Assembly (NCBI RefSeq): GCF_001653795.1
Contig: NZ_CP011514.1
Coordinates: 4,644,668 to 4,708,667 of the forward strand
Source of the DNA: Mitsuaria sp. 7
GTDB lineage: Bacteria; Pseudomonadota; Gammaproteobacteria; Burkholderiales; Burkholderiaceae_C
DNA length: 64,000 nt
Direction: 5' to 3'
In this document: positions 1-64,000 of the stretch, one piece after another
Numbering within the stretch: the first letter of the stretch is position 1
Layout of the letters: each line of letters begins with the position of its first letter
Notes under the pieces: model-generated
What the model was told of the DNA's origin: nothing
The model's database searches: none
The model's input: the letters and a program-made list of their open reading frames with translations, nothing else
Made by a program: the position numbers and the translations under genes

Positions 1-654
1 GTGCTGCGCGCCCAGGCGCTGCATCACGCGGACCTGGATGCCGACGAGGTCCGGATGGAACACGCCCATCAGGATGTTGGGCGCGTCGGCCGGATTGGTC
101 AGCGGCCCCAGGATGTTGAAGATCGTGCGCACGCCCAGCTCCTTGCGGACGGGCGCGATGTTCTTCATCGCCGGGTGGTGGTTGGGCGCGAACATGAACC
201 CGATGCCGGTCTTGCGGACGCACTCGGCCACGGCCTGCGGCGGCAGCGACAGCGTGACGCCGAGCGCCTCCAGCACGTCGGCGCTGCCGGTCTTGGACGA
301 CACGCTGCGGTTGCCGTGCTTGGCGACCTGCGCGCCCGCCGCGGCCGCGACGAACATCGAGCAGGTCGAGATGTTGAAGGTGTGCGCGCCGTCGCCGCCG
401 GTACCGACCACGTCGACCAGATGCGGGCCTGCCTCGATCGGCACCTTGACGGAGAACTCGCGCATCACCTGCGCGGCGGCGGTGATCTCGCCGATGGTCT
501 CCTTCTTGACGCGCAGGCCGATCAGGATCGCCGCGGCGGTCACCGGCGAGATGTCGCCGCTCATGATGCGGCGCATCAGCGACAGCATCTCGTCGTGGAA
601 GATCTCGCGGTGCTCGATGACGCGGGTCAGAGCCTCGTTGTCGGTGATGGGCAT
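1..654 (-). CDS. trpD: Anthranilate phosphoribosyltransferase, 3' end off window
   Basis: This enzyme transfers phosphoribose from PRPP to anthranilate, the second step of tryptophan synthesis in the cytoplasm. The first 218 residues are visible. They carry the TrpD signatures [17 protein letters not shown] (PRPP/phosphate loop, about residues 81-97) and [21 protein letters not shown]. The C-terminal half lies beyond the left edge. The ATG at 654 begins [23 protein letters not shown], a normal TrpD N-terminus. It lies 13 bp after ltaE and is the fourth visible gene of the trpE-trpG-ltaE-trpD cluster, so it should share the trpL-controlled transcript. Confidence 0.95.
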
Positions 655-667
655 GGCGATCTCCCGC

Positions 668-1747
668 TCAGGCGTTGAAGAACCGGCGCGTCGCCGCGAC
701 CGCGCGGTCGACGCCCTCGGCGTCCACATCGAGGTGGGTCACGAAGCGCAGCTTGTACAGGCCGGTCGTGAGCACGCCTTCGGACTTCAGATGCTCGACC
801 AGCTTCGCCGCAATGCCCTTGTCGACGTCGCAGAAGACGATGTTGGTCTGCGGTGCTTCGACGGTCAGCCCCGGCAGGCCTTGCAGTCCTTCAGCGAGGC
901 GCTTCGCCAGCGCATGGTCCTCGACCAGGCGCTTCACCTGGTGGTCGAGCGCGTAGTGCGCCGCCGCCGCGAGCAGCCCGGCCTGGCGCATGCCGCCGCC
1001 CAGCATCTTGCGCCAGCGGTGCGCGCTCTTGATGAGCTCGCGCGAGCCGCACAGCACCGAGCCGACCGGCGCGCCCAGGCCCTTGGAGAAGCAGACCGAC
1101 ACGCTGTCGAAGTGCGAGCAGATGCGCTTCGCGGCGTCGTACGGATCGCTGCCGTCCTGCGCGGCGACCGCGACCGCCGCGTTGAACATCCGGGCGCCGT
1201 CGAGGTGGTGCGACAGGCCGTGCCGCTTCGCCAGGTCGGCGGCGGCGGCGAGGTAGTCCATCGGCAGCACCTTGCCACCGACCGTGTTCTCGAGCGCCAG
1301 CAGCCGCGTGCGCGCGAAGTGCGCGTCGTCGGGCTTGATGTTGGCTTCGATGTCGGCCAGCGGCAGCGAGCCGTCCGGCGCGTGGTTCAGCGGCTGCGGC
1401 TGGATCGAGCCCAGCACCGCGGCGCCGCCGCCTTCCCAGCGGTAGGTGTGGGCGTACTGGCCGACGATGTATTCATCGCCGCGCTGGCAATGCGCCATCA
1501 GCGCGCACAGGTTGCTCTGCGTGCCCGTGGGCATGAACAGCGCGGCCTCGAAGCCGAGCCGCTCCGCCAGCGCCGCCTGCAGCGCGTTGACGCTCGGGTC
1601 GTCGCCGAAGACGTCGTCGCCCAGCGCCGCGGACGCCATGGCCGCGCGCATGCCCGCGGTCGGCTGGGTGACGGTATCGCTGCGCAGATCGACGATCGCG
1701 CCGATGTTGCCGCCGCTCTGACCTGCTGCCTTGCTGCCTTCGTTCAT
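668..1747 (-). CDS. ltaE: Low-specificity L-threonine aldolase, inside trp operon
   Basis: A PLP-dependent enzyme that cleaves L-threonine or allo-threonine to glycine and acetaldehyde. The 359-residue protein starts its fold with [12 protein letters not shown] and has the PLP lysine in [14 protein letters not shown] (about residue 210), both typical of the family. The ATG at 1747 overlaps the TGA of trpG as ATGA and has a GGAG-type ribosome site inside trpG, so translation is coupled. Its position between trpG and trpD is unusual because those two genes are normally adjacent. Glycine/serine supply to tryptophan synthesis is one possible rationale, but this is inference; the annotation itself is solid. 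Confidence 0.9.
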
Positions 1748-2328
1748 CGTGCCAACTCCAGGAAGTTCTTGAGCATCGCGTGACCGTGCTCCGAGAGGAT
1801 GGATTCGGGATGGAACTGGACGCCTTCCAGCGGCGTCGCCGTGCCGGCGAGCGCGCGGTGACGCACGCCCATGATCTCGCCGTCCTCGCTGCGGGCGCTG
1901 ATCTCCAGCTCTTTCGGGATCGTCGATTCCTCGATCGCGAGCGAGTGGTAGCGGATCACGTCGAAGCGCCCGGGCAGACCGCTGAAGACGCCTTGGTTGT
2001 CGGTCGTGATCGTCGAGGACTTGCCGTGCATCTGCACCTTGGCGCGAATGATGTTGCCGCCCAGCGCGGCGCCGATGCTCTGGTGCCCAAGGCACACGCC
2101 GAGGATCGGCAACTTGCCGATGAAGCGCTGGATCGCCGGCACGCAGACGCCCGCTTCCTTGGGCGTGCACGGACCGGGCGAGAGCACCAGCTGCGTCGGG
2201 TTGAGCGCGGCGATCTCGTCCAGCGTGATCTGGTCGTTGCGGACCGTCTTCACCTCGGCGCCGAGCTCGGCGAAGTACTGCACCAGGTTGAAGGTGAAGC
2301 TGTCGTAGTTGTCGATCATCAGCAGCAT
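1744..2328 (-). CDS. trpG: Anthranilate synthase glutamine amidotransferase subunit
   Basis: Class I glutamine amidotransferase (194 residues) that supplies ammonia to TrpE. The nucleophile motif is [11 protein letters not shown] (Cys about residue 79) and the His-Glu pair is in [13 protein letters not shown] near the C-terminus. [22 protein letters not shown] is the classic TrpG/PabA N-terminus. The ATG at 2328 is preceded by AGGAGCAAGAAC, a good ribosome site. It follows trpE by 27 bp and overlaps ltaE by 4 bp (ATGA). Because no separate pabA is visible it may also serve folate synthesis, but that cannot be judged from this window. Confidence 0.96.
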
Positions 2329-2355
2329 GTTCTTGCTCCTTCGTTCACTTCAGCT

Positions 2356-3840
2356 TCAGAAGCCTTCTTCGACCAGTTCCGCGGCGCGCAGCAGCGCGCG
2401 CGCCTTGGCCTCGGTCTCCTTCCATTCGAGCTCGGGGACCGAGTCCGCCACGATGCCCGCGGCCGCCTGCACGTACAGCACCTGGTCCATGACGATGCCG
2501 GTGCGGATCGCGATGGCCAGGTCCATGTCGCCGCCGAAGCTCAGGTAGCCGCAGGCGCCGCCGTAGATGCCGCGCTTGACGGGTTCGAGCTCGTCGATGA
2601 TCTCCATCGCGCGGATCTTGGGCGCGCCCGACAGCGTGCCCGCCGGGAAGCTCGCGCGGAACACGTCCATGTTGCCGACGCCAGGTTTCAGGATCCCCTC
2701 GACGTTGCTGACGATGTGCATCACGTGCGAGTAGCGTTCCACCGCGAAGGCGTCCGTCACCTTCACGCTGCCGGTCTGCGCGATGCGGCCGATGTCGTTG
2801 CGGGCCAGGTCGATCAGCATCAGGTGCTCGGCGCGTTCCTTCGGATCGGCCTTGAGCTCGACCTCCAGCGCCTGGTCCTGCTCCGGGGTGCCGCCGCGGG
2901 GACGCGTGCCGGCCAGCGGTCGGATCGTGACCTTGCGGCCGTCGGGCGTCTGCTCCTGGCGCACCAGGATCTCCGGCGAGGCGCCCACGATCTGGAAGTC
3001 CCCCATGTCGTAGAAGTACATGTAGGGGCTGGGATTCAGCGAGCGCAGCGCACGGTAGAGGCTCAGCGGCGACTCCGTGTAGCGCTTCTTCAGCCGCTGG
3101 CCGAAGACGATCTGCATGCAGTCGCCGGCCGCGATGTAGGCCTTGGCCTTGTCGACGGAAGCGAGGAAGTCGGCCTTCGCGAACTCCCGTTCGACCGGAT
3201 GCGCCTGCGCCCGCGCGACGCGCGGCGCGGCGACCGAGTAACCCAGCTTGTCCTTCAGTTCGGTGAGGCGCTTCTTCGCCTTGAAGTAGGCCTCGGACTG
3301 GCCCGGGTCGGCGTAGACGATCAGGTAGAGCTTGCCCGACAGGTTGTCGATGACGGCGAGCTCCTCGCACTGCAGCAGCATCACGTCCGGCGTCGGCAGG
3401 CCGCCGTCGGGCGTGGACTCGGCCAGGCGCGGCTCGATGTAGCGGACGGCGTCGTAGCCGAAGTAGCCGGCGAGTCCGCCGCAGAAGCGCGGCATTCCGG
3501 GACGGAGCGCGACCTTGAAGCGCTGCTGGTAGGCCTCGATGAAGGCGAGCGGGTCGCCCTCGTGCGTCTCGATGACGGCGCCGTCGCGGATCACGCGGGT
3601 GACGGGGCCTTCGCTCTTCAGCACGGTGCGCGCGGGCAGGCCGATGAAGGAGTAGCGGCCGAAGCGTTCACCGCCGACCACCGACTCCAGCAGGAAGCTG
3701 TGGCGGCCCGGGCCGTTGCCGGCGCAGAGCTTCAGGTAGAGCGAGAGCGGGGTCTCGAGATCCGCGAAGGCCTCGCTGATCAGCGGGATGCGGTTGTAGC
3801 CGTCGGCGGCCAGGCTTTGGAATTCCAGTTCGGTGATCAC
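2356..3840 (-). CDS. trpE: Anthranilate synthase component I
   Basis: Chorismate plus ammonia gives anthranilate, the committed step to tryptophan. The 494-residue protein has the N-terminal feedback-inhibition region (SFLLESVVGGERFGRYSFIG contains the LLES tryptophan-binding element, about residues 48-67). The C-terminal chorismate-binding domain contains GTRPRGGTPEQD, RAEHLMLIDLARNDIGR and VQAAAGIVADSVPELEWKET. The start codon is GTG at 3840, preceded by AAGAGGTTTGACGAC. The 180 nt between the trpL leader ORF and this start form the candidate attenuator. Confidence 0.96.
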   Translation of the reverse strand: MITELEFQSLAADGYNRIPLISEAFADLETPLSLYLKLCAGNGPGRHSFLLESVVGGERFGRYSFIGLPARTVLKSEGPVTRVIRDGAVIETHEGDPLAFIEAYQQRFKVALRPGMPRFCGGLAGYFGYDAVRYIEPRLAESTPDGGLPTPDVMLLQCEELAVIDNLSGKLYLIVYADPGQSEAYFKAKKRLTELKDKLGYSVAAPRVARAQAHPVEREFAKADFLASVDKAKAYIAAGDCMQIVFGQRLKKRYTESPLSLYRALRSLNPSPYMYFYDMGDFQIVGASPEILVRQEQTPDGRKVTIRPLAGTRPRGGTPEQDQALEVELKADPKERAEHLMLIDLARNDIGRIAQTGSVKVTDAFAVERYSHVMHIVSNVEGILKPGVGNMDVFRASFPAGTLSGAPKIRAMEIIDELEPVKRGIYGGACGYLSFGGDMDLAIAIRTGIVMDQVLYVQAAAGIVADSVPELEWKETEAKARALLRAAELVEEGF

Positions 3841-4022
3841 GTCGTCAAACCTCTTGGCGGATGCGGCGTGTCGTCAGTGACGCAGGGCATCACGACGCGC
3901 GCGCAAGCGGTAACTCAGGTCGCCTGTTGGACCTGCCCCGTACGGTAGGGTGCAGAGGATGTGTGACGGTTCCCGCGTCCGGGGGATAGGGGTGGACGGC
4001 GGGTGGCAAGCATCAGGCGGCT
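3841..4022 (-). promoter_or_regulatory. Leader RNA between trpL and trpE (candidate attenuator)
   Basis: About 180 nt separate the Trp-rich leader ORF from trpE. Read on the minus strand it contains CAGGTC–N8–GACCTG (3916-3935), the self-complementary CCGTACGG (3938-3945), and a bulged hairpin of CGTCGTGA pairing with TCAC-T-GACG (about 3877-3903). No clear U-tract follows any of these, so a classical intrinsic attenuator is not proven. Rho-dependent or translational control is equally possible. The structures are seen; the regulatory role is inferred from the leader ORF. Confidence 0.45.
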
Positions 4023-4103
4023 TCAGGTGAAGTCGGACCAGGATCGCCAGGGCCAGGCTCCCCGGTCGTTCGACCCCTTGATGTGCTTGCGCGTGATAAA
4101 CAT
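4023..4103 (-). CDS. trpL: Tryptophan operon leader peptide
   Basis: A 26-codon ORF upstream of trpE on the same strand. It starts with ATG (4103), ends in TGA and contains three TGG codons within six codons (WPWRSW, residues 17-22). Clustered Trp codons in a short ORF about 180 nt ahead of trpE are the hallmark of ribosome-mediated trp attenuation. Trp is otherwise rare (about 1 % of codons), so three in six is unlikely by chance. No Shine-Dalgarno site is seen. A TACACT -10-like box ends 11 nt before the ATG, so the peptide may be read from an almost leaderless transcript. It lies in a stretch otherwise empty of genes. Confidence 0.7.
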   Translation of the reverse strand: MFITRKHIKGSNDRGAWPWRSWSDFT

Positions 4104-4113
4104 GGTGTTGATC

Positions 4114-4142
4114 AGTGTAGCAGGCGACGTGGGCAGGAGGAT
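4114..4142 (-). promoter_or_regulatory. Possible trp promoter
   Basis: On the minus strand TACACT (4119-4114) resembles a sigma70 -10 element and ATCCTC (4142-4137) is a poor -35, 17 bp away. Transcription would begin around 4104-4107, directly at the trpL ATG. The -35 match is weak, so this is tentative. Confidence 0.3.
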
Positions 4143-4233
4143 TCCCGGAGGCCCGGCTTCGCATGGCTGTCGGATACTTCGCATCAGAGTCGACCGTGGA
4201 GTCGGCCGATCCTTCCGGAGGGAATGGAGACAC

Positions 4234-4926
4234 ATGTCCAAGCGCAAAGTCCTGATGGCCGCGGGCGTGCTCGCCGCCGCGATGCTGACGCCGATCGCCG
4301 CGTCGGCCCAATCGTCGCCTCCGGCGGCTTCCGCGGCCGCTGCGGCCGCCACCACGGCGCCGATCGAGCTGGCCGGCGTCAAGTACGACGGCACCGCCGA
4401 GGTGGCGGGCCAGAAGCTGCAGCTCAACGGGGCGGGGATCCGCTACAAGGCGATCTTCAAGGTCTACACGGCCGGCCTGTACATGAACGCCAAGGCCACC
4501 ACGCCCGAGGCGGTGCTGGCCAACACCGGCCCGAAGCGCATGCACATCCAGATGCTGCGCGACATCGACGGCGAGGAGCTGGGCAAGCTCTTCACCAAGG
4601 GCATGGAGCAGAACGCGACGCGCGAGGAATTCGGGCGTTCGATCGTCGGCGTGCTGCGCATGTCGGAGATCTTCGTGCAGAAGAAGAAGCTCAAGACGGG
4701 CGAGAGCTTCGGCGTGGACTACATCCCCGGGACGGGCACGGTGGTCTTCGTCAACGGCCAGTTGATCCCCGGCGAGCCGATCAAGGGCGAGGACTTTTTC
4801 AACGTGCTGCTGAAGATCTGGCTGGGCAAATCGCCGGCTGACAGCGACCTGAAGGTGGCCTTGCTGGGCGGCGGCAAGGCGGCGCCGGTGACCAGCAACC
4901 GCAACGCGGCGGGCAGCAGCCGCTGA
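4234..4926 (+). CDS. Exported chalcone isomerase-like protein
   Basis: A 230-residue protein with a clear Sec signal peptide (KRKVLMAAGVLAAAMLTPIAASAQ, cut near residue 26). After an Ala-rich linker comes the chalcone-isomerase-like fold: VKYDGTAEVAGQKLQLNGAGIRYKAIFKVYTAGLYM and, later, GESFGVDYIPGTGTVVFVNGQ. Bacterial members of this family are periplasmic and of unknown substrate; flavonoid isomerase activity should not be assumed. The ATG at 4234 follows GGAGGGAATGGAGACAC. The gene is divergent from trpL-trpE and convergent with gph, and so splits the gph-trpE neighbourhood common in Burkholderiales. It is followed by a strong terminator at 4955-5000. Confidence 0.8.
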   Translation: MSKRKVLMAAGVLAAAMLTPIAASAQSSPPAASAAAAAATTAPIELAGVKYDGTAEVAGQKLQLNGAGIRYKAIFKVYTAGLYMNAKATTPEAVLANTGPKRMHIQMLRDIDGEELGKLFTKGMEQNATREEFGRSIVGVLRMSEIFVQKKKLKTGESFGVDYIPGTGTVVFVNGQLIPGEPIKGEDFFNVLLKIWLGKSPADSDLKVALLGGGKAAPVTSNRNAAGSSR

Positions 4927-4954
4927 AGCCCCCAGGGCCGCCGGAGCCGGCACC

Positions 4955-5000
4955 CGACGATGCGCCGTTCCGCGTGATGCGGACGGCGCATCGTCGTTTT
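4955..5000 (+). terminator. Intrinsic terminator
   Basis: CGACGATGCGCC pairs perfectly with GGCGCATCGTCG (12 bp) and is followed by TTTT at 4997-5000. It terminates the chalcone isomerase-like gene. The T-run runs into the gph stop codon at 5000, so the two convergent genes are packed with no spare sequence. Confidence 0.9.
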
Positions 5001-5659
5001 CAGCCCAGCAGTTCGTCGAGCCGGTCGATGTAGCGCTCCGCGGGCACCTCGCGGATGGGCTGTCCGTGGTTGTAGCCGTAGCTGACCAGCGCGATCGGGC
5101 AGCCGGCGGCATGCGCGGCGCGCGCGTCGTTGCTGGAGTCGCCGATCATCCAGGTCGTCGCCGGCGTTGAGCCCAGCGCCTCGCAGGTCTTGAGCAACGG
5201 CATCGGATCGGGCTTCTTGCGCTCGAAGTCGTCGCCGCCGAAGACACGGTCGAAGTAGCGGTCCAAACCCTTGCGCTTGAGCAGCTCACGCGCGAACGCG
5301 GCGGGCTTGTTGGTCAGGCAGGCCATCGGCAGGCCGAGCGCCTTCAGCGCATCCAGTCCTTCGATCACGCCAGGGAAAACGTCGGCGTGTTCGCCGTTGA
5401 GCACTTCATAGTGGCGCTGGTAGAGCGCCCAGGCCTGCTCGTAGTGCTGCTGGGGAGCGCCGACTTCGGCGAGCACGCTGCGGATCAGGTGCTCGCTGCC
5501 CTGACCGATCGTGTGCTCGACGAAATCGCGCTGCACGGAAGGCAGCGACATGTCGGCCATCACGCGGTTCAGCACCGCAACGAAGTCGCCCAAGGTGTCG
5601 ACGAGCGTGCCGTCGAGGTCGAGCATGAAGGCGGTGGGAGTCGGATGGAGCAAAGGCAT
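5000..5659 (-). CDS. gph: Phosphoglycolate phosphatase (HAD family)
   Basis: Dephosphorylates 2-phosphoglycolate. The 219-residue protein has all four HAD motifs: FMLDLDGTLVDT (nucleophile Asp14 and Asp16), CLTNKPAAF (motif II), the lysine in ERKKPDP (motif III) and WMIGDSSNDARAA (motif IV acids). The helical cap lies between motifs I and II. In many Burkholderiales gph sits in rpe-gph-trpE; here trpE is 1.2 kb away across an unrelated gene and rpe is 32 kb away. The ATG at 5659 is the only plausible start near the fold. Confidence 0.88.
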   Translation of the reverse strand: MPLLHPTPTAFMLDLDGTLVDTLGDFVAVLNRVMADMSLPSVQRDFVEHTIGQGSEHLIRSVLAEVGAPQQHYEQAWALYQRHYEVLNGEHADVFPGVIEGLDALKALGLPMACLTNKPAAFARELLKRKGLDRYFDRVFGGDDFERKKPDPMPLLKTCEALGSTPATTWMIGDSSNDARAAHAAGCPIALVSYGYNHGQPIREVPAERYIDRLDELLG

Positions 5660-5679
5660 GCCGTCATCCTAGCCGCGCC

Positions 5680-6630
5680 TCAGGCCTTCTTCGTCGAAGG
5701 CACCTCGCCCTGCGCTTGCACCTCGGCCGCGACCTCCGCCACCAGCGCCCTCAACCAACGGTGCGCCGGATCGTCCCGGTATCTGACGTGCCACGCGATC
5801 TCCACCGGGAAGGTTCCCAGGTCCACCGGCGACGGCAGCACCTTCAGCCGCTTGTCCGACGCCAGCTTCCGGCAGATCTGCGCCGGCAGCGTCGCGCAGT
5901 AGTCGGTCACCGCGACCACTTCCGGCACCGCCAGGAAGTGCGTCACCGACACCGCGACCTCGCGCTTCAGTCCCTGCTTCTCCAGCGCCTGGAACAGGCC
6001 CACGCGCAGACGACCCGGCGGCAGCACGTTCACGTGCTTGAGCTGCTCGTACTGCTTGCGCGTCATCTTCCGGTCCACCGTCGGATGCCCGCGTCGCACG
6101 ATGCAGGCGAGCCCGTCCTCCATCACGTGCTGCACGACGAGGTTGTCCGGCGGTTCGACCACCCGCCCCAGCACCATCGCCGTCGAGCCCGAGATCACGC
6201 CCGTCTCCGCCAGATCGGTACCGAACGGCGTGAGCCGCACCGCCATGTTCGGCGCCAGCTCCCGCAGCCGCGCGACGATGGCCGGCACCAGCACCAGCTC
6301 GACATAGCTGTTGGGCGCCAGCGTCACCAGCTGCGTCGACTTCGCCGGATCGAAGTCCCGCTGGCCGAGGATCGCCCCGTCCAGGCTGGCCAGCGCGGCG
6401 GCAATGATGGGCGCGAGTTCCTCCGCCTTCTGCGTGGGCTGCATGCCGTAGCGCTCGCGGATGAAGAGCGGATCCATCAGCATCGCCCGCAGCCGCGTCA
6501 ACGCGTTGGACAGCGCCGGCTGCGTGATGCCCAGCCGCTGCGCCGCGCGGGTCACGCTGCGCTCCTCCATCACCGCCAGGAAGACCGGCAGCAGGTTCAG
6601 GTCGTATCGCATCCAGCCATGTTGCCCCAT
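5680..6630 (-). CDS. LysR-family transcriptional regulator
   Basis: An activator/repressor of about 310-316 residues. The N-terminal winged helix-turn-helix is RYDLNLLPVFLAVMEERSVTRAAQRLGITQPALSNALTRLRAMLMDPLFIRERYGM, and the rest is the two-lobed effector-binding domain. The DLNLLPVF start and PLFIRERYG wing are typical of the NodD/SyrM-like branch. Two in-frame ATGs are possible (6630 and 6612) and neither has a good Shine-Dalgarno site; MRYDLNLLP at 6612 is equally likely. The target is unknown. It is co-directional with gph (20 bp away) and faces nothing divergent that would suggest a regulon. Confidence 0.85.
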   Translation of the reverse strand: MGQHGWMRYDLNLLPVFLAVMEERSVTRAAQRLGITQPALSNALTRLRAMLMDPLFIRERYGMQPTQKAEELAPIIAAALASLDGAILGQRDFDPAKSTQLVTLAPNSYVELVLVPAIVARLRELAPNMAVRLTPFGTDLAETGVISGSTAMVLGRVVEPPDNLVVQHVMEDGLACIVRRGHPTVDRKMTRKQYEQLKHVNVLPPGRLRVGLFQALEKQGLKREVAVSVTHFLAVPEVVAVTDYCATLPAQICRKLASDKRLKVLPSPVDLGTFPVEIAWHVRYRDDPAHRWLRALVAEVAAEVQAQGEVPSTKKA

Positions 6631-6691
6631 GCATATCTGTTGTTCAACGGATAAATCGGATGAATGCAACGGCAATGGAAACGGAAACGAC

Positions 6692-6724
6692 AAGGGCCCG
6701 ACGATCTTCCGATCGCCGGGCCCT
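6692..6724 (-). terminator. Terminator after the chemoreceptor gene
   Basis: A GC-rich hairpin, AGGGCCCG...CGGGCCCT with an inner GCGATC/GATCG stem, followed on the minus strand by TTGTCGTTT. It lies just past the stop of the chemoreceptor gene (6742) and is oriented to stop its transcript. Confidence 0.75.
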
Positions 6725-6741
6725 GCGTCATCGAGCAACGA

Positions 6742-8259
6742 TTACGAGAAGACGCCGACCGCGGTGACGAGCACCTGCGACTGCTGCTCCAGCGACTCCG
6801 CCGCGGCGGATGCCTGCTCCACCAGCGCCGCGTTCTGCTGCGTCGCCTGGTCCATCTGCGCGATGGCCTGGTTGATCTGCTCGATGCCCGCGGTCTGCTC
6901 CTGGCTGGCGCTGGAGATCTCGCCCACGATGTCGGTGACCCGCTTCACGCTGCCGACGATCTGCGACATCGTCGCGCCCGCCTGGCTCACCAGCGCACCG
7001 CCGGCCTCGACCTTCTGCACCGAGTCGCCGATCAGCGCCTTGATCTCCTTGGCCGCCGTCGCGCTGCGCTGCGCCAGCGTGCGCACTTCCGACGCCACCA
7101 CCGCGAAGCCGCGGCCCTGCTCGCCCGCACGGGCCGCCTCCACCGCCGCGTTCAGCGCCAGGATGTTGGTCTGGAACGCGATCCCGTCGATCGTGCCGAT
7201 AATGTCCACGATCTTGTTGGACGAGCTGCTGATCGACGCCATCGTCGCCACCACCTCGTCGACGACCTTGCCGCCCTGCACCGCGATCTCGGACGCGGAC
7301 ATCGCCAGCTGGTTGGCCTGACGCGCGTTGTCGGCGCTCTGCTTGACCGTAGCGGTCAGCTCTTCCATCGAGGCCGCCGTCTCTTCCAGCGCGCTCGCCT
7401 GGGACTCGGTGCGCGACGACAGGTCGCGGTTGCCGGCGGCGATCTCGCCGGCAGCGGTCGCGATCGTGTCGGTGGAACCGCGGATCTGGCCGACGGTCGT
7501 CGACAGGCTGCGCTGCATGCGGTCCATCGCGGAGAGCAGGCTGTCCGCATGCGCGTCGCGCAGGTCCACCGCCACGTTCAGGTCGCCCGCGCCGATGCGG
7601 TGGACGATGTCCGAGGCATAGGCCGGCTCACCGCCCAGCTGCCGGTAGATGCTGCCCGCCAGGCGCCAGCCCAGCACGCCCACCACCGCCATCAGCGCCA
7701 CGCCGATGGACAGCAGCATCGTGGCGCTGCGCCAGAAGGCGTTGTCGATGTCGTCGATGTAGTCGCCGAAGCCGATGATCCAGTCCCACGGCTCGAAGCG
7801 GACCACCGCGTAGAGCTTCTCGACCTCGTCCTTCGTGTTGGGCCGCGTGCCCAGCGCGATCACGGTGCCGATCTTCTTGCCCTCGAGCGCGGTGCGATAA
7901 CGCACGCCGGCCTCCTTGCCGCCCTTGGCGTCGACGATGCCGACGCGCTTCGGGTTCGGGTGCACGAGGTTGACGTCGTCGCTGTAGCCGCGGACGAAGA
8001 AGTACAGCTCGTCCTTGCGGAAGCTGCCGATGATCAGCTTGCCCTGCTTCTGCGCTTCCTCGCGGGTGATCTTGCCCGCGGTCTCCTGCTCATGCAGCTT
8101 CTCCAGCGCGGACTGCGCCAGCACCACCAGCGTCGAGAGCTGCGCGGTGCGCTCCTTCATCATCGTCTGGCGCAGCGTCGTCAAGGACACCGCCGCCAGG
8201 ACCACCATGCCGATCAGCGCGGCAAGACACAGGAAGAGGATTCGGGTTCGGAGTTTCAT
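6742..8259 (-). CDS. Methyl-accepting chemotaxis protein (single Cache sensor)
   Basis: Transmembrane chemoreceptor, 505 residues. TM1 is about residues 7-28. A periplasmic single-Cache domain follows ([29 protein letters not shown] and [19 protein letters not shown]). TM2 is about 190-210, then HAMP (about 212-265) and the signalling domain. The hairpin tip is complete: [44 protein letters not shown]. The protein ends at VGVFS without the C-terminal pentapeptide that tethers CheR in some receptors. The ATG at 8259 gives a compact N-terminus ([17 protein letters not shown]). An exact sigma28 -10 box lies 66 bp upstream. The ligand is unknown; Cache receptors of this type often bind small organic acids (family knowledge). 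Confidence 0.93.
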
Positions 8260-8324
8260 GGGCGTGTGGAAGGCTGGCAGGCCGCGCACGGCGGACGGGA
8301 TGGCCCGAACGGGCCAATCCGGGT

Positions 8325-8351
8325 TTATCGGCCAGATCCCCACTGGGATGA
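8325..8351 (-). promoter_or_regulatory. Sigma28 (FliA)-type promoter of chemoreceptor
   Basis: On the minus strand GCCGATAA (8332-8325) matches the FliA -10 consensus exactly. Eleven bp upstream is TCATCCCA, a weak -35 (consensus TAAAGTTT). Start of transcription would be near 8317, about 58 nt before the receptor ATG. A chemoreceptor is an expected class of FliA target. Confidence 0.55.
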
Positions 8352-8364
8352 ACCCTGGCGAGCG

Positions 8365-9819
8365 CTAACGCACGGCGTTATCCGTCACAACCGCACGGAT
8401 CGGGGTACGGAGCGTGAAACCGATTTCGGTCTTCCCATCAACCGAGTCGACGAAGGTCTCGCCCCCGTGCATGCGGGCGACCGCGCGCACGATGGCCAGT
8501 CCGAGGCCGAACCGGTCCCCCGCCTTGGAGCGCGAGGACTCGCCGCGCCAGAAGCGGTCGAACATCCGTCGGCGGACCTCTTCGGGGATCGGATCGCCGG
8601 GGTTGATCACGACGATCCTTGCGCCTTCGACACCATTGGCGCTCTCGCCATTGCCGCCGTCGCGCAAGCCCTGACCCTTCGTCACCGACTCGATGCACAC
8701 CGTGAGCGTCGCCCCTTCCGGCGCATGCCGCGACGCGTTGGTCAGCAGGTTCACCAGCGCGCGGCGCAGCAGCGCGCGGTTGGCGGGCAGCCGGTGCTCG
8801 CCGTCCACGAAGAGACGCTGATGTTTCTCGTCGAGCAGGATCTCGACGAATTCGCCCACGCCGTGCGCCTCATCCCGCAACGACAGCTCGACGAGGTCGG
8901 CCGCCGCGTCGCCCTGGTCGGCGCGCGCGAGGAACAGCATGTCGTTGATCATCGACGCCATGCCGCGCAGCTCCTCGAGGTGGGACTCCAGCACGTCGCG
9001 CATCTCGGCCTCCGGCCGGTCCCGCGACAGCACCACCTCCGCGCCGTTGATCATGATCGCCAGCGGCGTGCGCAGCTCGTGGGCCACGTTCGCGTTGAAG
9101 CCCTCGAGCTGTGTCCAGGCTTCCTCCATCCGCGACAGCACCTCGTTGAAGCGCTGCGCGAGCGGCATCAGCTCGGCGCTGTCCTCCGGCAACGTGAGCC
9201 GGCGCGACAACGCGCCGGGCTGGATCACCGCCGCCTCGCGCGACAGCGCCGACAACGCGCGCAATCCGCGCCGCGTGGCGAGCCACGCCAGCGCGATCGT
9301 GCAGAGCACGCCGGCCACGCCGACCAGCAGTCCCGCGTCGTCGTAGGTCGCCAGCATCTGCTGACGCGGCCTGGGATCCATGCCGATCAGCACCTGCGCG
9401 TCGGGGAACACCGCGTGATCGGGCAGCAGGAAATGCGCGCCGCGCAACTCGACGCCGTCCTGCCGCCGCAGCCAGACCTTGTCGCCGTCGCGCTGCACCG
9501 TCGGCGGCAGCGGCTCCGCACCGTACAGCAGCGCGCCATCGCGGCCGACCAGCCACACGTTCCAGCGGAAGCGCCCGCCGATGCTCGTCGCCGAGAGATG
9601 ACGACGCAGCATCGGCAGATCGTCCATCGAGTGCGCCTCGCCGATGAAGTGCTTCACGACCTCCGTCTTGCCGAGCAGGTCGGCACGCTCATCGGCGACC
9701 AGCACCTGCTCCAGCGCCTTGTGCAGCAGCAGGCCGGCGGCGGAGAACACCACCACCGCCACCAGCGCCAGCATCAGCACCAGCCGTGCGGAGATCGAGC
9801 CGAGACGCCCCGCGCTCAC
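8365..9819 (-). CDS. CusS/CopS-like sensor histidine kinase
   Basis: Membrane histidine kinase, 484 residues. TM1 about 10-32, periplasmic sensor about 33-165, TM2 about 166-185 (AGLLVGVAGVLCTIALAWLA), HAMP, then the DHp domain with phospho-acceptor His in FNANVAHELRTPLAIMING. The ATPase domain has the N box (LVNLLTNASRHAPEG) and G2 (DRFGLGLAIVRAVARMHGG). The layout and length match the heavy-metal sensor kinase group. The start is GTG at 9819 with GGAGGAACGCCG immediately upstream. An ATG at 9863 is out of frame and rejected. It follows its response regulator by 40 bp. No metal-efflux genes are adjacent, so the signal is not identified. Confidence 0.88.
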   Translation of the reverse strand: MSAGRLGSISARLVLMLALVAVVVFSAAGLLLHKALEQVLVADERADLLGKTEVVKHFIGEAHSMDDLPMLRRHLSATSIGGRFRWNVWLVGRDGALLYGAEPLPPTVQRDGDKVWLRRQDGVELRGAHFLLPDHAVFPDAQVLIGMDPRPRQQMLATYDDAGLLVGVAGVLCTIALAWLATRRGLRALSALSREAAVIQPGALSRRLTLPEDSAELMPLAQRFNEVLSRMEEAWTQLEGFNANVAHELRTPLAIMINGAEVVLSRDRPEAEMRDVLESHLEELRGMASMINDMLFLARADQGDAAADLVELSLRDEAHGVGEFVEILLDEKHQRLFVDGEHRLPANRALLRRALVNLLTNASRHAPEGATLTVCIESVTKGQGLRDGGNGESANGVEGARIVVINPGDPIPEEVRRRMFDRFWRGESSRSKAGDRFGLGLAIVRAVARMHGGETFVDSVDGKTEIGFTLRTPIRAVVTDNAVR

Positions 9820-9859
9820 CGGCGTTCCTCCGTCGACACGAGAGTCGCGGCCGCTCGCC

Positions 9860-10567
9860 TCATGACGACGACGCCTCCAGCACGTAGCCCATGCCGCGCA
9901 CCGTGCGCAGCATCTTGGTCTCGAACGGATCGTCGACCTTCGCGCGCAGGCGACGCACGGCGACGTCGACGACGTTGGTGTCGCTGTCGAAGTTCATGTC
10001 CCAGACCTGCTCCGCGAGCACGGTCCGCGACAGCACCTCGCCGCGACGCCGCATCAGCAGCGCGAGCAGCAGGAATTCCTTGTTCGTCAGGTCGATCGAC
10101 TGCCCGCCCCGGAAGGCCTTGCGTCGCGCGAGGTCCAGCTGCAGGTCGCCGAGCGTCAGCATCGTCTCCGACGCGCCGCCCGATCCGGCGCCCGCGCCCG
10201 ATCCCGAGCGCACGCCGCGGCGCCGCAACGCCGTCAGCCGCGCGAGCAGCTCCGAGAAGGCGAAGGGCTTGACGAGGTAGTCGTCGGCGCCCTCCTGCAG
10301 GCCGTGGACGCGGTCCTCGACGCCGTCGCGCGCGGTCAGCATCAGCACCGCGACGTCCTTCTCCGCCTTGATCGCCTTCAGCACGCTGAAGCCGTTGATG
10401 CCCGGCAGCATCACGTCGAGCACGATGAGGTCGTACTCCCCGTTCAGCGCCAGGTGGCGGCCGTCGATGCCGTCGGCGGCCACGTCGACGACGTAGCCGT
10501 TCTCCGTCAACCCCTTGCGGAGGTAGCCGGCCAGCTTCGGTTCATCTTCGACGACGAGGACACGCAT
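9860..10567 (-). CDS. CusR/CopR-like OmpR-family response regulator
   Basis: DNA-binding response regulator, 235 residues, partner of the kinase that follows. The receiver domain has the acidic pair in LVVEDEPKL, phospho-acceptor Asp51 in [14 protein letters not shown], Thr in LMLTARD and Lys in YLVKPFAF. A Gly/Ser linker (about 121-135) leads to a C-terminal winged helix ([31 protein letters not shown]... [17 protein letters not shown]). The gene comes first, so response regulator and kinase form an operon, and ATG 10567 begins [13 protein letters not shown]-rich hairpin at about 10583-10613 separates it from the hydrolase gene upstream. Confidence 0.93.
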
Positions 10568-10645
10568 CCCTGCTCCTTGGACGCCGCCGCCGGGCTCGAG
10601 TCCCGCGGCGGCACAGGCGTCACGTGGCGGATTATCGGCAGCAAG

Positions 10646-11467
10646 TCAGCGCTGGCCCTGCGCGGCCTTCACGATCAGGTCGGCGACCGCCTGCGGTTGC
10701 GACAGCAGCGAGACGTGGCTGGCGTTCAGCTCGATGGTCGAGGCGCCCATGCGCTGCGCCAGGAAGCGCTGCAGGTCGGGGTTGATGGTCCGGTCCTGCG
10801 TCGACACGGCGTACCAGCTCGGCTTCACGCGCCAAGCGGCGACCGTCGTCTTGCCGCTGGCCACGGCCCGGGCGAAAGGCTGCTGCACGGCGAAGTAGCT
10901 GAGCGCCTCGGCGGACGGCAGATCGCCGGCGAAGTCCTTCAGGAAGGCGTCCTGCGACAGGCTGCCCCAGTCGCCGTTCCACTTCAGGCCGGCGGCCGCG
11001 GGCGCCGTCGGGAACTTGCGGGTCAGGGCGGGATAGTCCTCGCCGGCGTCCGGCGCGCGGGCCGCGATGTAGACCAGGCCGCTGACCTTGGGGTCGGCGC
11101 CGGCCTCGCTGATCACCATGCCGGCGTACGAGTGCCCCACCAGCAGCGTCGGGCCGTCCTGCTGCGCCAGCGCGCGCTTCACGGCGTCCGCATCGTCCTG
11201 CGGGCTGGTCAGCGGGTTCTGCACCGAGGTCACGTGCAGGCCCTTGGCCTGCAGCAGCGGGATCACCTTGCCCCAGCTGGAACCGTCGGCGTACAGGCCG
11301 TGCACGAGCACCACGTTGTGGACAGCGACCGGCGCGGACTTGGCCGAGGCGGCCGCCGACTGCGGGACGGACGGCGCGGCATCGGTGTCGGCCTGCGCGG
11401 CGCCGATGGACACGGTGGCGAGGAAGGCGGTGGCCATCAACTGGCCGAGGAAGGTCTTGCGGTTCAT
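10646..11467 (-). CDS. Exported alpha/beta hydrolase
   Basis: A 273-residue alpha/beta hydrolase with a signal peptide (MNRKTFLGQLMATAFLATVSIGAAQA, cut near residue 26). The oxyanion region is VVLVHGLYADGSSWG, the nucleophile elbow is LLVGHSYAGMV (Ser about residue 120) and the catalytic His is in LNASHVSLLSQP. It resembles the secreted EstA/salicylate-esterase-like group seen across Proteobacteria. The substrate cannot be read from sequence. The start ATG at 11467 is chosen because it places the signal peptide at the N-terminus; a longer in-frame start at 11545 is unlikely. It faces the patatin gene divergently across 216 bp. Confidence 0.85.
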   Translation of the reverse strand: MNRKTFLGQLMATAFLATVSIGAAQADTDAAPSVPQSAAASAKSAPVAVHNVVLVHGLYADGSSWGKVIPLLQAKGLHVTSVQNPLTSPQDDADAVKRALAQQDGPTLLVGHSYAGMVISEAGADPKVSGLVYIAARAPDAGEDYPALTRKFPTAPAAAGLKWNGDWGSLSQDAFLKDFAGDLPSAEALSYFAVQQPFARAVASGKTTVAAWRVKPSWYAVSTQDRTINPDLQRFLAQRMGASTIELNASHVSLLSQPQAVADLIVKAAQGQR

Positions 11468-11683
11468 GAGGCTCTTTCGCGTGGAGGGATCCGCAGCGGC
11501 CCTGTGCCTACTGCTTGGAATGGACTGTAGAAATCGGGCTCCCACGCGAAACGCACAGCCACATTACAAGTTTGAAATCTTCGCGGGGCGTCCCCTCCAT
11601 TTCCTCGGTCATCCCCAACTTCGCAGATTGCGGCCCGCTCGCGCGAAGCCTAGGCTGGGCGATCCATACAGCGGGAGACCGCC

Positions 11684-12811
11684 ATGCCCTTGGCCCATGA
11701 CGCGCGCACCAGCGGCATCGCGCTGGCACTGTCGGGCGGCGGCTTCCGGGCCGTGCTGTTCCATGTCGGCGTGCTGTGGCGGCTCAACGAGCTCGGCGTG
11801 CTGGGCAAGCTGGCGCGGATCTCCAGCGTGTCGGGCGGCTCGATCACCTCGGGTCTTCTGGCCGTGCGCTGGCCGCGGCTCGCATTCGGGGCCGACGGCC
11901 ATTCCGCGCAGTTCGAGTCCGAAGTCGTCGCGCCGCTGCGCGAGTTCTGCGCGCGCAACATCGACGTCGCCTCGGTGCTCTCCGGCGCGTTCAACCCGTT
12001 CCGCTCCGCGGGAGAAGCCGTCGCCGACGAGTACCGCAAGCGCCTGGGGCTCGATGCATCGCTGCAGTCGCTGCCGGACGACCCGCGCTTCGTGTTCAAC
12101 GCGACCAACTACGCGACCGGCGTCAGCTTCCGCTTCTCCAAGCCCTACGCAGGGGACTACCGCATCGGCCTGATCCCGAAGCCGCGCTTCGATGTGGCGA
12201 CGGCGGTCGCCTGTTCCAGCGCGTTCCCGCCGGTGCTCGCGCCCATCGAGCTGGACGTGCGCCCCGAAGACTTCACCAAGGTCGACGGCGCCGATCTCTA
12301 CGACCAGATCGACTACCGGCGCCGCCTGATGCTGGCCGACGGCGGCGTCTACGACAACCTCGGTCTGGAGACGGTCTGGGGACGCTACGAGACGGTGCTG
12401 GTCAGCGACGCCGGCAAGCCCTTCGACATCGACGCGGGCATCGGCACGATGGCGCCGCGTCAACTGATGCGCACGATGGACATCGGCCTGAACCAGGCGC
12501 TGGCGCTGCGCAAGCGCATGCTGATCGCGGCCTACGCGCGCGGCGATGCGAAGGGCGCGTTCTGGGCCATCGACACCGACATCGCCGACTACCCGGCAAC
12601 CGAAGAAGCGAAGCTTCCGGTGGCCCCGGCGCGCGTCGCCGACCTCGCGGCGATCCGCACACGGCTCGACCGCTTCAAGGAACAGGAGCAGTGCGAGCTG
12701 ATCAACTGGGGCTACGCGGTCAGCGACGCCGCGGTGAGATCGCGCTCGCCGCATGCGGCGACGCGACACCAGTCGCCGGCCTGGCCATATCCGAAGCACG
12801 CGCTGAACTGA
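11684..12811 (+). CDS. Patatin-like phospholipase
   Basis: A 375-residue acyl hydrolase of the patatin fold. The oxyanion loop is LALSGGGFRAVLFHVGVL (residues 14-31), the nucleophile motif is ISSVSGGSITSGLLA (about 47-61) and the catalytic Asp is in MLADGGVYDNLGLE (about residue 216). No signal peptide or membrane segment, so it acts in the cytoplasm. Patatins in bacteria are household lipases, secreted toxins or membrane-degrading effectors of defence systems (family knowledge). It is followed after 37 bp by a metallo-hydrolase gene, probably one transcript, and that pair runs tail-to-tail into a CHAT protease operon. The ATG at 11684 directly precedes the fold. Confidence 0.88.
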   Translation: MPLAHDARTSGIALALSGGGFRAVLFHVGVLWRLNELGVLGKLARISSVSGGSITSGLLAVRWPRLAFGADGHSAQFESEVVAPLREFCARNIDVASVLSGAFNPFRSAGEAVADEYRKRLGLDASLQSLPDDPRFVFNATNYATGVSFRFSKPYAGDYRIGLIPKPRFDVATAVACSSAFPPVLAPIELDVRPEDFTKVDGADLYDQIDYRRRLMLADGGVYDNLGLETVWGRYETVLVSDAGKPFDIDAGIGTMAPRQLMRTMDIGLNQALALRKRMLIAAYARGDAKGAFWAIDTDIADYPATEEAKLPVAPARVADLAAIRTRLDRFKEQEQCELINWGYAVSDAAVRSRSPHAATRHQSPAWPYPKHALN

Positions 12812-12848
12812 CGTCGCTCAACGCACGCTGCTTCCGAACACGCCCGCG

Positions 12849-14072
12849 ATGTCTGACATCTTCCGCATCGAACTGCTGCCCGCGCGCCACGGCGACTGTC
12901 TGCTGCTCGAATACGGCGACGCCGCGCGACCGCATCGCGTGCTCATCGACGGCGGTCCGATCGGCGCGTACGGCGCGCTGTCGCAGCGACTCGCGGCGCT
13001 CCCTGCGGACCAGCGCGAGCTGGAGCTGCTCGTCATCACGCACGTCGACGGCGATCACATCGAGGGCTGCCTCAAGCTGCTGAACCACCGCGAGCTGGCC
13101 ACCTTCCGCGACATCTGGTTCAACGGCTGGCCGCATATCGCGCAGCCGCTGAAGGAGCCGCCGCCGCCACGGCCCGGTGCGACAGGCACTACGGGAGCGA
13201 TAGGAGCGATAGGAGCGGCGGGAACGATGGGAGCGATGGGCGGCCTTGCGGCCGCCGAGGCCAACGCCCAACGCAGCGCACTGCAGGGCTCGATGATCAG
13301 CGTCCGCATCGAAGACCGTCAGTGGAACGCGGCCTTCCAGGGCGCACCGATCTTCGTGCCGGCGATCGGTCCGCTGCCCGTGCGCGAGCTGCCCGGCGGC
13401 CTGCGCCTGACGCTGCTGTCGCCGACGCTGGAGAAGCTCGAGAAGCTGCGCGCCGCCTGGGATCGCGCGCTGGACCGCGCCGAGCTGGACGCCACCGATG
13501 ACGCCGCGCTGAGCGCGCGCCTCGAAGGCCGCGCGGCCTTCCGTTCCGGCGGACTGCGCCGGCGGCCGAAGCCCGAGGAGATGCTGTCCTCCGCCGCGCT
13601 GGCGCTCGGCCCGATCGACAACGCCGTGGCCAACGGCTCCAGCATCGCCGTGATCGCCGAGTACCAGGACCGGCGCATCGCGCTGCTCGGCGATGCGCAC
13701 GCGCCGACGCTGACCGCCGCGCTGCGCCGCCTGGCCGGCGCGGCAGGAGAACCGCGCCTGCGACTCGACGCGGTGAAGATGGCCCATCACGGATCGGCCG
13801 CCAACCTGAGCGAGGACCTCCTCAGTCGCATCGACTGCAAGACCTGGCTGGTCTCGACCGACGGCAGCATCTTCAACCACCCCGACGACGAGGCGATCCA
13901 CACCGTCGTGAGGAACGTGCCGGGGGTACGGCTGCTCTTCAACTACCGCTCGGTGCGAACGGCGCCGTGGGACGACCCGGCCCTTCGCGCCGCGCACGGG
14001 CACGAGGCCATCTACCCCGCCGACGCCGCGGCGGGTCTCTCGCTCGACCTCATGACAGGACGCCCGACGTGA
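12849..14072 (+). CDS. Metallo-beta-lactamase-fold hydrolase, ComEC-like, with collagen-like insert
   Basis: A 407-residue hydrolase related to the soluble ComEC/Rec2-type domain: RHGDCLLLEYG, LIDGGP, then the metal motif LLVITHVDGDHIEGC (residues 59-73). Later come IAVIAEYQDRRIALLGDAH and VKMAHHGSAANLSEDLL. Members of this group are phosphodiesterase/nuclease-like and often act with other effectors (family knowledge). At about residues 117-139 there is a G-X-Y triplet run starting GATGTTGAIGAIG, encoded by imperfect 9-bp tandem repeats (about 13190-13245). It is probably a flexible linker. The last 23 bp overlap the 3' end of the convergent CHAT gene. No signal peptide. Confidence 0.85.
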   Translation: MSDIFRIELLPARHGDCLLLEYGDAARPHRVLIDGGPIGAYGALSQRLAALPADQRELELLVITHVDGDHIEGCLKLLNHRELATFRDIWFNGWPHIAQPLKEPPPPRPGATGTTGAIGAIGAAGTMGAMGGLAAAEANAQRSALQGSMISVRIEDRQWNAAFQGAPIFVPAIGPLPVRELPGGLRLTLLSPTLEKLEKLRAAWDRALDRAELDATDDAALSARLEGRAAFRSGGLRRRPKPEEMLSSAALALGPIDNAVANGSSIAVIAEYQDRRIALLGDAHAPTLTAALRRLAGAAGEPRLRLDAVKMAHHGSAANLSEDLLSRIDCKTWLVSTDGSIFNHPDDEAIHTVVRNVPGVRLLFNYRSVRTAPWDDPALRAAHGHEAIYPADAAAGLSLDLMTGRPT

Positions 14073-15666
14073 CCAGCATCGCCGAGGCCCAGGCGTTGTC
14101 CTGCCCTTCGTAGCGGCGGTAGAGGCGACGCCGCGCGTGACCGAAGGCGGCATCCAGCGAGCGGCTGCGCTGCAGCATCCGGTAGAAGAGCAGCGCCTGC
14201 ACGGCCGCCGTCCGGTCGTTCACCCGGCAGCGATAGCCGAGCAGCGCATGGATGCCGGCCTCCGCGGCCAGCGTCGCGAAGCCCGAATTGCCGCTTTCGC
14301 AGCTGCTCAGGTAGACGAAGCGCGTGTCGCGCAGATAGCTCAGGATGTCGCCGAAGTCGACGCACTGCGGCTCCTCCTTCGGCCCGACGAACAGGAACCC
14401 GGTGCCGCCCAGCTGCCGCGCGCCGGCCGGCTGGAAGCAGGTGTGGCCGGCGAAGTGGATCAGGTCCCAGCCGCCGTCGCCCAGCGCCGCCACGAGGCTC
14501 TCCCGGCTGAGCGGGCCGTCGAGGCCGATGACGCTGACGTTGCGCTCGTGGAAGAGCGGCTGGCCGCTGCGCGGATCGGGCCGCGTCAGCAGCTTCTTCA
14601 CCCGCGCGCATTCGCGCCGCACCGCCGTCAGCGGCGCCAGCTGCAGCGCCCCGCCCTTGAGCTGGTCGTCGTACGCCGTGCCATGCGTGTCCGCGCAGAT
14701 GAGCAGCGCGCGGCGTGCCGCCACCGGACCGGCGAACAGGCTGCTCTGGCTCTCCTTCGAGGCCGCGAGCCGCCGCGACATCGACGCCGCCTTCGCCAGC
14801 CAGGGCACTTCCTGCGAGGGCTCGAACATCGCTTCGAGCAGCAACGGATAGCAGTCCTCCGACACCTCGAAGGTGATGCGGTCGGTCACGTCCTTGCCGG
14901 CATCGCCGAGCTGCTGGAAGGCCTTGAGGCGCGCGTTCTCGCGCTGCAGCCGGAAGCTCTCCTGGTCCTCGCACAGCGCGATGCGGATGCTCTTGCCGAT
15001 GCGGGAGAACTCCTTGTACCAATCGGGCTCGTGCATGTACTGGGCCTGCCAGTCGAGCCGCGCCGACTTGCTGACGGTCAACGGCCCCGCCCCCGTGAAC
15101 TGGAAATCGATGCCGTGCATCTCGAAGCGCCAGTTGTCCGCGATCGCGGACACCCGGATGTCGAGGCACGGATTCAGGGCCGCCACGCGCGCCCGTCCGC
15201 CGCGGCCCGCGAGCGCGCCATCCGCTGCGCCACGGCCTGCGCCGCCTGCATCGCCGCCGGCAAAGGCACCGTCCGCTTCAGGCGACTCCAAGCCCAGCAG
15301 TTCGAGCGCGAAGCTGCCCGCCGACGCCGGATCCGCATGCAGCGTCACGCGCAGGCGGATGCAGGCCATGTTCAGTTCCGTGGTCATCGCCGGCGCGAGC
15401 AGCATCATCGGCGTGCTGCCGAGCACGCGCACCTCGCGGCAGAACGCCAGACCGCCGTCCTCGGCGACGACCGCGCCCGCGTCGTCGGCCAGTTGGCTGC
15501 CGACGATGATGTAGTCGAAGGGCTGGCCGGTCAGCAGTTCGAGCCCGGTCTCACGGTTGGTCTCTTCCTGGATCGTGTGACGGCCCAGCTGCCGCAGCCG
15601 CTTCTTGATCTGCGGACCGAGGCTGCCCTGCTGCTGCGGGCTGAGCACGAGCAGGATGTCAGCCAT
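14050..15666 (-). CDS. CHAT-domain (caspase-like) protease with pseudo-receiver N-terminus
   Basis: A 538-residue protein. The C-terminal CHAT peptidase (about 300-538) has the catalytic His in GGWDLIHFAGHTCF and Cys in VYLSSCESGNSG. The N-terminal about 120 residues look like a response-regulator receiver fold (ILLVLSPQQQGS... PFDYIIVGSQLADDAG... TPMMLLAPA), but the phospho-acceptor Asp position is replaced (IIVGSQL). A Gly/Ala-rich linker follows (about 133-158). CHAT proteases are signal-activated executioners in bacterial conflict systems and septins/caspase analogues elsewhere (family knowledge). The ATG at 15666 overlaps the upstream PAS/GAF gene by 8 bp, so the two proteins are translationally coupled and probably act together. 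Confidence 0.85.
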   Translation of the reverse strand: MADILLVLSPQQQGSLGPQIKKRLRQLGRHTIQEETNRETGLELLTGQPFDYIIVGSQLADDAGAVVAEDGGLAFCREVRVLGSTPMMLLAPAMTTELNMACIRLRVTLHADPASAGSFALELLGLESPEADGAFAGGDAGGAGRGAADGALAGRGGRARVAALNPCLDIRVSAIADNWRFEMHGIDFQFTGAGPLTVSKSARLDWQAQYMHEPDWYKEFSRIGKSIRIALCEDQESFRLQRENARLKAFQQLGDAGKDVTDRITFEVSEDCYPLLLEAMFEPSQEVPWLAKAASMSRRLAASKESQSSLFAGPVAARRALLICADTHGTAYDDQLKGGALQLAPLTAVRRECARVKKLLTRPDPRSGQPLFHERNVSVIGLDGPLSRESLVAALGDGGWDLIHFAGHTCFQPAGARQLGGTGFLFVGPKEEPQCVDFGDILSYLRDTRFVYLSSCESGNSGFATLAAEAGIHALLGYRCRVNDRTAAVQALLFYRMLQRSRSLDAAFGHARRRLYRRYEGQDNAWASAMLVTSGVLS

Positions 15667-18190
15667 GGATCCTCCGGCGCAGGAAGCTCAGCACGAACTC
15701 GGTGTCGCCGTCCGGCAGCACGCCGGCCTTGAGCGCGCCCCCCTGGTTCTTCATCAGCTTGCCCAGCAGCGGGTTGGCCAGGCGCAGGTCCGCCTGCGCC
15801 GCCTCGGGCGCGGAGAAGCGCTCGCCGTGGCGCCGCGCGGGCGGCAACCGGCCGCGCAGCCGCAGGAAGACGAGCTCGTCGTCCGGCACCAGCGTGAGCC
15901 GCACCATCGCCGTCTCCGGCGCCGCGCGCAGCAGCACCGACAGCAGGCTCTCCACGACGATGTGCATCTGCATGTGGTCGGCTTCCACTTCCACCTTGCG
16001 CGCCGCGGTCTCGAAGACGACCTTGCGGCGCTCCGACGCGGCCAGGCTGGCGAGCAGCGCGTCGATCTCGCAGTCGAGCCGGATCGTGCTCGCGACGCGC
16101 GAGGCCACACGCGCCTCGCGGTTGTACATGGCGAGCCGCGTGAACGCGTGCTTCACGCGCCCCAGTTGCCGCAGCACGGTCTGCAGCTCCCGCCCGCGTG
16201 CCTGCTCGCGCGCCGCCTCGGAGGCGAACGCGGCTTCGAGCTGATCCTCCAGGCACGACATCGCCATGCCCAGCGGCGCCTGCGTCTCGACGGCCAGCTC
16301 GTAGGCGGTCTCCTCGAGGAACTCCAGCTGCACCGAACGCCGGATCGGCCGCAGGTCGCGCGCGATGAAGACGTGACCGCCGAGCCTGCCCGGGAAGTCG
16401 CGCCGCGTGACGAAGACGGAGATCGCGCCTCCGTCCGCCGCCGGCGCAGCGGCGTCCGCGCCCGGCACGACGGCACCGGGCGCTTCATCGACCACGGCGC
16501 TTGTGACGCTCGCAACGCCCGCGACACCCGGACGGCAGACGCGCAACTCGCCGATCCGGTCGCCCGCCTCGGTGCCGTCGAGCAACGCCGCCAGCGGCTC
16601 CGGGTTCTGGAACAGCGCCAGCAGACTGCGTCCTTCCAGCGCCTTTCGGCCAACGCCGAACAGCGCTTCCGCCGCCGGATTGACACGACGGATGCGCAGC
16701 TTCGCGTCGGTCGCGATGATCGGATCGGAGACGTTGTTGACGCACTCCGTCATCAGCGTCAGATCGCTGATGCGCTCCATCGCGCCGGCCACCTCCTGCG
16801 CGATGTCGGCGAGCTGCCGCACGTGCTCCCGCGAGAACGCGTTCACCCGCGGATCGTCGACGTTGACGATGAAGCGCACGCGCTCGCCTTCCGAGAACAC
16901 GATCGGCACGGCCAGCTCCGAACGGATGGGCTCGCCGTCCGGCGTCTTGACATACTCGGGGTCGCGCGTCACGTCGGGAATCTTCTGCGGCTGCATCGTC
17001 CGCACGACCCGGCCGAGGATGCCCTGGCAGAGGCCCTGCGCGTAGTCGCCCCAGGACACGCCCGTATCCACCGCAAGCCCGTCGTCGCCGCGCCGGGCCG
17101 AGGCCACGCGCACGATCGCATCCCGCGCGCTGTCGATCCGGAACAGCGACACGTGCTGCCAGTCGAAGATCTCGACCAGCGCATCGGACAGGCAGCGGCA
17201 GGCGCCCTGGATGTCGACGCAGCGGTTGAGCTCGCGGAACATCTTCAGCTGACGCCGGTCGCGCACGCGCTCCGCGTGGTCGAGGCTGCACAGCACCGCC
17301 TCGATCAGCGGCAGCTGGTTGAACAGCGCCAGGTGCTGCTCGTCATAGGCGCCGCGCTCGCGGCTGAGCAGCGTCATGATCGCCACGGTCCGTTCGTCCT
17401 CGCCCTCGCCGCGCGTGATGCGGCGCCACATGCTGGACTTGAGGTCCATGGCGTGCATCTGCCGGCTCATCGGCTCCTCCGCCATGTCGGACCAGGGCGG
17501 CTCGCTCATCACCGTCTCGAAGTCGTGCACGCCGCCGCACTGGCTCTCCATGAACGCGCGCTGCGCGGCGTTCAGCTCGTACCACGCGGTCGGCACGTCC
17601 TGCCGGAACGGCGGGTGGTTGAAGACGATCTCCGACTCCCAGGCGCTGTCGTCCTCGACGACGCGCGACACCAGCATGAGGTCGAAAGGAAGCTCCCGAC
17701 GCAATGCTTCCGCCACCAGCGGCAGCAGGTCCGGGCGGCCGGCGTGGCTCAGCGTGAGCGCGCGTACCTGGTCGGTCAGCACCTGGTGCTGCAGGCTGCG
17801 GAAGAAGCCGAGCGACCCGACCACGGTGCCGCGCTCGTCCATCAGCGGCAGACCCGTGACCTCGACGGCGACCTGCCGTTCCGGATCATCCTGGCAGGTC
17901 AGCGTGACGCGGTAGGCGCCGAGCTCGCGGTTGCGACGCCCGCGCGTCTCCTCGTCGAGCACGCGGCCCGCCTCGCCGGCGAAGAGCCGGTCCAGGCGCA
18001 GCTGGTCGACGTGCTCGACGCCGCTCATCGCCAGCGCCGCGGCATTGGCGTAGAGCACGTGGTTGTCGAGGTCGCGCTGGATCACGGCGATGCGCGAGCC
18101 GTCGAAGACCGCCCGCTTCATCTGCCCCAGCATCGCGGCGGCGGCCGCCGAGGTGGGCCGCAGCGCGGCGTCTTGCGCGGAGTCATCCAT
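15659..18190 (-). CDS. PAS-GAF-GAF-PAS sensor with degenerate histidine kinase core
   Basis: An 843-residue soluble sensor. By eye: PAS (about 10-130), GAF-like (about 145-290), GAF (about 310-455), PAS (about 465-590), then a histidine-kinase-derived tail (605-840). In the tail the H-box region reads AYELAVETQAPLGMAM, with Val where the phospho-acceptor His belongs. The N box reads VVESLLSVLLRAAPE, lacking the Asn. It should therefore not autophosphorylate. The start is ATG 18190, chosen because GGGAGGCGGCTC precedes it; an in-frame ATG at 18208 has no such site. It overlaps the CHAT gene by 8 bp, suggesting sensing passed on by protein contact rather than phosphotransfer. Confidence 0.82.
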   Translation of the reverse strand: MDDSAQDAALRPTSAAAAAMLGQMKRAVFDGSRIAVIQRDLDNHVLYANAAALAMSGVEHVDQLRLDRLFAGEAGRVLDEETRGRRNRELGAYRVTLTCQDDPERQVAVEVTGLPLMDERGTVVGSLGFFRSLQHQVLTDQVRALTLSHAGRPDLLPLVAEALRRELPFDLMLVSRVVEDDSAWESEIVFNHPPFRQDVPTAWYELNAAQRAFMESQCGGVHDFETVMSEPPWSDMAEEPMSRQMHAMDLKSSMWRRITRGEGEDERTVAIMTLLSRERGAYDEQHLALFNQLPLIEAVLCSLDHAERVRDRRQLKMFRELNRCVDIQGACRCLSDALVEIFDWQHVSLFRIDSARDAIVRVASARRGDDGLAVDTGVSWGDYAQGLCQGILGRVVRTMQPQKIPDVTRDPEYVKTPDGEPIRSELAVPIVFSEGERVRFIVNVDDPRVNAFSREHVRQLADIAQEVAGAMERISDLTLMTECVNNVSDPIIATDAKLRIRRVNPAAEALFGVGRKALEGRSLLALFQNPEPLAALLDGTEAGDRIGELRVCRPGVAGVASVTSAVVDEAPGAVVPGADAAAPAADGGAISVFVTRRDFPGRLGGHVFIARDLRPIRRSVQLEFLEETAYELAVETQAPLGMAMSCLEDQLEAAFASEAAREQARGRELQTVLRQLGRVKHAFTRLAMYNREARVASRVASTIRLDCEIDALLASLAASERRKVVFETAARKVEVEADHMQMHIVVESLLSVLLRAAPETAMVRLTLVPDDELVFLRLRGRLPPARRHGERFSAPEAAQADLRLANPLLGKLMKNQGGALKAGVLPDGDTEFVLSFLRRRIHG

Positions 18191-18523
18191 GAGCCGCCTC
18201 CCGGCCATCCCTGGCCATCGTTGCTTGCCGACACTCCCCTGCCAACGGCTCGAAGGCTACGCCGATTGATCCGGCGACGCGCCTGACAACCTAGGGATCC
18301 GCGATCCCGACGCGTGCCCTGCACAGGTGTCGGTGGGTGCCATGACTCATCGACGGCATCAGCCGTTGAAAGTCCACCAATCGGAGAGCGCTCCGACGCT
18401 GGCGTTGCGAATTCCACCCCCGTAGAGTGACTGCCCTCCCCGCGACATTCCGCAGTGGAGCAGGCGCCGGCAGCCAGGGCTCGGCGATGTCGAACGCAGC
18501 GTTGCCGAGGATGCATTCCGGCC
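18191..18523. other. Divergent intergenic region, 333 bp
   Basis: Lies between the divergent pseudo-kinase/CHAT operon and the EEP gene, so it must hold both promoters. No convincing -10/-35 pair, operator palindrome or RNA gene was recognised. Its base composition falls from very GC-rich to moderate toward the EEP gene. Confidence 0.5.
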
Positions 18524-19468
18524 ATGAAAAAAGACCGACCGACTGATCAACACTCGCCTGATCCGGGCATTCGCATTGCATGGTGGAACACGGGACTGTC
18601 GCCGACGCGAGTGCCCGACAGGGCAAGCCCGGACGACTTCAAGCTGGCCAGCAAGATGCTGCGCCATCTGGTGGAGGACATCCGGGCGGATGTCGTCGTC
18701 CTGGGAGAGATGGCGGAGTGCAGCGTCAAGGGCCTGCGCGAGGCCTGCCCCATCGCCCGTGCCGAATTCACCTGGCTACCCGCCTTCCACAAGGCAGGCC
18801 TGAGTCGTTTCTCGTTCTGCGTGCTCAGCAGGACGAATCGCCTCACCGTCAGTTTCAGCTCGCCCATCGTCAAAAACGACGGGGAGCGCATTTGCAAGGT
18901 GGGCCTGCACTTTCTCATCCGCCTGCACGAAGGTGGGCGACCTTTCAGCCTGATCGCGTCGCACTGGCCCAGCAGGCTCCATCTGGATCGCAGCGACAGC
19001 GCGCGAACCCACATCGCTGCCCATCTGCGGCGATGGATAGACGACCGCATCCTCTCTCTCAGGAGCGAGAACGTCATCCTGATCGGCGACTTCAACGACG
19101 AGCCCTTCGACGAGGGGCTGGAACGATATCTGTATGCGAGCCGGGACAGGAACAAGGTCTTGCGGAATCCCAACTTTCTCTACAACCCGTTCTGGCGCCA
19201 TCTCAGTTCGCTCCCACAGCGCTCGCCCAAGGAACAGGAATGCGATGCCGGCACCTACCACCACCCCGGCGCGCAGTACTCCGACTGGCATACCTTCGAT
19301 CAATTGATCGTGTCTTCGGCGCTGCTCTTCGGCCAATCCGGATGGCGTCTGAACGAAGAAAACACCCGGGTTTCAAGCGTCCCGGCGCTGGACGACGGCG
19401 AGGCATTTCCCCACGGCATCTTCGACCACCTTCCCATCATCGGACACCTGGAAAGGACTTTCCCATGA
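18524..19468 (+). CDS. Endonuclease/exonuclease/phosphatase (EEP) fold protein
   Basis: A 314-residue member of the DNase I-like EEP superfamily. Motifs in order: IRIAWWNTGLSP (Asn about residue 20), ADVVVLGEMAE (Glu), LIASHWPSR (His), VILIGDFNDEPFDEG (Asp/Asn), SDWHTFDQLIVSS and FDHLPIIGHL (terminal Asp-His). All metal and catalytic positions appear intact, so it is probably an active nuclease or phosphodiesterase. No signal peptide. Base composition is noticeably less GC-rich than neighbouring genes, suggesting transfer. Its TGA overlaps the next gene's ATG (ATGA). The start ATG at 18524 leaves WWNTG near the N-terminus; the ribosome site is weak. Confidence 0.82.
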   Translation: MKKDRPTDQHSPDPGIRIAWWNTGLSPTRVPDRASPDDFKLASKMLRHLVEDIRADVVVLGEMAECSVKGLREACPIARAEFTWLPAFHKAGLSRFSFCVLSRTNRLTVSFSSPIVKNDGERICKVGLHFLIRLHEGGRPFSLIASHWPSRLHLDRSDSARTHIAAHLRRWIDDRILSLRSENVILIGDFNDEPFDEGLERYLYASRDRNKVLRNPNFLYNPFWRHLSSLPQRSPKEQECDAGTYHHPGAQYSDWHTFDQLIVSSALLFGQSGWRLNEENTRVSSVPALDDGEAFPHGIFDHLPIIGHLERTFP

Positions 19469-19872
19469 CTGATTTCCTGCGACACATCCAGGAGGGCATA
19501 GCGACCGCAAACACCGCTGAGGCGGAACGCGCGGAGATACGCGGCATCCTCGATCAACTGAATCTCGCGGTCCGGACCGCCACCCTCGGCAATGCCGAGC
19601 TTTATGTCGGCGAATTCCGAAACAAGGAGGACGAGAAGCTCATGAGCATCTCTGATCTGCCGCAGCGGCTTGTGATCCGAAGCACCAAGAACGACAAGGA
19701 GGGCCGGATCATTGCAGGCTGGGACGTCGACATCGACGGCGGCTACTCGGTCAGCCTCGTCTACAACTTCATGCGCATTCCCTGCGGCACTGCCTATCAA
19801 CTGACGGAGGAACTGAGCGTGCTCATGGAAAGCGCCCGCGTGGGTCGAGCGATTCAACAGTTCTCTGTCTGA
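19465..19872 (+). CDS. Small protein of unknown function coupled to EEP gene
   Basis: A 135-residue soluble protein with no family I can name. Residues 1-45 are helical and acidic (HIQEGIATANTAEAERAEIRGILDQ). The middle is mixed, with LPQRLVIRSTKNDKEGRIIAGWDVDIDGG, and the end is YQLTEELSVLMESARVGRAIQQFSV. Its ATG overlaps the TGA of the EEP gene and is preceded by GGAAAGGACTTTCCC, so it is made with the nuclease. The coupling suggests a partner, antitoxin or immunity role, but nothing in the sequence proves this. A hairpin 38 bp downstream closes the two-gene unit. Composition matches the EEP gene rather than the host. Confidence 0.7.
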   Translation: MTDFLRHIQEGIATANTAEAERAEIRGILDQLNLAVRTATLGNAELYVGEFRNKEDEKLMSISDLPQRLVIRSTKNDKEGRIIAGWDVDIDGGYSVSLVYNFMRIPCGTAYQLTEELSVLMESARVGRAIQQFSV

Positions 19873-19909
19873 GCCACACCGACGCACCGCATCCGCAGCC
19901 CAAAAGACG

Positions 19910-19939
19910 AAGGCGGACATCCTTTCGAATGTCCGCCTT
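19910..19939 (+). terminator. Hairpin terminator
   Basis: A perfect 11-bp stem (AAGGCGGACAT / ATGTCCGCCTT, 8-nt loop) past the EEP operon. No T-run follows on the plus strand. On the minus strand it is followed by CGTCTTTTGG. It may act bidirectionally between the EEP operon and the convergent sigma54 regulator. Confidence 0.6.
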
Positions 19940-20101
19940 ACCCATTGACGTCCGGCTTGCGCCTTTGCGATCCACCACCAGGAACCCTGGACCGCATGAA
20001 CCAAAGAATACGCAGCGACGCGCGCCCTCGGAAGGCGGGTTCACCCCATCGCGGCTTCAGCGGATCGCTGATGCGCATGTGAGGCGATGCCCTACGCTGC
20101 T

Positions 20102-22161
<2,060 letters not shown>

Positions 22162-22264
22162 GCCGTTGTCTCCTTGGCATTTTTCATGGACGTCACCGGC
22201 CCTTTGCGGGCTCTCGATCGTCTCGGCGCGTGATGCCCGCCGGGTTGAACCGGATTCGGCGATC

Positions 22265-22322
22265 AGGTGTTCCATTCCGGAACACCTGTCCCACCGTTCA
22301 GGCGTCTGGTCCAGCGTGGACC
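22265..22322 (+). promoter_or_regulatory. Palindromic upstream activator sites
   Basis: Two perfect inverted repeats lie between the activator and the aldehyde dehydrogenase gene: AGGTGTTCC–N5–GGAACACCT (22265-22287) and GGTCCA–GCG–TGGACC (22308-22322). The first is centred about 125 bp upstream of the sigma54 promoter, a typical distance for an enhancer bound by an AcoR-type activator. The assignment to this activator is inferred from the divergent layout. Confidence 0.6.
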
Positions 22323-22398
22323 GATCCTGACCAACTCTGCCCTCGATGGGAAGAGGCTTTCCGCCCGGCAAGGAGGGTCTTGCGTCCGAAGCCCGCGT

Positions 22399-22414
22399 TG
22401 GCACGGGCCATGCA
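22399..22414 (+). promoter_or_regulatory. Sigma54 (-24/-12) promoter of aldehyde dehydrogenase gene
   Basis: TGGCACG–N4–ATGCA gives GG at 22400-22401 and GC at 22412-22413, the exact 12-bp register of the consensus TGGCACG-N4-TTGCA. It lies 47 bp before the ATG of the aldehyde dehydrogenase gene and downstream of the palindromic sites. It explains why a sigma54 activator is encoded divergently. Confidence 0.8.
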
Positions 22415-22460
22415 ATGAGGTCTCCGGCGTCCCTCGCCTCAACTACACGGAGACAACACC

Positions 22461-23981
22461 ATGATCTACTCCAAGCCCAACGCGGCCGGCGCGCCGCTGG
22501 AGTTCAAGAAGCGCTACGACAACTTCATCGGCGGCCAGTGGACGGCGCCGCGCGACGGCCAGTACTTCGACGTGATCACGCCCATCACCGGGCAGGTCTT
22601 CACGCAGGCTGCGCGATCGACGGCCGCGGACATCGAGCTCGCGCTGGACGCCGCGCACGCCGCCTCTGAAAAGTGGGGAGCCACCTCCGCCGCCGAGCGC
22701 GCCAACGTGCTGCTGCGCATCGCCGACCGCATCGAGCAGAACCTGGAGCTGCTCGCCTACGCGGAGACCGTCGACAACGGCAAGCCGATGCGCGAGACGC
22801 TGAACGCCGACCTGCCGCTGGCGGTCGACCACTTCCGCTACTTCGCCGGCTGCCTGCGCGCGCAGGAAGGCGGCCTCAGCGAGATCGACGCCAACACCAT
22901 CGCGTACCACTTCCACGAGCCGCTGGGCGTGGTCGGCCAGATCATCCCGTGGAATTTCCCGATCCTGATGGCGGCGTGGAAGCTGGCGCCGGCGCTGGGC
23001 GCGGGCAATGCGGTCGTGCTCAAGCCGGCCGAGTCCACGCCGGTCAGCATCCTGGTCCTGGCCGAACTGGTCGCGGACCTGCTCCCGCCGGGCGTGCTCA
23101 ACATCGTCAACGGCTACGGCAAGGAAGCGGGCATGCCGCTGGCGCAGAGCAAGCGCATCGGGAAGATCGCGTTCACCGGTTCGACCGCGACGGGCCGCGT
23201 CATCGCGCAGGCGGCGGCGACCAACCTCATCCCGGCCACGCTGGAGCTGGGCGGCAAGAGTCCGAACGTCTTCTTCCCCGACATCGCCGCGCAGGACGAC
23301 GACCTGTTCGACAAGGCGATCGAGGGGCTGGTGCTGTTCGCGTTCAACCAGGGCGAGGTCTGCACCTGCCCGTCGCGCGCGCTGATCCATGAATCGATCT
23401 ACGACAAGTTCATCGCGCGGGCGATCGACCGCGTGAAGGCCATCAAGCAGGGCAACCCGCTGGACACCGAGACGATGATGGGCGCGCAGGCCTCGTCGAT
23501 GCAGCTGGACAAGATCCTGTCCTACCTGGAGATCGGCAAGCAGGAGGGCGCGCAGTGCCTCATCGGCGGCGGACGCGCGCAACTGGGCGGCGACCTGGCG
23601 GGCGGGTACTACATCGAGCCGACGCTGTTCAAGGGCACCAACGACATGCGGATCTTCCGCGAGGAGATCTTCGGCCCGGTGCTGGCGGTCACGACCTTCA
23701 AGACGGAGGAAGAGGCCCTGCGCATCGCCAACGACACGCCGTACGGACTGGGCGCGGGCGTGTGGTCGCGCGACATCAACACGGCTTTCCGCATGGGCAA
23801 GGGCATCAAGGCCGGACGCGTGTGGACCAATTGCTATCACGCGTATCCGGCGCATGCGACCTTCGGTGGCTACAAGGAGTCGGGCATCGGTCGCGAGACC
23901 CACAAGATGATGCTGGACCACTACCAGCAGACGAAGAACCTGCTCGTCAGCTACTCGCAGAAGAAGTTGGGATTCTTCTGA
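22461..23981 (+). CDS. NAD-dependent aldehyde (acetaldehyde) dehydrogenase
   Basis: A 506-residue aldehyde dehydrogenase of the ExaC/AcoD/AldB-like class. Key sites are [29 protein letters not shown] (cofactor binding), FTGSTATGR, the general base in [12 protein letters not shown] and the nucleophile in [13 protein letters not shown] (first Cys after GEV, about residue 302). The C-terminal [17 protein letters not shown] segment is typical of enzymes that oxidise acetaldehyde or other short aldehydes from ethanol or acetoin use. A sigma54 promoter and activator sites precede it. An IS3-family element has inserted 73 bp after its stop and does not damage the gene. Confidence 0.92.
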
Positions 23982-24105
23982 CGGAGTCCTGAGTCCCAAG
24001 GCCCGCAGGCAGTGAGCGCGGGTGGGGCCGGAATGTCGCTGGGGGTTCCCGGAGTGAAGTGCACCCCGAAGGTTGGACATCAATCCAACCGATGGGGTGT
24101 TTTTC

Positions 24106-24654
24106 ATGGCGAAGCACAGTGAGCGTCTGAAGCTCGAAGTTGTTCAGCGGTATCTATCGGGAGAGGCTGGCCACAGAGTCTTGGCCGCAGAGTACGGCGT
24201 GGCTCAGGAGCTGCTACGGCGCTGGATAGCGGCTTATCGCGTGCATGGAAAGGCGGGGCTGGAGGGCACCAGGCTTGGCAAGCGCTACAGCGCGGAGTTC
24301 AAGCTGGACTTGTTGCGCCGGGCCGAGTGCGAGAAGCTGTCCAACACCAAAGCGGCCATGCTGTTCGACGTGCGTGGGGGTGGTGCCGTGGTTGCCCTGT
24401 GGCGGCGCCAGTACGATGAGGGTGGCCCGCAAGCGCTTCATCCCAAACCCCAGGGTCGCCCTCCGAAGAACATGCCAACGCCCAAGCCCACCCCAGTCGC
24501 GCCCGAGAAGACGGAAGACAAGCGCTCCTTGGAAGAGTTGCGCGAAGAAAACGAGCAATTGCGTACGGAGGTCGCCTACCTAAAAAAATTAGAGGCCTTG
24601 GTTCGAGCCAATCGGCAAGCTGCGCTGAAAGGGCGCAAGCCGTCCTCGAGCTGA
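24106..24654 (+). CDS. IS3-family transposase OrfA
   Basis: A 182-residue DNA-binding protein with two helix-turn-helix units (SGEAGHRVLAAEYGVAQELLRRWIAAYR and CEKLSNTKAAMLFDVRGGGAVVALWRRQY). A C-terminal leucine zipper follows (RSLEELREENEQLRTEVAYLKKLEAL). The ATG at 24106 follows a poor ribosome site. The A7 tract at 24582-24588 within LKK allows -1 slippage into the OrfB frame, producing the full transposase; unslipped translation ends at 24654. Confidence 0.88.
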   Translation: MAKHSERLKLEVVQRYLSGEAGHRVLAAEYGVAQELLRRWIAAYRVHGKAGLEGTRLGKRYSAEFKLDLLRRAECEKLSNTKAAMLFDVRGGGAVVALWRRQYDEGGPQALHPKPQGRPPKNMPTPKPTPVAPEKTEDKRSLEELREENEQLRTEVAYLKKLEALVRANRQAALKGRKPSSS

Positions 24655-24665
24655 GGCCGCAGTTT

Positions 24666-25475
24666 TTGTTGCGTCGGCTTTTGCTGGCCGCATGTCTGCC
24701 GCGCAGCACGTTCTACTACCAGGCCGCGCAGCGGCAGGCCGGCGACAGGTACGCCGGCCTGAAGGCTGGCATTCGTGCTGTGTACGAGCGCCACAAGGGC
24801 CGCTATGGCTATCGCCGAATCACTGACGAACTCGGACGAAGCGGTCTGGCGGTCAACCACAAGACGGTGCAGCGCCTGATGCGGGATCTGGGCTTGAAGT
24901 CGCTGGTGCGTCCCAAGAAGTACCGTTCCTACCGCGGCGAAATGGCCACGATGCCCAACCTGCTCAACCGGCAGTTCACGGCTGAGCGGCCCAACGAGAA
25001 ATGGGTGACCGACGTGACCGAGTTCAATGTCCGAGGAGACAAGCTGTACCTGTCGCCCGTGATGGACCTGTTCAACGGAGAGATCGTGGCCTACGAGATG
25101 AACGAGCGTGCACTCTTCCCACTGGTGGGAAACATGCTCAAGAAGGCGCTATCGCGGCTCATGGCCCACGAAGCTCCGATGCTGCACTCGGACCAGGGCT
25201 GGCAGTACCAGATGCCGGCGTATCGACAGCAACTGGCCACGCGAGGCCTGACTCAGAGCATGTCCCGTCGGGGAAACTGCCTGGACAACGCGGCAATGGA
25301 GAGCTTCTTCGGAACGCTGAAATCGGAGTTCTTCCGGCTCAACAAGTTCGACAGCGTCGAGCAGCTACGACATGGGCTGCACCGCTACATCCACTACTAC
25401 AACCACCACCGCATCAAGCTCAAGCTGAAAGGCCTGAGCCCGGTGGCGTACCGAGCTCAGGCCTTGGGGGCCTAG
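24666..25475 (+). CDS. IS3-family transposase OrfB (DDE integrase)
   Basis: The catalytic part, open in its frame from the A7 slip site (24582) and most probably made as an OrfAB fusion. An internal ATG at 24666 would give a 269-residue protein. It has the HTH_21 segment (GRYGYRRITDELGRSGLAVNHKTVQRLM) and the rve core: Asp in KWVTDVTEF, Asp in MLHSDQGWQYQ and Glu in NAAMESFFGTLKSE. The spacing between the last Asp and the Glu is that of the D,D(35)E class. It looks functional. Confidence 0.9.
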   Translation: MLRRLLLAACLPRSTFYYQAAQRQAGDRYAGLKAGIRAVYERHKGRYGYRRITDELGRSGLAVNHKTVQRLMRDLGLKSLVRPKKYRSYRGEMATMPNLLNRQFTAERPNEKWVTDVTEFNVRGDKLYLSPVMDLFNGEIVAYEMNERALFPLVGNMLKKALSRLMAHEAPMLHSDQGWQYQMPAYRQQLATRGLTQSMSRRGNCLDNAAMESFFGTLKSEFFRLNKFDSVEQLRHGLHRYIHYYNHHRIKLKLKGLSPVAYRAQALGA

Positions 25476-25595
25476 CTTCCTACTGTCCAACTTCTTGGGG
25501 TCACTTCAGAGGGACGCCCCCTGCGACGTGGAGTGCCCGCGCTTGGCCGTCCGGAGTCGGTCGTCGCGCGGCTCCCTTGCAAAATCCCAAGATAG

Positions 25596-25624
25596 AACAA
25601 ATGTTTAACTAAAAGACATTTGTT
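25596..25624 (+). promoter_or_regulatory. Operator of pseudouridine operon
   Basis: AACAAATGT–N11–ACATTTGTT is a perfect 9-bp inverted repeat, strikingly AT-rich in this genome, 37 bp before the HTH-PfkB start codon. Its two half-sites are spaced about two helical turns apart, suiting a dimeric winged-helix protein. The HTH domain at the N-terminus of the following kinase is the obvious candidate to bind it (inference). Confidence 0.75.
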
Positions 25625-25660
25625 TGCCGCCATGGTGGATTCTCTCTAGAATTGGCCGCC

Positions 25661-26761
25661 ATGACGCCCCCCAAGGAACTCTCCTCGAAGGAACAGCTGC
25701 TCTCGCTCGTCGAGGCCAATCCCTTCATCGGCCAGCAGGAGCTAGCGGACCAGTTGGGGCTCTCGCGCTCCGCTGTCGCCGGACACCTGGGGCAGTTGAC
25801 CCGCGAAGGCCGCATCCTCGGCCGTGCCTACGTGCTGCCGCAGCGCCAGCCCATCGTCTGCATAGGCGGCACGAACCTGGACCGCAAGCTGCGCGCCGTC
25901 GGGCCGCTGCGGATGGGCAGTTCGAATCCGGCGCAACAGCATGAGTCCGCGGGCGGTGTCGCCCGCAACATCGCGGAGAACCTCGCGCGGCTCGGTCTGC
26001 CGGTGCACCTGCTGACCGCCGTCGGCCGCGACGCTGCCGGGCAGACGCTGCTGACGCAGTTGCAGGGGCTCGGCGTCGATTGCGCGGGCTGTCTGCAAGC
26101 CGCGGACGCGGCAACGGGGAGCTACACGGCCGTGCTCGATCCCGATGGCGAGCTGGTGCTGGCGTTGGCGCACATGGAGTTGACCGACCGGCTCGACCCC
26201 GCCTTCCTGCGCCAGACCGCGCCGCAGCGCGCGCCGGCGCGCTGGCTGGTCGCCGATCTGAACCTGCCCCGCGAGACGCTCGACGAACTGCGTGCCGAGG
26301 CGCGCCTGCGCGACCAGCGCCTCCTGCTGGTGGCCGTGTCGGAACCGAAGATGGCCCGGCTCGGCACCGACCTGCGTGGCGTCGAACTGCTGGTGCTGAA
26401 CCGCGGCGAATTGCAGGCGCTCTCGGGTCAGGTCTTGCCCGACGACGCCGCCTTGCGTGCCGCGTGGCGATCGCTGCACGACGCGGGGCTGCAGCGGCTC
26501 GTGATGAGCGACGGCGCGGCGGGCCTCCGTTTCTCCGAGGGCGACGACCTCGTCCTGCTCCCCCCGCCGCGGCTGAACCCCGCCTCGATCCGCGAGGTCA
26601 CCGGCGCCGGCGATGCCTTGACCGCCGGCATCGCCGCTGCGTTGCACCGCGATCCCGACGACCTGCGCGGCGCCTGTGCGCTCGGCCTGCAGCTGGCGGC
26701 GCTGACGCTGCAGAGCGACGCCACCGTCAGCGAAGCCCTCAGCCCGGCGCTGCTCGTCTGA
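25661..26761 (+). CDS. psuK: PfkB-family (pseudouridine) kinase with N-terminal HTH domain
   Basis: A 366-residue fusion. Residues 6-52 form a winged helix-turn-helix (SSKEQLLSLVEANPFIGQQELADQLGLSRSAVAGHLGQLTREGRI). The rest is a ribokinase/PfkB sugar kinase with VCIGGTNLDRKL, the substrate GG motif in HESAGGVARNIAENLARLG and the catalytic GAGD in VTGAGDALTAG. Next to psuG it should phosphorylate pseudouridine to pseudouridine 5'-phosphate. The HTH suggests that the kinase also controls its own operon, as in the E. coli YeiI-type architecture. ATG 25661 is preferred to the in-frame TTG at 25652; the ribosome site is weak. psuG follows after 66 bp. Confidence 0.85.
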   Translation: MTPPKELSSKEQLLSLVEANPFIGQQELADQLGLSRSAVAGHLGQLTREGRILGRAYVLPQRQPIVCIGGTNLDRKLRAVGPLRMGSSNPAQQHESAGGVARNIAENLARLGLPVHLLTAVGRDAAGQTLLTQLQGLGVDCAGCLQAADAATGSYTAVLDPDGELVLALAHMELTDRLDPAFLRQTAPQRAPARWLVADLNLPRETLDELRAEARLRDQRLLLVAVSEPKMARLGTDLRGVELLVLNRGELQALSGQVLPDDAALRAAWRSLHDAGLQRLVMSDGAAGLRFSEGDDLVLLPPPRLNPASIREVTGAGDALTAGIAAALHRDPDDLRGACALGLQLAALTLQSDATVSEALSPALLV

Positions 26762-26827
26762 GCGCGACCGGCGCAGGCCCCGCATCCGCATCCAAGACGA
26801 ATCAAACACGAATCCAAGAGAGAGCCC

Positions 26828-27757
<930 letters not shown>

Positions 27758-27758
27758 C

Positions 27759-27806
27759 GGCCGCTGGCCCTCACCCCCACCCTCTCCCGCAAGCGGGCGA
27801 GGGAGT
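27759..27806. repeat. REP-like dispersed repeat (half copy)
   Basis: Begins GGCCGCTGGCCCTCACCCC and includes the inner hairpin CTCTCCCGC–AAGC–GGGCGAGGG. The same 5' arm starts the full palindromic copy at 57609-57674. This copy lacks the outer 3' arm. It may help terminate psuG transcription. Confidence 0.7.
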
Positions 27807-28003
27807 CCGACCGGCGCACCTCCACCTCTTCCTCTGGCCCCCCGGAAACGCTCGTTCACGCTCCAATCGCACAGGTTTTCCTCCCGCTCGCGCAGGATTA
27901 ACCTGAACGAAACAATCATCGAAAGAGCCGGACTTAACCTTCCGCGCCCTCAGGGAGCTTTGCAAAGCGCTCCCTGGATGACTTGTCGTTGGAGAACGTG
28001 TTC

Positions 28004-29305
28004 ATGCGCCGCAAGCCCCTTGTCCTGTCCTTGATCGTCGTCCTGCTCGTCGCGGGCGGGGGCTGGTGGTGGAAGTCGCGCGCCGCGTCCCGGGATGGCG
28101 GCGAGGCCGGCCCGGCGGCCGCCGCCCGTGGCGCCTCCGGCCCCGCCGGCACCCAGACGGTCGGCGTCGTCACCGCGCAGCGCCGCGACGTCCCGGTCAC
28201 CGTCGAAGCCTCCGGCACCGTCACGCCGATCAACCAGGTCGACCTTCGCGCCCAGACCACCTCGACCATCCGCGACGTGCTGGTCCACGACGGCCAGACG
28301 GTCACCAGGGGCCAGGTCCTGTTCCGCTTCGACGAGCGCGCGGACCGCGCCAACCTCGACAAGGCCCGCGCCCAGCTCGCCCGCGACAAGGCCGCCCTCG
28401 GCGACCTGCAGCGCCAGTACGAGCGCGCCAAGGACCTGCTCGCCCAGAACTTCGTCGCGCAGAGCGCCCTCGACACCGCGCTGGCCAGCCTCCAGGGCGG
28501 CCGCAGCCTGGTCGACGCGGACGCCGCCGCCGTCGAATCCGCCGCCGTCGCGCTCAGCTACAACGAGATCCGCGCGCCCTTCTCCGGCCGCGCCGGCGCC
28601 GTGAACGTCTGGCCCGGCAGCCTGGTCCAGGCCAGCGCCACCGGCACCCCGCTGGTCAACATCGTCCAGATCGATCCGATCGCCATCAGCTTCAACCTGC
28701 CCGAGACCGAGCTCGCCCCCGTGCTGGACGCGATGCGCCCCGGAGCCACCGGCGCCCAGGTCACGCCGCCCGAGGTGCAGGTCGTCCTGCCGACGATCGA
28801 AGGCGGACCTTCGCGAAAGGACAGCAAGGGCGGCAAGTCCGTCGAATCGGTGGCCCGCGGCAAGCTGACCTTCGTCGACAACCTCGTCGACGCGACCACC
28901 GGCACGATCAAGCTGAAGGCCGAGTTCACGAACGACGCGCAGAAGCTCTGGCCCGGCCAGTACCTGCGCGTGCGCATGACGCTGCGCAGCATGAAGGACG
29001 CCATCGTGATCCCGCAGGCCGCGATCATCCTGCGCGGCAGCGACCGCCAGGTCTACGTCGTCGGCCCCGACAAGACCGCCCTGCTCAAGCCGGTCAAGCT
29101 GCGCTACACCTTCGGCGAGATGGCCGTCGTCGACGGTGTCGACGCGGGCGCGACCGTGGTGCTCGACGGCAAGCAGAACCTGCGCCCCGGCACGCCGCTG
29201 CGCACGCAGCCCGCAGCCGTCGATCCGGCCGCCGCCGCGCGCCTGGCCGCCGCCTCCGCCGCTGCGGGCGGTGGTGCCTCCGCCACCGACGTCGCCGCGC
29301 CCTAA
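28004..29305 (+). CDS. RND efflux periplasmic adaptor (membrane fusion protein)
   Basis: A 433-residue MdtA/AcrA-type adaptor. An N-terminal membrane anchor (KPLVLSLIVVLLVAGGGWWW) is followed by the lipoyl/barrel-sandwich half (TVTPINQVDLRAQTTSTIRDVLVHDGQTVTRGQVLFRFDE). A helical hairpin (about 115-170) and the second lipoyl half come next (NEIRAPFSGRAGAVNVWPGSLVQA). Then come beta-barrel and membrane-proximal domains. The C-terminus is a low-complexity Ala/Pro tail. ATG 28004 has GGAGA nine bases upstream; a TTG at 27983 is less likely. It forms an operon with the pump gene 24 bp downstream. No outer-membrane factor is encoded nearby, so a TolC homologue elsewhere must complete the channel. 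Confidence 0.92.
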   Translation: MRRKPLVLSLIVVLLVAGGGWWWKSRAASRDGGEAGPAAAARGASGPAGTQTVGVVTAQRRDVPVTVEASGTVTPINQVDLRAQTTSTIRDVLVHDGQTVTRGQVLFRFDERADRANLDKARAQLARDKAALGDLQRQYERAKDLLAQNFVAQSALDTALASLQGGRSLVDADAAAVESAAVALSYNEIRAPFSGRAGAVNVWPGSLVQASATGTPLVNIVQIDPIAISFNLPETELAPVLDAMRPGATGAQVTPPEVQVVLPTIEGGPSRKDSKGGKSVESVARGKLTFVDNLVDATTGTIKLKAEFTNDAQKLWPGQYLRVRMTLRSMKDAIVIPQAAIILRGSDRQVYVVGPDKTALLKPVKLRYTFGEMAVVDGVDAGATVVLDGKQNLRPGTPLRTQPAAVDPAAAARLAAASAAAGGGASATDVAAP

Positions 29306-29329
29306 GCCTTCAGCCCCGCGGAAGCTGCC

Positions 29330-32300
29330 ATGAATCTCACCGAACTCTTCATCCGCCGGCCGGTCATGACCGTGCTGCTGAACGTGGCGCTGGTCGTCGC
29401 GGGCATCGCCGCGTGGAGCCGCATCCCGGTCGCCGCGCTGCCCAGCTTCAACACGCCGGTCATCAACGTTCAGGCCACCCTCCCCGGCGCCAGCCCCGAG
29501 ACGATGGCCTCGTCCGTCGCGCTGCCGCTGGAGAAGCAGTTCTCGACCATCGCCGGCATCACGACGATCTCCTCGACCAACACGCTGGGCAACAGCTCGC
29601 TGACGCTGGAGTTCGACTCCGCGCGCGACATCGACGCCGCCGCGGTCGACGTGCAGGCCGCGCTGTTCCGCTCGCTGCGCGCACTGCCGGTCGAGATGAC
29701 GACCCCGCCGTCCTACCGCAAGGTCAACCCGGCCGACGCGCCGGTGCTGCTGGTGGCGCTGACCTCGCCGTCGATCAACCTGTCCGAGCTCAACGACTAC
29801 GCCGAGAACCTGATCACCCCCAGCCTGTCGACCATCGACGGCGTGGCGCAGGTCTCCATCTACGGCCAGAAGCGTTTCGCGGTGCGCATCAAGGCCCGCA
29901 ACGAGCTGCTCCAGCAGCGCAACATCACGCTCGACGAGCTGCAGGCCGCCGTCAAGGGCGCCAACGCCAACACCCCCGTCGGCACGCTGGACGGCGCGCG
30001 CCAGACGCTGACCATCCAGGCCAACAAGCAGCTGCGCGACGCCAACGCCTTCGGCGGCATCGTCGTGGCCACGCGCAACGGCGCGCCGGTGTTCCTGCGC
30101 GAGGTGGCCGACGTCGAGGACAGCTACGAGACCGTCAAGTCCTTCTCCAACTTCAACGGCGAACGCTCCATCGTGCTGGCCGTGCAGCGCCAGCCCGACG
30201 CCAACACGGTGAAGGTCGTCGACGCGGTGAAGGCCATGCTGCCGCGCTTCGCCGCGCAGCTGCCGGCCTCGGTGCAGATGAGCACGCTCAACGACCGCTC
30301 GGTGTCCATCCGCGAAGGCCTGCACGACGTCTACTTCACCCTCGCCCTGACGGTGGCGCTGGTCGTGATGGTGATCTTCCTGTTCCTGCGCCGCATGGTC
30401 GCGACGCTGATCCCGACGCTGTCGCTGCCGATCTCGCTGATCGGCGCGGTGACGCTGCTGTTCGCGCTGGGCTACAGCCTGGACAACATCTCGCTGCTCG
30501 GGATCACGCTGGCCGTGGGCCTGGTCGTCGACGACGCGATCGTGATGCTGGAGAACATCTACCGCCACGTCGAGGACGGCATGGCGCCCTTCGACGCCGC
30601 CATCCGCGGCGCGCGGGAGATGGCCTTCACCATCATGTCGATCTCGATCTCGCTGATCGCGGTGCTGATCCCGATCTTCTTCATGCCGGGCGTGATCGGG
30701 CTGCTGTTCCACGAGTTCGCCGTCGTCGTGTCGCTGGCGATCGGCGTGTCGGCCGGCGTGTCGCTGACGCTGGTGCCCATGCTGTGCAGCCGCTTCCTCA
30801 GCAGCCATCACGAGGTCGAGGAGAACGCGCTCGGCCGCACCTTCGAGGCCGGTTTCGGCTGGGTGCTGAACAAGTACACGGCGTCGCTGGACTGGGCGCT
30901 GGCCCGCCGCTGGGTCGTCGGCGTGGTGGCGCTGGCCACCTTCATCGCCAGCGCGTGGCTGTGGATCGTCATCCCCAAGGGCTTCTTCCCGGAAGAGGAC
31001 ATCGGCCAGATCCAGGCCAGCACCGAAGCGGCCGAGGACATCTCCTTCGCCGCGATGACGGTGCTGCAGGAACGCGTCGCGCAGATCGTGCAGGACGATC
31101 CGTCGGTGTCGTCGGTGTCCGCCGCGGTCGGCGGCGGCGGCGGGGGCGGCAACGTCAACACGGGGCGCCTGTTCATCAACCTGAAGTCGCGCGGCGAGCG
31201 TCCGCCGATGCCGCAGGTGCTGGAGCAGCTGCGCAAGAAGCTGCGCGGCGTGCCCGGCATCGCGGTCTACCTGCGGCCGGTGCAGAACCTGCAGCTCGGC
31301 GGCCGGCAGTCCAAGAGCCGCTACCAGTTCACGCTGCAGTCGGTCAGCACCGGCGAGCTCAACACCTGGGCCGTGAAGCTGCAGGACAAGCTGCGCAACG
31401 ACCCGGTGTTCCGCGACGTCACCAGCGACTCGCAACTGCGCGGGCTGCAGGCCAACCTCGTCATCGACCGCGAGCGCGCGACGCTGCTGGGCGTGCAGAT
31501 GCAGGACCTGCGCAACGCGCTGTACTCGGCCTTCGGCGAGCGCCAGGTCTCCAGCATCTACGCGGAGAGCAACACCTACCAGGTGATCATGGAGGCGACC
31601 GACAGCGACCGCTTGAGCGAGGACGCCTTCGACAAGATCTACCTGCGCGGCAAGAACAGCATGATGGTGCCGCTGACGGCCTTCGCGAGCGTGAAGCGCG
31701 AGCTGGGCCCGACGGCGGTCAACCACCAGGGCCAGCTGCAGGCGATCACGCTGAGCTTCAACCTCGCGCCGGACGTGCCACTGGGCAACGCCACGGGCAA
31801 GATCGACCAGTTCACCAGGGAGATCGGCCTGCCGCCTTCCATCATCACCAGCTACGGCGGCGATGCGGCGGTGTTCAAGGACTCGCAGGGCGGACAGCTG
31901 CTGCTGATCGTGCTGGCGATCGCGGTGATCTACGTGCTGCTGGGCGTGCTCTACGAGAGCTACATCCATCCATTGACCATCCTGGCGGGGCTGCCGTCGG
32001 CGGCGGTGGGCGCGCTGCTGACGCTGCAGCTCGCGGGCATGGAGCTGACCATCATCGCGACGATCGGCATCCTGATGCTGGTGGGCATCGTCAAGAAGAA
32101 CGCGATCATGATGATCGACTTCGCGCTCGATGCGCAGCGCAACGGCGGCATGACGCCGCAGCAGGCGATCCGTGAGGCCTGCATCCTGCGCTTCCGTCCG
32201 ATCATGATGACGACGCTGGCCGCGCTGATGGGCGCGCTGCCGATCGCGCTGGGCCTGGGCGCCGGCGCGGAGCTGCGCCAGCCTCTGGGTCTGGCGGTGG

Positions 32301-32470
32301 TCGGCGGGCTGATCCTGTCGCAGGCGGTGACGCTCTACATCACGCCGGTGATCTACCTGGCGCTGGACCGGTTCAGCGGGAAGGGGCCGGATACGCGGGA
32401 AGTCGAAGCGATGCGGCTCACTGAGCATCCGGAACGTCCGACGCAGCCCGTCCCCGGCCATGCGGACTGA
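29330..32470 (+). CDS. RND multidrug efflux pump inner-membrane transporter
   Basis: A 1046-residue proton-driven pump of the MdtB/MdtC/AcrB branch. It has the usual two repeats of one TM helix, a large periplasmic loop and five TM helices. Typical stretches are FIRRPVMTVLLNVALVVAG (TM1) and LGITLAVGLVVDDAIVMLENIYRHVEDG (TM4, with the paired Asp proton relay, about 404-405). Others are GVIGLLFHEFAVVVSLAIGVSAGVSLTLVPMLCSRFL and the TM10 region TIGILMLVGIVKKNAIMMIDFALD. A Gly-rich run sits in the second loop (AVGGGGGGGNVNTG). It exports small hydrophobic molecules from inner membrane/periplasm. The substrate is not predictable here. Confidence 0.94.
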   Translation: MNLTELFIRRPVMTVLLNVALVVAGIAAWSRIPVAALPSFNTPVINVQATLPGASPETMASSVALPLEKQFSTIAGITTISSTNTLGNSSLTLEFDSARDIDAAAVDVQAALFRSLRALPVEMTTPPSYRKVNPADAPVLLVALTSPSINLSELNDYAENLITPSLSTIDGVAQVSIYGQKRFAVRIKARNELLQQRNITLDELQAAVKGANANTPVGTLDGARQTLTIQANKQLRDANAFGGIVVATRNGAPVFLREVADVEDSYETVKSFSNFNGERSIVLAVQRQPDANTVKVVDAVKAMLPRFAAQLPASVQMSTLNDRSVSIREGLHDVYFTLALTVALVVMVIFLFLRRMVATLIPTLSLPISLIGAVTLLFALGYSLDNISLLGITLAVGLVVDDAIVMLENIYRHVEDGMAPFDAAIRGAREMAFTIMSISISLIAVLIPIFFMPGVIGLLFHEFAVVVSLAIGVSAGVSLTLVPMLCSRFLSSHHEVEENALGRTFEAGFGWVLNKYTASLDWALARRWVVGVVALATFIASAWLWIVIPKGFFPEEDIGQIQASTEAAEDISFAAMTVLQERVAQIVQDDPSVSSVSAAVGGGGGGGNVNTGRLFINLKSRGERPPMPQVLEQLRKKLRGVPGIAVYLRPVQNLQLGGRQSKSRYQFTLQSVSTGELNTWAVKLQDKLRNDPVFRDVTSDSQLRGLQANLVIDRERATLLGVQMQDLRNALYSAFGERQVSSIYAESNTYQVIMEATDSDRLSEDAFDKIYLRGKNSMMVPLTAFASVKRELGPTAVNHQGQLQAITLSFNLAPDVPLGNATGKIDQFTREIGLPPSIITSYGGDAAVFKDSQGGQLLLIVLAIAVIYVLLGVLYESYIHPLTILAGLPSAAVGALLTLQLAGMELTIIATIGILMLVGIVKKNAIMMIDFALDAQRNGGMTPQQAIREACILRFRPIMMTTLAALMGALPIALGLGAGAELRQPLGLAVVGGLILSQAVTLYITPVIYLALDRFSGKGPDTREVEAMRLTEHPERPTQPVPGHAD

Positions 32471-32535
32471 GCGCGTGACGGGGCGTCTGCCCAACGAACT
32501 CTGAACGCTTGTGGATCGGCATCAACTCAGTTGTC

Positions 32536-33231
32536 ATGTCGATCCAACGCATCATCTTTTCATCGTCCTCCCTGTCTCCAACGTCGCTCGCACCCGACCC
32601 CGACTCGGCAGCGTCGTGGCCGACGGACAAGGCCTTTGACACACATCTCCAGAACCTGGGACTTCTCCCCGCCGGTGCGAGCCGCTCGCCGTCCGCAGTT
32701 CAAGAGACGGAACATATCTACGACCTTGCGTCGCCCATCAAGCGATTCCTGGACGCGTCCGAGTCGCCTCCCAACAGCTTCGTGCTGCAAGACAGGGTGG
32801 CGACGATCGCGGCAGCCGTTCGCAACGGGGATCTGCCCGTAGAACACGCTCGACGCCTCCTGGTACCGAGCGACCCCTCGTGGCTGACCAGCTTGAACAC
32901 ATCGTGGCGCATCCGTCTGGCGCATGACACGCTTCAAACCGTCACCAGAGCCTCCGTATCCAGCAACGGGACGGTTGCCGCCGCCAGCCAATCGCTGTTG
33001 AGGGGGCTGCTCGAGACCGCAGGGGGCTCGCCGAGCGAGGTGCTGCTCAGCATGGACTTGTTCGACAACGTCGCTTGGCTGCCGCCTCTCGACCGCCAGA
33101 GGGCCACCCTGGCCAGTCGTATGGTCGACTTCATGTATCAGATGCAATTCGCCGAGGCCGAGATCGGCCAGGTCAGCGCGGTACCCCGACAGCTGCCGCC
33201 TCCGTTGCCGCTGGCCTCGCAGCCCGCATGA
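32536..33231 (+). CDS. Unrecognised protein, small paralogue 1
   Basis: A 231-residue soluble protein that I cannot assign. The first 30 residues are Ser/Pro-rich with few charges (IIFSSSSLSPTSLAPDPDS), the composition of type III secretion signals. The core contains SPSAVQETEHIYDLASPIKRFLD and HARRLLVPSDPSWLTSLNTS, both nearly identical in the next gene. The C-terminal module LLRGLLETAGGSPSEVLL resembles a segment of the large protein at 34801-37083. It ends in a Pro-rich tail. ATG 32536 is chosen because it is the start shared with the paralogue; there is no Shine-Dalgarno site. The gene arose by tandem duplication that also copied 5' and 3' flanks. Confidence 0.7.
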   Translation: MSIQRIIFSSSSLSPTSLAPDPDSAASWPTDKAFDTHLQNLGLLPAGASRSPSAVQETEHIYDLASPIKRFLDASESPPNSFVLQDRVATIAAAVRNGDLPVEHARRLLVPSDPSWLTSLNTSWRIRLAHDTLQTVTRASVSSNGTVAAASQSLLRGLLETAGGSPSEVLLSMDLFDNVAWLPPLDRQRATLASRMVDFMYQMQFAEAEIGQVSAVPRQLPPPLPLASQPA

Positions 33232-33354
33232 CCTGACCCCCTGCGACGCCCCGACGGTTCTGCCCGTCGGGCCTGAAGCGTCGGCGAACAGTGCGGCCGG
33301 AGCGGCTATGCATCGAACTTTGAACACATTCGTCGCGGCATGAACTCAGTTGTC

Positions 33355-34062
33355 ATGCCAATTGAAAACTGCACCTCTTCGCTGGCGGCCCTGATGCCGC
33401 CGCCGGATCCGCAAGACGTGACCCCGGTCGCGTTGTGGCCCACGCCAGAGACTCTCGAAGTATTTCTTCTGGATCTGAGTCATCTCCCCACCGGAGCGAA
33501 CCGCTCTCCGGCTGCCGTTCGGGAGACGGAGCGAATCTACGATCTCGCATCGCCGATCAAGCGCTTGCTCGACGAGTCGGAGCCGTACCCAGACGGCTTC
33601 ACCTTGCGCGATAGGGTGTCGACGATTGCCGCGGCCGTTCGGTATGGGCACCTACACACAGAACACGCTCGACGGTTGCTGGTCCCGAGCGAACCGTCGT
33701 GGCTGACCCGCCTGAACACGTCGTGGCGCGTACGTCTGGCGCATGACACGCTTCAAACTCTCGCCCATGGACTCCCTTCGAGAGATGGCAGCGCAACCAC
33801 CGCCGCAGGCAAATCGCTGTTCCTGCAGGTGCTCGAAGTCAGGGGCGATTCGCCGAGCCAAGTCTTGCTCAGTATGAATCTGTTCTATCCGGCGGCCCAC
33901 TGGTTGCCACGACTCGATCGGGCCAAGGCTGCGTTGGCCGATCGACTGGTGACCTTGATGTACCACATGGAATTCACCGACGCTGAGATCGGTCCGGCGC
34001 AAGACGTGCCTCGCAAGCGACCACCTCCAGCGCCCCCATGGTTCTTTGGCCCGCGCGCATGA
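33355..34062 (+). CDS. Unrecognised protein, small paralogue 2
   Basis: A 235-residue protein about 60 % identical by eye to the preceding one over the core: SPAAVRETERIYDLASPIKRLLDESE, HARRLLVPSEPSWLTRLNTSWRVRLAHDTLQT and VLEVRGDSPSQVLLSMNLF. Its N-terminus is Ser/Pro-rich and the C-terminus is a Pro-rich tail. An in-frame ATG at 33340 would add five residues. The shared upstream sequence AACTCAGTTGTC before the ATG suggests a conserved promoter/leader. Function is unknown. An effector-like or toxin-like role is inference from composition and copy number. The convergent gene tag ends 26 bp downstream. Confidence 0.7.
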   Translation: MPIENCTSSLAALMPPPDPQDVTPVALWPTPETLEVFLLDLSHLPTGANRSPAAVRETERIYDLASPIKRLLDESEPYPDGFTLRDRVSTIAAAVRYGHLHTEHARRLLVPSEPSWLTRLNTSWRVRLAHDTLQTLAHGLPSRDGSATTAAGKSLFLQVLEVRGDSPSQVLLSMNLFYPAAHWLPRLDRAKAALADRLVTLMYHMEFTDAEIGPAQDVPRKRPPPAPPWFFGPRA

Positions 34063-34088
34063 CCTGACCCCTTGCGGCGCCCGCCGGC

Positions 34089-34697
34089 TCAGCGCGGCGG
34101 CGTGAAACTCCGGCGCGCCAGCGCCGCCGCATCGCGCCCGATGCACCCCGGCGCGTGATCGTTGATCAGCCCCATCGCCTGCATGAACGCGTAGACCGTC
34201 GTCGGGCCGACGAATTTCCAGCCGCGCTTCTTCAGCTCCTTGGAGAGCTTCACCGACGTCTCCGACGTCGCCCGCACGTCGCCGCCTTCCTCGGGATCCT
34301 CGTAGCGCCAGAAGAACGCGGCTAGTGAGCCGGCTTCCTTCTGGAGCTCGAGCGCGCGACTCGCGTTGTGGATCGCCGCCTCGATCTTGCCGCGGTGGCG
34401 CACGATGCCTTCGTCCGCGAGCAACCGCGCGACATCGGCCTCGCCGAACTTCGCGACCTTGGCGATCTCGAACTGCCTGAACGCCTTGCGGAAGTTCTCG
34501 CGCTTGGCGAGGATGGTCCGCCACGACAGCCCCGACTGGAAGCCCTCCAGGCAGAGCTTCTCGAACAGCCGCCGGTCCTCGTGGACGGGGTAGCCCCATT
34601 CCTCGTCGTGGTAGTCGCGATACCTGTCGAAGCCGGGCGCCTCGCACCACTGGCATCGCCACCGGCCGTCCGGGCCTTGCGCCAATCGATCCGTCAT
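34089..34697 (-). CDS. tag: DNA-3-methyladenine glycosylase I
   Basis: Removes 3-methyladenine from alkylated DNA (base excision repair). The 202-residue protein has the N-terminal zinc Cys pair (WRCQWCEAP) and the second pair in NDHAPGCIGRD. EEWGYPVHEDRRLFEKLCLEGFQSGLSWRTILAKRENFRKAF holds the catalytic Glu and base pocket, and KRGWKFVGPTTVYAFMQAMGLINDH is the family C-terminal signature. It is a housekeeping gene embedded among unknown paralogues and divergent from the large paralogue at 34801. Confidence 0.95.
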   Translation of the reverse strand: MTDRLAQGPDGRWRCQWCEAPGFDRYRDYHDEEWGYPVHEDRRLFEKLCLEGFQSGLSWRTILAKRENFRKAFRQFEIAKVAKFGEADVARLLADEGIVRHRGKIEAAIHNASRALELQKEAGSLAAFFWRYEDPEEGGDVRATSETSVKLSKELKKRGWKFVGPTTVYAFMQAMGLINDHAPGCIGRDAAALARRSFTPPR

Positions 34698-34800
34698 CGG
34701 TTCCTCGTGGGACGGGCCGCCCGCGCGACCTCAGAGGAATGATTCTGCCCGTCGCGGACCACGAACACGGTCCCGCCGTGCGCCGACTCACCCTCCCCTC

Positions 34801-37083
34801 ATGCATCCGCTCACGCATCCACTCATCGACGCGTTCACCTCATCCTTCCTGCAGGATCCTGCGCTGGACGCCCCGGTGCCGACGACCGCCGGCGTTGCCG
34901 ACGAACAGGCGCCGGCCTCCTGGTGGTTCCGCCCCGAGACCCGGCAGTCGCCCGAGGCGTTCGCACGCAGCGGGGACTTCGACCGGTTCGTGTCCCGCCT
35001 GAAAGCGCACGTCGCCACGCTGGTGGCGATCGTCGGCGCAAGTTCGGACGAAGCCCGCTCGCTCATCGCGTTCCAGAACCATGTGCTGGACGTCGACGGC
35101 CAAGGCGCCAACCGCCACTTCGGTGACGCCGCCGGCAGCGTCTACGGCACCGGCGCTGAATACCTGGATCGACTGGTGCATCTGATCGGCGATCCTCGAC
35201 TGACGCAGGATGCGCGCGTCACCGAGCTGCGCGACCTCGCCGCGCAGTTGACCGAGTGCGGCCACGGTGCCGTGGTCGCGCTTCAGCACAGCGTCGCGCG
35301 TCTCGACCCGAACCGGCAAGGGCTGCGGGGGAAATGCCGCACGATCATGGAACGCACCATCGAACAGGTGGCTGCCGAAGCCGTCGACCGCCGCTATCCC
35401 AAGACGATGCGCGCGACACCGGGCATGCATCGCCACTACGTGGCCGGCCTGCAGATCTGCCTGTTTCGCGAACTGGGACTGCCATGGCGTCAACCGGACG
35501 ATCCGCTGGCCAAGCGAACGTTCCGCCCCTGGACCGTCGACCACTGCCTCCAGCAACTCACCGTCGTGCTGACGCCGCCGGCCTTGGCATTGACCTTGGC
35601 GGAGGACTATCTCGCGCGATATGCCGGCGTCATCCGCGATGCCGGCACACGCGTCCCGGACACACCGCTCACGATCGGCGAGATCCACGAGGGGACGCTG
35701 ACGCTGCTCCCGGAGTTCAACGTGACGCCCGGACCCGCGGCCTTGGTCCGCGTGGACGGAGACACCGGCGCCTGCGTGCTCCAGAACGATCCGATCCTGA
35801 TGGGTCTCCATTTCCTGGAGGCCCTGTCGAAGGCCGAGGTGGCCCATGCGGCGTGTCACGATCCGGTCGCCGCCTGGATCAACGCCGGCAATGAGCCGGT
35901 TCATTGCTTCATCGCCGGCGCACTCGCCTGGGTGATCGAGAACGGCACGCCGCGGCCGCTGATCGCCGCGGACCTTCCCCACCTCGCACGTGCGACTTCC
36001 GCGCCGTTGAGCGCGGCGGCCAGACGGTCGATCTCACTGGGCAGCACGCCGGCGGACCTGGCCGCGCACGTCCTGCCCTCCCTGCTGCGGGATCCCGACA
36101 CCTGCGCCTGGCTGTGCGACCGTCTGGACGACCGCCTGCTGGCTCCCCTGCTGATGGCATGGCAGGCCTGGCAAGTCCTGACCCCTGGGCAGCTCGACTG
36201 GATCGCCCAGACGCTCGCCGCGCAGGGGCGCGTCGACCTGTTCATGCACCTGCCGTTCGACTGGCCCGCGAACGCCCGTCTGGACGTCATCCTCCGCGCG
36301 CTGCAGGCACGACCACCGAAGCTGGACGCCGACGGCCTGATGAGGGTCCTCACCTGCAAGGTCCGGGACCACGCGTCGCTGCTGGAATATCTTCTCCTGG
36401 AGGCGGATACGGCCCGCTGCGCCCGCCTGCTGGACGAACTGACTTCCCGGGTCCGCAGGAACGAGATCGACATGGACGCCCTGGGAACCTTTTCCGATGC
36501 CAGCATGGAGAGGACGGGCATCGCCGCCCGCCTCTTCGGGCCTCTCAAGACCTACTGTGCGCTGACCAAGCTCCTCCAGCACTGCAAGCTGCAGCACTTC
36601 GTGAGGCAGGGGACGAGCTCGCCCCGCCAATTGGCCGTGTGCCTGCTGCCCGCCATGACAGGGCATTTTCCGCGGGTCATCGACACGGGCTCCAGCAGTC
36701 ACATCCTGGCCGCGTCACTGGCCGCGGAGGTCATCGGAAAGTTTCCCTGGGAAGGAAAGGAGAGGCGGGGTCGCGAGACCTTGCGTGCCCTGCTCGAGGC
36801 CCCCGGCGGATGTGCTTCCGAGGCGCTTCAACGCCTCCTCGGTCAACCCGTCGATCTGTTCATCGTGCTGCTGGGGGACACCCTCAGGGCGATGCGGCGG
36901 CTGTCGTTCAGTCCGGAGGAGGCGAGGACCCTGCTCCGCCTGCGCACCGCCTCAGCCCCCGCGGGCATCACCGACATCCTGGCCGAAGTCGCTCGACAGA
37001 TCGACGACGCCGCCGATCAGGAGCGGCTCCCCGAGTCGCTCGACGAGCTGCTGGCCTACACGATCACGCTCGGCCCGGCCTGA
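34801..37083 (+). CDS. Unrecognised large protein, paralogue 1
   Basis: A 760-residue soluble protein with no family I can name. It is paralogous to the product of 39422-41686. Shared N-terminal landmarks are SPEAFARSGDFDRFVSRL (about 50-67), FQNHVLDVDGQGANRHFGDAAGSVYGTGAEYLDRLVHLIGDP (about 90-131) and the LTECGHGAVVALQHSVARL segment. The middle has short helical repeats (LLRDPDTCAWLCDRLDDRLLAPLLMAWQAWQVLTPGQLDWI). Near the end TLRALLEAPGGCASEALQRLL matches the C-terminal module of the two small paralogues. No signal peptide or TM segment. ATG 34801 lacks a clear ribosome site. Multi-helical, effector-like architecture is inference. Confidence 0.72.
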   Translation: MHPLTHPLIDAFTSSFLQDPALDAPVPTTAGVADEQAPASWWFRPETRQSPEAFARSGDFDRFVSRLKAHVATLVAIVGASSDEARSLIAFQNHVLDVDGQGANRHFGDAAGSVYGTGAEYLDRLVHLIGDPRLTQDARVTELRDLAAQLTECGHGAVVALQHSVARLDPNRQGLRGKCRTIMERTIEQVAAEAVDRRYPKTMRATPGMHRHYVAGLQICLFRELGLPWRQPDDPLAKRTFRPWTVDHCLQQLTVVLTPPALALTLAEDYLARYAGVIRDAGTRVPDTPLTIGEIHEGTLTLLPEFNVTPGPAALVRVDGDTGACVLQNDPILMGLHFLEALSKAEVAHAACHDPVAAWINAGNEPVHCFIAGALAWVIENGTPRPLIAADLPHLARATSAPLSAAARRSISLGSTPADLAAHVLPSLLRDPDTCAWLCDRLDDRLLAPLLMAWQAWQVLTPGQLDWIAQTLAAQGRVDLFMHLPFDWPANARLDVILRALQARPPKLDADGLMRVLTCKVRDHASLLEYLLLEADTARCARLLDELTSRVRRNEIDMDALGTFSDASMERTGIAARLFGPLKTYCALTKLLQHCKLQHFVRQGTSSPRQLAVCLLPAMTGHFPRVIDTGSSSHILAASLAAEVIGKFPWEGKERRGRETLRALLEAPGGCASEALQRLLGQPVDLFIVLLGDTLRAMRRLSFSPEEARTLLRLRTASAPAGITDILAEVARQIDDAADQERLPESLDELLAYTITLGPA

Positions 37084-37114
37084 TGACGCCGGCGACTTTC
37101 ACGCCGCGGTGTAC

Positions 37115-37588
37115 TCAGCCCGTCTTGTGGAAGACCGCCTCGTCGCCCGGCCAGGTGTGCGCACGGGCCTCGATCAGGTCGAGCACGTGCACGAAGGCGC
37201 TCCCGGCGCCGTAGTACGGGTCGGGTACCTCGTCCAGGCCCAACCCTGTCATGCCGGCGAGGAACAGCCCCAGCTTCGCCGGAGAGACCGCGGGCCGCGC
37301 CGCCTTCAACCCGCGCAGCACCTGGCGGTCCATCGCCAGGATCAGGTCGTAGCGGTCGAAGTCCTCGGTCGTCACCTTGCGCGAGCGCCAGCGCCGGTCC
37401 ATGCCGTAGCCGCGCTGCTCCAGCACCGCCAGCGCGCGCTTGTCGACCGGGTGCACCCGCGACGACGCGAACACGCCGGCCGAGCGAACCTCCGTCAGGC
37501 CCAGCTCTCCGGCGCGCAGCCGCAGCACGGCCTCGGCCATCGGCGAGCGGCACAGGTTGGCCGCGCAGACCAGCAGCAGTCGGGTCAC
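37115..37588 (-). CDS. Low-molecular-weight protein-tyrosine phosphatase
   Basis: A 157-residue phosphatase. The P-loop LLVCAANLCRSPMAEAVL carries the CX5R motif (Cys about residue 7, Arg about 13) at the N-terminus. The general acid is in VPDPYYGAGSAFVHVLDLIEARA. The start is GTG at 37588, with only a weak purine stretch upstream. It overlaps no gene and follows rpe by 20 bp, probably in one transcript. Such enzymes act on tyrosine kinases of polysaccharide export or as arsenate-reductase relatives. No such partner is visible, so the role is open. Confidence 0.88.
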   Translation of the reverse strand: MTRLLLVCAANLCRSPMAEAVLRLRAGELGLTEVRSAGVFASSRVHPVDKRALAVLEQRGYGMDRRWRSRKVTTEDFDRYDLILAMDRQVLRGLKAARPAVSPAKLGLFLAGMTGLGLDEVPDPYYGAGSAFVHVLDLIEARAHTWPGDEAVFHKTG

Positions 37589-37608
37589 CGGGGTCGTCGC
37601 TTCCGGGA

Positions 37609-38295
37609 TCAGAGCGCCAGCTCGGCGCGCATGGCGTCGATGACGCCCTTGTAGTCGGGCTTGCCGAAGATCGCCGAGCCCGCCACGAAGGTGTCCGCGC
37701 CCGCCGCCGCGATCTCGCGGATGTTGTCGACCTTCACGCCGCCGTCGATCTCCAGCCGGATGTCGCGGCCGCTGGCCAGGATCATCGCCTTGGCCTGCTG
37801 CAGCTTCTTCAGCGCGCCGGGGATGAAGCTCTGGCCGCCGAAGCCGGGGTTGACGCTCATGATCAGCACCAGGTCGACCTTGTCGATGACCCACTCCAGC
37901 ACGTCCAGCGGCGTGGCCGGGTTGAACACCAGGCCCGCCTGCGCGCCCTCGGACTTGATCAGCTGGATCGTGCGGTCGACGTGGCCGCTGGCCTCGGGGT
38001 GGAAGCTCACCAGGTTCGCGCCCGCACGGCAGAAGGCCTGCGCCAGGCTGTCCACCGGCTGCACCATCAGGTGGACGTCGATCGGCGCCGGCGTGCCGTC
38101 GGGCTTCACGGCGTGCTTCTTCAGCGCCTCGCAGACCATCGGGCCGAAGGTCAGATTGGGCACGTAATGGTTGTCCATCACGTCGAAGTGGATCCAGTCC
38201 GCGCCGGCGGCCAGCACGTTGCGGACTTCCTCGCCCAGGTTGGCGAAATCGGCGGACAGGATGCTGGGGGCGATGCGGTAGGTGGGCGGGTTCAT
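37609..38295 (-). CDS. rpe: Ribulose-phosphate 3-epimerase
   Basis: Interconverts ribulose 5-phosphate and xylulose 5-phosphate. The 228-residue TIM barrel has [16 protein letters not shown], the metal-binding [24 protein letters not shown]-type strand ([11 protein letters not shown]), the [11 protein letters not shown] motif and the phosphate site [10 protein letters not shown] plus [13 protein letters not shown]. All active-site residues appear intact. In Burkholderiales rpe commonly sits next to gph and trpE; here it is 32 kb away beside a phosphatase gene, so the cluster has been split. Confidence 0.95.
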
Positions 38296-38369
38296 GGCAG
38301 GGCGGGCGCGGAGCCGCTGGCGGGGAAAGTCGACGATTGTAGAAAGGCTGCGGCGCGCCCGGACGGCCG

Positions 38370-39248
38370 CTAGCGGTAACGATCCGCGAGCCGCGCGATC
38401 TCCCCCGACGCGCTGATCTGGCGCAGCCGGTCGGTCAGGCGCTCCGCCACCGCCTCGGGCAGCTGGCGCGAGACGACGACGTACTGGGTCTCCTCCTCGA
38501 ACACCTGGGGCCCGATCCGCACGCGCGACTCCAGGCCCGCGCCGCGCGCCGCCTGGCGCAGGTTGAAGTCCTGGCCGTAGACCCCGCCGGTGCGGCCGCG
38601 CACCAGCATCTGCAGCGCTTCCTTGTCGCTGCGCGCGGATTCGAGGAAGGACACGTCCGCCTCCTGCAGCGTGGCGGCCAGCTTGGTCCCCTGCGCCAGC
38701 AGCAAAGGCTGGCGCCGCGAGAAGGCGCGCAGCTCGTCCCAGGTGCGCGGCGCGCGCTCGTCGCCGGCCCGCATCGCGAGCACATGCGAGATGCGGTACA
38801 GCGGCACCGGCAGGTAGCGCATCAGCGCATGGCGGTGCTCGGACTTGAGCAGGCAGAAGAACACGTCGAGGTCGCCGTTGCTCAGCATCAGCTCGAGCCG
38901 GCGCAGCGGCACCGGCTGGGCCAGGCCCTCGATGTGCAGGTCCGGATCGGTCCGCATCACGGCCTCGGCGATCTCGCCGCACAGGCCGGGGCGTTTCGGA
39001 TCGCCCGAGGCGTACTTGGCCGGCGCGCCGGCCTGCGCGGCGCTGCGCAGCGTCAGCGGTCCGGTGGCGCCCGCCCCCGGCACCGTCGGCACAGCAGGTC
39101 CGGACGGCGCCGCCATGGCCGAATTCGCGGCCACGCCCAGATCGGCGCCCACAGCGGCGGCCACGCCGACCAGCGCCCAGCCGCGCGTGATGGCCTGGCG
39201 CCGAGTGGGACGGAGAGAATCCAACGGGTGTCCTGCCCTTGTCTCCAT
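38370..39248 (-). CDS. Exported family-3 solute-binding-like protein
   Basis: A 292-residue periplasmic protein. The N-terminus has an Arg pair ([13 protein letters not shown]) ahead of a hydrophobic stretch ([25 protein letters not shown]), a possible Tat signal. The body fits the bacterial extracellular solute-binding fold: [43 protein letters not shown] and [44 protein letters not shown]. No permease or ATPase genes adjoin it, so it may be a sensor-type or orphan binding protein. ATG 39248 is chosen so that the signal sequence is near the N-terminus. Confidence 0.75.
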
Positions 39249-39421
39249 GACGGATGGCGTCCGGTGCGTGCCGGTCGCGTATGGTGGTCCGTTCGAGCGG
39301 GTTCTGTTTTTTGCTCTGTGCGGTACCCAGCATAGCCGAGGCGGGCCCGAACCAGGAGGGCCGCTCATCGAACCTCGCTCGAATGGGAAACAGAGGTTGT
39401 CGCCTGCGCCACTGATGCGTC

Positions 39422-41686
39422 ATGCCGTTGTCCTCCCTCCTGCGAAACTTCACCCCGTCCTGCCTCCGTCCCGCGATGGACGAGGCGCCCGCCAAAGGCC
39501 GCAGCACCGCGGCCCGCCAGGCAGAGGCCGACGCCTCGGACCCCTGGCGTTACCGACCGCATGAGCACGGCTCGCCGGCCGCATTCGCCCTTCATCCGGA
39601 CTTCCAGCGATTCCGCGAACACGTCGCCGCCCTCACGCGAGAGTTGTCTGCAGTCGACAAGGATTCCCCGTCGACCGCAGCCAGCCTGCAGACCTTCCGG
39701 GACCACGTGACGACCGTCGACGGCAGCGGCTACAACCGCTTCTTTGGCGAGAACGCCGAGGAGATCTACGGCAAGGGCGCCGAGGATCTTGAACGCCTGG
39801 TGCAACTCATCCGCGATCCACAGGTCGACAGGGGCCAGGCGCGCGCGGAGATCCGGGAACTGTCGAGCAGGTTGGCGCTTTGTTCGACCGCCGTGACGGA
39901 AGAACTGCCGGCCAGCCTCCGACGCCTGTCGCCGCCACCGCGCACATTGCCGGCCAAGTGGCACGACGCGCAGGTGAACCTCGTCCGGCATTCGGCTGCC
40001 GAGACGCTGCGACTCAGCGCCTTGAAGACGACGAACCGGCACGCAGTCAATGCGCTGCTGCCCGTCCTGTACAAGGACGTGGGTCTGCCGGACCAACTCC
40101 CCGACGATCCGTTCGTCCTCAAGGATCTCCCGAAGTCCGTGGTCGAGGAGGCCAGGCGGCGGCTCGAAGAAGATCTGCGGCCGTCCTCCGTCGCCCTGCG
40201 GATCGCGGATGACTACCTCATGCGCCTGAGCGCCTCGGTGAATGGGCCCGACGCTGCGGCGTCTTCCTCTCCGTTGCTGACGCTGGAGCGCATGGAGGAA
40301 GCCGTCCAGGCGCTGGCGGCCGAGTTCGGCAGCAAGCCGCCGACATCGGCGGCGTTTCGCGTGGACCCCGCCACCGGCGACTGCGTGGTGGCGACAGACG
40401 CCACGCTGGTCGCCGTGCACTTTCTCCGATGCTGGCGCCGCGACTCGGCTTCCAGGAGGCGGGACAAGCCAAGCCGGATGCCACCCGTCGCCCGCCCCGT
40501 CAAGGGTCCGGCCTTCATGACCGCGGGGTGCCTCGCCTGGGCCGAGACGCACGGCGAGTGTCGGCTGCTGGAACTCGACGACCTGCCAGCATTGAAACCC
40601 GACGACCTGCCGGGTGCCGCGCTGTTATCGGTGATCCGCAACAGCGCACCCGACGACCTGTGGACCAGGTTGCCGGCGGAATGGATGCGCGACAAGGCGA
40701 CCTTCGACGCACTCCTCGATCGCATCGACGACACCGCGCTGAGGGCGTGTTTCGAGCGATGGCAAAGCGCGTCGACTCCCTTGAGCAAGGATCAACAGGT
40801 GCTGCTGATGGAGGCCGTGCTCGGTCGCGGCCGCGGCGCCGCACTCTTCGAAGGCGAGACGCTGGCCTGGCAACGATTGACCCGTCCACACCTGCACGAT
40901 GCCGGCAGCCTGCGGATGCTGTATCGCCAGCGTCAGGCCGGCCAGCTGACGTCCACTGCGTTCGGCGAGTCCCTCGCGAAAGCCTGGACAGCGGCCCAAC
41001 AAGCTGGCGTCCTCGATCTCCTGCGTGTGTCGATGCCCGGTTCTTCGCTCGACGAGCGTCACTATGCAAGTGGTCAATTCGCGAAGCAGTGGCTATGCGA
41101 GGCCGCTCAAGCGCTGTCCTCGACGCCTCCGCAGGTCACCATCCAGGAGATCTCTGAGGCCATCGGCTCAGGCACACATGCACTGTCGTCGGGAGCCTCG
41201 AAGGAAAACGGCAACTTCAACTATCACGCAGTGTTGGACACGATCTCAGCACTGAGAAGCAATCAGGTCGTGTGGGGCAATTCGCAGCAGGCGCACGACT
41301 TCCGACCCGAGCATGCCAGCGTGCTTTTGCGCAGCTTCCTGGATCTGGATGCACAGGGGCGATCGAGCCCGCTGTCGTACTTTTGGCGGCACGCCCGCTA
41401 CAAATCATCGTTATTCAAGATGCTGGAGGAGACGCTGCAAGCCTTGGTTAAATACGGCTGCAACTGGTCCGAACTGGTCGCGATCCTTTCATTCGATGGT
41501 CAGCCCACCAAACCAGGAATGCTCACCCGCCTGGAATACGCCCGCGCCTTCGTCATCGCTCGTTCGTACCCGGACGGCCCTGTGCGGAGCGATCTTCTGC
41601 CCGAAGGATTCAGCGAGATCCCGACGGAGCGGAAGGCGTTCCGCGATGTCGCGACCCAGCATGACGACACGGACGTGCAGGCGTAG
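39422..41686 (+). CDS. Unrecognised large protein, paralogue 2
   Basis: A 754-residue paralogue of the protein at 34801-37083, clear by eye in the first 190 residues. It shares [60 protein letters not shown] and [19 protein letters not shown]; similarity fades afterwards. The N-terminus is Ser/Leu/Pro-rich with few acids ([16 protein letters not shown]). The last third (about 41150-41550) is distinctly less GC-rich than its surroundings. No catalytic signature was recognised. A motif with GGAAAC and CCACTGA lies just upstream of the ATG at 39422. It is isolated from its paralogue by phosphatase, rpe and solute-binding genes. Confidence 0.72.
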
Positions 41687-41754
41687 CCCGGCCGCCTGAC
41701 GGGCGTCCGCATCGCTTTCCAGTGTCTCCGCGCGCGGCGTCCTAAAATCGGTCG

Positions 41755-42129
41755 ATGGCACATCCGCACTTCCATTGCAGCGTCACCGTCGAGCCGATCG
41801 CGGACCAGACCTTCCCGGACCGCAACGAGTTCGCGTACGGCTACACCATCACGATCGAGAACCGGGGCGACGTCAGCGCCCAGTTGATCGGCCGTCACTG
41901 GACCATCGTGGACGGCAACGGCAAGGAACAGGAAGTGCACGGGCTGGCCGTCGTCGGCCACCAGCCGCTGCTGCAGCCGGGCGAACGCTTCCAGTACAGC
42001 TCCTGGGCGCAGATCGCGACCCGCCACGGCACGATGAGCGGCCGCTTCCTGTGCGTCACGGACAAGGCCGAGGTCTTCCACGCCGACGTGCCCGAGTTCC
42101 TGCTGGCCGACTCCGGCTCCCTGCATTGA
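41755..42129 (+). CDS. apaG: ApaG protein
   Basis: A 124-residue single-domain protein of the ApaG (beta-sandwich, DUF525) family: FAYGYTITIENRGDVSAQLIGRHWTIVDGNGKEQEVHGLAVVGHQPLLQPGERFQYSSWAQIATRHGTMSGRF is the complete signature. The family is linked to cobalt/magnesium homeostasis and diadenosine-phosphate metabolism in enterics, but its biochemical role is not settled. Its stop codon overlaps the start of the next gene by one base (TGATG), so they are co-translated. Confidence 0.95.
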   Translation: MAHPHFHCSVTVEPIADQTFPDRNEFAYGYTITIENRGDVSAQLIGRHWTIVDGNGKEQEVHGLAVVGHQPLLQPGERFQYSSWAQIATRHGTMSGRFLCVTDKAEVFHADVPEFLLADSGSLH

Positions 42130-44186
42130 TGTTCCGTCGCCAGGGTTGGGACCTCACGGCACTGCTCAACGCGGCGCAGGCGGCGCATCCGCAGGCACCG
42201 CTCGCCGAGCGCAACCTCTGGCTGGTGCGGTTGATCGAGTGGCTGCGGCACGCGCCCATCAAGGACGACCGGGCCCCGGCGCCAGCAGCGGCAGCGTCGA
42301 CACCCGCCGATGAAGCGGCGCCGCCCGCGGCACCCGCGGCGACGCCTTCGGCCCCGCTGCCGATCCGGCGCCTCAAGTACCTGCTCCGCATGCTGGAGCG
42401 TCATCCCGAACACGCGATGGCCTTCGCCGAAGTCATCGCCAGCGTCTGGGCGGACGTGGACGCGATCAGCCTGTTCGCGGAGGTCGGCTTCGCGCCGCGC
42501 ATGGCGCTGTGGAACGAGTTCCTCGGCCGCCTGCGCCGTCGGCTGCTGCCGCTGAGCGCGGACACCAGGGACCTGTCCGAACTCTTCGAACTGCTGTTCC
42601 CGCACGAGGCCGACGAGCAGTGGATCAACGCCGTCGACGACGAACTGCTGCAGCGGCTGGGCCTGCTCTTCGCCGGCGCGCCCGAGGGCGACTGGCGCGA
42701 GGAGATGCGCGCCGCGATCACGGTGCTGGTGAGCTCGGTGCGCTCGGCCGGACTGTCCGGCGCGCTGCGCGTGCGCATGGATCCGCAGCTGCTGGCGAAG
42801 CGCCCGTTCCGCAACCTCGCGACGGCGTGGGAGCAGGTGGAACACGCGCTCGTCGAACACGACCGCGCCGCCCTGCCCGGCCTGCTGCAGTACCTGCGCG
42901 GCCTGCTCGACGAATGCCGCGCGGCGGTGCGCTCGGTGCCGGACCACCTGGAGGAACACGGCGTCTCGGTGGACCTGATGTTCGGCGTCGAGCAGATGCA
43001 GGCGCGGCTGCGCCGCGTCGAGGACCTGCTCGCGGTGCTGCTCGCGGATCACCCGGAGCGCGAGCTGCTGCGACTGGTCGCCAGCCTGGTGGCGGTCGTG
43101 CACGAGCGGCGCAGCATCCGCACGCTGTTCGCGCGGCACTACTCGCTGCTGGCGCGCAAGGTCGCCGAACGCAGCGCCGAGACCGGCGAGCACTACATCA
43201 CCCGCAACCGCGAGGAGTACGGCGACATGCTGCGCCGCGCCGGCGGCGGCGGGCTGGTGATCGCGGGCACGACCTTCATGAAGTTCGCGATCATGGCGGT
43301 GGGGCTGTCCGCGTTCTGGGGCGGCTTCTGGGCGGGCGTGAACTACGCGGCCAGCTTCGTGCTCATCCTGCTGCTGCACTGGACCGTGGCCACCAAGCAG
43401 CCGGCGATGACCGCGCCGGCGCTGGCCGACAAGCTCCGCCACATCGACAGCGACGCGGGCCTGCAGGCCTTCGTGGACGAGGTGGCGCACCTGTTCCGGT
43501 CGCAGACGGCGGGGATCATCGGCAACCTCGCGCTGGCGGCGCCGATGGTGCTCGTCGTGCAGCTGGCGGCATGGCTGAGCTTCGGCAAGCCGCTGGTCGG
43601 CGTGAAGGAGGCCGAGCACGTGCTGCATTCGCTGACGGTGCTCGGACCCTCGCTGTTCTTCGCGGCCTTCACCGGCGTGCTGCTGTTCGCGTCCAGCCTG
43701 ATCGCGGGCTGGGTCGAGAACTGGTTCGTCTTCCACCGGCTGGACAGCGCGATCGCGTGGAACCCGCGCATCGTCGCGCGCCTGGGCGCGAGCCGCGCGG
43801 GACGCTGGTCCCGCTGGTGGCGCGACAACATCTCGGGGCTCACCGCCAACATCAGCCTGGGCCTGATGCTCGGGCTGGTGCCGGCGCTGCTGGGCTTCTT
43901 TGGCCTGCCGATCGAAGTCCGCCACGTGACGCTGTCGACCGGTCAACTGGCCGCCGCGGCCGGGGCGCTGGGGCTCGATGTCCTCAAGCACTGGCCGTTC
44001 TGGCTCTGCGTGATCAGCATCCTCGGCACCGGCGTGCTGAACGTGGGCGTCAGCTTCTTCCTGGCGTTCAAGGTGGCGCTGCGCTCGCGCGGCATCCGGC
44101 TCGCCGATCAGAAGCGCGTGCGCGGGGCGATCTGGGCGCGGATGCGCCGCCAGCCGATGAGCTTCCTGGTGCCGCCGAAGGGGTGA
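42129..44186 (+). CDS. SpecificRecomb-family (PF10136-like) membrane protein
   Basis: A 685-residue protein commonly labelled site-specific recombinase. The N-terminal about 370 residues are soluble and helical. From about residue 375 there are several membrane helices (GLVIAGTTFMKFAIMAVGLSAFWGGFWAGVNYAASFVLILLLHWTVAT, then three or four more). I see no tyrosine- or serine-recombinase active site, so recombinase activity is doubtful; an envelope function fits better. It overlaps apaG by one base. Its label comes from family knowledge, and conservation next to apaG is typical of Burkholderiales. Confidence 0.82.
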   Translation: MFRRQGWDLTALLNAAQAAHPQAPLAERNLWLVRLIEWLRHAPIKDDRAPAPAAAASTPADEAAPPAAPAATPSAPLPIRRLKYLLRMLERHPEHAMAFAEVIASVWADVDAISLFAEVGFAPRMALWNEFLGRLRRRLLPLSADTRDLSELFELLFPHEADEQWINAVDDELLQRLGLLFAGAPEGDWREEMRAAITVLVSSVRSAGLSGALRVRMDPQLLAKRPFRNLATAWEQVEHALVEHDRAALPGLLQYLRGLLDECRAAVRSVPDHLEEHGVSVDLMFGVEQMQARLRRVEDLLAVLLADHPERELLRLVASLVAVVHERRSIRTLFARHYSLLARKVAERSAETGEHYITRNREEYGDMLRRAGGGGLVIAGTTFMKFAIMAVGLSAFWGGFWAGVNYAASFVLILLLHWTVATKQPAMTAPALADKLRHIDSDAGLQAFVDEVAHLFRSQTAGIIGNLALAAPMVLVVQLAAWLSFGKPLVGVKEAEHVLHSLTVLGPSLFFAAFTGVLLFASSLIAGWVENWFVFHRLDSAIAWNPRIVARLGASRAGRWSRWWRDNISGLTANISLGLMLGLVPALLGFFGLPIEVRHVTLSTGQLAAAAGALGLDVLKHWPFWLCVISILGTGVLNVGVSFFLAFKVALRSRGIRLADQKRVRGAIWARMRRQPMSFLVPPKG

Positions 44187-44232
44187 GACTGGGGGAAAGG
44201 CCGGGCGCGCGGGCGTCTGGCCGCTGCGTCGC

Positions 44233-44352
44233 TCAGGTGGCGTCGCGGTCGTCGGGTCGCTCGCCGCCCTTGCGGCCGGAGAACATCGTCCACCAGACGA
44301 TGAAGACGAGCAGCGCGAGGGCGCCGAGCGCCTCCAGCAAAATCACGCCCAT
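44233..44352 (-). CDS. Small single-TM protein
   Basis: A 39-codon ORF with one hydrophobic helix (ILLEALGALALLVFIVWWTMF) and a basic/acidic tail (SGRKGGERPDDRDAT). Such peptides are plausible inner-membrane proteins and the WWTMFSGRK motif looks conserved from memory of related genomes. Its start codon (44352) shares the palindrome CATG with the mltA start (44351) on the other strand, so each gene's 5' untranslated RNA would lie in the other. No clear ribosome site. Moderate confidence. Confidence 0.5.
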   Translation of the reverse strand: MGVILLEALGALALLVFIVWWTMFSGRKGGERPDDRDAT

Positions 44353-45523
44353 GATTCGTGGTCCGATCCGTTGCAGAACTCGCCGCTGGAGCGCGGCGCT
44401 GGCGATTCTAGGCGCGCTGGGCGCCTTCTCCGCGGGCCTCGCTCCCTCCCCTGCGACCGCTGCCGGATTGCCGATCGATCCCGAGAGACTGCTCAACGGC
44501 GAGGACGACACCGCCGGCCGCCACGTGCTGCAACGCGAGCGCGCCCGCTGGGTCGCCGCGGCGTGGAACGAGCTGCCGGGCTGGGGCCAGGACCGCGCGC
44601 TGGAATGGTGGCCCGCGATGCTGCGCGGCTGCGAGAAGCCGATGCCGGGCTGGGCCTCGATCTGCGCGCAGGCGCGGACCTTCAAGCCCGGCGGCGACTG
44701 GGACGCGATGGTCTGGCTGATGAAGCGCCTCCAGCCGTATCGCGTCGAGTCGCACGAGGGGCAGCGCGAAGGCGTGGCGACCGGGTATTACGAACCGGAG
44801 CTCGCGGCCCGCCGGCAGTCGCAGGGCGAGTTCCGCGTGCCGCTGCTGGCGCCGCCGCAAGACCTGGCACAGCGCAAGCCTTACGACACGCGCCAGCAGA
44901 TCGAGAGCAACGCGTCGCTGTCGCGGCTCAGCCTGGCGTGGGTGCAGGACCCGCTGGATGCGCTGGTGATGCAGATCCAGGGCAGCGGCCGGCTGCGCGT
45001 GACCGAGCGCGACGGCAGGAGCCGCTGGGTGCGGCTGTCCTTCGCGGCCCACAACGAGCAGCCCTACCGGTCGATGGGCCAGTGGCTGATCGCCCAGGGC
45101 GAGCTGCGGGCGACGGAGGCCTCGTGGCCGGGCATCAAGGACTGGGGACGGCGCAATCCGCAGCGGCTCAAGGAGGCGATGTGGGCCAACCCGCGCTACG
45201 TCTTCTTCCGCGAGGAGCCGCTGCCCGATCTCGCGGTCGGACCGCGCGGGGGTCAGGGCGTGCCTCTGACGCCGGGGCGGTCGATCGCCGTGGACAAGGC
45301 GAGCATCCCCTACGGCACGCCGGTGTGGCTGGACACGACCGAGCCGCTGTCGACCACGCCGATGCGACGGCTCGTGATGGCGCAGGACACCGGCACGGCG
45401 ATCGTCGGCGCGGTGCGGGCGGACTACTTCTGGGGCTGGGGCGAGGCGGCCGAGACGCAGGCCGGCCGCATGAAGCAGCCGCTGCGGCTGTGGGTGCTGT
45501 GGCCGAAGGGGCTCACTCGGTGA
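44351..45523 (+). CDS. mltA: Membrane-bound lytic murein transglycosylase A
   Basis: Cleaves peptidoglycan between MurNAc and GlcNAc. The 390-residue protein has a signal peptide (RRWSAALAILGALGAFSAGLAPSPATAAG). The MltA domain follows (GYYEPELAARRQSQGEFRVPLLAPP... WVQDPLDALVMQIQGSGRLRV... AAHNEQPYRSMGQWLI), and then the C-terminal 3D domain with catalytic Asp in LVMAQDTGTAIVGAVRADYFWGWG. Unlike the E. coli enzyme there is no lipobox cysteine after the signal, so it is probably soluble periplasmic rather than a lipoprotein. ATG 44351 is preferred; an in-frame ATG at 44300 would extend past the signal sequence. Confidence 0.9.
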   Translation: MIRGPIRCRTRRWSAALAILGALGAFSAGLAPSPATAAGLPIDPERLLNGEDDTAGRHVLQRERARWVAAAWNELPGWGQDRALEWWPAMLRGCEKPMPGWASICAQARTFKPGGDWDAMVWLMKRLQPYRVESHEGQREGVATGYYEPELAARRQSQGEFRVPLLAPPQDLAQRKPYDTRQQIESNASLSRLSLAWVQDPLDALVMQIQGSGRLRVTERDGRSRWVRLSFAAHNEQPYRSMGQWLIAQGELRATEASWPGIKDWGRRNPQRLKEAMWANPRYVFFREEPLPDLAVGPRGGQGVPLTPGRSIAVDKASIPYGTPVWLDTTEPLSTTPMRRLVMAQDTGTAIVGAVRADYFWGWGEAAETQAGRMKQPLRLWVLWPKGLTR

Positions 45524-45794
45524 CCTGGACACCCTTCCAGAAGGCGACGCGGTCCTTGATCTCGGCGGCGGCCTCGGAGGGTTCCGGGTAATACCAGACG
45601 GCGTCCGGGTTCATGTCGCCGTGGACCATCAGGCTAAAGTAGTGCGCCTGGCCCTTCCACGGGCAGGACGTGCGGTGATTGCTGAACGTGGTGAACTCGC
45701 GCTTCAGCGAGGCGACGGGGAAGTAATGATTTCCCTCGACCACCACGGTGTCGTCGCTTTCGGCGATGACTTCGCCGTTCCAGATTGCCTTCAT
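45513..45794 (-). CDS. DUF427 domain protein
   Basis: A 93-residue protein that is a complete DUF427 domain: AIWNGEVIAESDDTVVVEGNHYFPVASL, then HRTSCPWKGQAHYFSL and AVWYYPEPSEAAAEIKDRVAFW. The SCPWKG and WYYPEP motifs define the family, whose biochemical role is unknown. ATG 45794 follows CGAGGAGTTGGA, a strong ribosome site. Its end overlaps the 3' end of the convergent mltA by 11 bp. Confidence 0.92.
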   Translation of the reverse strand: MKAIWNGEVIAESDDTVVVEGNHYFPVASLKREFTTFSNHRTSCPWKGQAHYFSLMVHGDMNPDAVWYYPEPSEAAAEIKDRVAFWKGVQVTE

Positions 45795-45805
45795 TCCAAC
45801 TCCTC

Positions 45806-46075
45806 GTGCTCAAACGTTATTTCGCCCATCGGGGCAAGGACATCTTCGTCACCGCCGGCTCCGCGAGAGACCTCGCGCCCGGCAGTTTCGGGATCTGTGC
45901 GATCGGGGGCGGCGCGGAAGGCTGGTCCGTCGTCCACGTCGGCCCGGACGGCGACGCCGCCGACCTCGGCGGGGAGTACTACTTTGCCACCTCCGAGGAA
46001 GCCCTGGCGTTCCTGAAGGAACTGATCGACCTCATGGTGGATGGCGGCGAGCCGGAAGGGCTCCAGGAGGACTGA
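45806..46075 (+). CDS. Small hypothetical protein
   Basis: An 89-residue acidic protein I do not recognise: KRYFAHRGKDIFVTAGSARDLAPGSFGICAIGGGAEGWSVVHVGPDGD then YYFATSEEALAFLKELIDLM. Codon use is normal for this genome. There is no ATG: GTG 45806 or TTG 45785 (overlapping the divergent DUF427 gene) are the possible starts, and neither has a ribosome site. The C-terminal helix is amphipathic. It looks like a real single-domain protein but the start is uncertain. Confidence 0.6.
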   Translation: MLKRYFAHRGKDIFVTAGSARDLAPGSFGICAIGGGAEGWSVVHVGPDGDAADLGGEYYFATSEEALAFLKELIDLMVDGGEPEGLQED

Positions 46076-46085
46076 ATCCTCCCGT

Positions 46086-46163
46086 GAGGCGATTAGACGG
46101 CTTAATCGCATCAAATTTGAGGCGATTAGAGGGGCTAATCGCCTCACAGGATGAGGCGATTAG
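46086..46163. repeat. Cluster of GAGGCGATTAG inverted repeats
   Basis: The 11-mer GAGGCGATTAG occurs at 46086, 46119 and 46153, and its complement CTAATCGCCTC at 46135; a degenerate complement (TTAATCGCATC) is at 46102. The central pair forms a perfect 12-bp stem around AGGGG. The cluster fills the gap between two convergent genes. It could be a bidirectional terminator or a REP-type element; no T-run is present. Confidence 0.75.
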
Positions 46164-46186
46164 GACCTGGGCCCGGGGAACAGTCT

Positions 46187-47833
46187 TCACAACGGCTTCA
46201 GATCCTCCCCCACCACGCGCACCAGCAGGCCCTTGCCTTCGGGCGTCACGCGGAACTCGCCGTACTTCGCCGGCTGCCAGCGTTCGACCTCGCCTTCCTT
46301 GAAGAACCAGGCGTCGGAGACGAAGGTCCACTGGCCGCCCTTGGGGGCCAGCTCCAGCACCTGCGCGCCGGCCGGCACCGCCTCTCCGGGCGCGAGCAGC
46401 TTCGGCGAATGTGCGATGCCGCGCTCATCGAGCAGCACGGCGATGCGCGGACGCGCGCCCCAGAGCAGTGAAGCGTCCGGGTCGGAGCGGGAACGCCAGC
46501 CCACGCTCGGCAGGTCGTAGTTCAGGCGCATGTAGTCGCCCTGCATCAGCGAACGCGGATCGACCGGCGCCAGCTTCACGAAGACCGGTCGCCCCTCCGC
46601 GATGAGTTGCTCCCGACTGGCGATCAGGACGTTCACCAGGACGAGTGCCACCGCGCCCGCGCCGAGCAACAACCCGGCCCCACGACGCAACGCGAGCGTG
46701 GGCCGCGTGCCCCCATCGGATGAAGGCGCCGTCGGATGCCACGCCAGCCAGCGGACCCACGCGGCGAGCGCCGCGCCCATCACGACCAGCGCCAGCGACT
46801 TGTGCGCGAGCGGCAGTTGCCACTCGTAGTACAGCGCGCCGATCGCCCACACCGCCGCCACGCCGGCGAGCGCGGCCAGGCGCCAGCGCCGGGTCGACGC
46901 CATCAGCGCCAGCACCAGCAGGATCCCGCCGAGCGCGGGCATCAACGCGGAAAGCGCCGCCAGCACCAGCAACGGCGGCAACAGCTTCGCAGATCCGGTG
47001 GGGCGCCAGCGGCGCAGCAGCCACCACGCACCCGCCAACGCGAACAGCACCGACAAGGTCCGGCTCGCGCCGAGCAGGAACATGCGGGCGCTCGTCAGTT
47101 CGGTAGTGACGACGCGCATGAAGCCGCCGACCGAGAACGCGCCGACCGCCGTGAACGACCAGCCCGCCGCCACCGCATGCATCACCAGCACGGCGACCCA
47201 CCAGCCCTTCAGCGCGGATTCGAGCGCCGCCGCCGCCGACGCGGTGCGCGCCTCACGTCCCAGACGTTCCTGCAGCGCCCACAGCAGCACGCCTTCCACC
47301 AGCAGCAGCGCGGCCGCCGCCAGCGACAGACCGCCGTCGTGCTCGTACCAGGCCCTGGGCGCGAGGCCCTCGATCGCCAGGTGCCCGAGATACCCCGCCA
47401 GCGCCGCCATGCCGACACCGAGCAATCCCCGCAGCCATCCCTGCTTCAGCAGCACGATCAGCGCCGCGCCAATCGCCAGGCCGATCCACGCCGCGCCGGC
47501 ATGCGGGAGGTCGCGTTGCAGACCGTAGCCGAGGCACACGAGACCCGTCGGCAACAACGGCACCGCCGCCTGCTCCAGGAACAGCGGAATTGCCCGCGCA
47601 CGCAGCAGCACGACGGACAGCGCGATCAGGGCGATGCCTTCGATGTACGGCATCGGGCCGCGATCCCAGTCGCCCCCGAACAGCATCGCGAACAGGAAGA
47701 GGAACGGCGGCACCGCCAGCCAGGCGCCCAACGCCGTCAGCAGCACCACCGGCCAGGGGCGCTCCGGCACATCGGCCTCGGCGGGAACCAAACCCTCGGC
47801 GCGCGCTTGCGCCTTCCAGTCCTGGCTGCTCAT
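46187..47833 (-). CDS. DUF4401/GDYXXLXY fusion membrane protein
   Basis: A 548-residue integral membrane protein. An N-terminal DUF4401-like part of about 10-12 TM helices (VVLLTALGAWLAVPPFLFLFAMLFGG onward, to about residue 370) is joined to a C-terminal GDYXXLXY domain. That domain has the name-giving motif in SLMQGDYMRLNYDL (about residue 440) after a final TM helix (GLLLGAGAVALVLVNVLIAS). The two parts are often separate genes; here they are fused. It overlaps the preceding DUF2157 gene as ATGA and the pair surely functions together. The biochemical role is unknown. Confidence 0.82.
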   Translation of the reverse strand: MSSQDWKAQARAEGLVPAEADVPERPWPVVLLTALGAWLAVPPFLFLFAMLFGGDWDRGPMPYIEGIALIALSVVLLRARAIPLFLEQAAVPLLPTGLVCLGYGLQRDLPHAGAAWIGLAIGAALIVLLKQGWLRGLLGVGMAALAGYLGHLAIEGLAPRAWYEHDGGLSLAAAALLLVEGVLLWALQERLGREARTASAAAALESALKGWWVAVLVMHAVAAGWSFTAVGAFSVGGFMRVVTTELTSARMFLLGASRTLSVLFALAGAWWLLRRWRPTGSAKLLPPLLVLAALSALMPALGGILLVLALMASTRRWRLAALAGVAAVWAIGALYYEWQLPLAHKSLALVVMGAALAAWVRWLAWHPTAPSSDGGTRPTLALRRGAGLLLGAGAVALVLVNVLIASREQLIAEGRPVFVKLAPVDPRSLMQGDYMRLNYDLPSVGWRSRSDPDASLLWGARPRIAVLLDERGIAHSPKLLAPGEAVPAGAQVLELAPKGGQWTFVSDAWFFKEGEVERWQPAKYGEFRVTPEGKGLLVRVVGEDLKPL

Positions 47834-48780
47834 GCCCGCACCTCCAGCGCGCGCATGCGCCGCATGATCAGACTCACGCTGGCCGCCAGCAACCCGCAGG
47901 CCACGAGGCCGATGAGGAAGACGCCGCCGATGTCGCCCTTCGCATCGATGACCACGCGAGCGAGTCCGACGACCAGCAGCGTGTCGACCGCGAGCGCCAG
48001 CGCGCTCATCGCATAGACCTCGCCGCGTCGCCACGCCAGCACGAGGCCCACGCCCATCACGCCGAGTCCGAGGGAGTACTGCGGCGCCACGTCCTTCGTG
48101 AACAGCCCGCCCAGCGCCGTCCCCGAGATCGCGATCACCGAGGCCAGCACCGCCACCCGCCACGCCCAGGGCTGCGTGGCCGCATCAGGGCGCATCGCCA
48201 GCCCGACGCACAGCACGCCGTACGCGACGAAGCCGATCGCGTGCACCGGCACCGTGGACGCATCGAAGCGCCACGAATGTCCGCCGAAGGTTTCCATCCA
48301 CAGTCCGATCCCGGTCGCGACCACGAGCGCCCAGGGCGTCCACGCGAGGTCCGAGCGCGACGCCCACGCGATCGGCAGCCCCAGCGCGGCCCAGAGCGCG
48401 AAGAGCTGCCAGGGATCCGCCCCGGTCTGGTAGGTCTGTCCGAAGAACGCCAGCAGCCCGCCCAGCGTCAGGAAGGCCACCAGCGCCAGCGGCGCGCGCC
48501 ATGGCCGGAGCACCGCCGCCGCGATCAGGTTGACCGCGAGCACCGCCTGCAGCAAGCCGAAGCGCATGACGCGGCCGAAGTCGTCCCAGTTCGCCGCGAC
48601 CCACAGGATCAGCCCGAACCCGATCAACCCTGCCGCCAGCGCGCCCGCGCCGCGGCGCAGCGGCGTCCACGGATCGCCCGGCGGATCATCGACACCGCTG
48701 AGCGCCCGCAAGCGGCGTGCGCTGGTCGCATCCAGGCCCTGGCGGGCCGTCCATTGGTACAACTGCTCGTGCAGACTCAC
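47830..48780 (-). CDS. DUF2157 membrane protein
   Basis: A 316-residue multi-spanning protein. The soluble N-terminus (SLHEQLYQWTARQGLDATSARRLRAL) is followed by about 9 TM helices, beginning GAGALAAGLIGFGLILWVAANWDDFGRVMRF, which is characteristic of DUF2157. The start is GTG 48780, chosen because GGGAGGAACCC lies directly upstream; upstream in-frame ATGs fall in the divergent gene's promoter. It overlaps the GDYXXLXY gene by 4 bp. Function unknown. Confidence 0.85.
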   Translation of the reverse strand: MSLHEQLYQWTARQGLDATSARRLRALSGVDDPPGDPWTPLRRGAGALAAGLIGFGLILWVAANWDDFGRVMRFGLLQAVLAVNLIAAAVLRPWRAPLALVAFLTLGGLLAFFGQTYQTGADPWQLFALWAALGLPIAWASRSDLAWTPWALVVATGIGLWMETFGGHSWRFDASTVPVHAIGFVAYGVLCVGLAMRPDAATQPWAWRVAVLASVIAISGTALGGLFTKDVAPQYSLGLGVMGVGLVLAWRRGEVYAMSALALAVDTLLVVGLARVVIDAKGDIGGVFLIGLVACGLLAASVSLIMRRMRALEVRA

Positions 48781-48892
48781 GGGTTCCTCCCTCAGGATGC
48801 GACCGCCCACGGGCGTCGCCGGTGATGTTCTTCGAGGGGGCCGATTCTTCCTCATCCTTCGCTTCTTCCTCTTTCGGCACTGGGAGTTCCAC

Positions 48893-49564
48893 ATGGGACA
48901 GATGATCGACTTCACCCGCCCTGACGGCGGCACCACCGCCGGCTACCTGGCCAGCGCCGGCGACGGCGCGCCCGGCATGATCCTCATCCAGGAATGGTGG
49001 GGGCTCAAACCCCACATCAAGGAGATCGCCGAGCGCCTGGCCTCCGCCGGCATCACGACGCTGGCGCCCGACCTGTACCGCGGCCGCATCGCCACCACCG
49101 CCGACGAGGCCAGCCACATGATGGACGGCCTGGACTTCGTCGACGCCACCACGCAGGACCTGCAGGGCGCGCTGACCCACCTGCGCGAGCATCTCGGCTG
49201 CGGCCAGGTCGGCGTGATGGGCTATTGCATGGGCGGCGCGCTGACCATCCTCGCGGGCGTGAACCTCAAGGACCTGCAGGCGGCGGTCTGCTACTACGGC
49301 ATCCCGCCGAGCGAGTTCGCCGATCCGGCGAAGATAGCCGCGCCCTTCCTCGGCCACTTCGCCACCCGCGACGACTGGTGCACGCCGGAGAAGGTCGACG
49401 AACTGGAAGCCCGCATGAAGTCCGCAGGCAAGCACCCGGTCATCCATCGCTACGTCGCGGACCACGCCTTCTCCAACAAGACCCGCCCCGAGGTCTACGA
49501 CGAAGCGGCCGCCGAGCTCGCCTGGTCGCGCACCCTGGACTTCCTCAAGCAACACCTCGCCTGA
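48893..49564 (+). CDS. Dienelactone hydrolase family protein
   Basis: A 223-residue cytoplasmic alpha/beta hydrolase. The family triad is Cys in GVMGYCMGGALT (about residue 107), Asp in HFATRDDWCTPEK and His in ADHAFSNKTRPE. GMILIQEWWGLKPHIKEIAERLASAGITTLAPDLYRG is the typical N-terminal stretch. Enzymes of this class hydrolyse dienelactones from chloroaromatic breakdown or act as general carboxymethyl esterases. No aromatic-degradation genes are nearby, so a general role is more likely. ATG 48893 has GGGAG eight bases upstream. Confidence 0.92.
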   Translation: MGQMIDFTRPDGGTTAGYLASAGDGAPGMILIQEWWGLKPHIKEIAERLASAGITTLAPDLYRGRIATTADEASHMMDGLDFVDATTQDLQGALTHLREHLGCGQVGVMGYCMGGALTILAGVNLKDLQAAVCYYGIPPSEFADPAKIAAPFLGHFATRDDWCTPEKVDELEARMKSAGKHPVIHRYVADHAFSNKTRPEVYDEAAAELAWSRTLDFLKQHLA

Positions 49565-49584
49565 TCACCGGAATAGCCGAACCC

Positions 49585-51078
49585 ATGACCTGCCATCGCC
49601 GCCGCCTCCTTCCCACCGCCGCCGCTGTCTGGGCGCTGATCGCTTCATCCGCCTTCGCACAGACCACGCCGGCCTCGGGGCCGGCGTCGGCGACGGCGCG
49701 CGCCGCCTCGGAGACCGCGCCGCCGCCGCTGGATCCGCGCGTCGCGCCGCTGCTCGCGGACATTTCCGCCGAGCGCATCGAATCGACCATCCGCAAGCTC
49801 GCCGCCTTCGGCACGCGCCACACGGCGTCGGACACGAAGAGCGACACGCGCGGCATCGGCGCGGCGCGGCGCTGGATCGAGCGGCAGCTGAAGGACTGCA
49901 GCGCGAAGACCGGCGGCCGGCTGCAGGTCACGATGGACGCCTTCATCGAGCCGGCGGGCAACCGCCTCTCGGCGCCGACGGAGCTGGTGAACGTCGTGGC
50001 CACGCTGCCCGGCGCGTCGGCCGGCACGCCGCGTGAACGCATCCTCGTGGTGAGCGGGCATTACGACTCGCGCAACAGCGACGTGATGGACGCGCAGGGC
50101 GAAGCGCCCGGCGCCAACGACGACGCCTCCGGCACGGCGGCTGTCATGGAGATGGCCTGCGCCGCGGCCAGGCAGCGCTTCGACGCGACGCTCGTGTTCA
50201 TGGCGGTTCCCGGCGAGGAGCAGGGCCTGCTCGGCGCCCGCCACTGGGCCCGTCGAGCGCGTGCGCAGGGGCTGAACGTCGAAGGCATGATCACCAACGA
50301 CATCGTCGGCAGCTCGCGCGGCGACAAGGGCGAGCACGATCCGAAGCGCCTGCGCCTGTTCGCCGACGGCTTCGATCCGCTGCTGCGCCTGCTGGTCAAC
50401 GCGAACGCGAACAGCCCTGCCAACGAGGACGAGGTCAAGACGAACGCGGCGATCCGCGCGCAGCTGCAACCGCTGGCGGTGGCCGGCGGCGGCGAGGAGC
50501 TGCCGACGCAGCAGTTCGGCCGTCACCTGAAGGCCGAGGGCGAGCGCTACCTGCCGGGCTTCCGCATCGACCTGATCCAGCGTCGCGACCGCTACCTGCG
50601 CGGCGGCGATCACCTGCCCTTCCTGGAGCGCGGCTACGCGGCGGTGCGTTTCTCCGAGCCCTTCGAGGACTTCCGCCACCAGCACCAGAACCTGCGCACC
50701 GAGGGCGGCGTCGTCTACGGCGACCTGCCGGAGTTCGTCGACTTCGGCTACGTGGCCGACGTGGCGCGCGTGAACCTCGCAGGCCTGGCGACCTTGGCCT
50801 GGGCGCCGTCGCCGGTGAAGGGCGCGCGCATCGACGCGCGCGAGCTGACCAACGACACGACGCTGCTGTGGACCGCGAACGTCGATCCGGAGCTGGCGGG
50901 TTATCGCGTCGTCTGGCGCCGCAGCGAATCGCAGGCGTGGGAAGGGGCGAAGGACGTGGGCGACGTCACCAAGGTCACGCTGCCGCTGTCCAAGGACAAC
51001 CTGATCTTCGGCGTGCAGGCCGTGTCGAAATCAGGGCACGCGAGCCTGGCGAGTTACCCGTTGCCGCTGGCGCGTTGA
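49585..51078 (+). CDS. Secreted M28-family zinc peptidase
   Basis: A 497-residue exported aminopeptidase-like protein. Signal peptide about residues 1-25 (LLPTAAAVWALIASSAFAQ). The M28 zinc ligands and catalytic acids are present in order: VVSGHYDSRNSD (His), GANDDASGTAAVMEMA (bridging Asp), MAVPGEEQGLLGARHWA (catalytic Glu and ligand), MITNDIVGSSRG (Asp) and LRGGDHLPFLERG (His). A C-terminal beta domain of about 90 residues (DARELTNDTTLLWTANVDPELAGYRVVWRRSE) looks like a fibronectin-III fold. It is 20 bp after the dienelactone hydrolase gene. Confidence 0.9.
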   Translation: MTCHRRRLLPTAAAVWALIASSAFAQTTPASGPASATARAASETAPPPLDPRVAPLLADISAERIESTIRKLAAFGTRHTASDTKSDTRGIGAARRWIERQLKDCSAKTGGRLQVTMDAFIEPAGNRLSAPTELVNVVATLPGASAGTPRERILVVSGHYDSRNSDVMDAQGEAPGANDDASGTAAVMEMACAAARQRFDATLVFMAVPGEEQGLLGARHWARRARAQGLNVEGMITNDIVGSSRGDKGEHDPKRLRLFADGFDPLLRLLVNANANSPANEDEVKTNAAIRAQLQPLAVAGGGEELPTQQFGRHLKAEGERYLPGFRIDLIQRRDRYLRGGDHLPFLERGYAAVRFSEPFEDFRHQHQNLRTEGGVVYGDLPEFVDFGYVADVARVNLAGLATLAWAPSPVKGARIDARELTNDTTLLWTANVDPELAGYRVVWRRSESQAWEGAKDVGDVTKVTLPLSKDNLIFGVQAVSKSGHASLASYPLPLAR

Positions 51079-51099
51079 GCGCGGCGTCGGAAAGACGTC

Positions 51100-51660
51100 T
51101 CAAGCCTCAGGCAAGGCGTGTCCCGCATCGCGGGCCGCCTGCGCCCAACGGCGGATCGTCGCGCGCAGTCGCCGGTGTGAGGCATCGTCAAGAGGCATGT
51201 CACCAGTGAGCGCGAGTGCAGCATCCGATGTCACGTATCCGTGCTCGAACAGCGCGGTACAGAACTCGCGGTCCTTGTCCCGACCAGCAGCCGCCTTCGC
51301 GAGGAACAGATCGACAATGCCAAGGCAGTAGCCCACCCGGTCGTTCGTATTGCCGTTCTGGACCCGACGCACGCGCGTCATCCAGTCCTTCGGCAGGACC
51401 GCCGTGTCCGGTCCGACGCCTTGAGCGTAGTAGCCATAGGTCTCGTGGAACGCCGAACCTTCGCCGATGGCGCCGTCGATCATGTCCGCGAGTTCCGGCG
51501 CCTGGAGCGGATAGATGTCCGCTTCCATGGAGACGGTGAAGACGTCTTCGGGCTGCGCTGTCGTGCCGAGGATCGACTGGCTCCCCAGGATCACGAATTC
51601 GTACTGGTCCGTGATGTCGCCGCTCGCGCGGATGATGTGTTCCAGCTCCTGTCGCGTCAT
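51100..51660 (-). CDS. DUF6036-like nucleotidyltransferase (toxin-like)
   Basis: A 186-residue protein with a minimal nucleotidyltransferase signature: FVILGSQSILG (Gly-Ser motif, residues 22-32) followed by FTVSMEADIYPL (acidic pair). A helical C-terminal part follows (VDLFLAKAAAGRDKDREFCTALFEHGYVTSDAALAL). The fold resembles AbiEii/MenT-type enzymes that modify tRNA in toxin-antitoxin systems (family knowledge). It follows the XRE regulator gene by 14 bp in one operon. Lower GC than its neighbours. Confidence 0.72.
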   Translation of the reverse strand: MTRQELEHIIRASGDITDQYEFVILGSQSILGTTAQPEDVFTVSMEADIYPLQAPELADMIDGAIGEGSAFHETYGYYAQGVGPDTAVLPKDWMTRVRRVQNGNTNDRVGYCLGIVDLFLAKAAAGRDKDREFCTALFEHGYVTSDAALALTGDMPLDDASHRRLRATIRRWAQAARDAGHALPEA

Positions 51661-51674
51661 GCAGTCTCTCCCGA

Positions 51675-52352
51675 CTATTCCGGCGGAGTGCCGATGTCCG
51701 AGTCGAGGATGACGCCGTTCTTGAGTTCGTTCACTTGCCTCAAGATGCGTTGTCGCACCTCCTCCGGGAGGAGGGTGACCAGAGGAGATGTCTGTCGAAG
51801 CTGTTGCGCGCGCCGCGTGGCGCCCAGCACCTTCCGCCAGGTGCCGTCGCGAAGGATGTCCTGCCACTCGCGCCACAACGTTGCCGAACGGGCGTCGCCC
51901 GAAGAGAGCCAACGGTCGACAGTGGCTTCGGCCTTTTGAATTAGCGCCGGATCGGCCTTGACCCGACGCACGGCCTCCTGATGAAGCGCAATGCTCTGCA
52001 GGTCCTGGAGTCGATGCTTCGCATTGCTGGCAGCGACTTCCACGCGCACAGCCGGCGCCTCTCGCCGCGATCTCGCGGCCGCTGAATCCGCGGGAGGGGG
52101 CTGCAGGATGTCGCCAGCGAGCAAGGCGAGTTCACGACTGACCCCCAGTACCGACATCACGCGCAGATAGGTGCCTATCGACGTCGCCGGATCTCCGGTC
52201 TCCACGGCCCGCAGGGTGTTGCGCGTGATGCCCACCTGCGCGGCCATGTCGACCGTGCCGAGGCCTTGCGATTTGCGAAGTCGGCGAAGTCGTTCACCGA
52301 GCTGGAGCAGCAACTGGCGATCGAGAACCTCGTGGGCTTGATGGACGCTCAT
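51675..52352 (-). CDS. XRE-family regulator (antitoxin-like)
   Basis: A 225-residue protein. The N-terminal helix-turn-helix (LLQLGERLRRLRKSQGLGTVDMAAQVGITRNTLRAVETGDPATSIGTYLRVMSVLGVS, about 15-75) is a canonical XRE domain. The C-terminal about 130 residues are helical (RVKADPALIQKAEATVDRWLSSGDARSATLWREWQDILRDG) and may contact the partner enzyme. It overlaps an AT-rich operator at its own start and has no Shine-Dalgarno site. A TAATAT -10 box lies 9 nt before the ATG, so a nearly leaderless mRNA is likely. The pair is organised like a toxin-antitoxin module with the regulator first. Confidence 0.78.
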   Translation of the reverse strand: MSVHQAHEVLDRQLLLQLGERLRRLRKSQGLGTVDMAAQVGITRNTLRAVETGDPATSIGTYLRVMSVLGVSRELALLAGDILQPPPADSAAARSRREAPAVRVEVAASNAKHRLQDLQSIALHQEAVRRVKADPALIQKAEATVDRWLSSGDARSATLWREWQDILRDGTWRKVLGATRRAQQLRQTSPLVTLLPEEVRQRILRQVNELKNGVILDSDIGTPPE

Positions 52353-52390
52353 TTGGTCAACATATTAACCAAAACACGGAATTTTGGTCA
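52353..52390 (-). promoter_or_regulatory. Operator-promoter of XRE/nucleotidyltransferase pair
   Basis: Three TTTGGT(C/T)A half-sites lie in 38 bp: two form the inverted repeat TTTGGTCAA...TTAACCAAA (52352-52373) and a third (52383-52390) follows. On the minus strand TAATAT sits inside the palindrome with TGACCA 17 bp upstream, a good sigma70 pair. Repressor binding would block the promoter, the standard autoregulation of such pairs. Confidence 0.7.
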
Positions 52391-52419
52391 TTTTGCTGAT
52401 CAAGCGATCAAACATCAAC

Positions 52420-53106
52420 TCACCGCAGCACGCCCTTCCCCAACCACTGCCCCCAGATCTTCATCGTCACGCGCTGATCCGAGAGCCCGGGGTACTCGGC
52501 CATGGTCTTGCGCAGCGCTGTCTCGTCGGTGCCGCGCGAGAACACGACCTCGCCGATGGGGCCCTCTTCCAGCGAATACCAGGCCCCGATGACGCCCTCG
52601 TCGAGCGCGCGTTGCAGGAAGATCGGGACCGCGTCCTTGTCCTTCGCCTCCGCGCGGGTGAACAGCACGATGCGGTTCTCCTCGATCCCGTTCGGATCGA
52701 TGCCGGTGTGGTGAAGCGCCTGGTGCACCGTCGCCGGCTGGGCGTTGACCACCATGTAGCCTTCTCGGATGTACTGGTCGGGCTCGAAGTAGCTCAGCAG
52801 GATCTGCCGGTTGGGCGCCTTCACCACGACGATCCCGCGCTTCTGCTTCAACGGGTCGCGCATCGGCCCGGCGGCGAAGAGCTTCTCGTCGGCGAAGAGC
52901 CGCTTGAAGTTTTCCAGGTGCCCGGTCTGCATGGCCGCGACGGCGGCCTTGTCGTCGGGCACCGGCTTGCCGGTCTCCAGGAAGATGAACCAGTACTGTT
53001 CGGCTGCGATCATGGACGGACGGGTCTGTGCACGGGCCGGCAGCGCCGCCAGCGCGGATAACGCAGGGACGGCGGCCGCCGTGGCGATCAGGGAACGTCG
53101 TTGCAT
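52420..53106 (-). CDS. Exported YCII-related protein
   Basis: A 228-residue protein with a signal peptide (RRSLIATAAAVPALSALAALPARAQ). Two YCII-like ferredoxin folds follow: EQYWFIFLETGKPVPDDKAAVAAMQTGHLENFKRLFADEKLFAAGPM and VPIFLQRALDEGVIGAWYSLEEGPIGEVVFSRG. YCII domains carry a His/Asp pair of unclear function; being exported and duplicated is less common. ATG 53106 with GGAGACTCCGATGC-like upstream purines. It stands alone between the XRE operator and mgsA. Confidence 0.8.
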   Translation of the reverse strand: MQRRSLIATAAAVPALSALAALPARAQTRPSMIAAEQYWFIFLETGKPVPDDKAAVAAMQTGHLENFKRLFADEKLFAAGPMRDPLKQKRGIVVVKAPNRQILLSYFEPDQYIREGYMVVNAQPATVHQALHHTGIDPNGIEENRIVLFTRAEAKDKDAVPIFLQRALDEGVIGAWYSLEEGPIGEVVFSRGTDETALRKTMAEYPGLSDQRVTMKIWGQWLGKGVLR

Positions 53107-53165
53107 CGGAGTCTCCTTTGTCGTTCACCGGGCCGTCGGACGGACCCCGGCATCGACCAATGACT

Positions 53166-53615
53166 CTACTCCCGGCCGCCGCCCGTGCCGAGCACCTGCA
53201 GCGAACGCAGCATCAGCCGGCTGCTGGTGACGTTGGTGGCGCAGGCGACGTTGTGGACGTCGCAGGCGCGGACCAGCGCATTGATGTCGGGTTCATGCGG
53301 CTGCGGCGTCATCGGGTCGCGCAGGAAGACGACCGCATCCACCAGCCCGACCGCCAGCCGCGCGCCGATCTGCAGGTCGCCGCCGTGCGGTCCGGACAGC
53401 ATGCGCTCGACCGTCAGGCCGACCTCGGCCGCCAGGCGCGAGCCGGTCGTGCCGGTCGCCACCAGGTCGCAGCCGCCGAGGAAACCGGCGAACTCGGTGG
53501 CGAGCATCACCATCTCGTCCTTCTTGCCGTCGTGGGCGATCAGGGCGATGCGCAGGCGCGCGGGCGCGGCGGGCGCCGCCGTAGAACCGGGAACGGGAGC
53601 GGTGGAGGCAGTCAT
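53166..53615 (-). CDS. mgsA: Methylglyoxal synthase
   Basis: Converts dihydroxyacetone phosphate to methylglyoxal, a bypass of lower glycolysis. The 149-residue protein has an Ala/Pro-rich leader of about 20 residues and then the complete family core. This includes [29 protein letters not shown] (phosphate site), [14 protein letters not shown] (catalytic Asp) and [34 protein letters not shown]. All active-site residues are intact. Confidence 0.95.
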
Positions 53616-53651
53616 GCCCGTGATCGTAGGCCCGCAGGAACGGTGCGCGAG

Positions 53652-55010
53652 TTACCGACGCGGTTCTTTCTGCGTCGCCAGCGGCACGTTGCCGACGCCG
53701 CGGTTCATCGCGTTGAGCAGGTCACCGTTGTCCTGGCTGAGTTCCCAGGCGAAGACGCCCGCCAACCCCTGGTCGCGCACGAACTGACCCTTGGCGAGCA
53801 CGGCGCGCGGATCGTCGTAGCCCATCCAGAGCTTCTGCTTGGGATTGAACAGCGACCACGACTGCGTCACCGGATCCCAGACGGACTGGTAGCCCGCGCG
53901 GCCGTTGCCCTTCGCATCGAGGATGCGGCCGGCCATCTCGCGATAGCCCTGCGCGCCCTCGCCGCCGGGATAAGCCCCGGTCTTCGCCGTACCCGCTTTC
54001 GTCTCGCTCACGCCCGTGAAGCCGCGGCCGTACATCGCGACGCCAGCCACCAGCTTCGAACGCGGCACGCCGGCCTTCTCCAGGTTGGCCACCGCGCGCT
54101 CCAGGCTGTCGTCCGCCTGCGGCGACGACGCGCGCAGCGTCGTGTGATGCCCTGCCACCGGCGACCACATGCCGTAGAAGTCGTAGGTCATCATGAAGAC
54201 GAGATCCAACGGCTTGGACGCGTCCTTGAAGTTGATCTTGCCGACGATCGAATCCATCGGATTCACCGCCGTCGTCAGCAGGTAGGGACGGCCCGTCTCC
54301 GCGGTCAGCGCGTCCAGCGCCTTGCGCAGGTCGGCCATCAGTTCCGCATAGGACTGGCCGTCCTGCGGACTGCCGAGCTGCACGCCGTTGGCGGCTCCGT
54401 TGTTGCCGGGGTGCTCCCAGTCGATGTCGATGCCGTCGAAGCCCGGATGGTCCCGCAGGAACTGCTGCGCCGAGGCCGCGAACACCGCGCGCTTCGCCGG
54501 ATCGCCGACCAGGTGGAAGATGGGATCCGACCCGCCCCAGCCACCCACCGACGCGACGATCTTCAGGTGCGGCGCACGCTGCTTGTAGCGTTGGAACGCG
54601 GTGTTGAAGCGCGCATCGATCAGGCCGGTGCCGATCTCGAAATCCTTCTTGCCGACGCACTTGGCGGCGTCCTTCTCCAACTGGCCGGGACCGCACAGGC
54701 GCAGGAAGGCGTAGAGCACGTGCGTGAGGTTCTGCGGCGGGATGCGCTCGATCAGTTCGACGGGCTCCCAGTTCGGCACGTAGATGCCGACGATCTTGCC
54801 GCCGGTGCGCTCGAACTCGACCGGCTTCGCGCCGAAGAGCGCGTATCCCGGCGATGCCGCCAGCGCACCCGCCTTGGCCGCCGACCTGGCATCACCCTTG
54901 GACTCGGCGGCCGGCGTCGCGGCGATCGCAGCCGAAGCAGCAATGGCGCCCAGCGCTGCGATCGCGGCAGTCAGCGGGCTCGGGATGCGGGACAGGACTC
55001 GAACGGACAT
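53652..55010 (-). CDS. Secreted glycoside hydrolase family 18 chitinase
   Basis: A 452-residue chitinase. The signal peptide (SRIPSPLTAAIAALGAIAASAAIAATPA) is followed by a single GH18 barrel: VGIYVPNWEPVELIERIPPQNLTHVLYAFLRL, the catalytic DxxDxDxE in FDGIDIDWEHPGN (Glu is the acid/base) and FMMTYDFYGMWSP. Others are GVAMYGRGFTGV and MGYDDPRAVLAKGQFVRDQGLAGVFAWELSQDNGDLL. The insertion between barrel strands indicates subfamily A (processive type). No carbohydrate-binding module. It would degrade fungal or arthropod chitin outside the cell. Confidence 0.93.
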   Translation of the reverse strand: MSVRVLSRIPSPLTAAIAALGAIAASAAIAATPAAESKGDARSAAKAGALAASPGYALFGAKPVEFERTGGKIVGIYVPNWEPVELIERIPPQNLTHVLYAFLRLCGPGQLEKDAAKCVGKKDFEIGTGLIDARFNTAFQRYKQRAPHLKIVASVGGWGGSDPIFHLVGDPAKRAVFAASAQQFLRDHPGFDGIDIDWEHPGNNGAANGVQLGSPQDGQSYAELMADLRKALDALTAETGRPYLLTTAVNPMDSIVGKINFKDASKPLDLVFMMTYDFYGMWSPVAGHHTTLRASSPQADDSLERAVANLEKAGVPRSKLVAGVAMYGRGFTGVSETKAGTAKTGAYPGGEGAQGYREMAGRILDAKGNGRAGYQSVWDPVTQSWSLFNPKQKLWMGYDDPRAVLAKGQFVRDQGLAGVFAWELSQDNGDLLNAMNRGVGNVPLATQKEPRR

Positions 55011-55126
55011 GCGGGGCCTCCAATGGACGCCGCAGCTTAGCGGATCGAGTCGAAAATTAACACCAGTCAAATACCAATTCGACCGATGCGTGGGTTTCAG
55101 AGAAACCTTTATGGAGCCACTTCCCC

Positions 55127-55846
55127 CTATGGCGCCACGTCGACCCGAAGCTGCAGTTCCCGGAGCTTCTGCACCTCCGCGTCCCGCGTGCTGTAGGTGT
55201 TGCGGTTGGCGCTCGAGGTCACGCTGCCCGTTCGCGCGATCGTGACCCAGATGCCGAGCGGCGCCTGGACGGTGCTGAGGACGTCGGTGCTGGGACGCTG
55301 CTGGCCGTCGGGCAGCGAGGTGCCGTACGCGCCGCCCTGCGGCATCTGCGCCTGGTCGGAGGCGCGGACCTCGACGTCCACCGGGCTGCGTCCGCCCGGC
55401 CACTTCGGTCGCACGACGATGCCGCGCACGCGCTCGGCCATGCCTTGGCGCGGCACGACGACGACGCGATCGCGCTCGCGCTCGCGCTCGCCCTGTTGAC
55501 GATCCATCGCGACATCGACCCATTGGATCGGCGTCGATTCGGTCATCGTGAACGAGGCCTGCGAGCCGTTGAGCACCAGCAGGCGCGGGAACAGCTGCTG
55601 GCGTTGCTCGCGGTTCTCGGTGGAGAGCGCCACGCCGCCGCGCGCCGACACGCTGCCGCCTGTGCTGACCACCGTGCTGCCGTCGCGGATGCCGGCGACC
55701 GTGGAGCCGCTGAGCTCGGACTCGACCCAGCGCATCTCGACCTGCAGGTTCTGCTTCGGGCCTTGCGCATGGGCCGGCGTCATCACGGAGGCGCCGATGC
55801 CGAGCGCGGCGGCGGCAAGAACGACGAAGCGGCGATGGGAGTTCAT
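55127..55846 (-). CDS. Exported hypothetical protein
   Basis: A 239-residue protein with a signal peptide (RFVVLAAAALGIGASVMTPAHAQ). The body is beta-rich: QNLQVEMRWVESELSGS and ENREQRQQLFPRLLVLNGSQASFTMTESTPIQWVDVAM. These faintly recall the secretin beta domain but lack the rest of it. A charged repeat GERERERDR (about residues 117-125) comes from tandem CGCGAG-type hexamers. I do not recognise the family. It is 49 bp upstream of the matrixin gene's 3' end and runs in the same direction. Confidence 0.65.
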   Translation of the reverse strand: MNSHRRFVVLAAAALGIGASVMTPAHAQGPKQNLQVEMRWVESELSGSTVAGIRDGSTVVSTGGSVSARGGVALSTENREQRQQLFPRLLVLNGSQASFTMTESTPIQWVDVAMDRQQGERERERDRVVVVPRQGMAERVRGIVVRPKWPGGRSPVDVEVRASDQAQMPQGGAYGTSLPDGQQRPSTDVLSTVQAPLGIWVTIARTGSVTSSANRNTYSTRDAEVQKLRELQLRVDVAP

Positions 55847-55895
55847 CGCGGCAGCATACGCCGCGAGGACGTCACTCGCGAGGCCACCAAGGATG

Positions 55896-56615
55896 TCAGC
55901 GGTTCAGCGCTCTGCAGCGGTCGATGTCGCAGGCGGTGGGCAGCGTCGAGCGGTACTCGACGACGCTGCCCCAGCTCTTCGGATCGCGCAGCGCGCAGCG
56001 TTCGCCCTTGCCGTTGTCGTAGTAGGACATCGTGTCGACGCAGCGCTTGGAATGCGCCATCAGGCCGAGGAAATGGCCCATCTCGTGCGAGAGCACCATC
56101 TGCAGCGTCTGGTCCGCGGGGTGCTTCGGGTTGCGCTCGCGCAGCAGCGCGAAGAGGCCGGGGCCGATCGACAGGCTGCGCGCCGTCACGTTGGCCAGCG
56201 CGAACTGGCCGCGGCTGCCGACGTCGCTCCAGAGGATCTGGATGGCGTCCTCCGGCGGCACCTGACCGCGCGGCACCGCGATGACGGCGAGCTTCAGCCC
56301 GCAGGCGGACCAGGCCTCGGCGGAGCGCTTCACCAGCGCCATCACCTGCGCTTCGTTGAACCAGGGCGGCGCGTTGTCGTGGCGGTAGGCGAATCGCAAG
56401 GAACGCGTCGTGATCGCGCGATCGCGGCCGTCGCCCCAGGTCTGCACTTCGCCGGGCAGGCATTGGGCGATTTCCTGGTCGCGCACGGAGGGGATCGTCG
56501 CAGGGGTCTTGCCCTTCTCCGGCGGGACGAGCTGCGCGTTCGCGCCAAGGGGCGTGAGCGCACCGGGCAACGCCAAGGCCATCGCGGCCAACGCACGACG
56601 CGCGCTCATGCTCAT
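55896..56615 (-). CDS. Exported matrixin-like zinc protease
   Basis: A 239-residue secreted protein. Signal peptide about residues 1-27 (RALAAMALALPGALTPLGANAQ). The zinc site reads MVLSHEMGHFLGLMAHSKR and a Met-turn follows (DTMSYYDNG), the metzincin order. The third histidine is one residue later than in the standard HExxHxxGxxH, giving HExxHxxGxxxH. The preceding domain (RSLRFAYRHDNAPPWFNEAQVMALVKRSAEAWSACGLKLAVI) matches the matrixin beta-sheet/helix. Start ATG 56615 overlaps the EamA gene stop as ATGA; ATG 56609 is an alternative. Confidence 0.78.
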   Translation of the reverse strand: MSMSARRALAAMALALPGALTPLGANAQLVPPEKGKTPATIPSVRDQEIAQCLPGEVQTWGDGRDRAITTRSLRFAYRHDNAPPWFNEAQVMALVKRSAEAWSACGLKLAVIAVPRGQVPPEDAIQILWSDVGSRGQFALANVTARSLSIGPGLFALLRERNPKHPADQTLQMVLSHEMGHFLGLMAHSKRCVDTMSYYDNGKGERCALRDPKSWGSVVEYRSTLPTACDIDRCRALNR

Positions 56616-57502
56616 GCCCGCGAGGCCTTCAGCACGCCGCGCACGTGCGGCCACAGCAGGTTGATCGCGAGCCCGCTGATCACCAGCGCCGCCGCCATCA
56701 GCTTCCACGGCGGCAATCCTTCGCCGAGCAGCAGCGCGGAGCAGCTCATGCCGAACACGGGGACGAGCAGCGCCATCGGGACGATGGTCGCGGCGGGGTG
56801 GCGAGACAGCAGGAAGCTCCACGCGCCGTAGCCGAAGAGCGTGTTGCCGACCGACTGCCAGAGCACCGCGCCCCATGCGCCGACGCTGGCGTTCCGGATC
56901 GCCTCGCCCATCTGCGCGGGACCTTCGACGATGAAGGACAGCGCGAACAACGCGGGCGCGGCGAAGGCACTGCTCCAGACGACATAGGCCAGCATGTTCA
57001 CGGCGCCGGCGCGCTTGCCGACGATGTTGCCGCTGGACCAGCACAGCGCGGCGAGCAGCACCATCCCGAGGCCGAGCACGGTGGTCGTGCCGTCGGTGTG
57101 CGAGGCGATGACGCCGATGCCGGCCGCCGCCGTAATGAGCGCGAGCCACCGGAAGCCCTGGACGCGTTCGCCGCTCATGCGCATGGCGAGCAGCAAGGTG
57201 AAGAACACCTGCGTCTGGATGACGAGCGAGGCGAGCCCCGGCGAGATCTGCGAGCGCATCGCGAGGTAGAGCAGCGCGAACTGGCCGACGCCGACAAAGG
57301 CGCCATACGCGGCGAGGTTGCGCCAGCCGACCTTCGGACGCGGCAGCAGCAGCATCGCGGGCAGCGCCGCGAAGGTGAAGCGCAGCGCCGCGAACAGCAG
57401 CGGCGGGAACGCGTTCAGGCCCCAGCGGATCACGACGAAATTGCTTCCCCAGATGGCGACCACGGACAGCGCAAGCAGGAAATGTCGGAGCGGTAGCGTC
57501 AT
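56612..57502 (-). CDS. EamA-family (DMT) transporter
   Basis: A 296-residue inner-membrane protein with ten TM helices in two EamA repeats. These are LLALSVVAIWGSNFVVIRWGLNAFPPLLFAALRFTFAALPAMLL and the second repeat with GLGMVLLAALCWSSGNIVGKRAG and VFGMSCSALLLGEGLPPWKLMAAALVISGLAINL. Members export amino acids or metabolites; GSNFVVIRWG is typical of the YedA/YdcZ-like branch. It overlaps the matrixin gene by 4 bp. Confidence 0.9.
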   Translation of the reverse strand: MTLPLRHFLLALSVVAIWGSNFVVIRWGLNAFPPLLFAALRFTFAALPAMLLLPRPKVGWRNLAAYGAFVGVGQFALLYLAMRSQISPGLASLVIQTQVFFTLLLAMRMSGERVQGFRWLALITAAAGIGVIASHTDGTTTVLGLGMVLLAALCWSSGNIVGKRAGAVNMLAYVVWSSAFAAPALFALSFIVEGPAQMGEAIRNASVGAWGAVLWQSVGNTLFGYGAWSFLLSRHPAATIVPMALLVPVFGMSCSALLLGEGLPPWKLMAAALVISGLAINLLWPHVRGVLKASRA

Positions 57503-57608
57503 GGCGGCCGGGGAGCGAGGGGGACCGTCGACTATGCCTGCTGGGCTCTGCGCGGACCCGGTACAGGGGATTGGGTGTGCGACCGGTACAGGACCGGCGT
57601 ACTGCGTC

Positions 57609-57674
57609 GGCCGCTGGCCCTCACCCCCCGCCCTCTCCCGCTTGCGGGAGAGGGTGGGGGTGAGGGCCAGCGGC
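57609..57674. repeat. REP-like palindrome (full copy)
   Basis: A 66-bp nearly perfect palindrome: GGCCGCTGGCCCTCACCCC...GGGGTGAGGGCCAGCGGC around CTCTCCCGC–TT–GCGGGAGAG. Its left arm recurs at 27759-27806. It lies between the EamA gene and an Lrp-type gene, both on the minus strand, and is probably a mobile non-coding repeat that also forms a strong hairpin. Confidence 0.85.
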
Positions 57675-57710
57675 GGTGGAAGTGCTGAAGCCTTCTTTCG
57701 GCGAGCGCCA

Positions 57711-58286
57711 TCAGCCCTTCGGCTTCAGATGCCCCAACGGCAACGCCCCGCCCGCCTTCACTTCCCCCAGCGAGAAGCTCGTGTGGATGTCCTTCACGTT
57801 CGGCAGGTTCAGCAGCGTGTCGATCGAGAACCGGCTGAACGCATCCAGGTCGGTGGCCATCACTTCCAGCTCGAAGGTCCCGGCGCCGCTGATGTAGTGG
57901 CAGGCGATCACCTCCGGCAGTTGCCGGATCGCCTCCTCCAGTTGCTTGGTCGCCGCGCCGTTGTTGCGGTCGGCATCGACCCGCACGAAGGCGAGCACGC
58001 CCAGGCCGAGCCGGCGCCGGTCGATCTCCGCGCGATAGCCTGTGATGAAGCCCTGCTCCTCCAGCCACCGCACCCGCCGCCAGGTCGGCGCCGCCGACAG
58101 CCCGATCCGCGCCGCCAGCTCCGCGTTGGACAGGCGCGCCTCGCGCTGCAACTCTCCCAGGATCGCCACGTGATACCGGTCGAGTTCGCCGCTTGCCGGA
58201 GCCCCGGATCCGCCCGCGTCGTCACCCCGATCGGCACTCCGGTCCACCCCCTCGTCGCCGCCCGCGGAACCCGCCGTCGCCCTCAT
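57711..58286 (-). CDS. Lrp/AsnC-family regulator
   Basis: A 191-residue regulator. A low-complexity leader of about 34 residues (DEGVDRSADRGDDAGGSG) precedes the helix-turn-helix (LDRYHVAILGELQREARLSNAELAARIGLSAAPTWRRVRWLEEQGFITGYRAE). A RAM ligand domain follows (VIACHYISGAGTFELEVMATDLDAFSRF). It is divergent from the indolepyruvate ferredoxin oxidoreductase gene and very likely controls it in response to an amino acid. ATG 58286 is chosen; in-frame ATGs at 58319 (with AAAGGG upstream) and 58337 are also possible. Confidence 0.88.
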   Translation of the reverse strand: MRATAGSAGGDEGVDRSADRGDDAGGSGAPASGELDRYHVAILGELQREARLSNAELAARIGLSAAPTWRRVRWLEEQGFITGYRAEIDRRRLGLGVLAFVRVDADRNNGAATKQLEEAIRQLPEVIACHYISGAGTFELEVMATDLDAFSRFSIDTLLNLPNVKDIHTSFSLGEVKAGGALPLGHLKPKG

Positions 58287-58471
58287 GGTTTTCCCTGAGG
58301 CTGCGTTTTTCGATGCCATTCGAATCCCTTTCGTCATTCAGGGAAAGATTCTTGCTCAAACGACCACCGCCGGCGCAGAACTAGCAAACACTCGCCGGGC
58401 GTTGTTTCCTACACTGTTCTCTGCGTTTTCCGCGCGCCGCCATACTTGGCGCGACGGCAGCCAAGGCACAC

Positions 58472-58492
58472 GGCCCCGCCACAAGCGGGGCC
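58472..58492 (+). promoter_or_regulatory. Hairpin in leader of ferredoxin oxidoreductase gene
   Basis: GGCCCCGC–CACAA–GCGGGGCC is a perfect 8-bp stem ending 32 bp before the start codon. No T-run follows, so it is not an evident terminator. It may stabilise the mRNA or serve as a regulator site. TACACT at 58410-58415 is a possible -10 element upstream, with no good -35. Confidence 0.4.
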
Positions 58493-58524
58493 CGAGGTCA
58501 GCCACCCATCAGGAGACTCCCCGC

Positions 58525-61500
58525 ATGAACGCCCCCTTGCCCGAACACATCCTGCGCGCCCTGGAGAAGGTCACGCTGGATGACAAATACGCACTCGACG
58601 AGGGCCGCGCCTTCATGAGCGGCGTGCAGGCGCTGGTCCGCCTGCCGATGCTGCAACGCACCCGCGACGCCATCGCCGGCCTCAACACCGCCGGCTTCAT
58701 CTCGGGCTACCGCGGCTCCCCGCTGGGCGGCTACGACCAGGCCCTGATGGCCGCGAAGAAGCACCTCGCCAAGCAGCACATCGTCTTCCAGCCGGGCGTC
58801 AACGAGGAACTCGGCGCCACCGCCGTCTGGGGCACCCAGCAGCTCGCGCTCTTCCCCGAGAAGGCGAAGTTCGACGGCGTCTTCGGCATGTGGTACGGCA
58901 AGGGTCCCGGCGTGGACCGCTCCATCGACGTGTTCAAGCACGCCAACATGGCCGGCACGTCCAAGCACGGCGGCGTGATCGCCATCGCCGCGGACGACCA
59001 CATCGCCAAGAGCTCCACCGCCGCCCACCAGAGCGACCACGTCTTCAAGGCCGTCGGCTTCCCGGTGTTCTTCCCGAGCAGCGTCCAGGAGATCCTGGAC
59101 ATGGGCCTGCACGCCTTCGCGATGAGCCGCTTCTCCGGCCTGTGGTCGGGCATGAAGACCATCCAGGAGATCGTCGAATCGTCCAGCAGCGTCAGCGTCG
59201 ATCCCGACCGCGTCGAGATCCTGATGCCCGAGGACTTCCAGATGCCCCCGGGCGGCCTGCACATCCGCTGGCCGGATCCGCCGCTGGATCAAGAGGCGCG
59301 GATGATGGACCACAAGTGGTATGCCGCCCTCGCCTACGTCCGCGCCAACAAGCTCAACCACAACGTCATCGCCACGCCGCACGACCGCATCGGCCTGATC
59401 GCCTCGGGCAAGGCCTGGAACGACACCCGCCAGGCGCTGCACGACCTGGGCCTGGACGACGACACCTGCCGCCGCCTGGGCATCCGGCTGCACAAGGTCA
59501 ACGTGGTGTGGCCGCTGGAAGCGACCATCACGCGCGACTTCGCCACCGGGCTGCAGGAGATCCTCGTCATCGAGGAGAAGCGCCAGATGATCGAGTACCA
59601 GCTCAAGGAAGAGCTGTACAACTGGCGTCCGGACGTGCGCCCGAACGTGCTCGGCAAGTTCGACGAGACCGACGGCGACCGCAGCGGCGGCGAGTGGAGC
59701 CACCCGAACCCGAGCAGCAACTGGCTGCTGCGCCCGCAGGCCGACCTGACGCCGGCCATCATCGCGCGCGCCATCGCCAAGCGGCTGAAGAAGCTGGGCG
59801 TGGACGCCGACACCGCCGCGCGCCTGGACGCGCGCGTCGCGCTGATCGACGCCAAGGAGCAATCGCTCAAGAGCGAAGAGAAGACCGCCGGCGGCGCCGA
59901 TCGCACGCCGTGGTTCTGCTCCGGCTGCCCGCACAACACCAGCACGCGCGTGCCGGACGGCTCGCGCGCCGTGGGCGGCATCGGCTGCCACTACATGGTC
60001 ACCTGGATGCCGGGCCGCAACACCGCGACCTTCACCCAGATGGGCGGCGAGGGCGTGCCCTGGGTCGGCCAAGCGCCGTTCACCGACGAGAAGCACATCT
60101 TCAGCAACCTAGGCGACGGCACCTACTTCCACAGCGGCATCCTGGCGATACGCCAGTCCATCGCCGCGGGCGTGAACATCACCTACAAGGTGCTCTACAA
60201 CGACGCGGTCGCGATGACCGGCGGCCAGCAGGTCGGTGAGCGCCCGGAGGGCCACAGCGTCACGCAGATCATGAACAGCCTGGTCAGCGAAGGCGTGGCC
60301 AAGCTGATCATCGTCACCGACGAGCCGGAGAAGTACGACGGCAAGCCGCTGGCGCCCGGCGTGACGGTGCACCACCGCGACGAGCTGGACGCGCTGCAGC
60401 GCCAGTTCCGCGAGATCCCCGGCACCACGGTCATCATCTACGACCAGACCTGCGCGACCGAGAAGCGCCGCCGCCGCAAGCGCGGCAAGCTGGTCGATCC
60501 GGCCAAGCGCACCGTCATCAACGAGTTGGTGTGCGAAGGCTGCGGCGACTGCTCCGTGCAGTCGAACTGCCTGTCCGTCGAGCCGCTGGAGACCGAGTTC
60601 GGTCGCAAGCGCCAGATCAACCAGAACACCTGCAACAAGGACTTCTCCTGCGTGAAGGGCTTCTGCCCGAGCTTCGTCACGATCGAAGGCGGTGAGCTCA
60701 AGAAGCCGAAGAAGGACAAGCGCGTCAGCCCGTTCGACGCGTCGCTGCCGGTGATCCCGCAGCCGACGATCCCGAACGCGGTCGAGGCCTGGGGCATCGT
60801 CGTGGCCGGCGTGGGCGGCACCGGCGTGATCACCATCGGCCAGCTGCTCGGCATGGCCGCGCATCTGGAAGGCAAGGGCGTGATCACGCAGGACGCGGCC
60901 GGCCTCGCGCAGAAGGGCGGCGCGACCTGGAGCCACATCCAGATCGCCAACACGCCGGACGCGATCCACTGCACCAAGGTCGGCACCGCGGAGGCCGACC
61001 TGGTCATCGCCTGCGATTCCATCGTCGCCGCCAACAAGACGACGCTGGCCGTGATGCGCGAAGGCCGCAGCTTCGTCGCGCTGAACACGCACGGCTCGCC
61101 GACTGCCACGCTGGTGAACGACGCCAACTGGTCCTTCCCCGGCGCGGCCTGCGAGGCCGCCGTGCAGAAGGCCGTGGGCGCCTCGCACCTGGGCATGTTC
61201 GACGCGGAAGAGGTCGCGGTGAAGCTGCTGGGCGACTCGCTGTACACCAACCCGCTGATGCTTGGCTACGCGTGGCAGAAGGGCCGCGTGCCGCTGAGCC
61301 ACGCCGCGCTGATGCGCGCGGTCGAGCTCAACGGCGTGCAGGTCGACAACAACAAGGCCGCGTTCGAATGGGGCCGTCGCTGCGCGCACGATCTGGCGGC
61401 GGTGCAGTCGCTGTTCGCGGCGCAGCAGGTCATCAACTTCGTCAAGCGCCAGGGCGTGGACGAGCTGATCACCAAGCGCGTCGAGTTCCTGACCGACTAC

Positions 61501-62085
61501 CAGAACGCCGCCTACGCCGAGCAGTACCGCGCCTTCGTCGAGAAGGTCCGCCAGGCGGAAGCGCCGGTGGGCGGCACGCGACTGACCGAGGCCGTGGCAC
61601 GCTACCTGTTCAAGTTGATGGCCTACAAGGACGAATACGAAGTCGCCCGCCTGCACACCGACACCAAGTTCCTCGACAAGATCAAGGGCCAGTTCGAAGG
61701 CGACTTCAAGGTCGTGCATCACCTGGCCCCGCCGATGCTCGCGAAGAAGGACGACCACGGTCATCTGCAGAAGCGCCCCTTCGGCAGCTGGGTGCGTCCG
61801 GCGATGGGCGTGCTGGCCAAGATGAAGGGCCTGCGCGGCACGGCCTTCGATCCGTTCGGCCACACCGAGGAACGCAAGTCGGAACGCCAGCTGATCAAGG
61901 ACTACCGCGCGACGATCGAGGCGATCCTGGCCAAGGGCCTCACCACCGAGCGCCTGTCGACGGCAGTCGAGCTGGCACGGATCCCGGAAGACATCCGCGG
62001 CTACGGCCACGTGAAGGAGCGCCATCTGAAGGCGGCGCGCCTCAAGTGGGACCAGCTGTCGAAGCAGTGGAACGAGGTGGTATGA
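58525..62085 (+). CDS. Indolepyruvate ferredoxin oxidoreductase, fused subunits
   Basis: An 1186-residue enzyme that oxidatively decarboxylates aryl or branched-chain 2-oxo acids to acyl-CoA with ferredoxin as acceptor. The N-terminal pyrimidine-binding half has GFISGYRGSPLGGYDQAL and FGMWYGKGPGVDRS. The TPP-binding half has WFCSGCPHNTST, NLGDGTYFHSGILAI and YNDAVAMTGGQQVGE. A Cys-rich cluster (CEGCGDCSVQSNC... CNKDFSCVKGFC, about 670-715) should bind an Fe-S centre. The C-terminal gamma domain has GVGGTGVITIGQLLGMAAHLEGKGVITQDAAGLAQKGGA. Start ATG 58525 follows AGGAGACTCCCCGC. Divergent from an Lrp regulator. Confidence 0.94.
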   Translation: MNAPLPEHILRALEKVTLDDKYALDEGRAFMSGVQALVRLPMLQRTRDAIAGLNTAGFISGYRGSPLGGYDQALMAAKKHLAKQHIVFQPGVNEELGATAVWGTQQLALFPEKAKFDGVFGMWYGKGPGVDRSIDVFKHANMAGTSKHGGVIAIAADDHIAKSSTAAHQSDHVFKAVGFPVFFPSSVQEILDMGLHAFAMSRFSGLWSGMKTIQEIVESSSSVSVDPDRVEILMPEDFQMPPGGLHIRWPDPPLDQEARMMDHKWYAALAYVRANKLNHNVIATPHDRIGLIASGKAWNDTRQALHDLGLDDDTCRRLGIRLHKVNVVWPLEATITRDFATGLQEILVIEEKRQMIEYQLKEELYNWRPDVRPNVLGKFDETDGDRSGGEWSHPNPSSNWLLRPQADLTPAIIARAIAKRLKKLGVDADTAARLDARVALIDAKEQSLKSEEKTAGGADRTPWFCSGCPHNTSTRVPDGSRAVGGIGCHYMVTWMPGRNTATFTQMGGEGVPWVGQAPFTDEKHIFSNLGDGTYFHSGILAIRQSIAAGVNITYKVLYNDAVAMTGGQQVGERPEGHSVTQIMNSLVSEGVAKLIIVTDEPEKYDGKPLAPGVTVHHRDELDALQRQFREIPGTTVIIYDQTCATEKRRRRKRGKLVDPAKRTVINELVCEGCGDCSVQSNCLSVEPLETEFGRKRQINQNTCNKDFSCVKGFCPSFVTIEGGELKKPKKDKRVSPFDASLPVIPQPTIPNAVEAWGIVVAGVGGTGVITIGQLLGMAAHLEGKGVITQDAAGLAQKGGATWSHIQIANTPDAIHCTKVGTAEADLVIACDSIVAANKTTLAVMREGRSFVALNTHGSPTATLVNDANWSFPGAACEAAVQKAVGASHLGMFDAEEVAVKLLGDSLYTNPLMLGYAWQKGRVPLSHAALMRAVELNGVQVDNNKAAFEWGRRCAHDLAAVQSLFAAQQVINFVKRQGVDELITKRVEFLTDYQNAAYAEQYRAFVEKVRQAEAPVGGTRLTEAVARYLFKLMAYKDEYEVARLHTDTKFLDKIKGQFEGDFKVVHHLAPPMLAKKDDHGHLQKRPFGSWVRPAMGVLAKMKGLRGTAFDPFGHTEERKSERQLIKDYRATIEAILAKGLTTERLSTAVELARIPEDIRGYGHVKERHLKAARLKWDQLSKQWNEVV

Positions 62086-62221
62086 CGCGCCAAGGTCGCC
62101 GCTGACGGACGGCCGAGCGCGGGCTCTCCGCAGGGCATGGGGCCTCGCGTCCGCGAACCCCAAGCCCTACTCCGGCCCCACTCCCGCTCACTGCCTTCGG
62201 GCCTTGGCGATCGGATAGATG

Positions 62222-62262
62222 CAGCCCGCCCCGGGATGACCGGGGCGGGCTGTATGTCTTTC
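62222..62262 (+). terminator. Terminator after ferredoxin oxidoreductase gene
   Basis: CAGCCCGCCCCGG–GATGA–CCGGGGCGGGCTG is a perfect 13-bp stem followed by TATGTCTTTC. It sits 137 bp beyond the stop in a 305-bp gap (62086-62390) in which no other feature was recognised. Confidence 0.8.
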
Positions 62263-62390
62263 GTCACTCATCAGGCTTTTGGACGCCCCCGGATGGGGGA
62301 AGTGCGGATTTCCCGGCGGGTCACATCGATAGACTCGCACCCTTCGGCCCGCCAGAGGCCAGGTTCGATACACCGTTTCGAGGGAATTCC

Positions 62391-63308
62391 ATGACCACCA
62401 CCCCCTTCACCCGCAGCTTGCGGGTCCTTGTCGGCGCGCTGTTCGGCGCCCTGTTCATCGCGGCCACGCCTGCGTCGGCACAGTCCGGCGAGAACGATTT
62501 CGCCAAGGTGCTCACCGCCGCGCAGAACGACATCGTGAAGGGGCCGCAGGACGTGAAGCTGTCCAGCCAGGCCGTGCTGCACCTGCCCGAGGGCAAGGTC
62601 TACATCCCGCAGCCGCACGCGGCCAAGCTGATGCGCGCGATGGGCAACCCCGGCGACTACAGCGATCTGGAAGGCGTGGTGTTCCCGCGCGGCGACGCCG
62701 ACTGGTTCGCGACGCTGCGTTTCGAGAAGTCCGGCTACATCAAGGACGACGACGCCAAGCACTGGGACGCCGCCGACATGCTCAAGAGCTTCAAGGAAGG
62801 CACCGAGGCCGCCAATGAGGAGCGCAAGAAGATGGGCGTCCGCGGCCTGGAGATCACCGGCTGGGCGCAGGAACCCGCCTACGCGGCGGACACGCACCGG
62901 CTGGTCTGGGCGATGAAGTCGCGCGAGGTCGGCGCGGCCGCCAACGAACCGCAAGGCGTCAACTACAACACCTACGCGCTGGGCCGCGAGGGCTACATGA
63001 GCCTGAACCTGGTTACCGGCCTGGACGATCTGCCGAAGTACAAGGGCGATGCGCAGCTGCTGCTGGGCGCGCTGGAGTTCAACGACGGCAAGCGCTACGC
63101 CGACTTCAACAGCAGCACCGACAAGGTCGCCGAGTACGGCCTGGCCGCACTGGTGCTGGGCGTGGGCGCGAAGAAGCTGGGCCTGCTGGCAGTGATCGGC
63201 GCGTTCTTCCTGAAGTTCGCCAAGATCATCATCCTGGCGGTCGTCGGGTTCGGCGGCGCGATCATGAAGTTCTTCGGCCGCAAGAAGAGCGAGTCCGCGG
63301 AGTCCTGA
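62391..63308 (+). CDS. DUF2167 membrane-anchored protein
   Basis: A 305-residue protein. Signal peptide about 1-31 (VLVGALFGALFIAATPASAQ), then the DUF2167 domain: GPQDVKLSSQAVLHLPEGKVYIPQPHAAKLMRAMG, GVVFPRGDADWFATLRFEKSGYIKDDDAKHWDAADMLKSFKEGTEAANEER and YNTYALGREGYMSLNLVT. A C-terminal pair of hydrophobic helices (LLAVIGAFFLKFAKIIILAVVGFGGAIMKFFG) ends in a basic tail. Function is unknown. It lies 4 bp before the site-2 protease gene, suggesting a shared role in the membrane. Confidence 0.88.
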   Translation: MTTTPFTRSLRVLVGALFGALFIAATPASAQSGENDFAKVLTAAQNDIVKGPQDVKLSSQAVLHLPEGKVYIPQPHAAKLMRAMGNPGDYSDLEGVVFPRGDADWFATLRFEKSGYIKDDDAKHWDAADMLKSFKEGTEAANEERKKMGVRGLEITGWAQEPAYAADTHRLVWAMKSREVGAAANEPQGVNYNTYALGREGYMSLNLVTGLDDLPKYKGDAQLLLGALEFNDGKRYADFNSSTDKVAEYGLAALVLGVGAKKLGLLAVIGAFFLKFAKIIILAVVGFGGAIMKFFGRKKSESAES

Positions 63309-63312
63309 TCGC

Positions 63313-64000
63313 ATGACCAAGCTCCTGTTCCTGCTGTTCTCGGGCGTCAAGTTCAGCAAGCTGCTGCTCAGCGGGGGCACCATGCTGCTGTCGGTGCTGC
63401 TGTACGCGACCTTGTACGGCTGGCGCTACGCGGTCGGCTTCGTCGCGATGATCGTGATCCATGAACTGGGCCACTTCTTCGCGGCCCGCCACCGTGGACT
63501 GCCCGCTGGCCTACCCATGCTGATCCCCTTCATCGGCGCGTGGACCTCGATGGAGAAGATGCCACACGATGCGGAAACCGAGGCCTTCGTGGGCCTGGGC
63601 GGTCCGCTGTTGGGAACCGTCGCGGCCACCGGCTGCTATCTGATGGCACGCAGCTGGAACATCGACTGGCTGCTCGCGATCTCGTATGCCGGCTTCTTCC
63701 TGAACCTGTTCAACCTGATCCCGATGTCGCCGTTCGACGGCGGCCGGATCACGGCGGTGCTGTCGCCGCGGATCTGGTTCGCCGGCGTGCCGATCATGGT
63801 CGGGCTGTTTCTGTTCCGGCCCAGCCCGATGCTGCTGCTGATCGCGTTGCTGGCCGCGCCGCAGTTGATGGAGGCGTGGAAGTACCGCGCGGACAGCGAG
63901 GAGGCCTTGACCTACTACGCCGTCCCCACGCGCGTGAAGTGGGAGTACGCCGCGTACTACATCGGCCTGGCGGCCTTCCTCGCGGTCATGACGCAACGAC
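63313..64000 (+). CDS. Site-2-type (M50) membrane metalloprotease, 3' end off window
   Basis: The first 229 residues of an intramembrane zinc protease. HELGHFFAARHRG (about residues 51-63) sits in a TM helix after FVAMIVI and supplies the catalytic HExxH. GGPLLGTVAATG and the third-ligand motif NLFNLIPMSPFDGGRI (about 132-147) complete the core. Several further TM helices follow. Such proteases cut membrane-bound regulators; this soluble-loop-poor form resembles the SpoIVFB/Rv2625c-like group. Translation-coupled in tandem with the DUF2167 gene. The reading frame continues past the right edge. Confidence 0.9.
   Translation, partial: MTKLLFLLFSGVKFSKLLLSGGTMLLSVLLYATLYGWRYAVGFVAMIVIHELGHFFAARHRGLPAGLPMLIPFIGAWTSMEKMPHDAETEAFVGLGGPLLGTVAATGCYLMARSWNIDWLLAISYAGFFLNLFNLIPMSPFDGGRITAVLSPRIWFAGVPIMVGLFLFRPSPMLLLIALLAAPQLMEAWKYRADSEEALTYYAVPTRVKWEYAAYYIGLAAFLAVMTQR

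Follow-up and report, generated by a model that had tools for sequence, protein, structure and literature searches.

A kinase-dead sensor and a receiver-like CHAT protease beside a probable gated nuclease in Mitsuaria sp. 7: a possible switch that works by contact

Among the closest described systems are the Canu (caspase-nuclease) loci, such as KaeCanABC, in which the gene of a caspase-clan protease lies beside that of a gated MBL pro-nuclease. There the protease CanA is paracaspase-like with an Ig-like fold, MBL proteins of the Avs1a/LmuA kind are pro-nucleases switched on by a partner protease, and the term CHAT is absent from the main text of the paper (PMC12799240). MBL nucleases are also combined with trypsin-like proteases in AVAST type 1, Lamassu, Hachiman and DRT variants. 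Caspase-like proteases act as switches for diverse effectors in the MoxR-vWA ternary systems and in EAD conflict systems (PMC7159879, PMC8195603); the authors of PMC7159879 report that its vWA-associated effectors include no histidine kinase domains, and receivers working without histidine kinases are predicted in conflict systems (PMC8195603). On the signalling side, DivL of Caulobacter is described as a kinase-dead histidine-kinase fold with PAS domains that binds the receiver DivK via a docking interface and reads the phosphorylation of that receiver (PMC4211667).

The locus reported here lies in a window of 64,000 nucleotides (the whole stretch of DNA analysed) from the soil bacterium Mitsuaria sp. 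7 (contig NZ_CP011514.1). It comprises a patatin-like phospholipase gene (11684..12811) and an MBL-fold hydrolase gene (12849..14072) on the plus strand and, convergent with them on the minus strand, a CHAT protease gene (14050..15666) and a sensor pseudokinase gene (15659..18190). Like Canu, it sets a caspase-clan protease gene beside that of a probable gated MBL pro-nuclease, but here the protease is a CHAT that bears a receiver-like domain and is partnered by a PAS/GAF pseudokinase, and no paracaspase-like feature was seen in it, CHAT (E 1.5e-23) being its sole Pfam match up to E 1. An MBL homologue is likewise common to this cassette and to AVAST type 1, Lamassu, Hachiman and the DRT variants, from which the window differs in that none of the six proteins scanned gave a Pfam match to a trypsin-like domain and PADLOC matched no core partner of those systems; nor was there any Pfam match to MoxR or vWA in the same six. 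With classical two-component systems the pair shares the families of its kinase-like core and receiver-like domain as well as the pairing of the genes, but it lacks both the phospho-acceptor His and the phospho-acceptor Asp and has a protease as its output domain. Unlike DivK, the receiver-like domain is without Asp and is fused to that protease. Together the four genes look like an undescribed and probably antiviral switch, one that would operate by touch instead of phosphate transfer. No description of the sensor-CHAT pair was found among the matches listed in a limited literature search, and PADLOC matched neither protein up to E 0.1. The genes flanking the cassette looked ordinary by eye.

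Both genes of the pair are open frames. The second ATG of the sensor gene (18190) is likely its start rather than the first (18208), since Met7 is invariant among 16 aligned sensors and the database copy of the protein (P0017) has 843 amino acids. Counted from the ATG at 18208, the protein carries a PAS domain (residues 43-137), a GAF-like region (~150-315), a GAF domain (334-478), a second PAS domain (489-540) and a kinase-like core (~620-849). Pfam matched the PAS, GAF and PAS domains; the first GAF-like region had no Pfam match of its own and aligns with the protein of L032, which has two GAF stretches. No Pfam match to HisKA or HATPase was listed up to E 1, and the kinase fold of the core (15662..16351) was detected by profile only. 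The profile, built from the last ~250 residues of 15 sequences and run against PDB sequences at E<=1, gave matches that were all named as histidine kinases or as sensor proteins of these (20/20, best E 4e-10), the best of which covers the core nearly end to end. When each lineage was left out of the profile in turn, the core was recovered in all eight at E 4e-18 or better.

Within this core, valine occupies both the site of the phospho-acceptor His (V640, 16289-16291) and that of the ATP-binding N-box Asn (V758, 15935-15937). The same two residues are missing from every sensor examined (His in 0/41, Asn in 0/41), so that the absence already noted in the initial annotation is a family-wide property, and no sensor with intact residues, which it had named as grounds against its reading, was found. 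Lacking these two residues, the core should be unable to phosphorylate itself. Conservation in the sensor is highest at the junction of PAS and DHp and in the H-box that lacks His: among 26 database orthologues, the window protein included, 60% of residues 598-622 and 36% of residues 623-655 are invariant, vs 20% of the whole protein and 19% of the ATP-binding part. An alignment-based protein search with the sensors yielded no new full-length relative, and the window sensor gave weak partial matches (E 9e-5 to 8e-4) in G003, G022, G027, G032, G037 and G055. The sensors of L046 and L050 were missed by the window sensor in tblastn at 1e-3; their membership in the family rests on profile and gene order.

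The sensor gene ends, and the CHAT gene starts, within an overlap of 8 bp, ATGGCTGA (15659..15666), which bears out the overlap first noted for the two genes and is preceded by GGAGGA; from this arrangement the two genes may be translationally coupled. The protease has 538 residues, and its catalytic pair, as the initial annotation had it, is intact: His408 (14443-14445) and Cys456 (14299-14301), which bound the stretch 14299..14445, are present in all 30 CHATs that reach these sites. Its first 125 residues (15292..15666) match response regulators in a profile search of PDB sequences (68 matches, best E 4.7e-4). The best 17 matches all carry response-regulator-type names, and among the best 60 of the 68 there are ten other proteins (nine IspH, one designed protein). 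This receiver-like fold was detected by profiles only, a single-sequence PDB search giving no match with the CHAT protein and one irrelevant match with the receiver-like part of L046. In the leave-one-out runs it was recovered in five of eight lineages (the window clade, L034, L045, L046 and L048); L032/L033 and L049 gave only a weak signal, and L050 gave none.

At the site of the phospho-acceptor Asp, the window protein has Gly (G56, 15499-15501), and the alignment shows neither an acidic residue after strand 1 nor the Lys. The residue varies by lineage (G, E, H, S, Q, A or D), and Asp stands there in two of the 30 CHATs with a residue at this position (L045 and L046), L046 also having acidic residues near strand 1. 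The earlier claim of an Asp-less receiver thus holds for the window protein; for the family as a whole the idea of a pseudo-receiver is firm only in part, because these two CHATs keep Asp and the domain is weak or unseen, and so not independently confirmed, in three of the eight lineages. The retained Asp, and the acidic residues of L046, could also reflect a genuine phosphorelay in which another kinase phosphorylates the receiver, an explanation that we consider very improbable given the Gly of the window CHAT and a family in which His is found in no sensor.

Wherever both genes were found, at 15 of 15 loci including three alphaproteobacterial plasmids, sensor and CHAT adjoin on the same strand with the sensor first; the initial annotation had counted unlinked genes in relatives against itself, and none were seen. 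The profile-survey counts for sensor and CHAT are lower bounds, because scoring was confined to the top two or three candidates per genome and one sensor match (G173) was missed by the CHAT profile. A scan of viral contigs revealed no relative. The cassette frames are open in all seven loci that carry the four genes, and dN/dS was between 0.07 and 0.60, below 1 in all pairs compared. Chance association or pseudogene decay, disfavoured by the linkage at 15 loci together with these dN/dS values, was rejected on the open frames, the same dN/dS values and the conserved His-less H-box.

The constant adjacency also bears on whether the receiver-like domain might itself be an independent switch that responds to a nucleotide or a ligand, with the sensor acting elsewhere. 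Such a domain would suit the differing residues at the Asp site, and kinase-free receivers are predicted in conflict systems (PMC8195603), but a sensor that adjoins CHAT at 15/15 loci makes this improbable. Four readable CHATs without a receiver match also lack such a sensor nearby, a comparison made with a profile that misses some true partners. These come from the other CHAT matches, L088-L092, in which no receiver-profile or sensor-profile match was found among the frames called; four of the five can be judged, L091 starting inside the CHAT gene at a contig edge. The absence of a receiver match in them means little, because, when these lineages are left out, the profile fails to find L050 and detects L032/L033 and L049 only weakly. 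In L088 two genes lie ~5-6 kb from the CHAT gene, one that matches the kinase-core profile (E 1.5e-7) and one for a response regulator, and by eye L089 and L091 have MoxR/vWA-like neighbours. One further candidate, L093 (sensor-profile match G640), was rejected as a natural sensor-CHAT fusion: it has no kinase-like part, reads as REC-REC-GAF-GAF-GAF-acylphosphatase with a weak caspase match, and its CHAT-profile match fell in the receivers.

The initial annotation spanned 14050..18190, which covers the pair and omits the MBL and patatin genes. The MBL gene overlaps the CHAT gene tail to tail by 23 bp. Its product matched LmuA (3.6e-63) and Avs1a (6.7e-42) in PADLOC, where the RTasMBL model was also matched, and Avs1a in NCBIfam (E 3.7e-60, at 203.7 bits and thus below the cut-off of 420). 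By these matches it is a homologue of the Avs1a/LmuA class, and it is probably a gated pro-nuclease. In gated MBL pro-nucleases, two disordered insertions with conserved cut sites block the active site. An alignment delimits two variable regions of the window protein as candidates for such gating loops, residues 103-149 (13155..13295) and 191-265 (13419..13643). Of the four MBL relatives examined outside the cassette, two adjoin a clear protease (a C14 caspase in L085, an Avs1b trypsin-STAND in L086); the relatives L082 and L084 each adjoin a possible one. An MBL match was also seen in G020 (E 1.9e-4). Since the gene adjoining CHAT encodes a member of a class that elsewhere consists of protease-activated pro-nucleases, the protease is more likely an initiator than the executioner that it was first taken for. 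As a whole, the initial interpretation is partly supported.

The patatin gene (Pfam Patatin 1.4e-16) is common to the same genomes as the other three: the four genes occur together in seven of 16 genomes of the genus, at two chromosomal sites, and the other nine have no orthologue of any of the four. Patatin matches were found in G047, on whose contig none of the frames called is a homologue of CHAT, MBL or the sensor, and in G045, where likewise none was called and the gene caller missed the patatin itself. Neither the EEP phosphatase/nuclease gene (18524-19468) nor the small gene that follows it (19465-19872) was accepted as a core member. An EEP homologue lies near three of the seven cassette loci (the window, L028 and L029), its copies being 58-60% to the window copy vs 86-95% for the four cassette genes; there was no match at the other four within the 19.5-22.5 kb examined, and PADLOC matched the EEP protein at E 0.04.

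Outside the cassette, the company of the pair changes. At the eight non-cassette loci (the L034 contig ends), including L032, the second sensor-CHAT system of the window's own genome, no MBL or patatin homologue was found beside the pair, and these two are therefore not its general partners. What lies near the pair in other lineages is S8 or trypsin-like peptidases, a nuclease, a hydrolase or a TIR protein. The usual inputs of PAS and GAF domains are redox, light or small molecules. The pair might accordingly be a regulator of host stress or programmed death rather than an antiviral device, in which CHAT would cut proteins of the host and common transfer alone would have made the MBL and patatin genes its neighbours; these usual inputs, the ordinary look of the flanking genes and the absence of MBL and patatin beside L032 and the other non-cassette pairs would all suit it. 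The patchy presence of the cassette (7/16 genomes), its two sites and an MBL protein of the defence nuclease kind speak against such a regulator, which we think unlikely.

The reading that we favour, although we hold it only in even balance, is a four-gene conflict cassette in which a signal leads through contact to CHAT activation, nuclease cleavage and defence or death. The PAS-GAF-GAF-PAS sensor would feel an internal signal, and its dead histidine-kinase-like core would serve as a docking platform without autophosphorylation. Through contact, a change in the DHp helices would reach the receiver-like domain of CHAT, for which DivL-DivK offers a precedent. CHAT, its catalytic pair intact by sequence, would then cut the variable loops of the MBL hydrolase encoded convergently to it, and the cleaved pro-nuclease would become an active DNase, as its homology to Avs1a/LmuA suggests for a class that works with other proteases elsewhere. 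The patatin may be a second effector that attacks the membrane, the weakest step of the scheme, and the cell might end in an abortive defence against phage or in some related form of suicide. The same contact switch could have the opposite sign, the sensor holding CHAT inactive as a guard and releasing it when a ligand is gained or lost. The tight overlap and fixed gene order would match the supply of an inhibitor to that of a toxic protease, and the sequence evidence, which does not fix the sign, supplies no point against this guard; we nevertheless regard it as a minority possibility.

Tentatively, and at somewhat less than even confidence, the pair may represent a new class of bacterial immune receptor, sparse across Pseudomonadota: a two-component pair free of phosphotransfer in which a PAS/GAF signal acts solely by docking to a receiver-fused CHAT. 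Taken jointly with this, the effectors would be interchangeable, with an MBL nuclease and patatin here and, elsewhere, the peptidases (S8 or trypsin-like), nuclease, hydrolase or TIR protein named above. Judging by the PAS and GAF domains, something other than the direct sensing of nucleic acids may be the trigger, and what a dead histidine kinase does becomes testable here on a single small cluster whose output, DNA cleavage or death, is clear. If true, CHAT would join the proteases that may unlock gated nucleases, and the most widespread bacterial signalling fold would be convertible to a phosphate-free, protease-gating switch of immunity or death.

The sensor and CHAT genes form a real and well-conserved pair that is one part of a larger system. 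The window sensor gene lies on the minus strand at 15659-18208, or from 18190 if the better-conserved second ATG is used, and the CHAT gene lies on the same strand at 14050-15666, which upholds the 8-bp overlap reported in the initial annotation. The gene for an MBL-fold hydrolase (12849-14072, plus strand) overlaps the CHAT gene tail-to-tail by 23 bp and is preceded by a patatin gene (11684-12811, plus strand). The host genome (6.1 Mb) belongs to the Burkholderiales; its sensor is 92% identical to database proteins named Roseateles, and the locus also occurs in Roseateles noduli HZ7, R. chitinivorans HWN-4, Mitsuaria sp. PDC51 and a Rubrivivax MAG. An EEP-family phosphatase/nuclease gene and a 135-aa gene, the latter matching nothing in Pfam or NCBIfam, occupy 18524-19872; an EEP gene is near the sensor in three of seven cassette loci, with conservation far below that of the cassette. 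About 6 kb from the sensor (24073-25475) are two genes that, by eye, we take to be parts of an IS3-type transposase.

The initial annotation had named unlinked genes in relatives as evidence against coupling; the sensor gene adjoins CHAT at all 15 loci, located by searching for either gene, and always comes first on the same strand. Seven are cassette loci (window, L028, L029, L030, L031, L035 and L036), L032 is a diverged second pair carried by the same genome as the window, its like in genome G011 is L033, and L034, L045 and L046 are further pairs. The remaining three are on plasmids of Azospirillum brasilense (L048), Rhizobium sp. TH2 (L049) and Sinorhizobium meliloti (L050), the only three records returned when plasmids were searched with the CHATs of the window, L046, L048, L049, L050 and L032. 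The genes overlap by 8 bp in the cassette and by 4 bp outside it, except at L045, where a 36-bp gap separates them. Five further CHAT hits, four of them judgeable, lacked a sensor.

Pfam finds PAS, GAF and PAS domains in the window sensor, and at E values up to 1 it lists no kinase domain. A profile built from the C-terminal ~250 residues of 15 relatives matched 20 PDB sequences at E≤1, each named as a histidine kinase or a histidine-kinase sensor protein, with ZraS at the top (4.4e-10, profile positions 23-247 of 250). In these alignments the family's H-box pairs with VAHEIRNPL and its N-box with LLSNAL, and the family has no His and no Asn at the respective sites. Across 41 sensors (15 loci and 26 database proteins, including duplicates such as P0017, the database copy of the window sensor), the His site holds V in 32, I, G and R in two each, and N, Q and A in one each, and the Asn site V in 23, G, A and Y in five each, and F, H and T in one each. 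The proposed kinase core without phospho-acceptor His or ATP-binding Asn is thus borne out in every sensor scored. When each of eight lineages was searched with a profile of the remaining ones, the kinase-like core was regained in all eight (weakest L050, E 3.8e-18 in a database of 177,635), which makes the predicted pseudokinase firm for the whole family.

The receiver-like part of CHAT is less uniform. A profile of residues 1-125 matched response regulators with a best E of 4.7e-4, and 10 of the best 60 of its 68 matches were not response regulators. At the phospho-acceptor site, 30 of 31 CHATs have a residue (G in 22, E and D in two each, H, S, Q and A in one each) and one row is gapped; placement in L050 depends on the alignment, giving N in two alignments and Q in this count. 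The same leave-one-out control regained the domain in five of eight lineages (the window clade, best member 9e-12, L034, L048, L046 and, at 0.024, L045), whereas recovery was weak in L049 (0.51) and L032/L033 (26 and 0.95) and failed in L050, so only in the window protein and part of its relatives is the predicted pseudo-receiver firm. The Asp first described as missing is indeed lacking in the window protein and most CHATs scored; L045 and L046, alone, have it, and the domain is weak or not regained in three of eight lineages. The Glu at this site in L032/L033 is possibly a phospho-mimic. The protease Cys and His, said to be intact, are present in all 30 readable CHATs, the 31st (L034) being cut off by the contig end upstream of them. 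Judging from the losses at the His, Asn and Asp sites and this kept catalytic pair, the protease is retained and the phosphotransfer chemistry lost.

Orthologues of all four cassette genes occur in the same seven of 16 genus genomes (sensor at least 71%, CHAT at least 61% and MBL at least 70% over the best piece, patatin at least 77%), and the other nine have no orthologue of any. Among the genus genomes, G011 holds the second, diverged type of pair, distant MBLs are present in G012 and G015, and several have distant patatin-like hits (E above 1e-8). Five of the seven cassette loci have a common aldehyde-dehydrogenase-side neighbourhood, and L035 and L036 share other flanking genes on both sides; the four genes are what both chromosomal sites have in common, as judged by BLAST with the window genes and by eye. 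All four are under constraint, with dN/dS against the window copy of 0.07-0.23 for patatin, 0.14-0.36 for MBL, 0.14-0.32 for the sensor and 0.07-0.60 for CHAT. CHAT is the fastest in the more distant pairs (window versus L030, L031, L035 and L036; 0.46-0.60), possibly through an arms race or partner co-evolution.

At the eight non-cassette loci, tblastn at 1e-3 found nothing homologous to the MBL or patatin of the window. L049 and L050 have S8 peptidases as neighbours, and L050 also has a trypsin-like peptidase, a non-specific endonuclease and an alpha/beta hydrolase whose match falls under the Pfam cut-off. L045 has a possible papain-like/hydrolase protein, its matches likewise under the Pfam cut-offs, and at L048 the third gene on encodes a TIR protein. 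We infer that such neighbours are interchangeable effectors, although the confinement of MBL and patatin to the cassette counts against this. The proteins after CHAT at L045 (6346-7899) and L046 (8548-9918) are homologous (40% over 309 residues), the latter without an NCBIfam match, and are candidates for a third component or effector. The divergent systems L032 (3602-11147) and L033 (8522-15956) have a second CHAT protein, by Pfam in L032 and by position in L033, and immediately upstream a 444-482 aa protein, without a Pfam match in L032.

The window MBL protein matches LmuA (3.6e-63), Avs1a (6.7e-42) and RTasMBL (8.9e-38) in PADLOC and, under the model's cut-off, NCBIfam Avs1a (3.7e-60); its sequence carries motifs such as metal sites should have and varies in two regions, residues 103-149 and 191-265. 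According to PMC12799240, nucleases of the Avs1a/LmuA kind are proenzymes in which two insertions lie above the active site; the activator is a trypsin-like protease in Hachiman and AVAST and a caspase in Canu, and homologues also adjoin proteases of other diverse families. The main text of that paper does not contain the word CHAT. Among four MBL relatives inspected outside the cassette, two have clear partners. L085 (5837-9565, same-genus genome G012) has a C14 caspase beside the MBL and a 472-aa gene and looks like a Canu-type locus; L086 (2477-9522, same-genus genome G015) is an AVAST type 1 locus with Avs1b (PADLOC E 0). At L082 (6359-11543) and L084 (5733-9778), the MBL is immediately preceded by a protein of ~980 aa whose C-terminus looks CHAT/C25-like by eye and has weak protease-like matches, possibly a further MBL-protease family; at L082 a patatin lies ahead of it, two genes away from the MBL.

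The sensor-CHAT family appears to be rare. Among 399 genomes of the order, at least three matched the sensor profile and at least three the CHAT profile; two of these were common to both sets, the window's own genome included. Among 398 genomes of the phylum, at least two matched the sensor profile (the window's own and G640) and at least five a wider CHAT profile (the window's own and four without a sensor). All are lower bounds because two or three candidates were scored per genome. We rejected the G640 match as a family member: it is a REC-GAF protein (L093, 2342-7789) of 1815 aa with the order REC-REC-GAF-GAF-GAF-acylphosphatase. Its caspase C14 match is weak and, by eye, seems to have lost the Cys site, a GAF stretch is homologous to that of the sensors (E 2e-61), and a gene for a phage-type integrase comes next. 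L088 (466-9103) has two CHAT-profile genes, then a kinase-core match (E 1.5e-7) and a response-regulator gene, and no sensor-profile match.

The sequences themselves show that the frames are open, the phospho-sites missing and the protease pair intact, and that the genes are linked and form a cassette. The PAS and GAF domains would bind a signal, which the sensor would pass to CHAT by contact; CHAT would then cleave the MBL protein, patatin would serve as an effector, and the role of the system would be defence. In 26 database sensor orthologues (helix limits by eye), invariant residues make up 60% of the PAS-DHp junction (598-622), 36% of DHp helix 1 (623-655) and 33% of helix 2 (676-705); for the protein as a whole the figure is 20%, and for the former ATP-binding part 19%. 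Because conservation peaks at the junction and DHp helices and not in the ATP-binding part, it supports the contact step, as should be expected of a non-phosphorylating kinase still obliged to touch its receiver. DivL is a known precedent for a dead kinase used in this way (PMC4211667). The sensor may switch the protease on or may instead keep it off. Among the matches listed in a mostly open-access literature search, titles and abstract openings described neither a PAS/GAF pseudokinase-CHAT pairing nor a CHAT-MBL nuclease pairing. It would be a new form of conflict system switched by a protease, in which the sensor is the unusual part.
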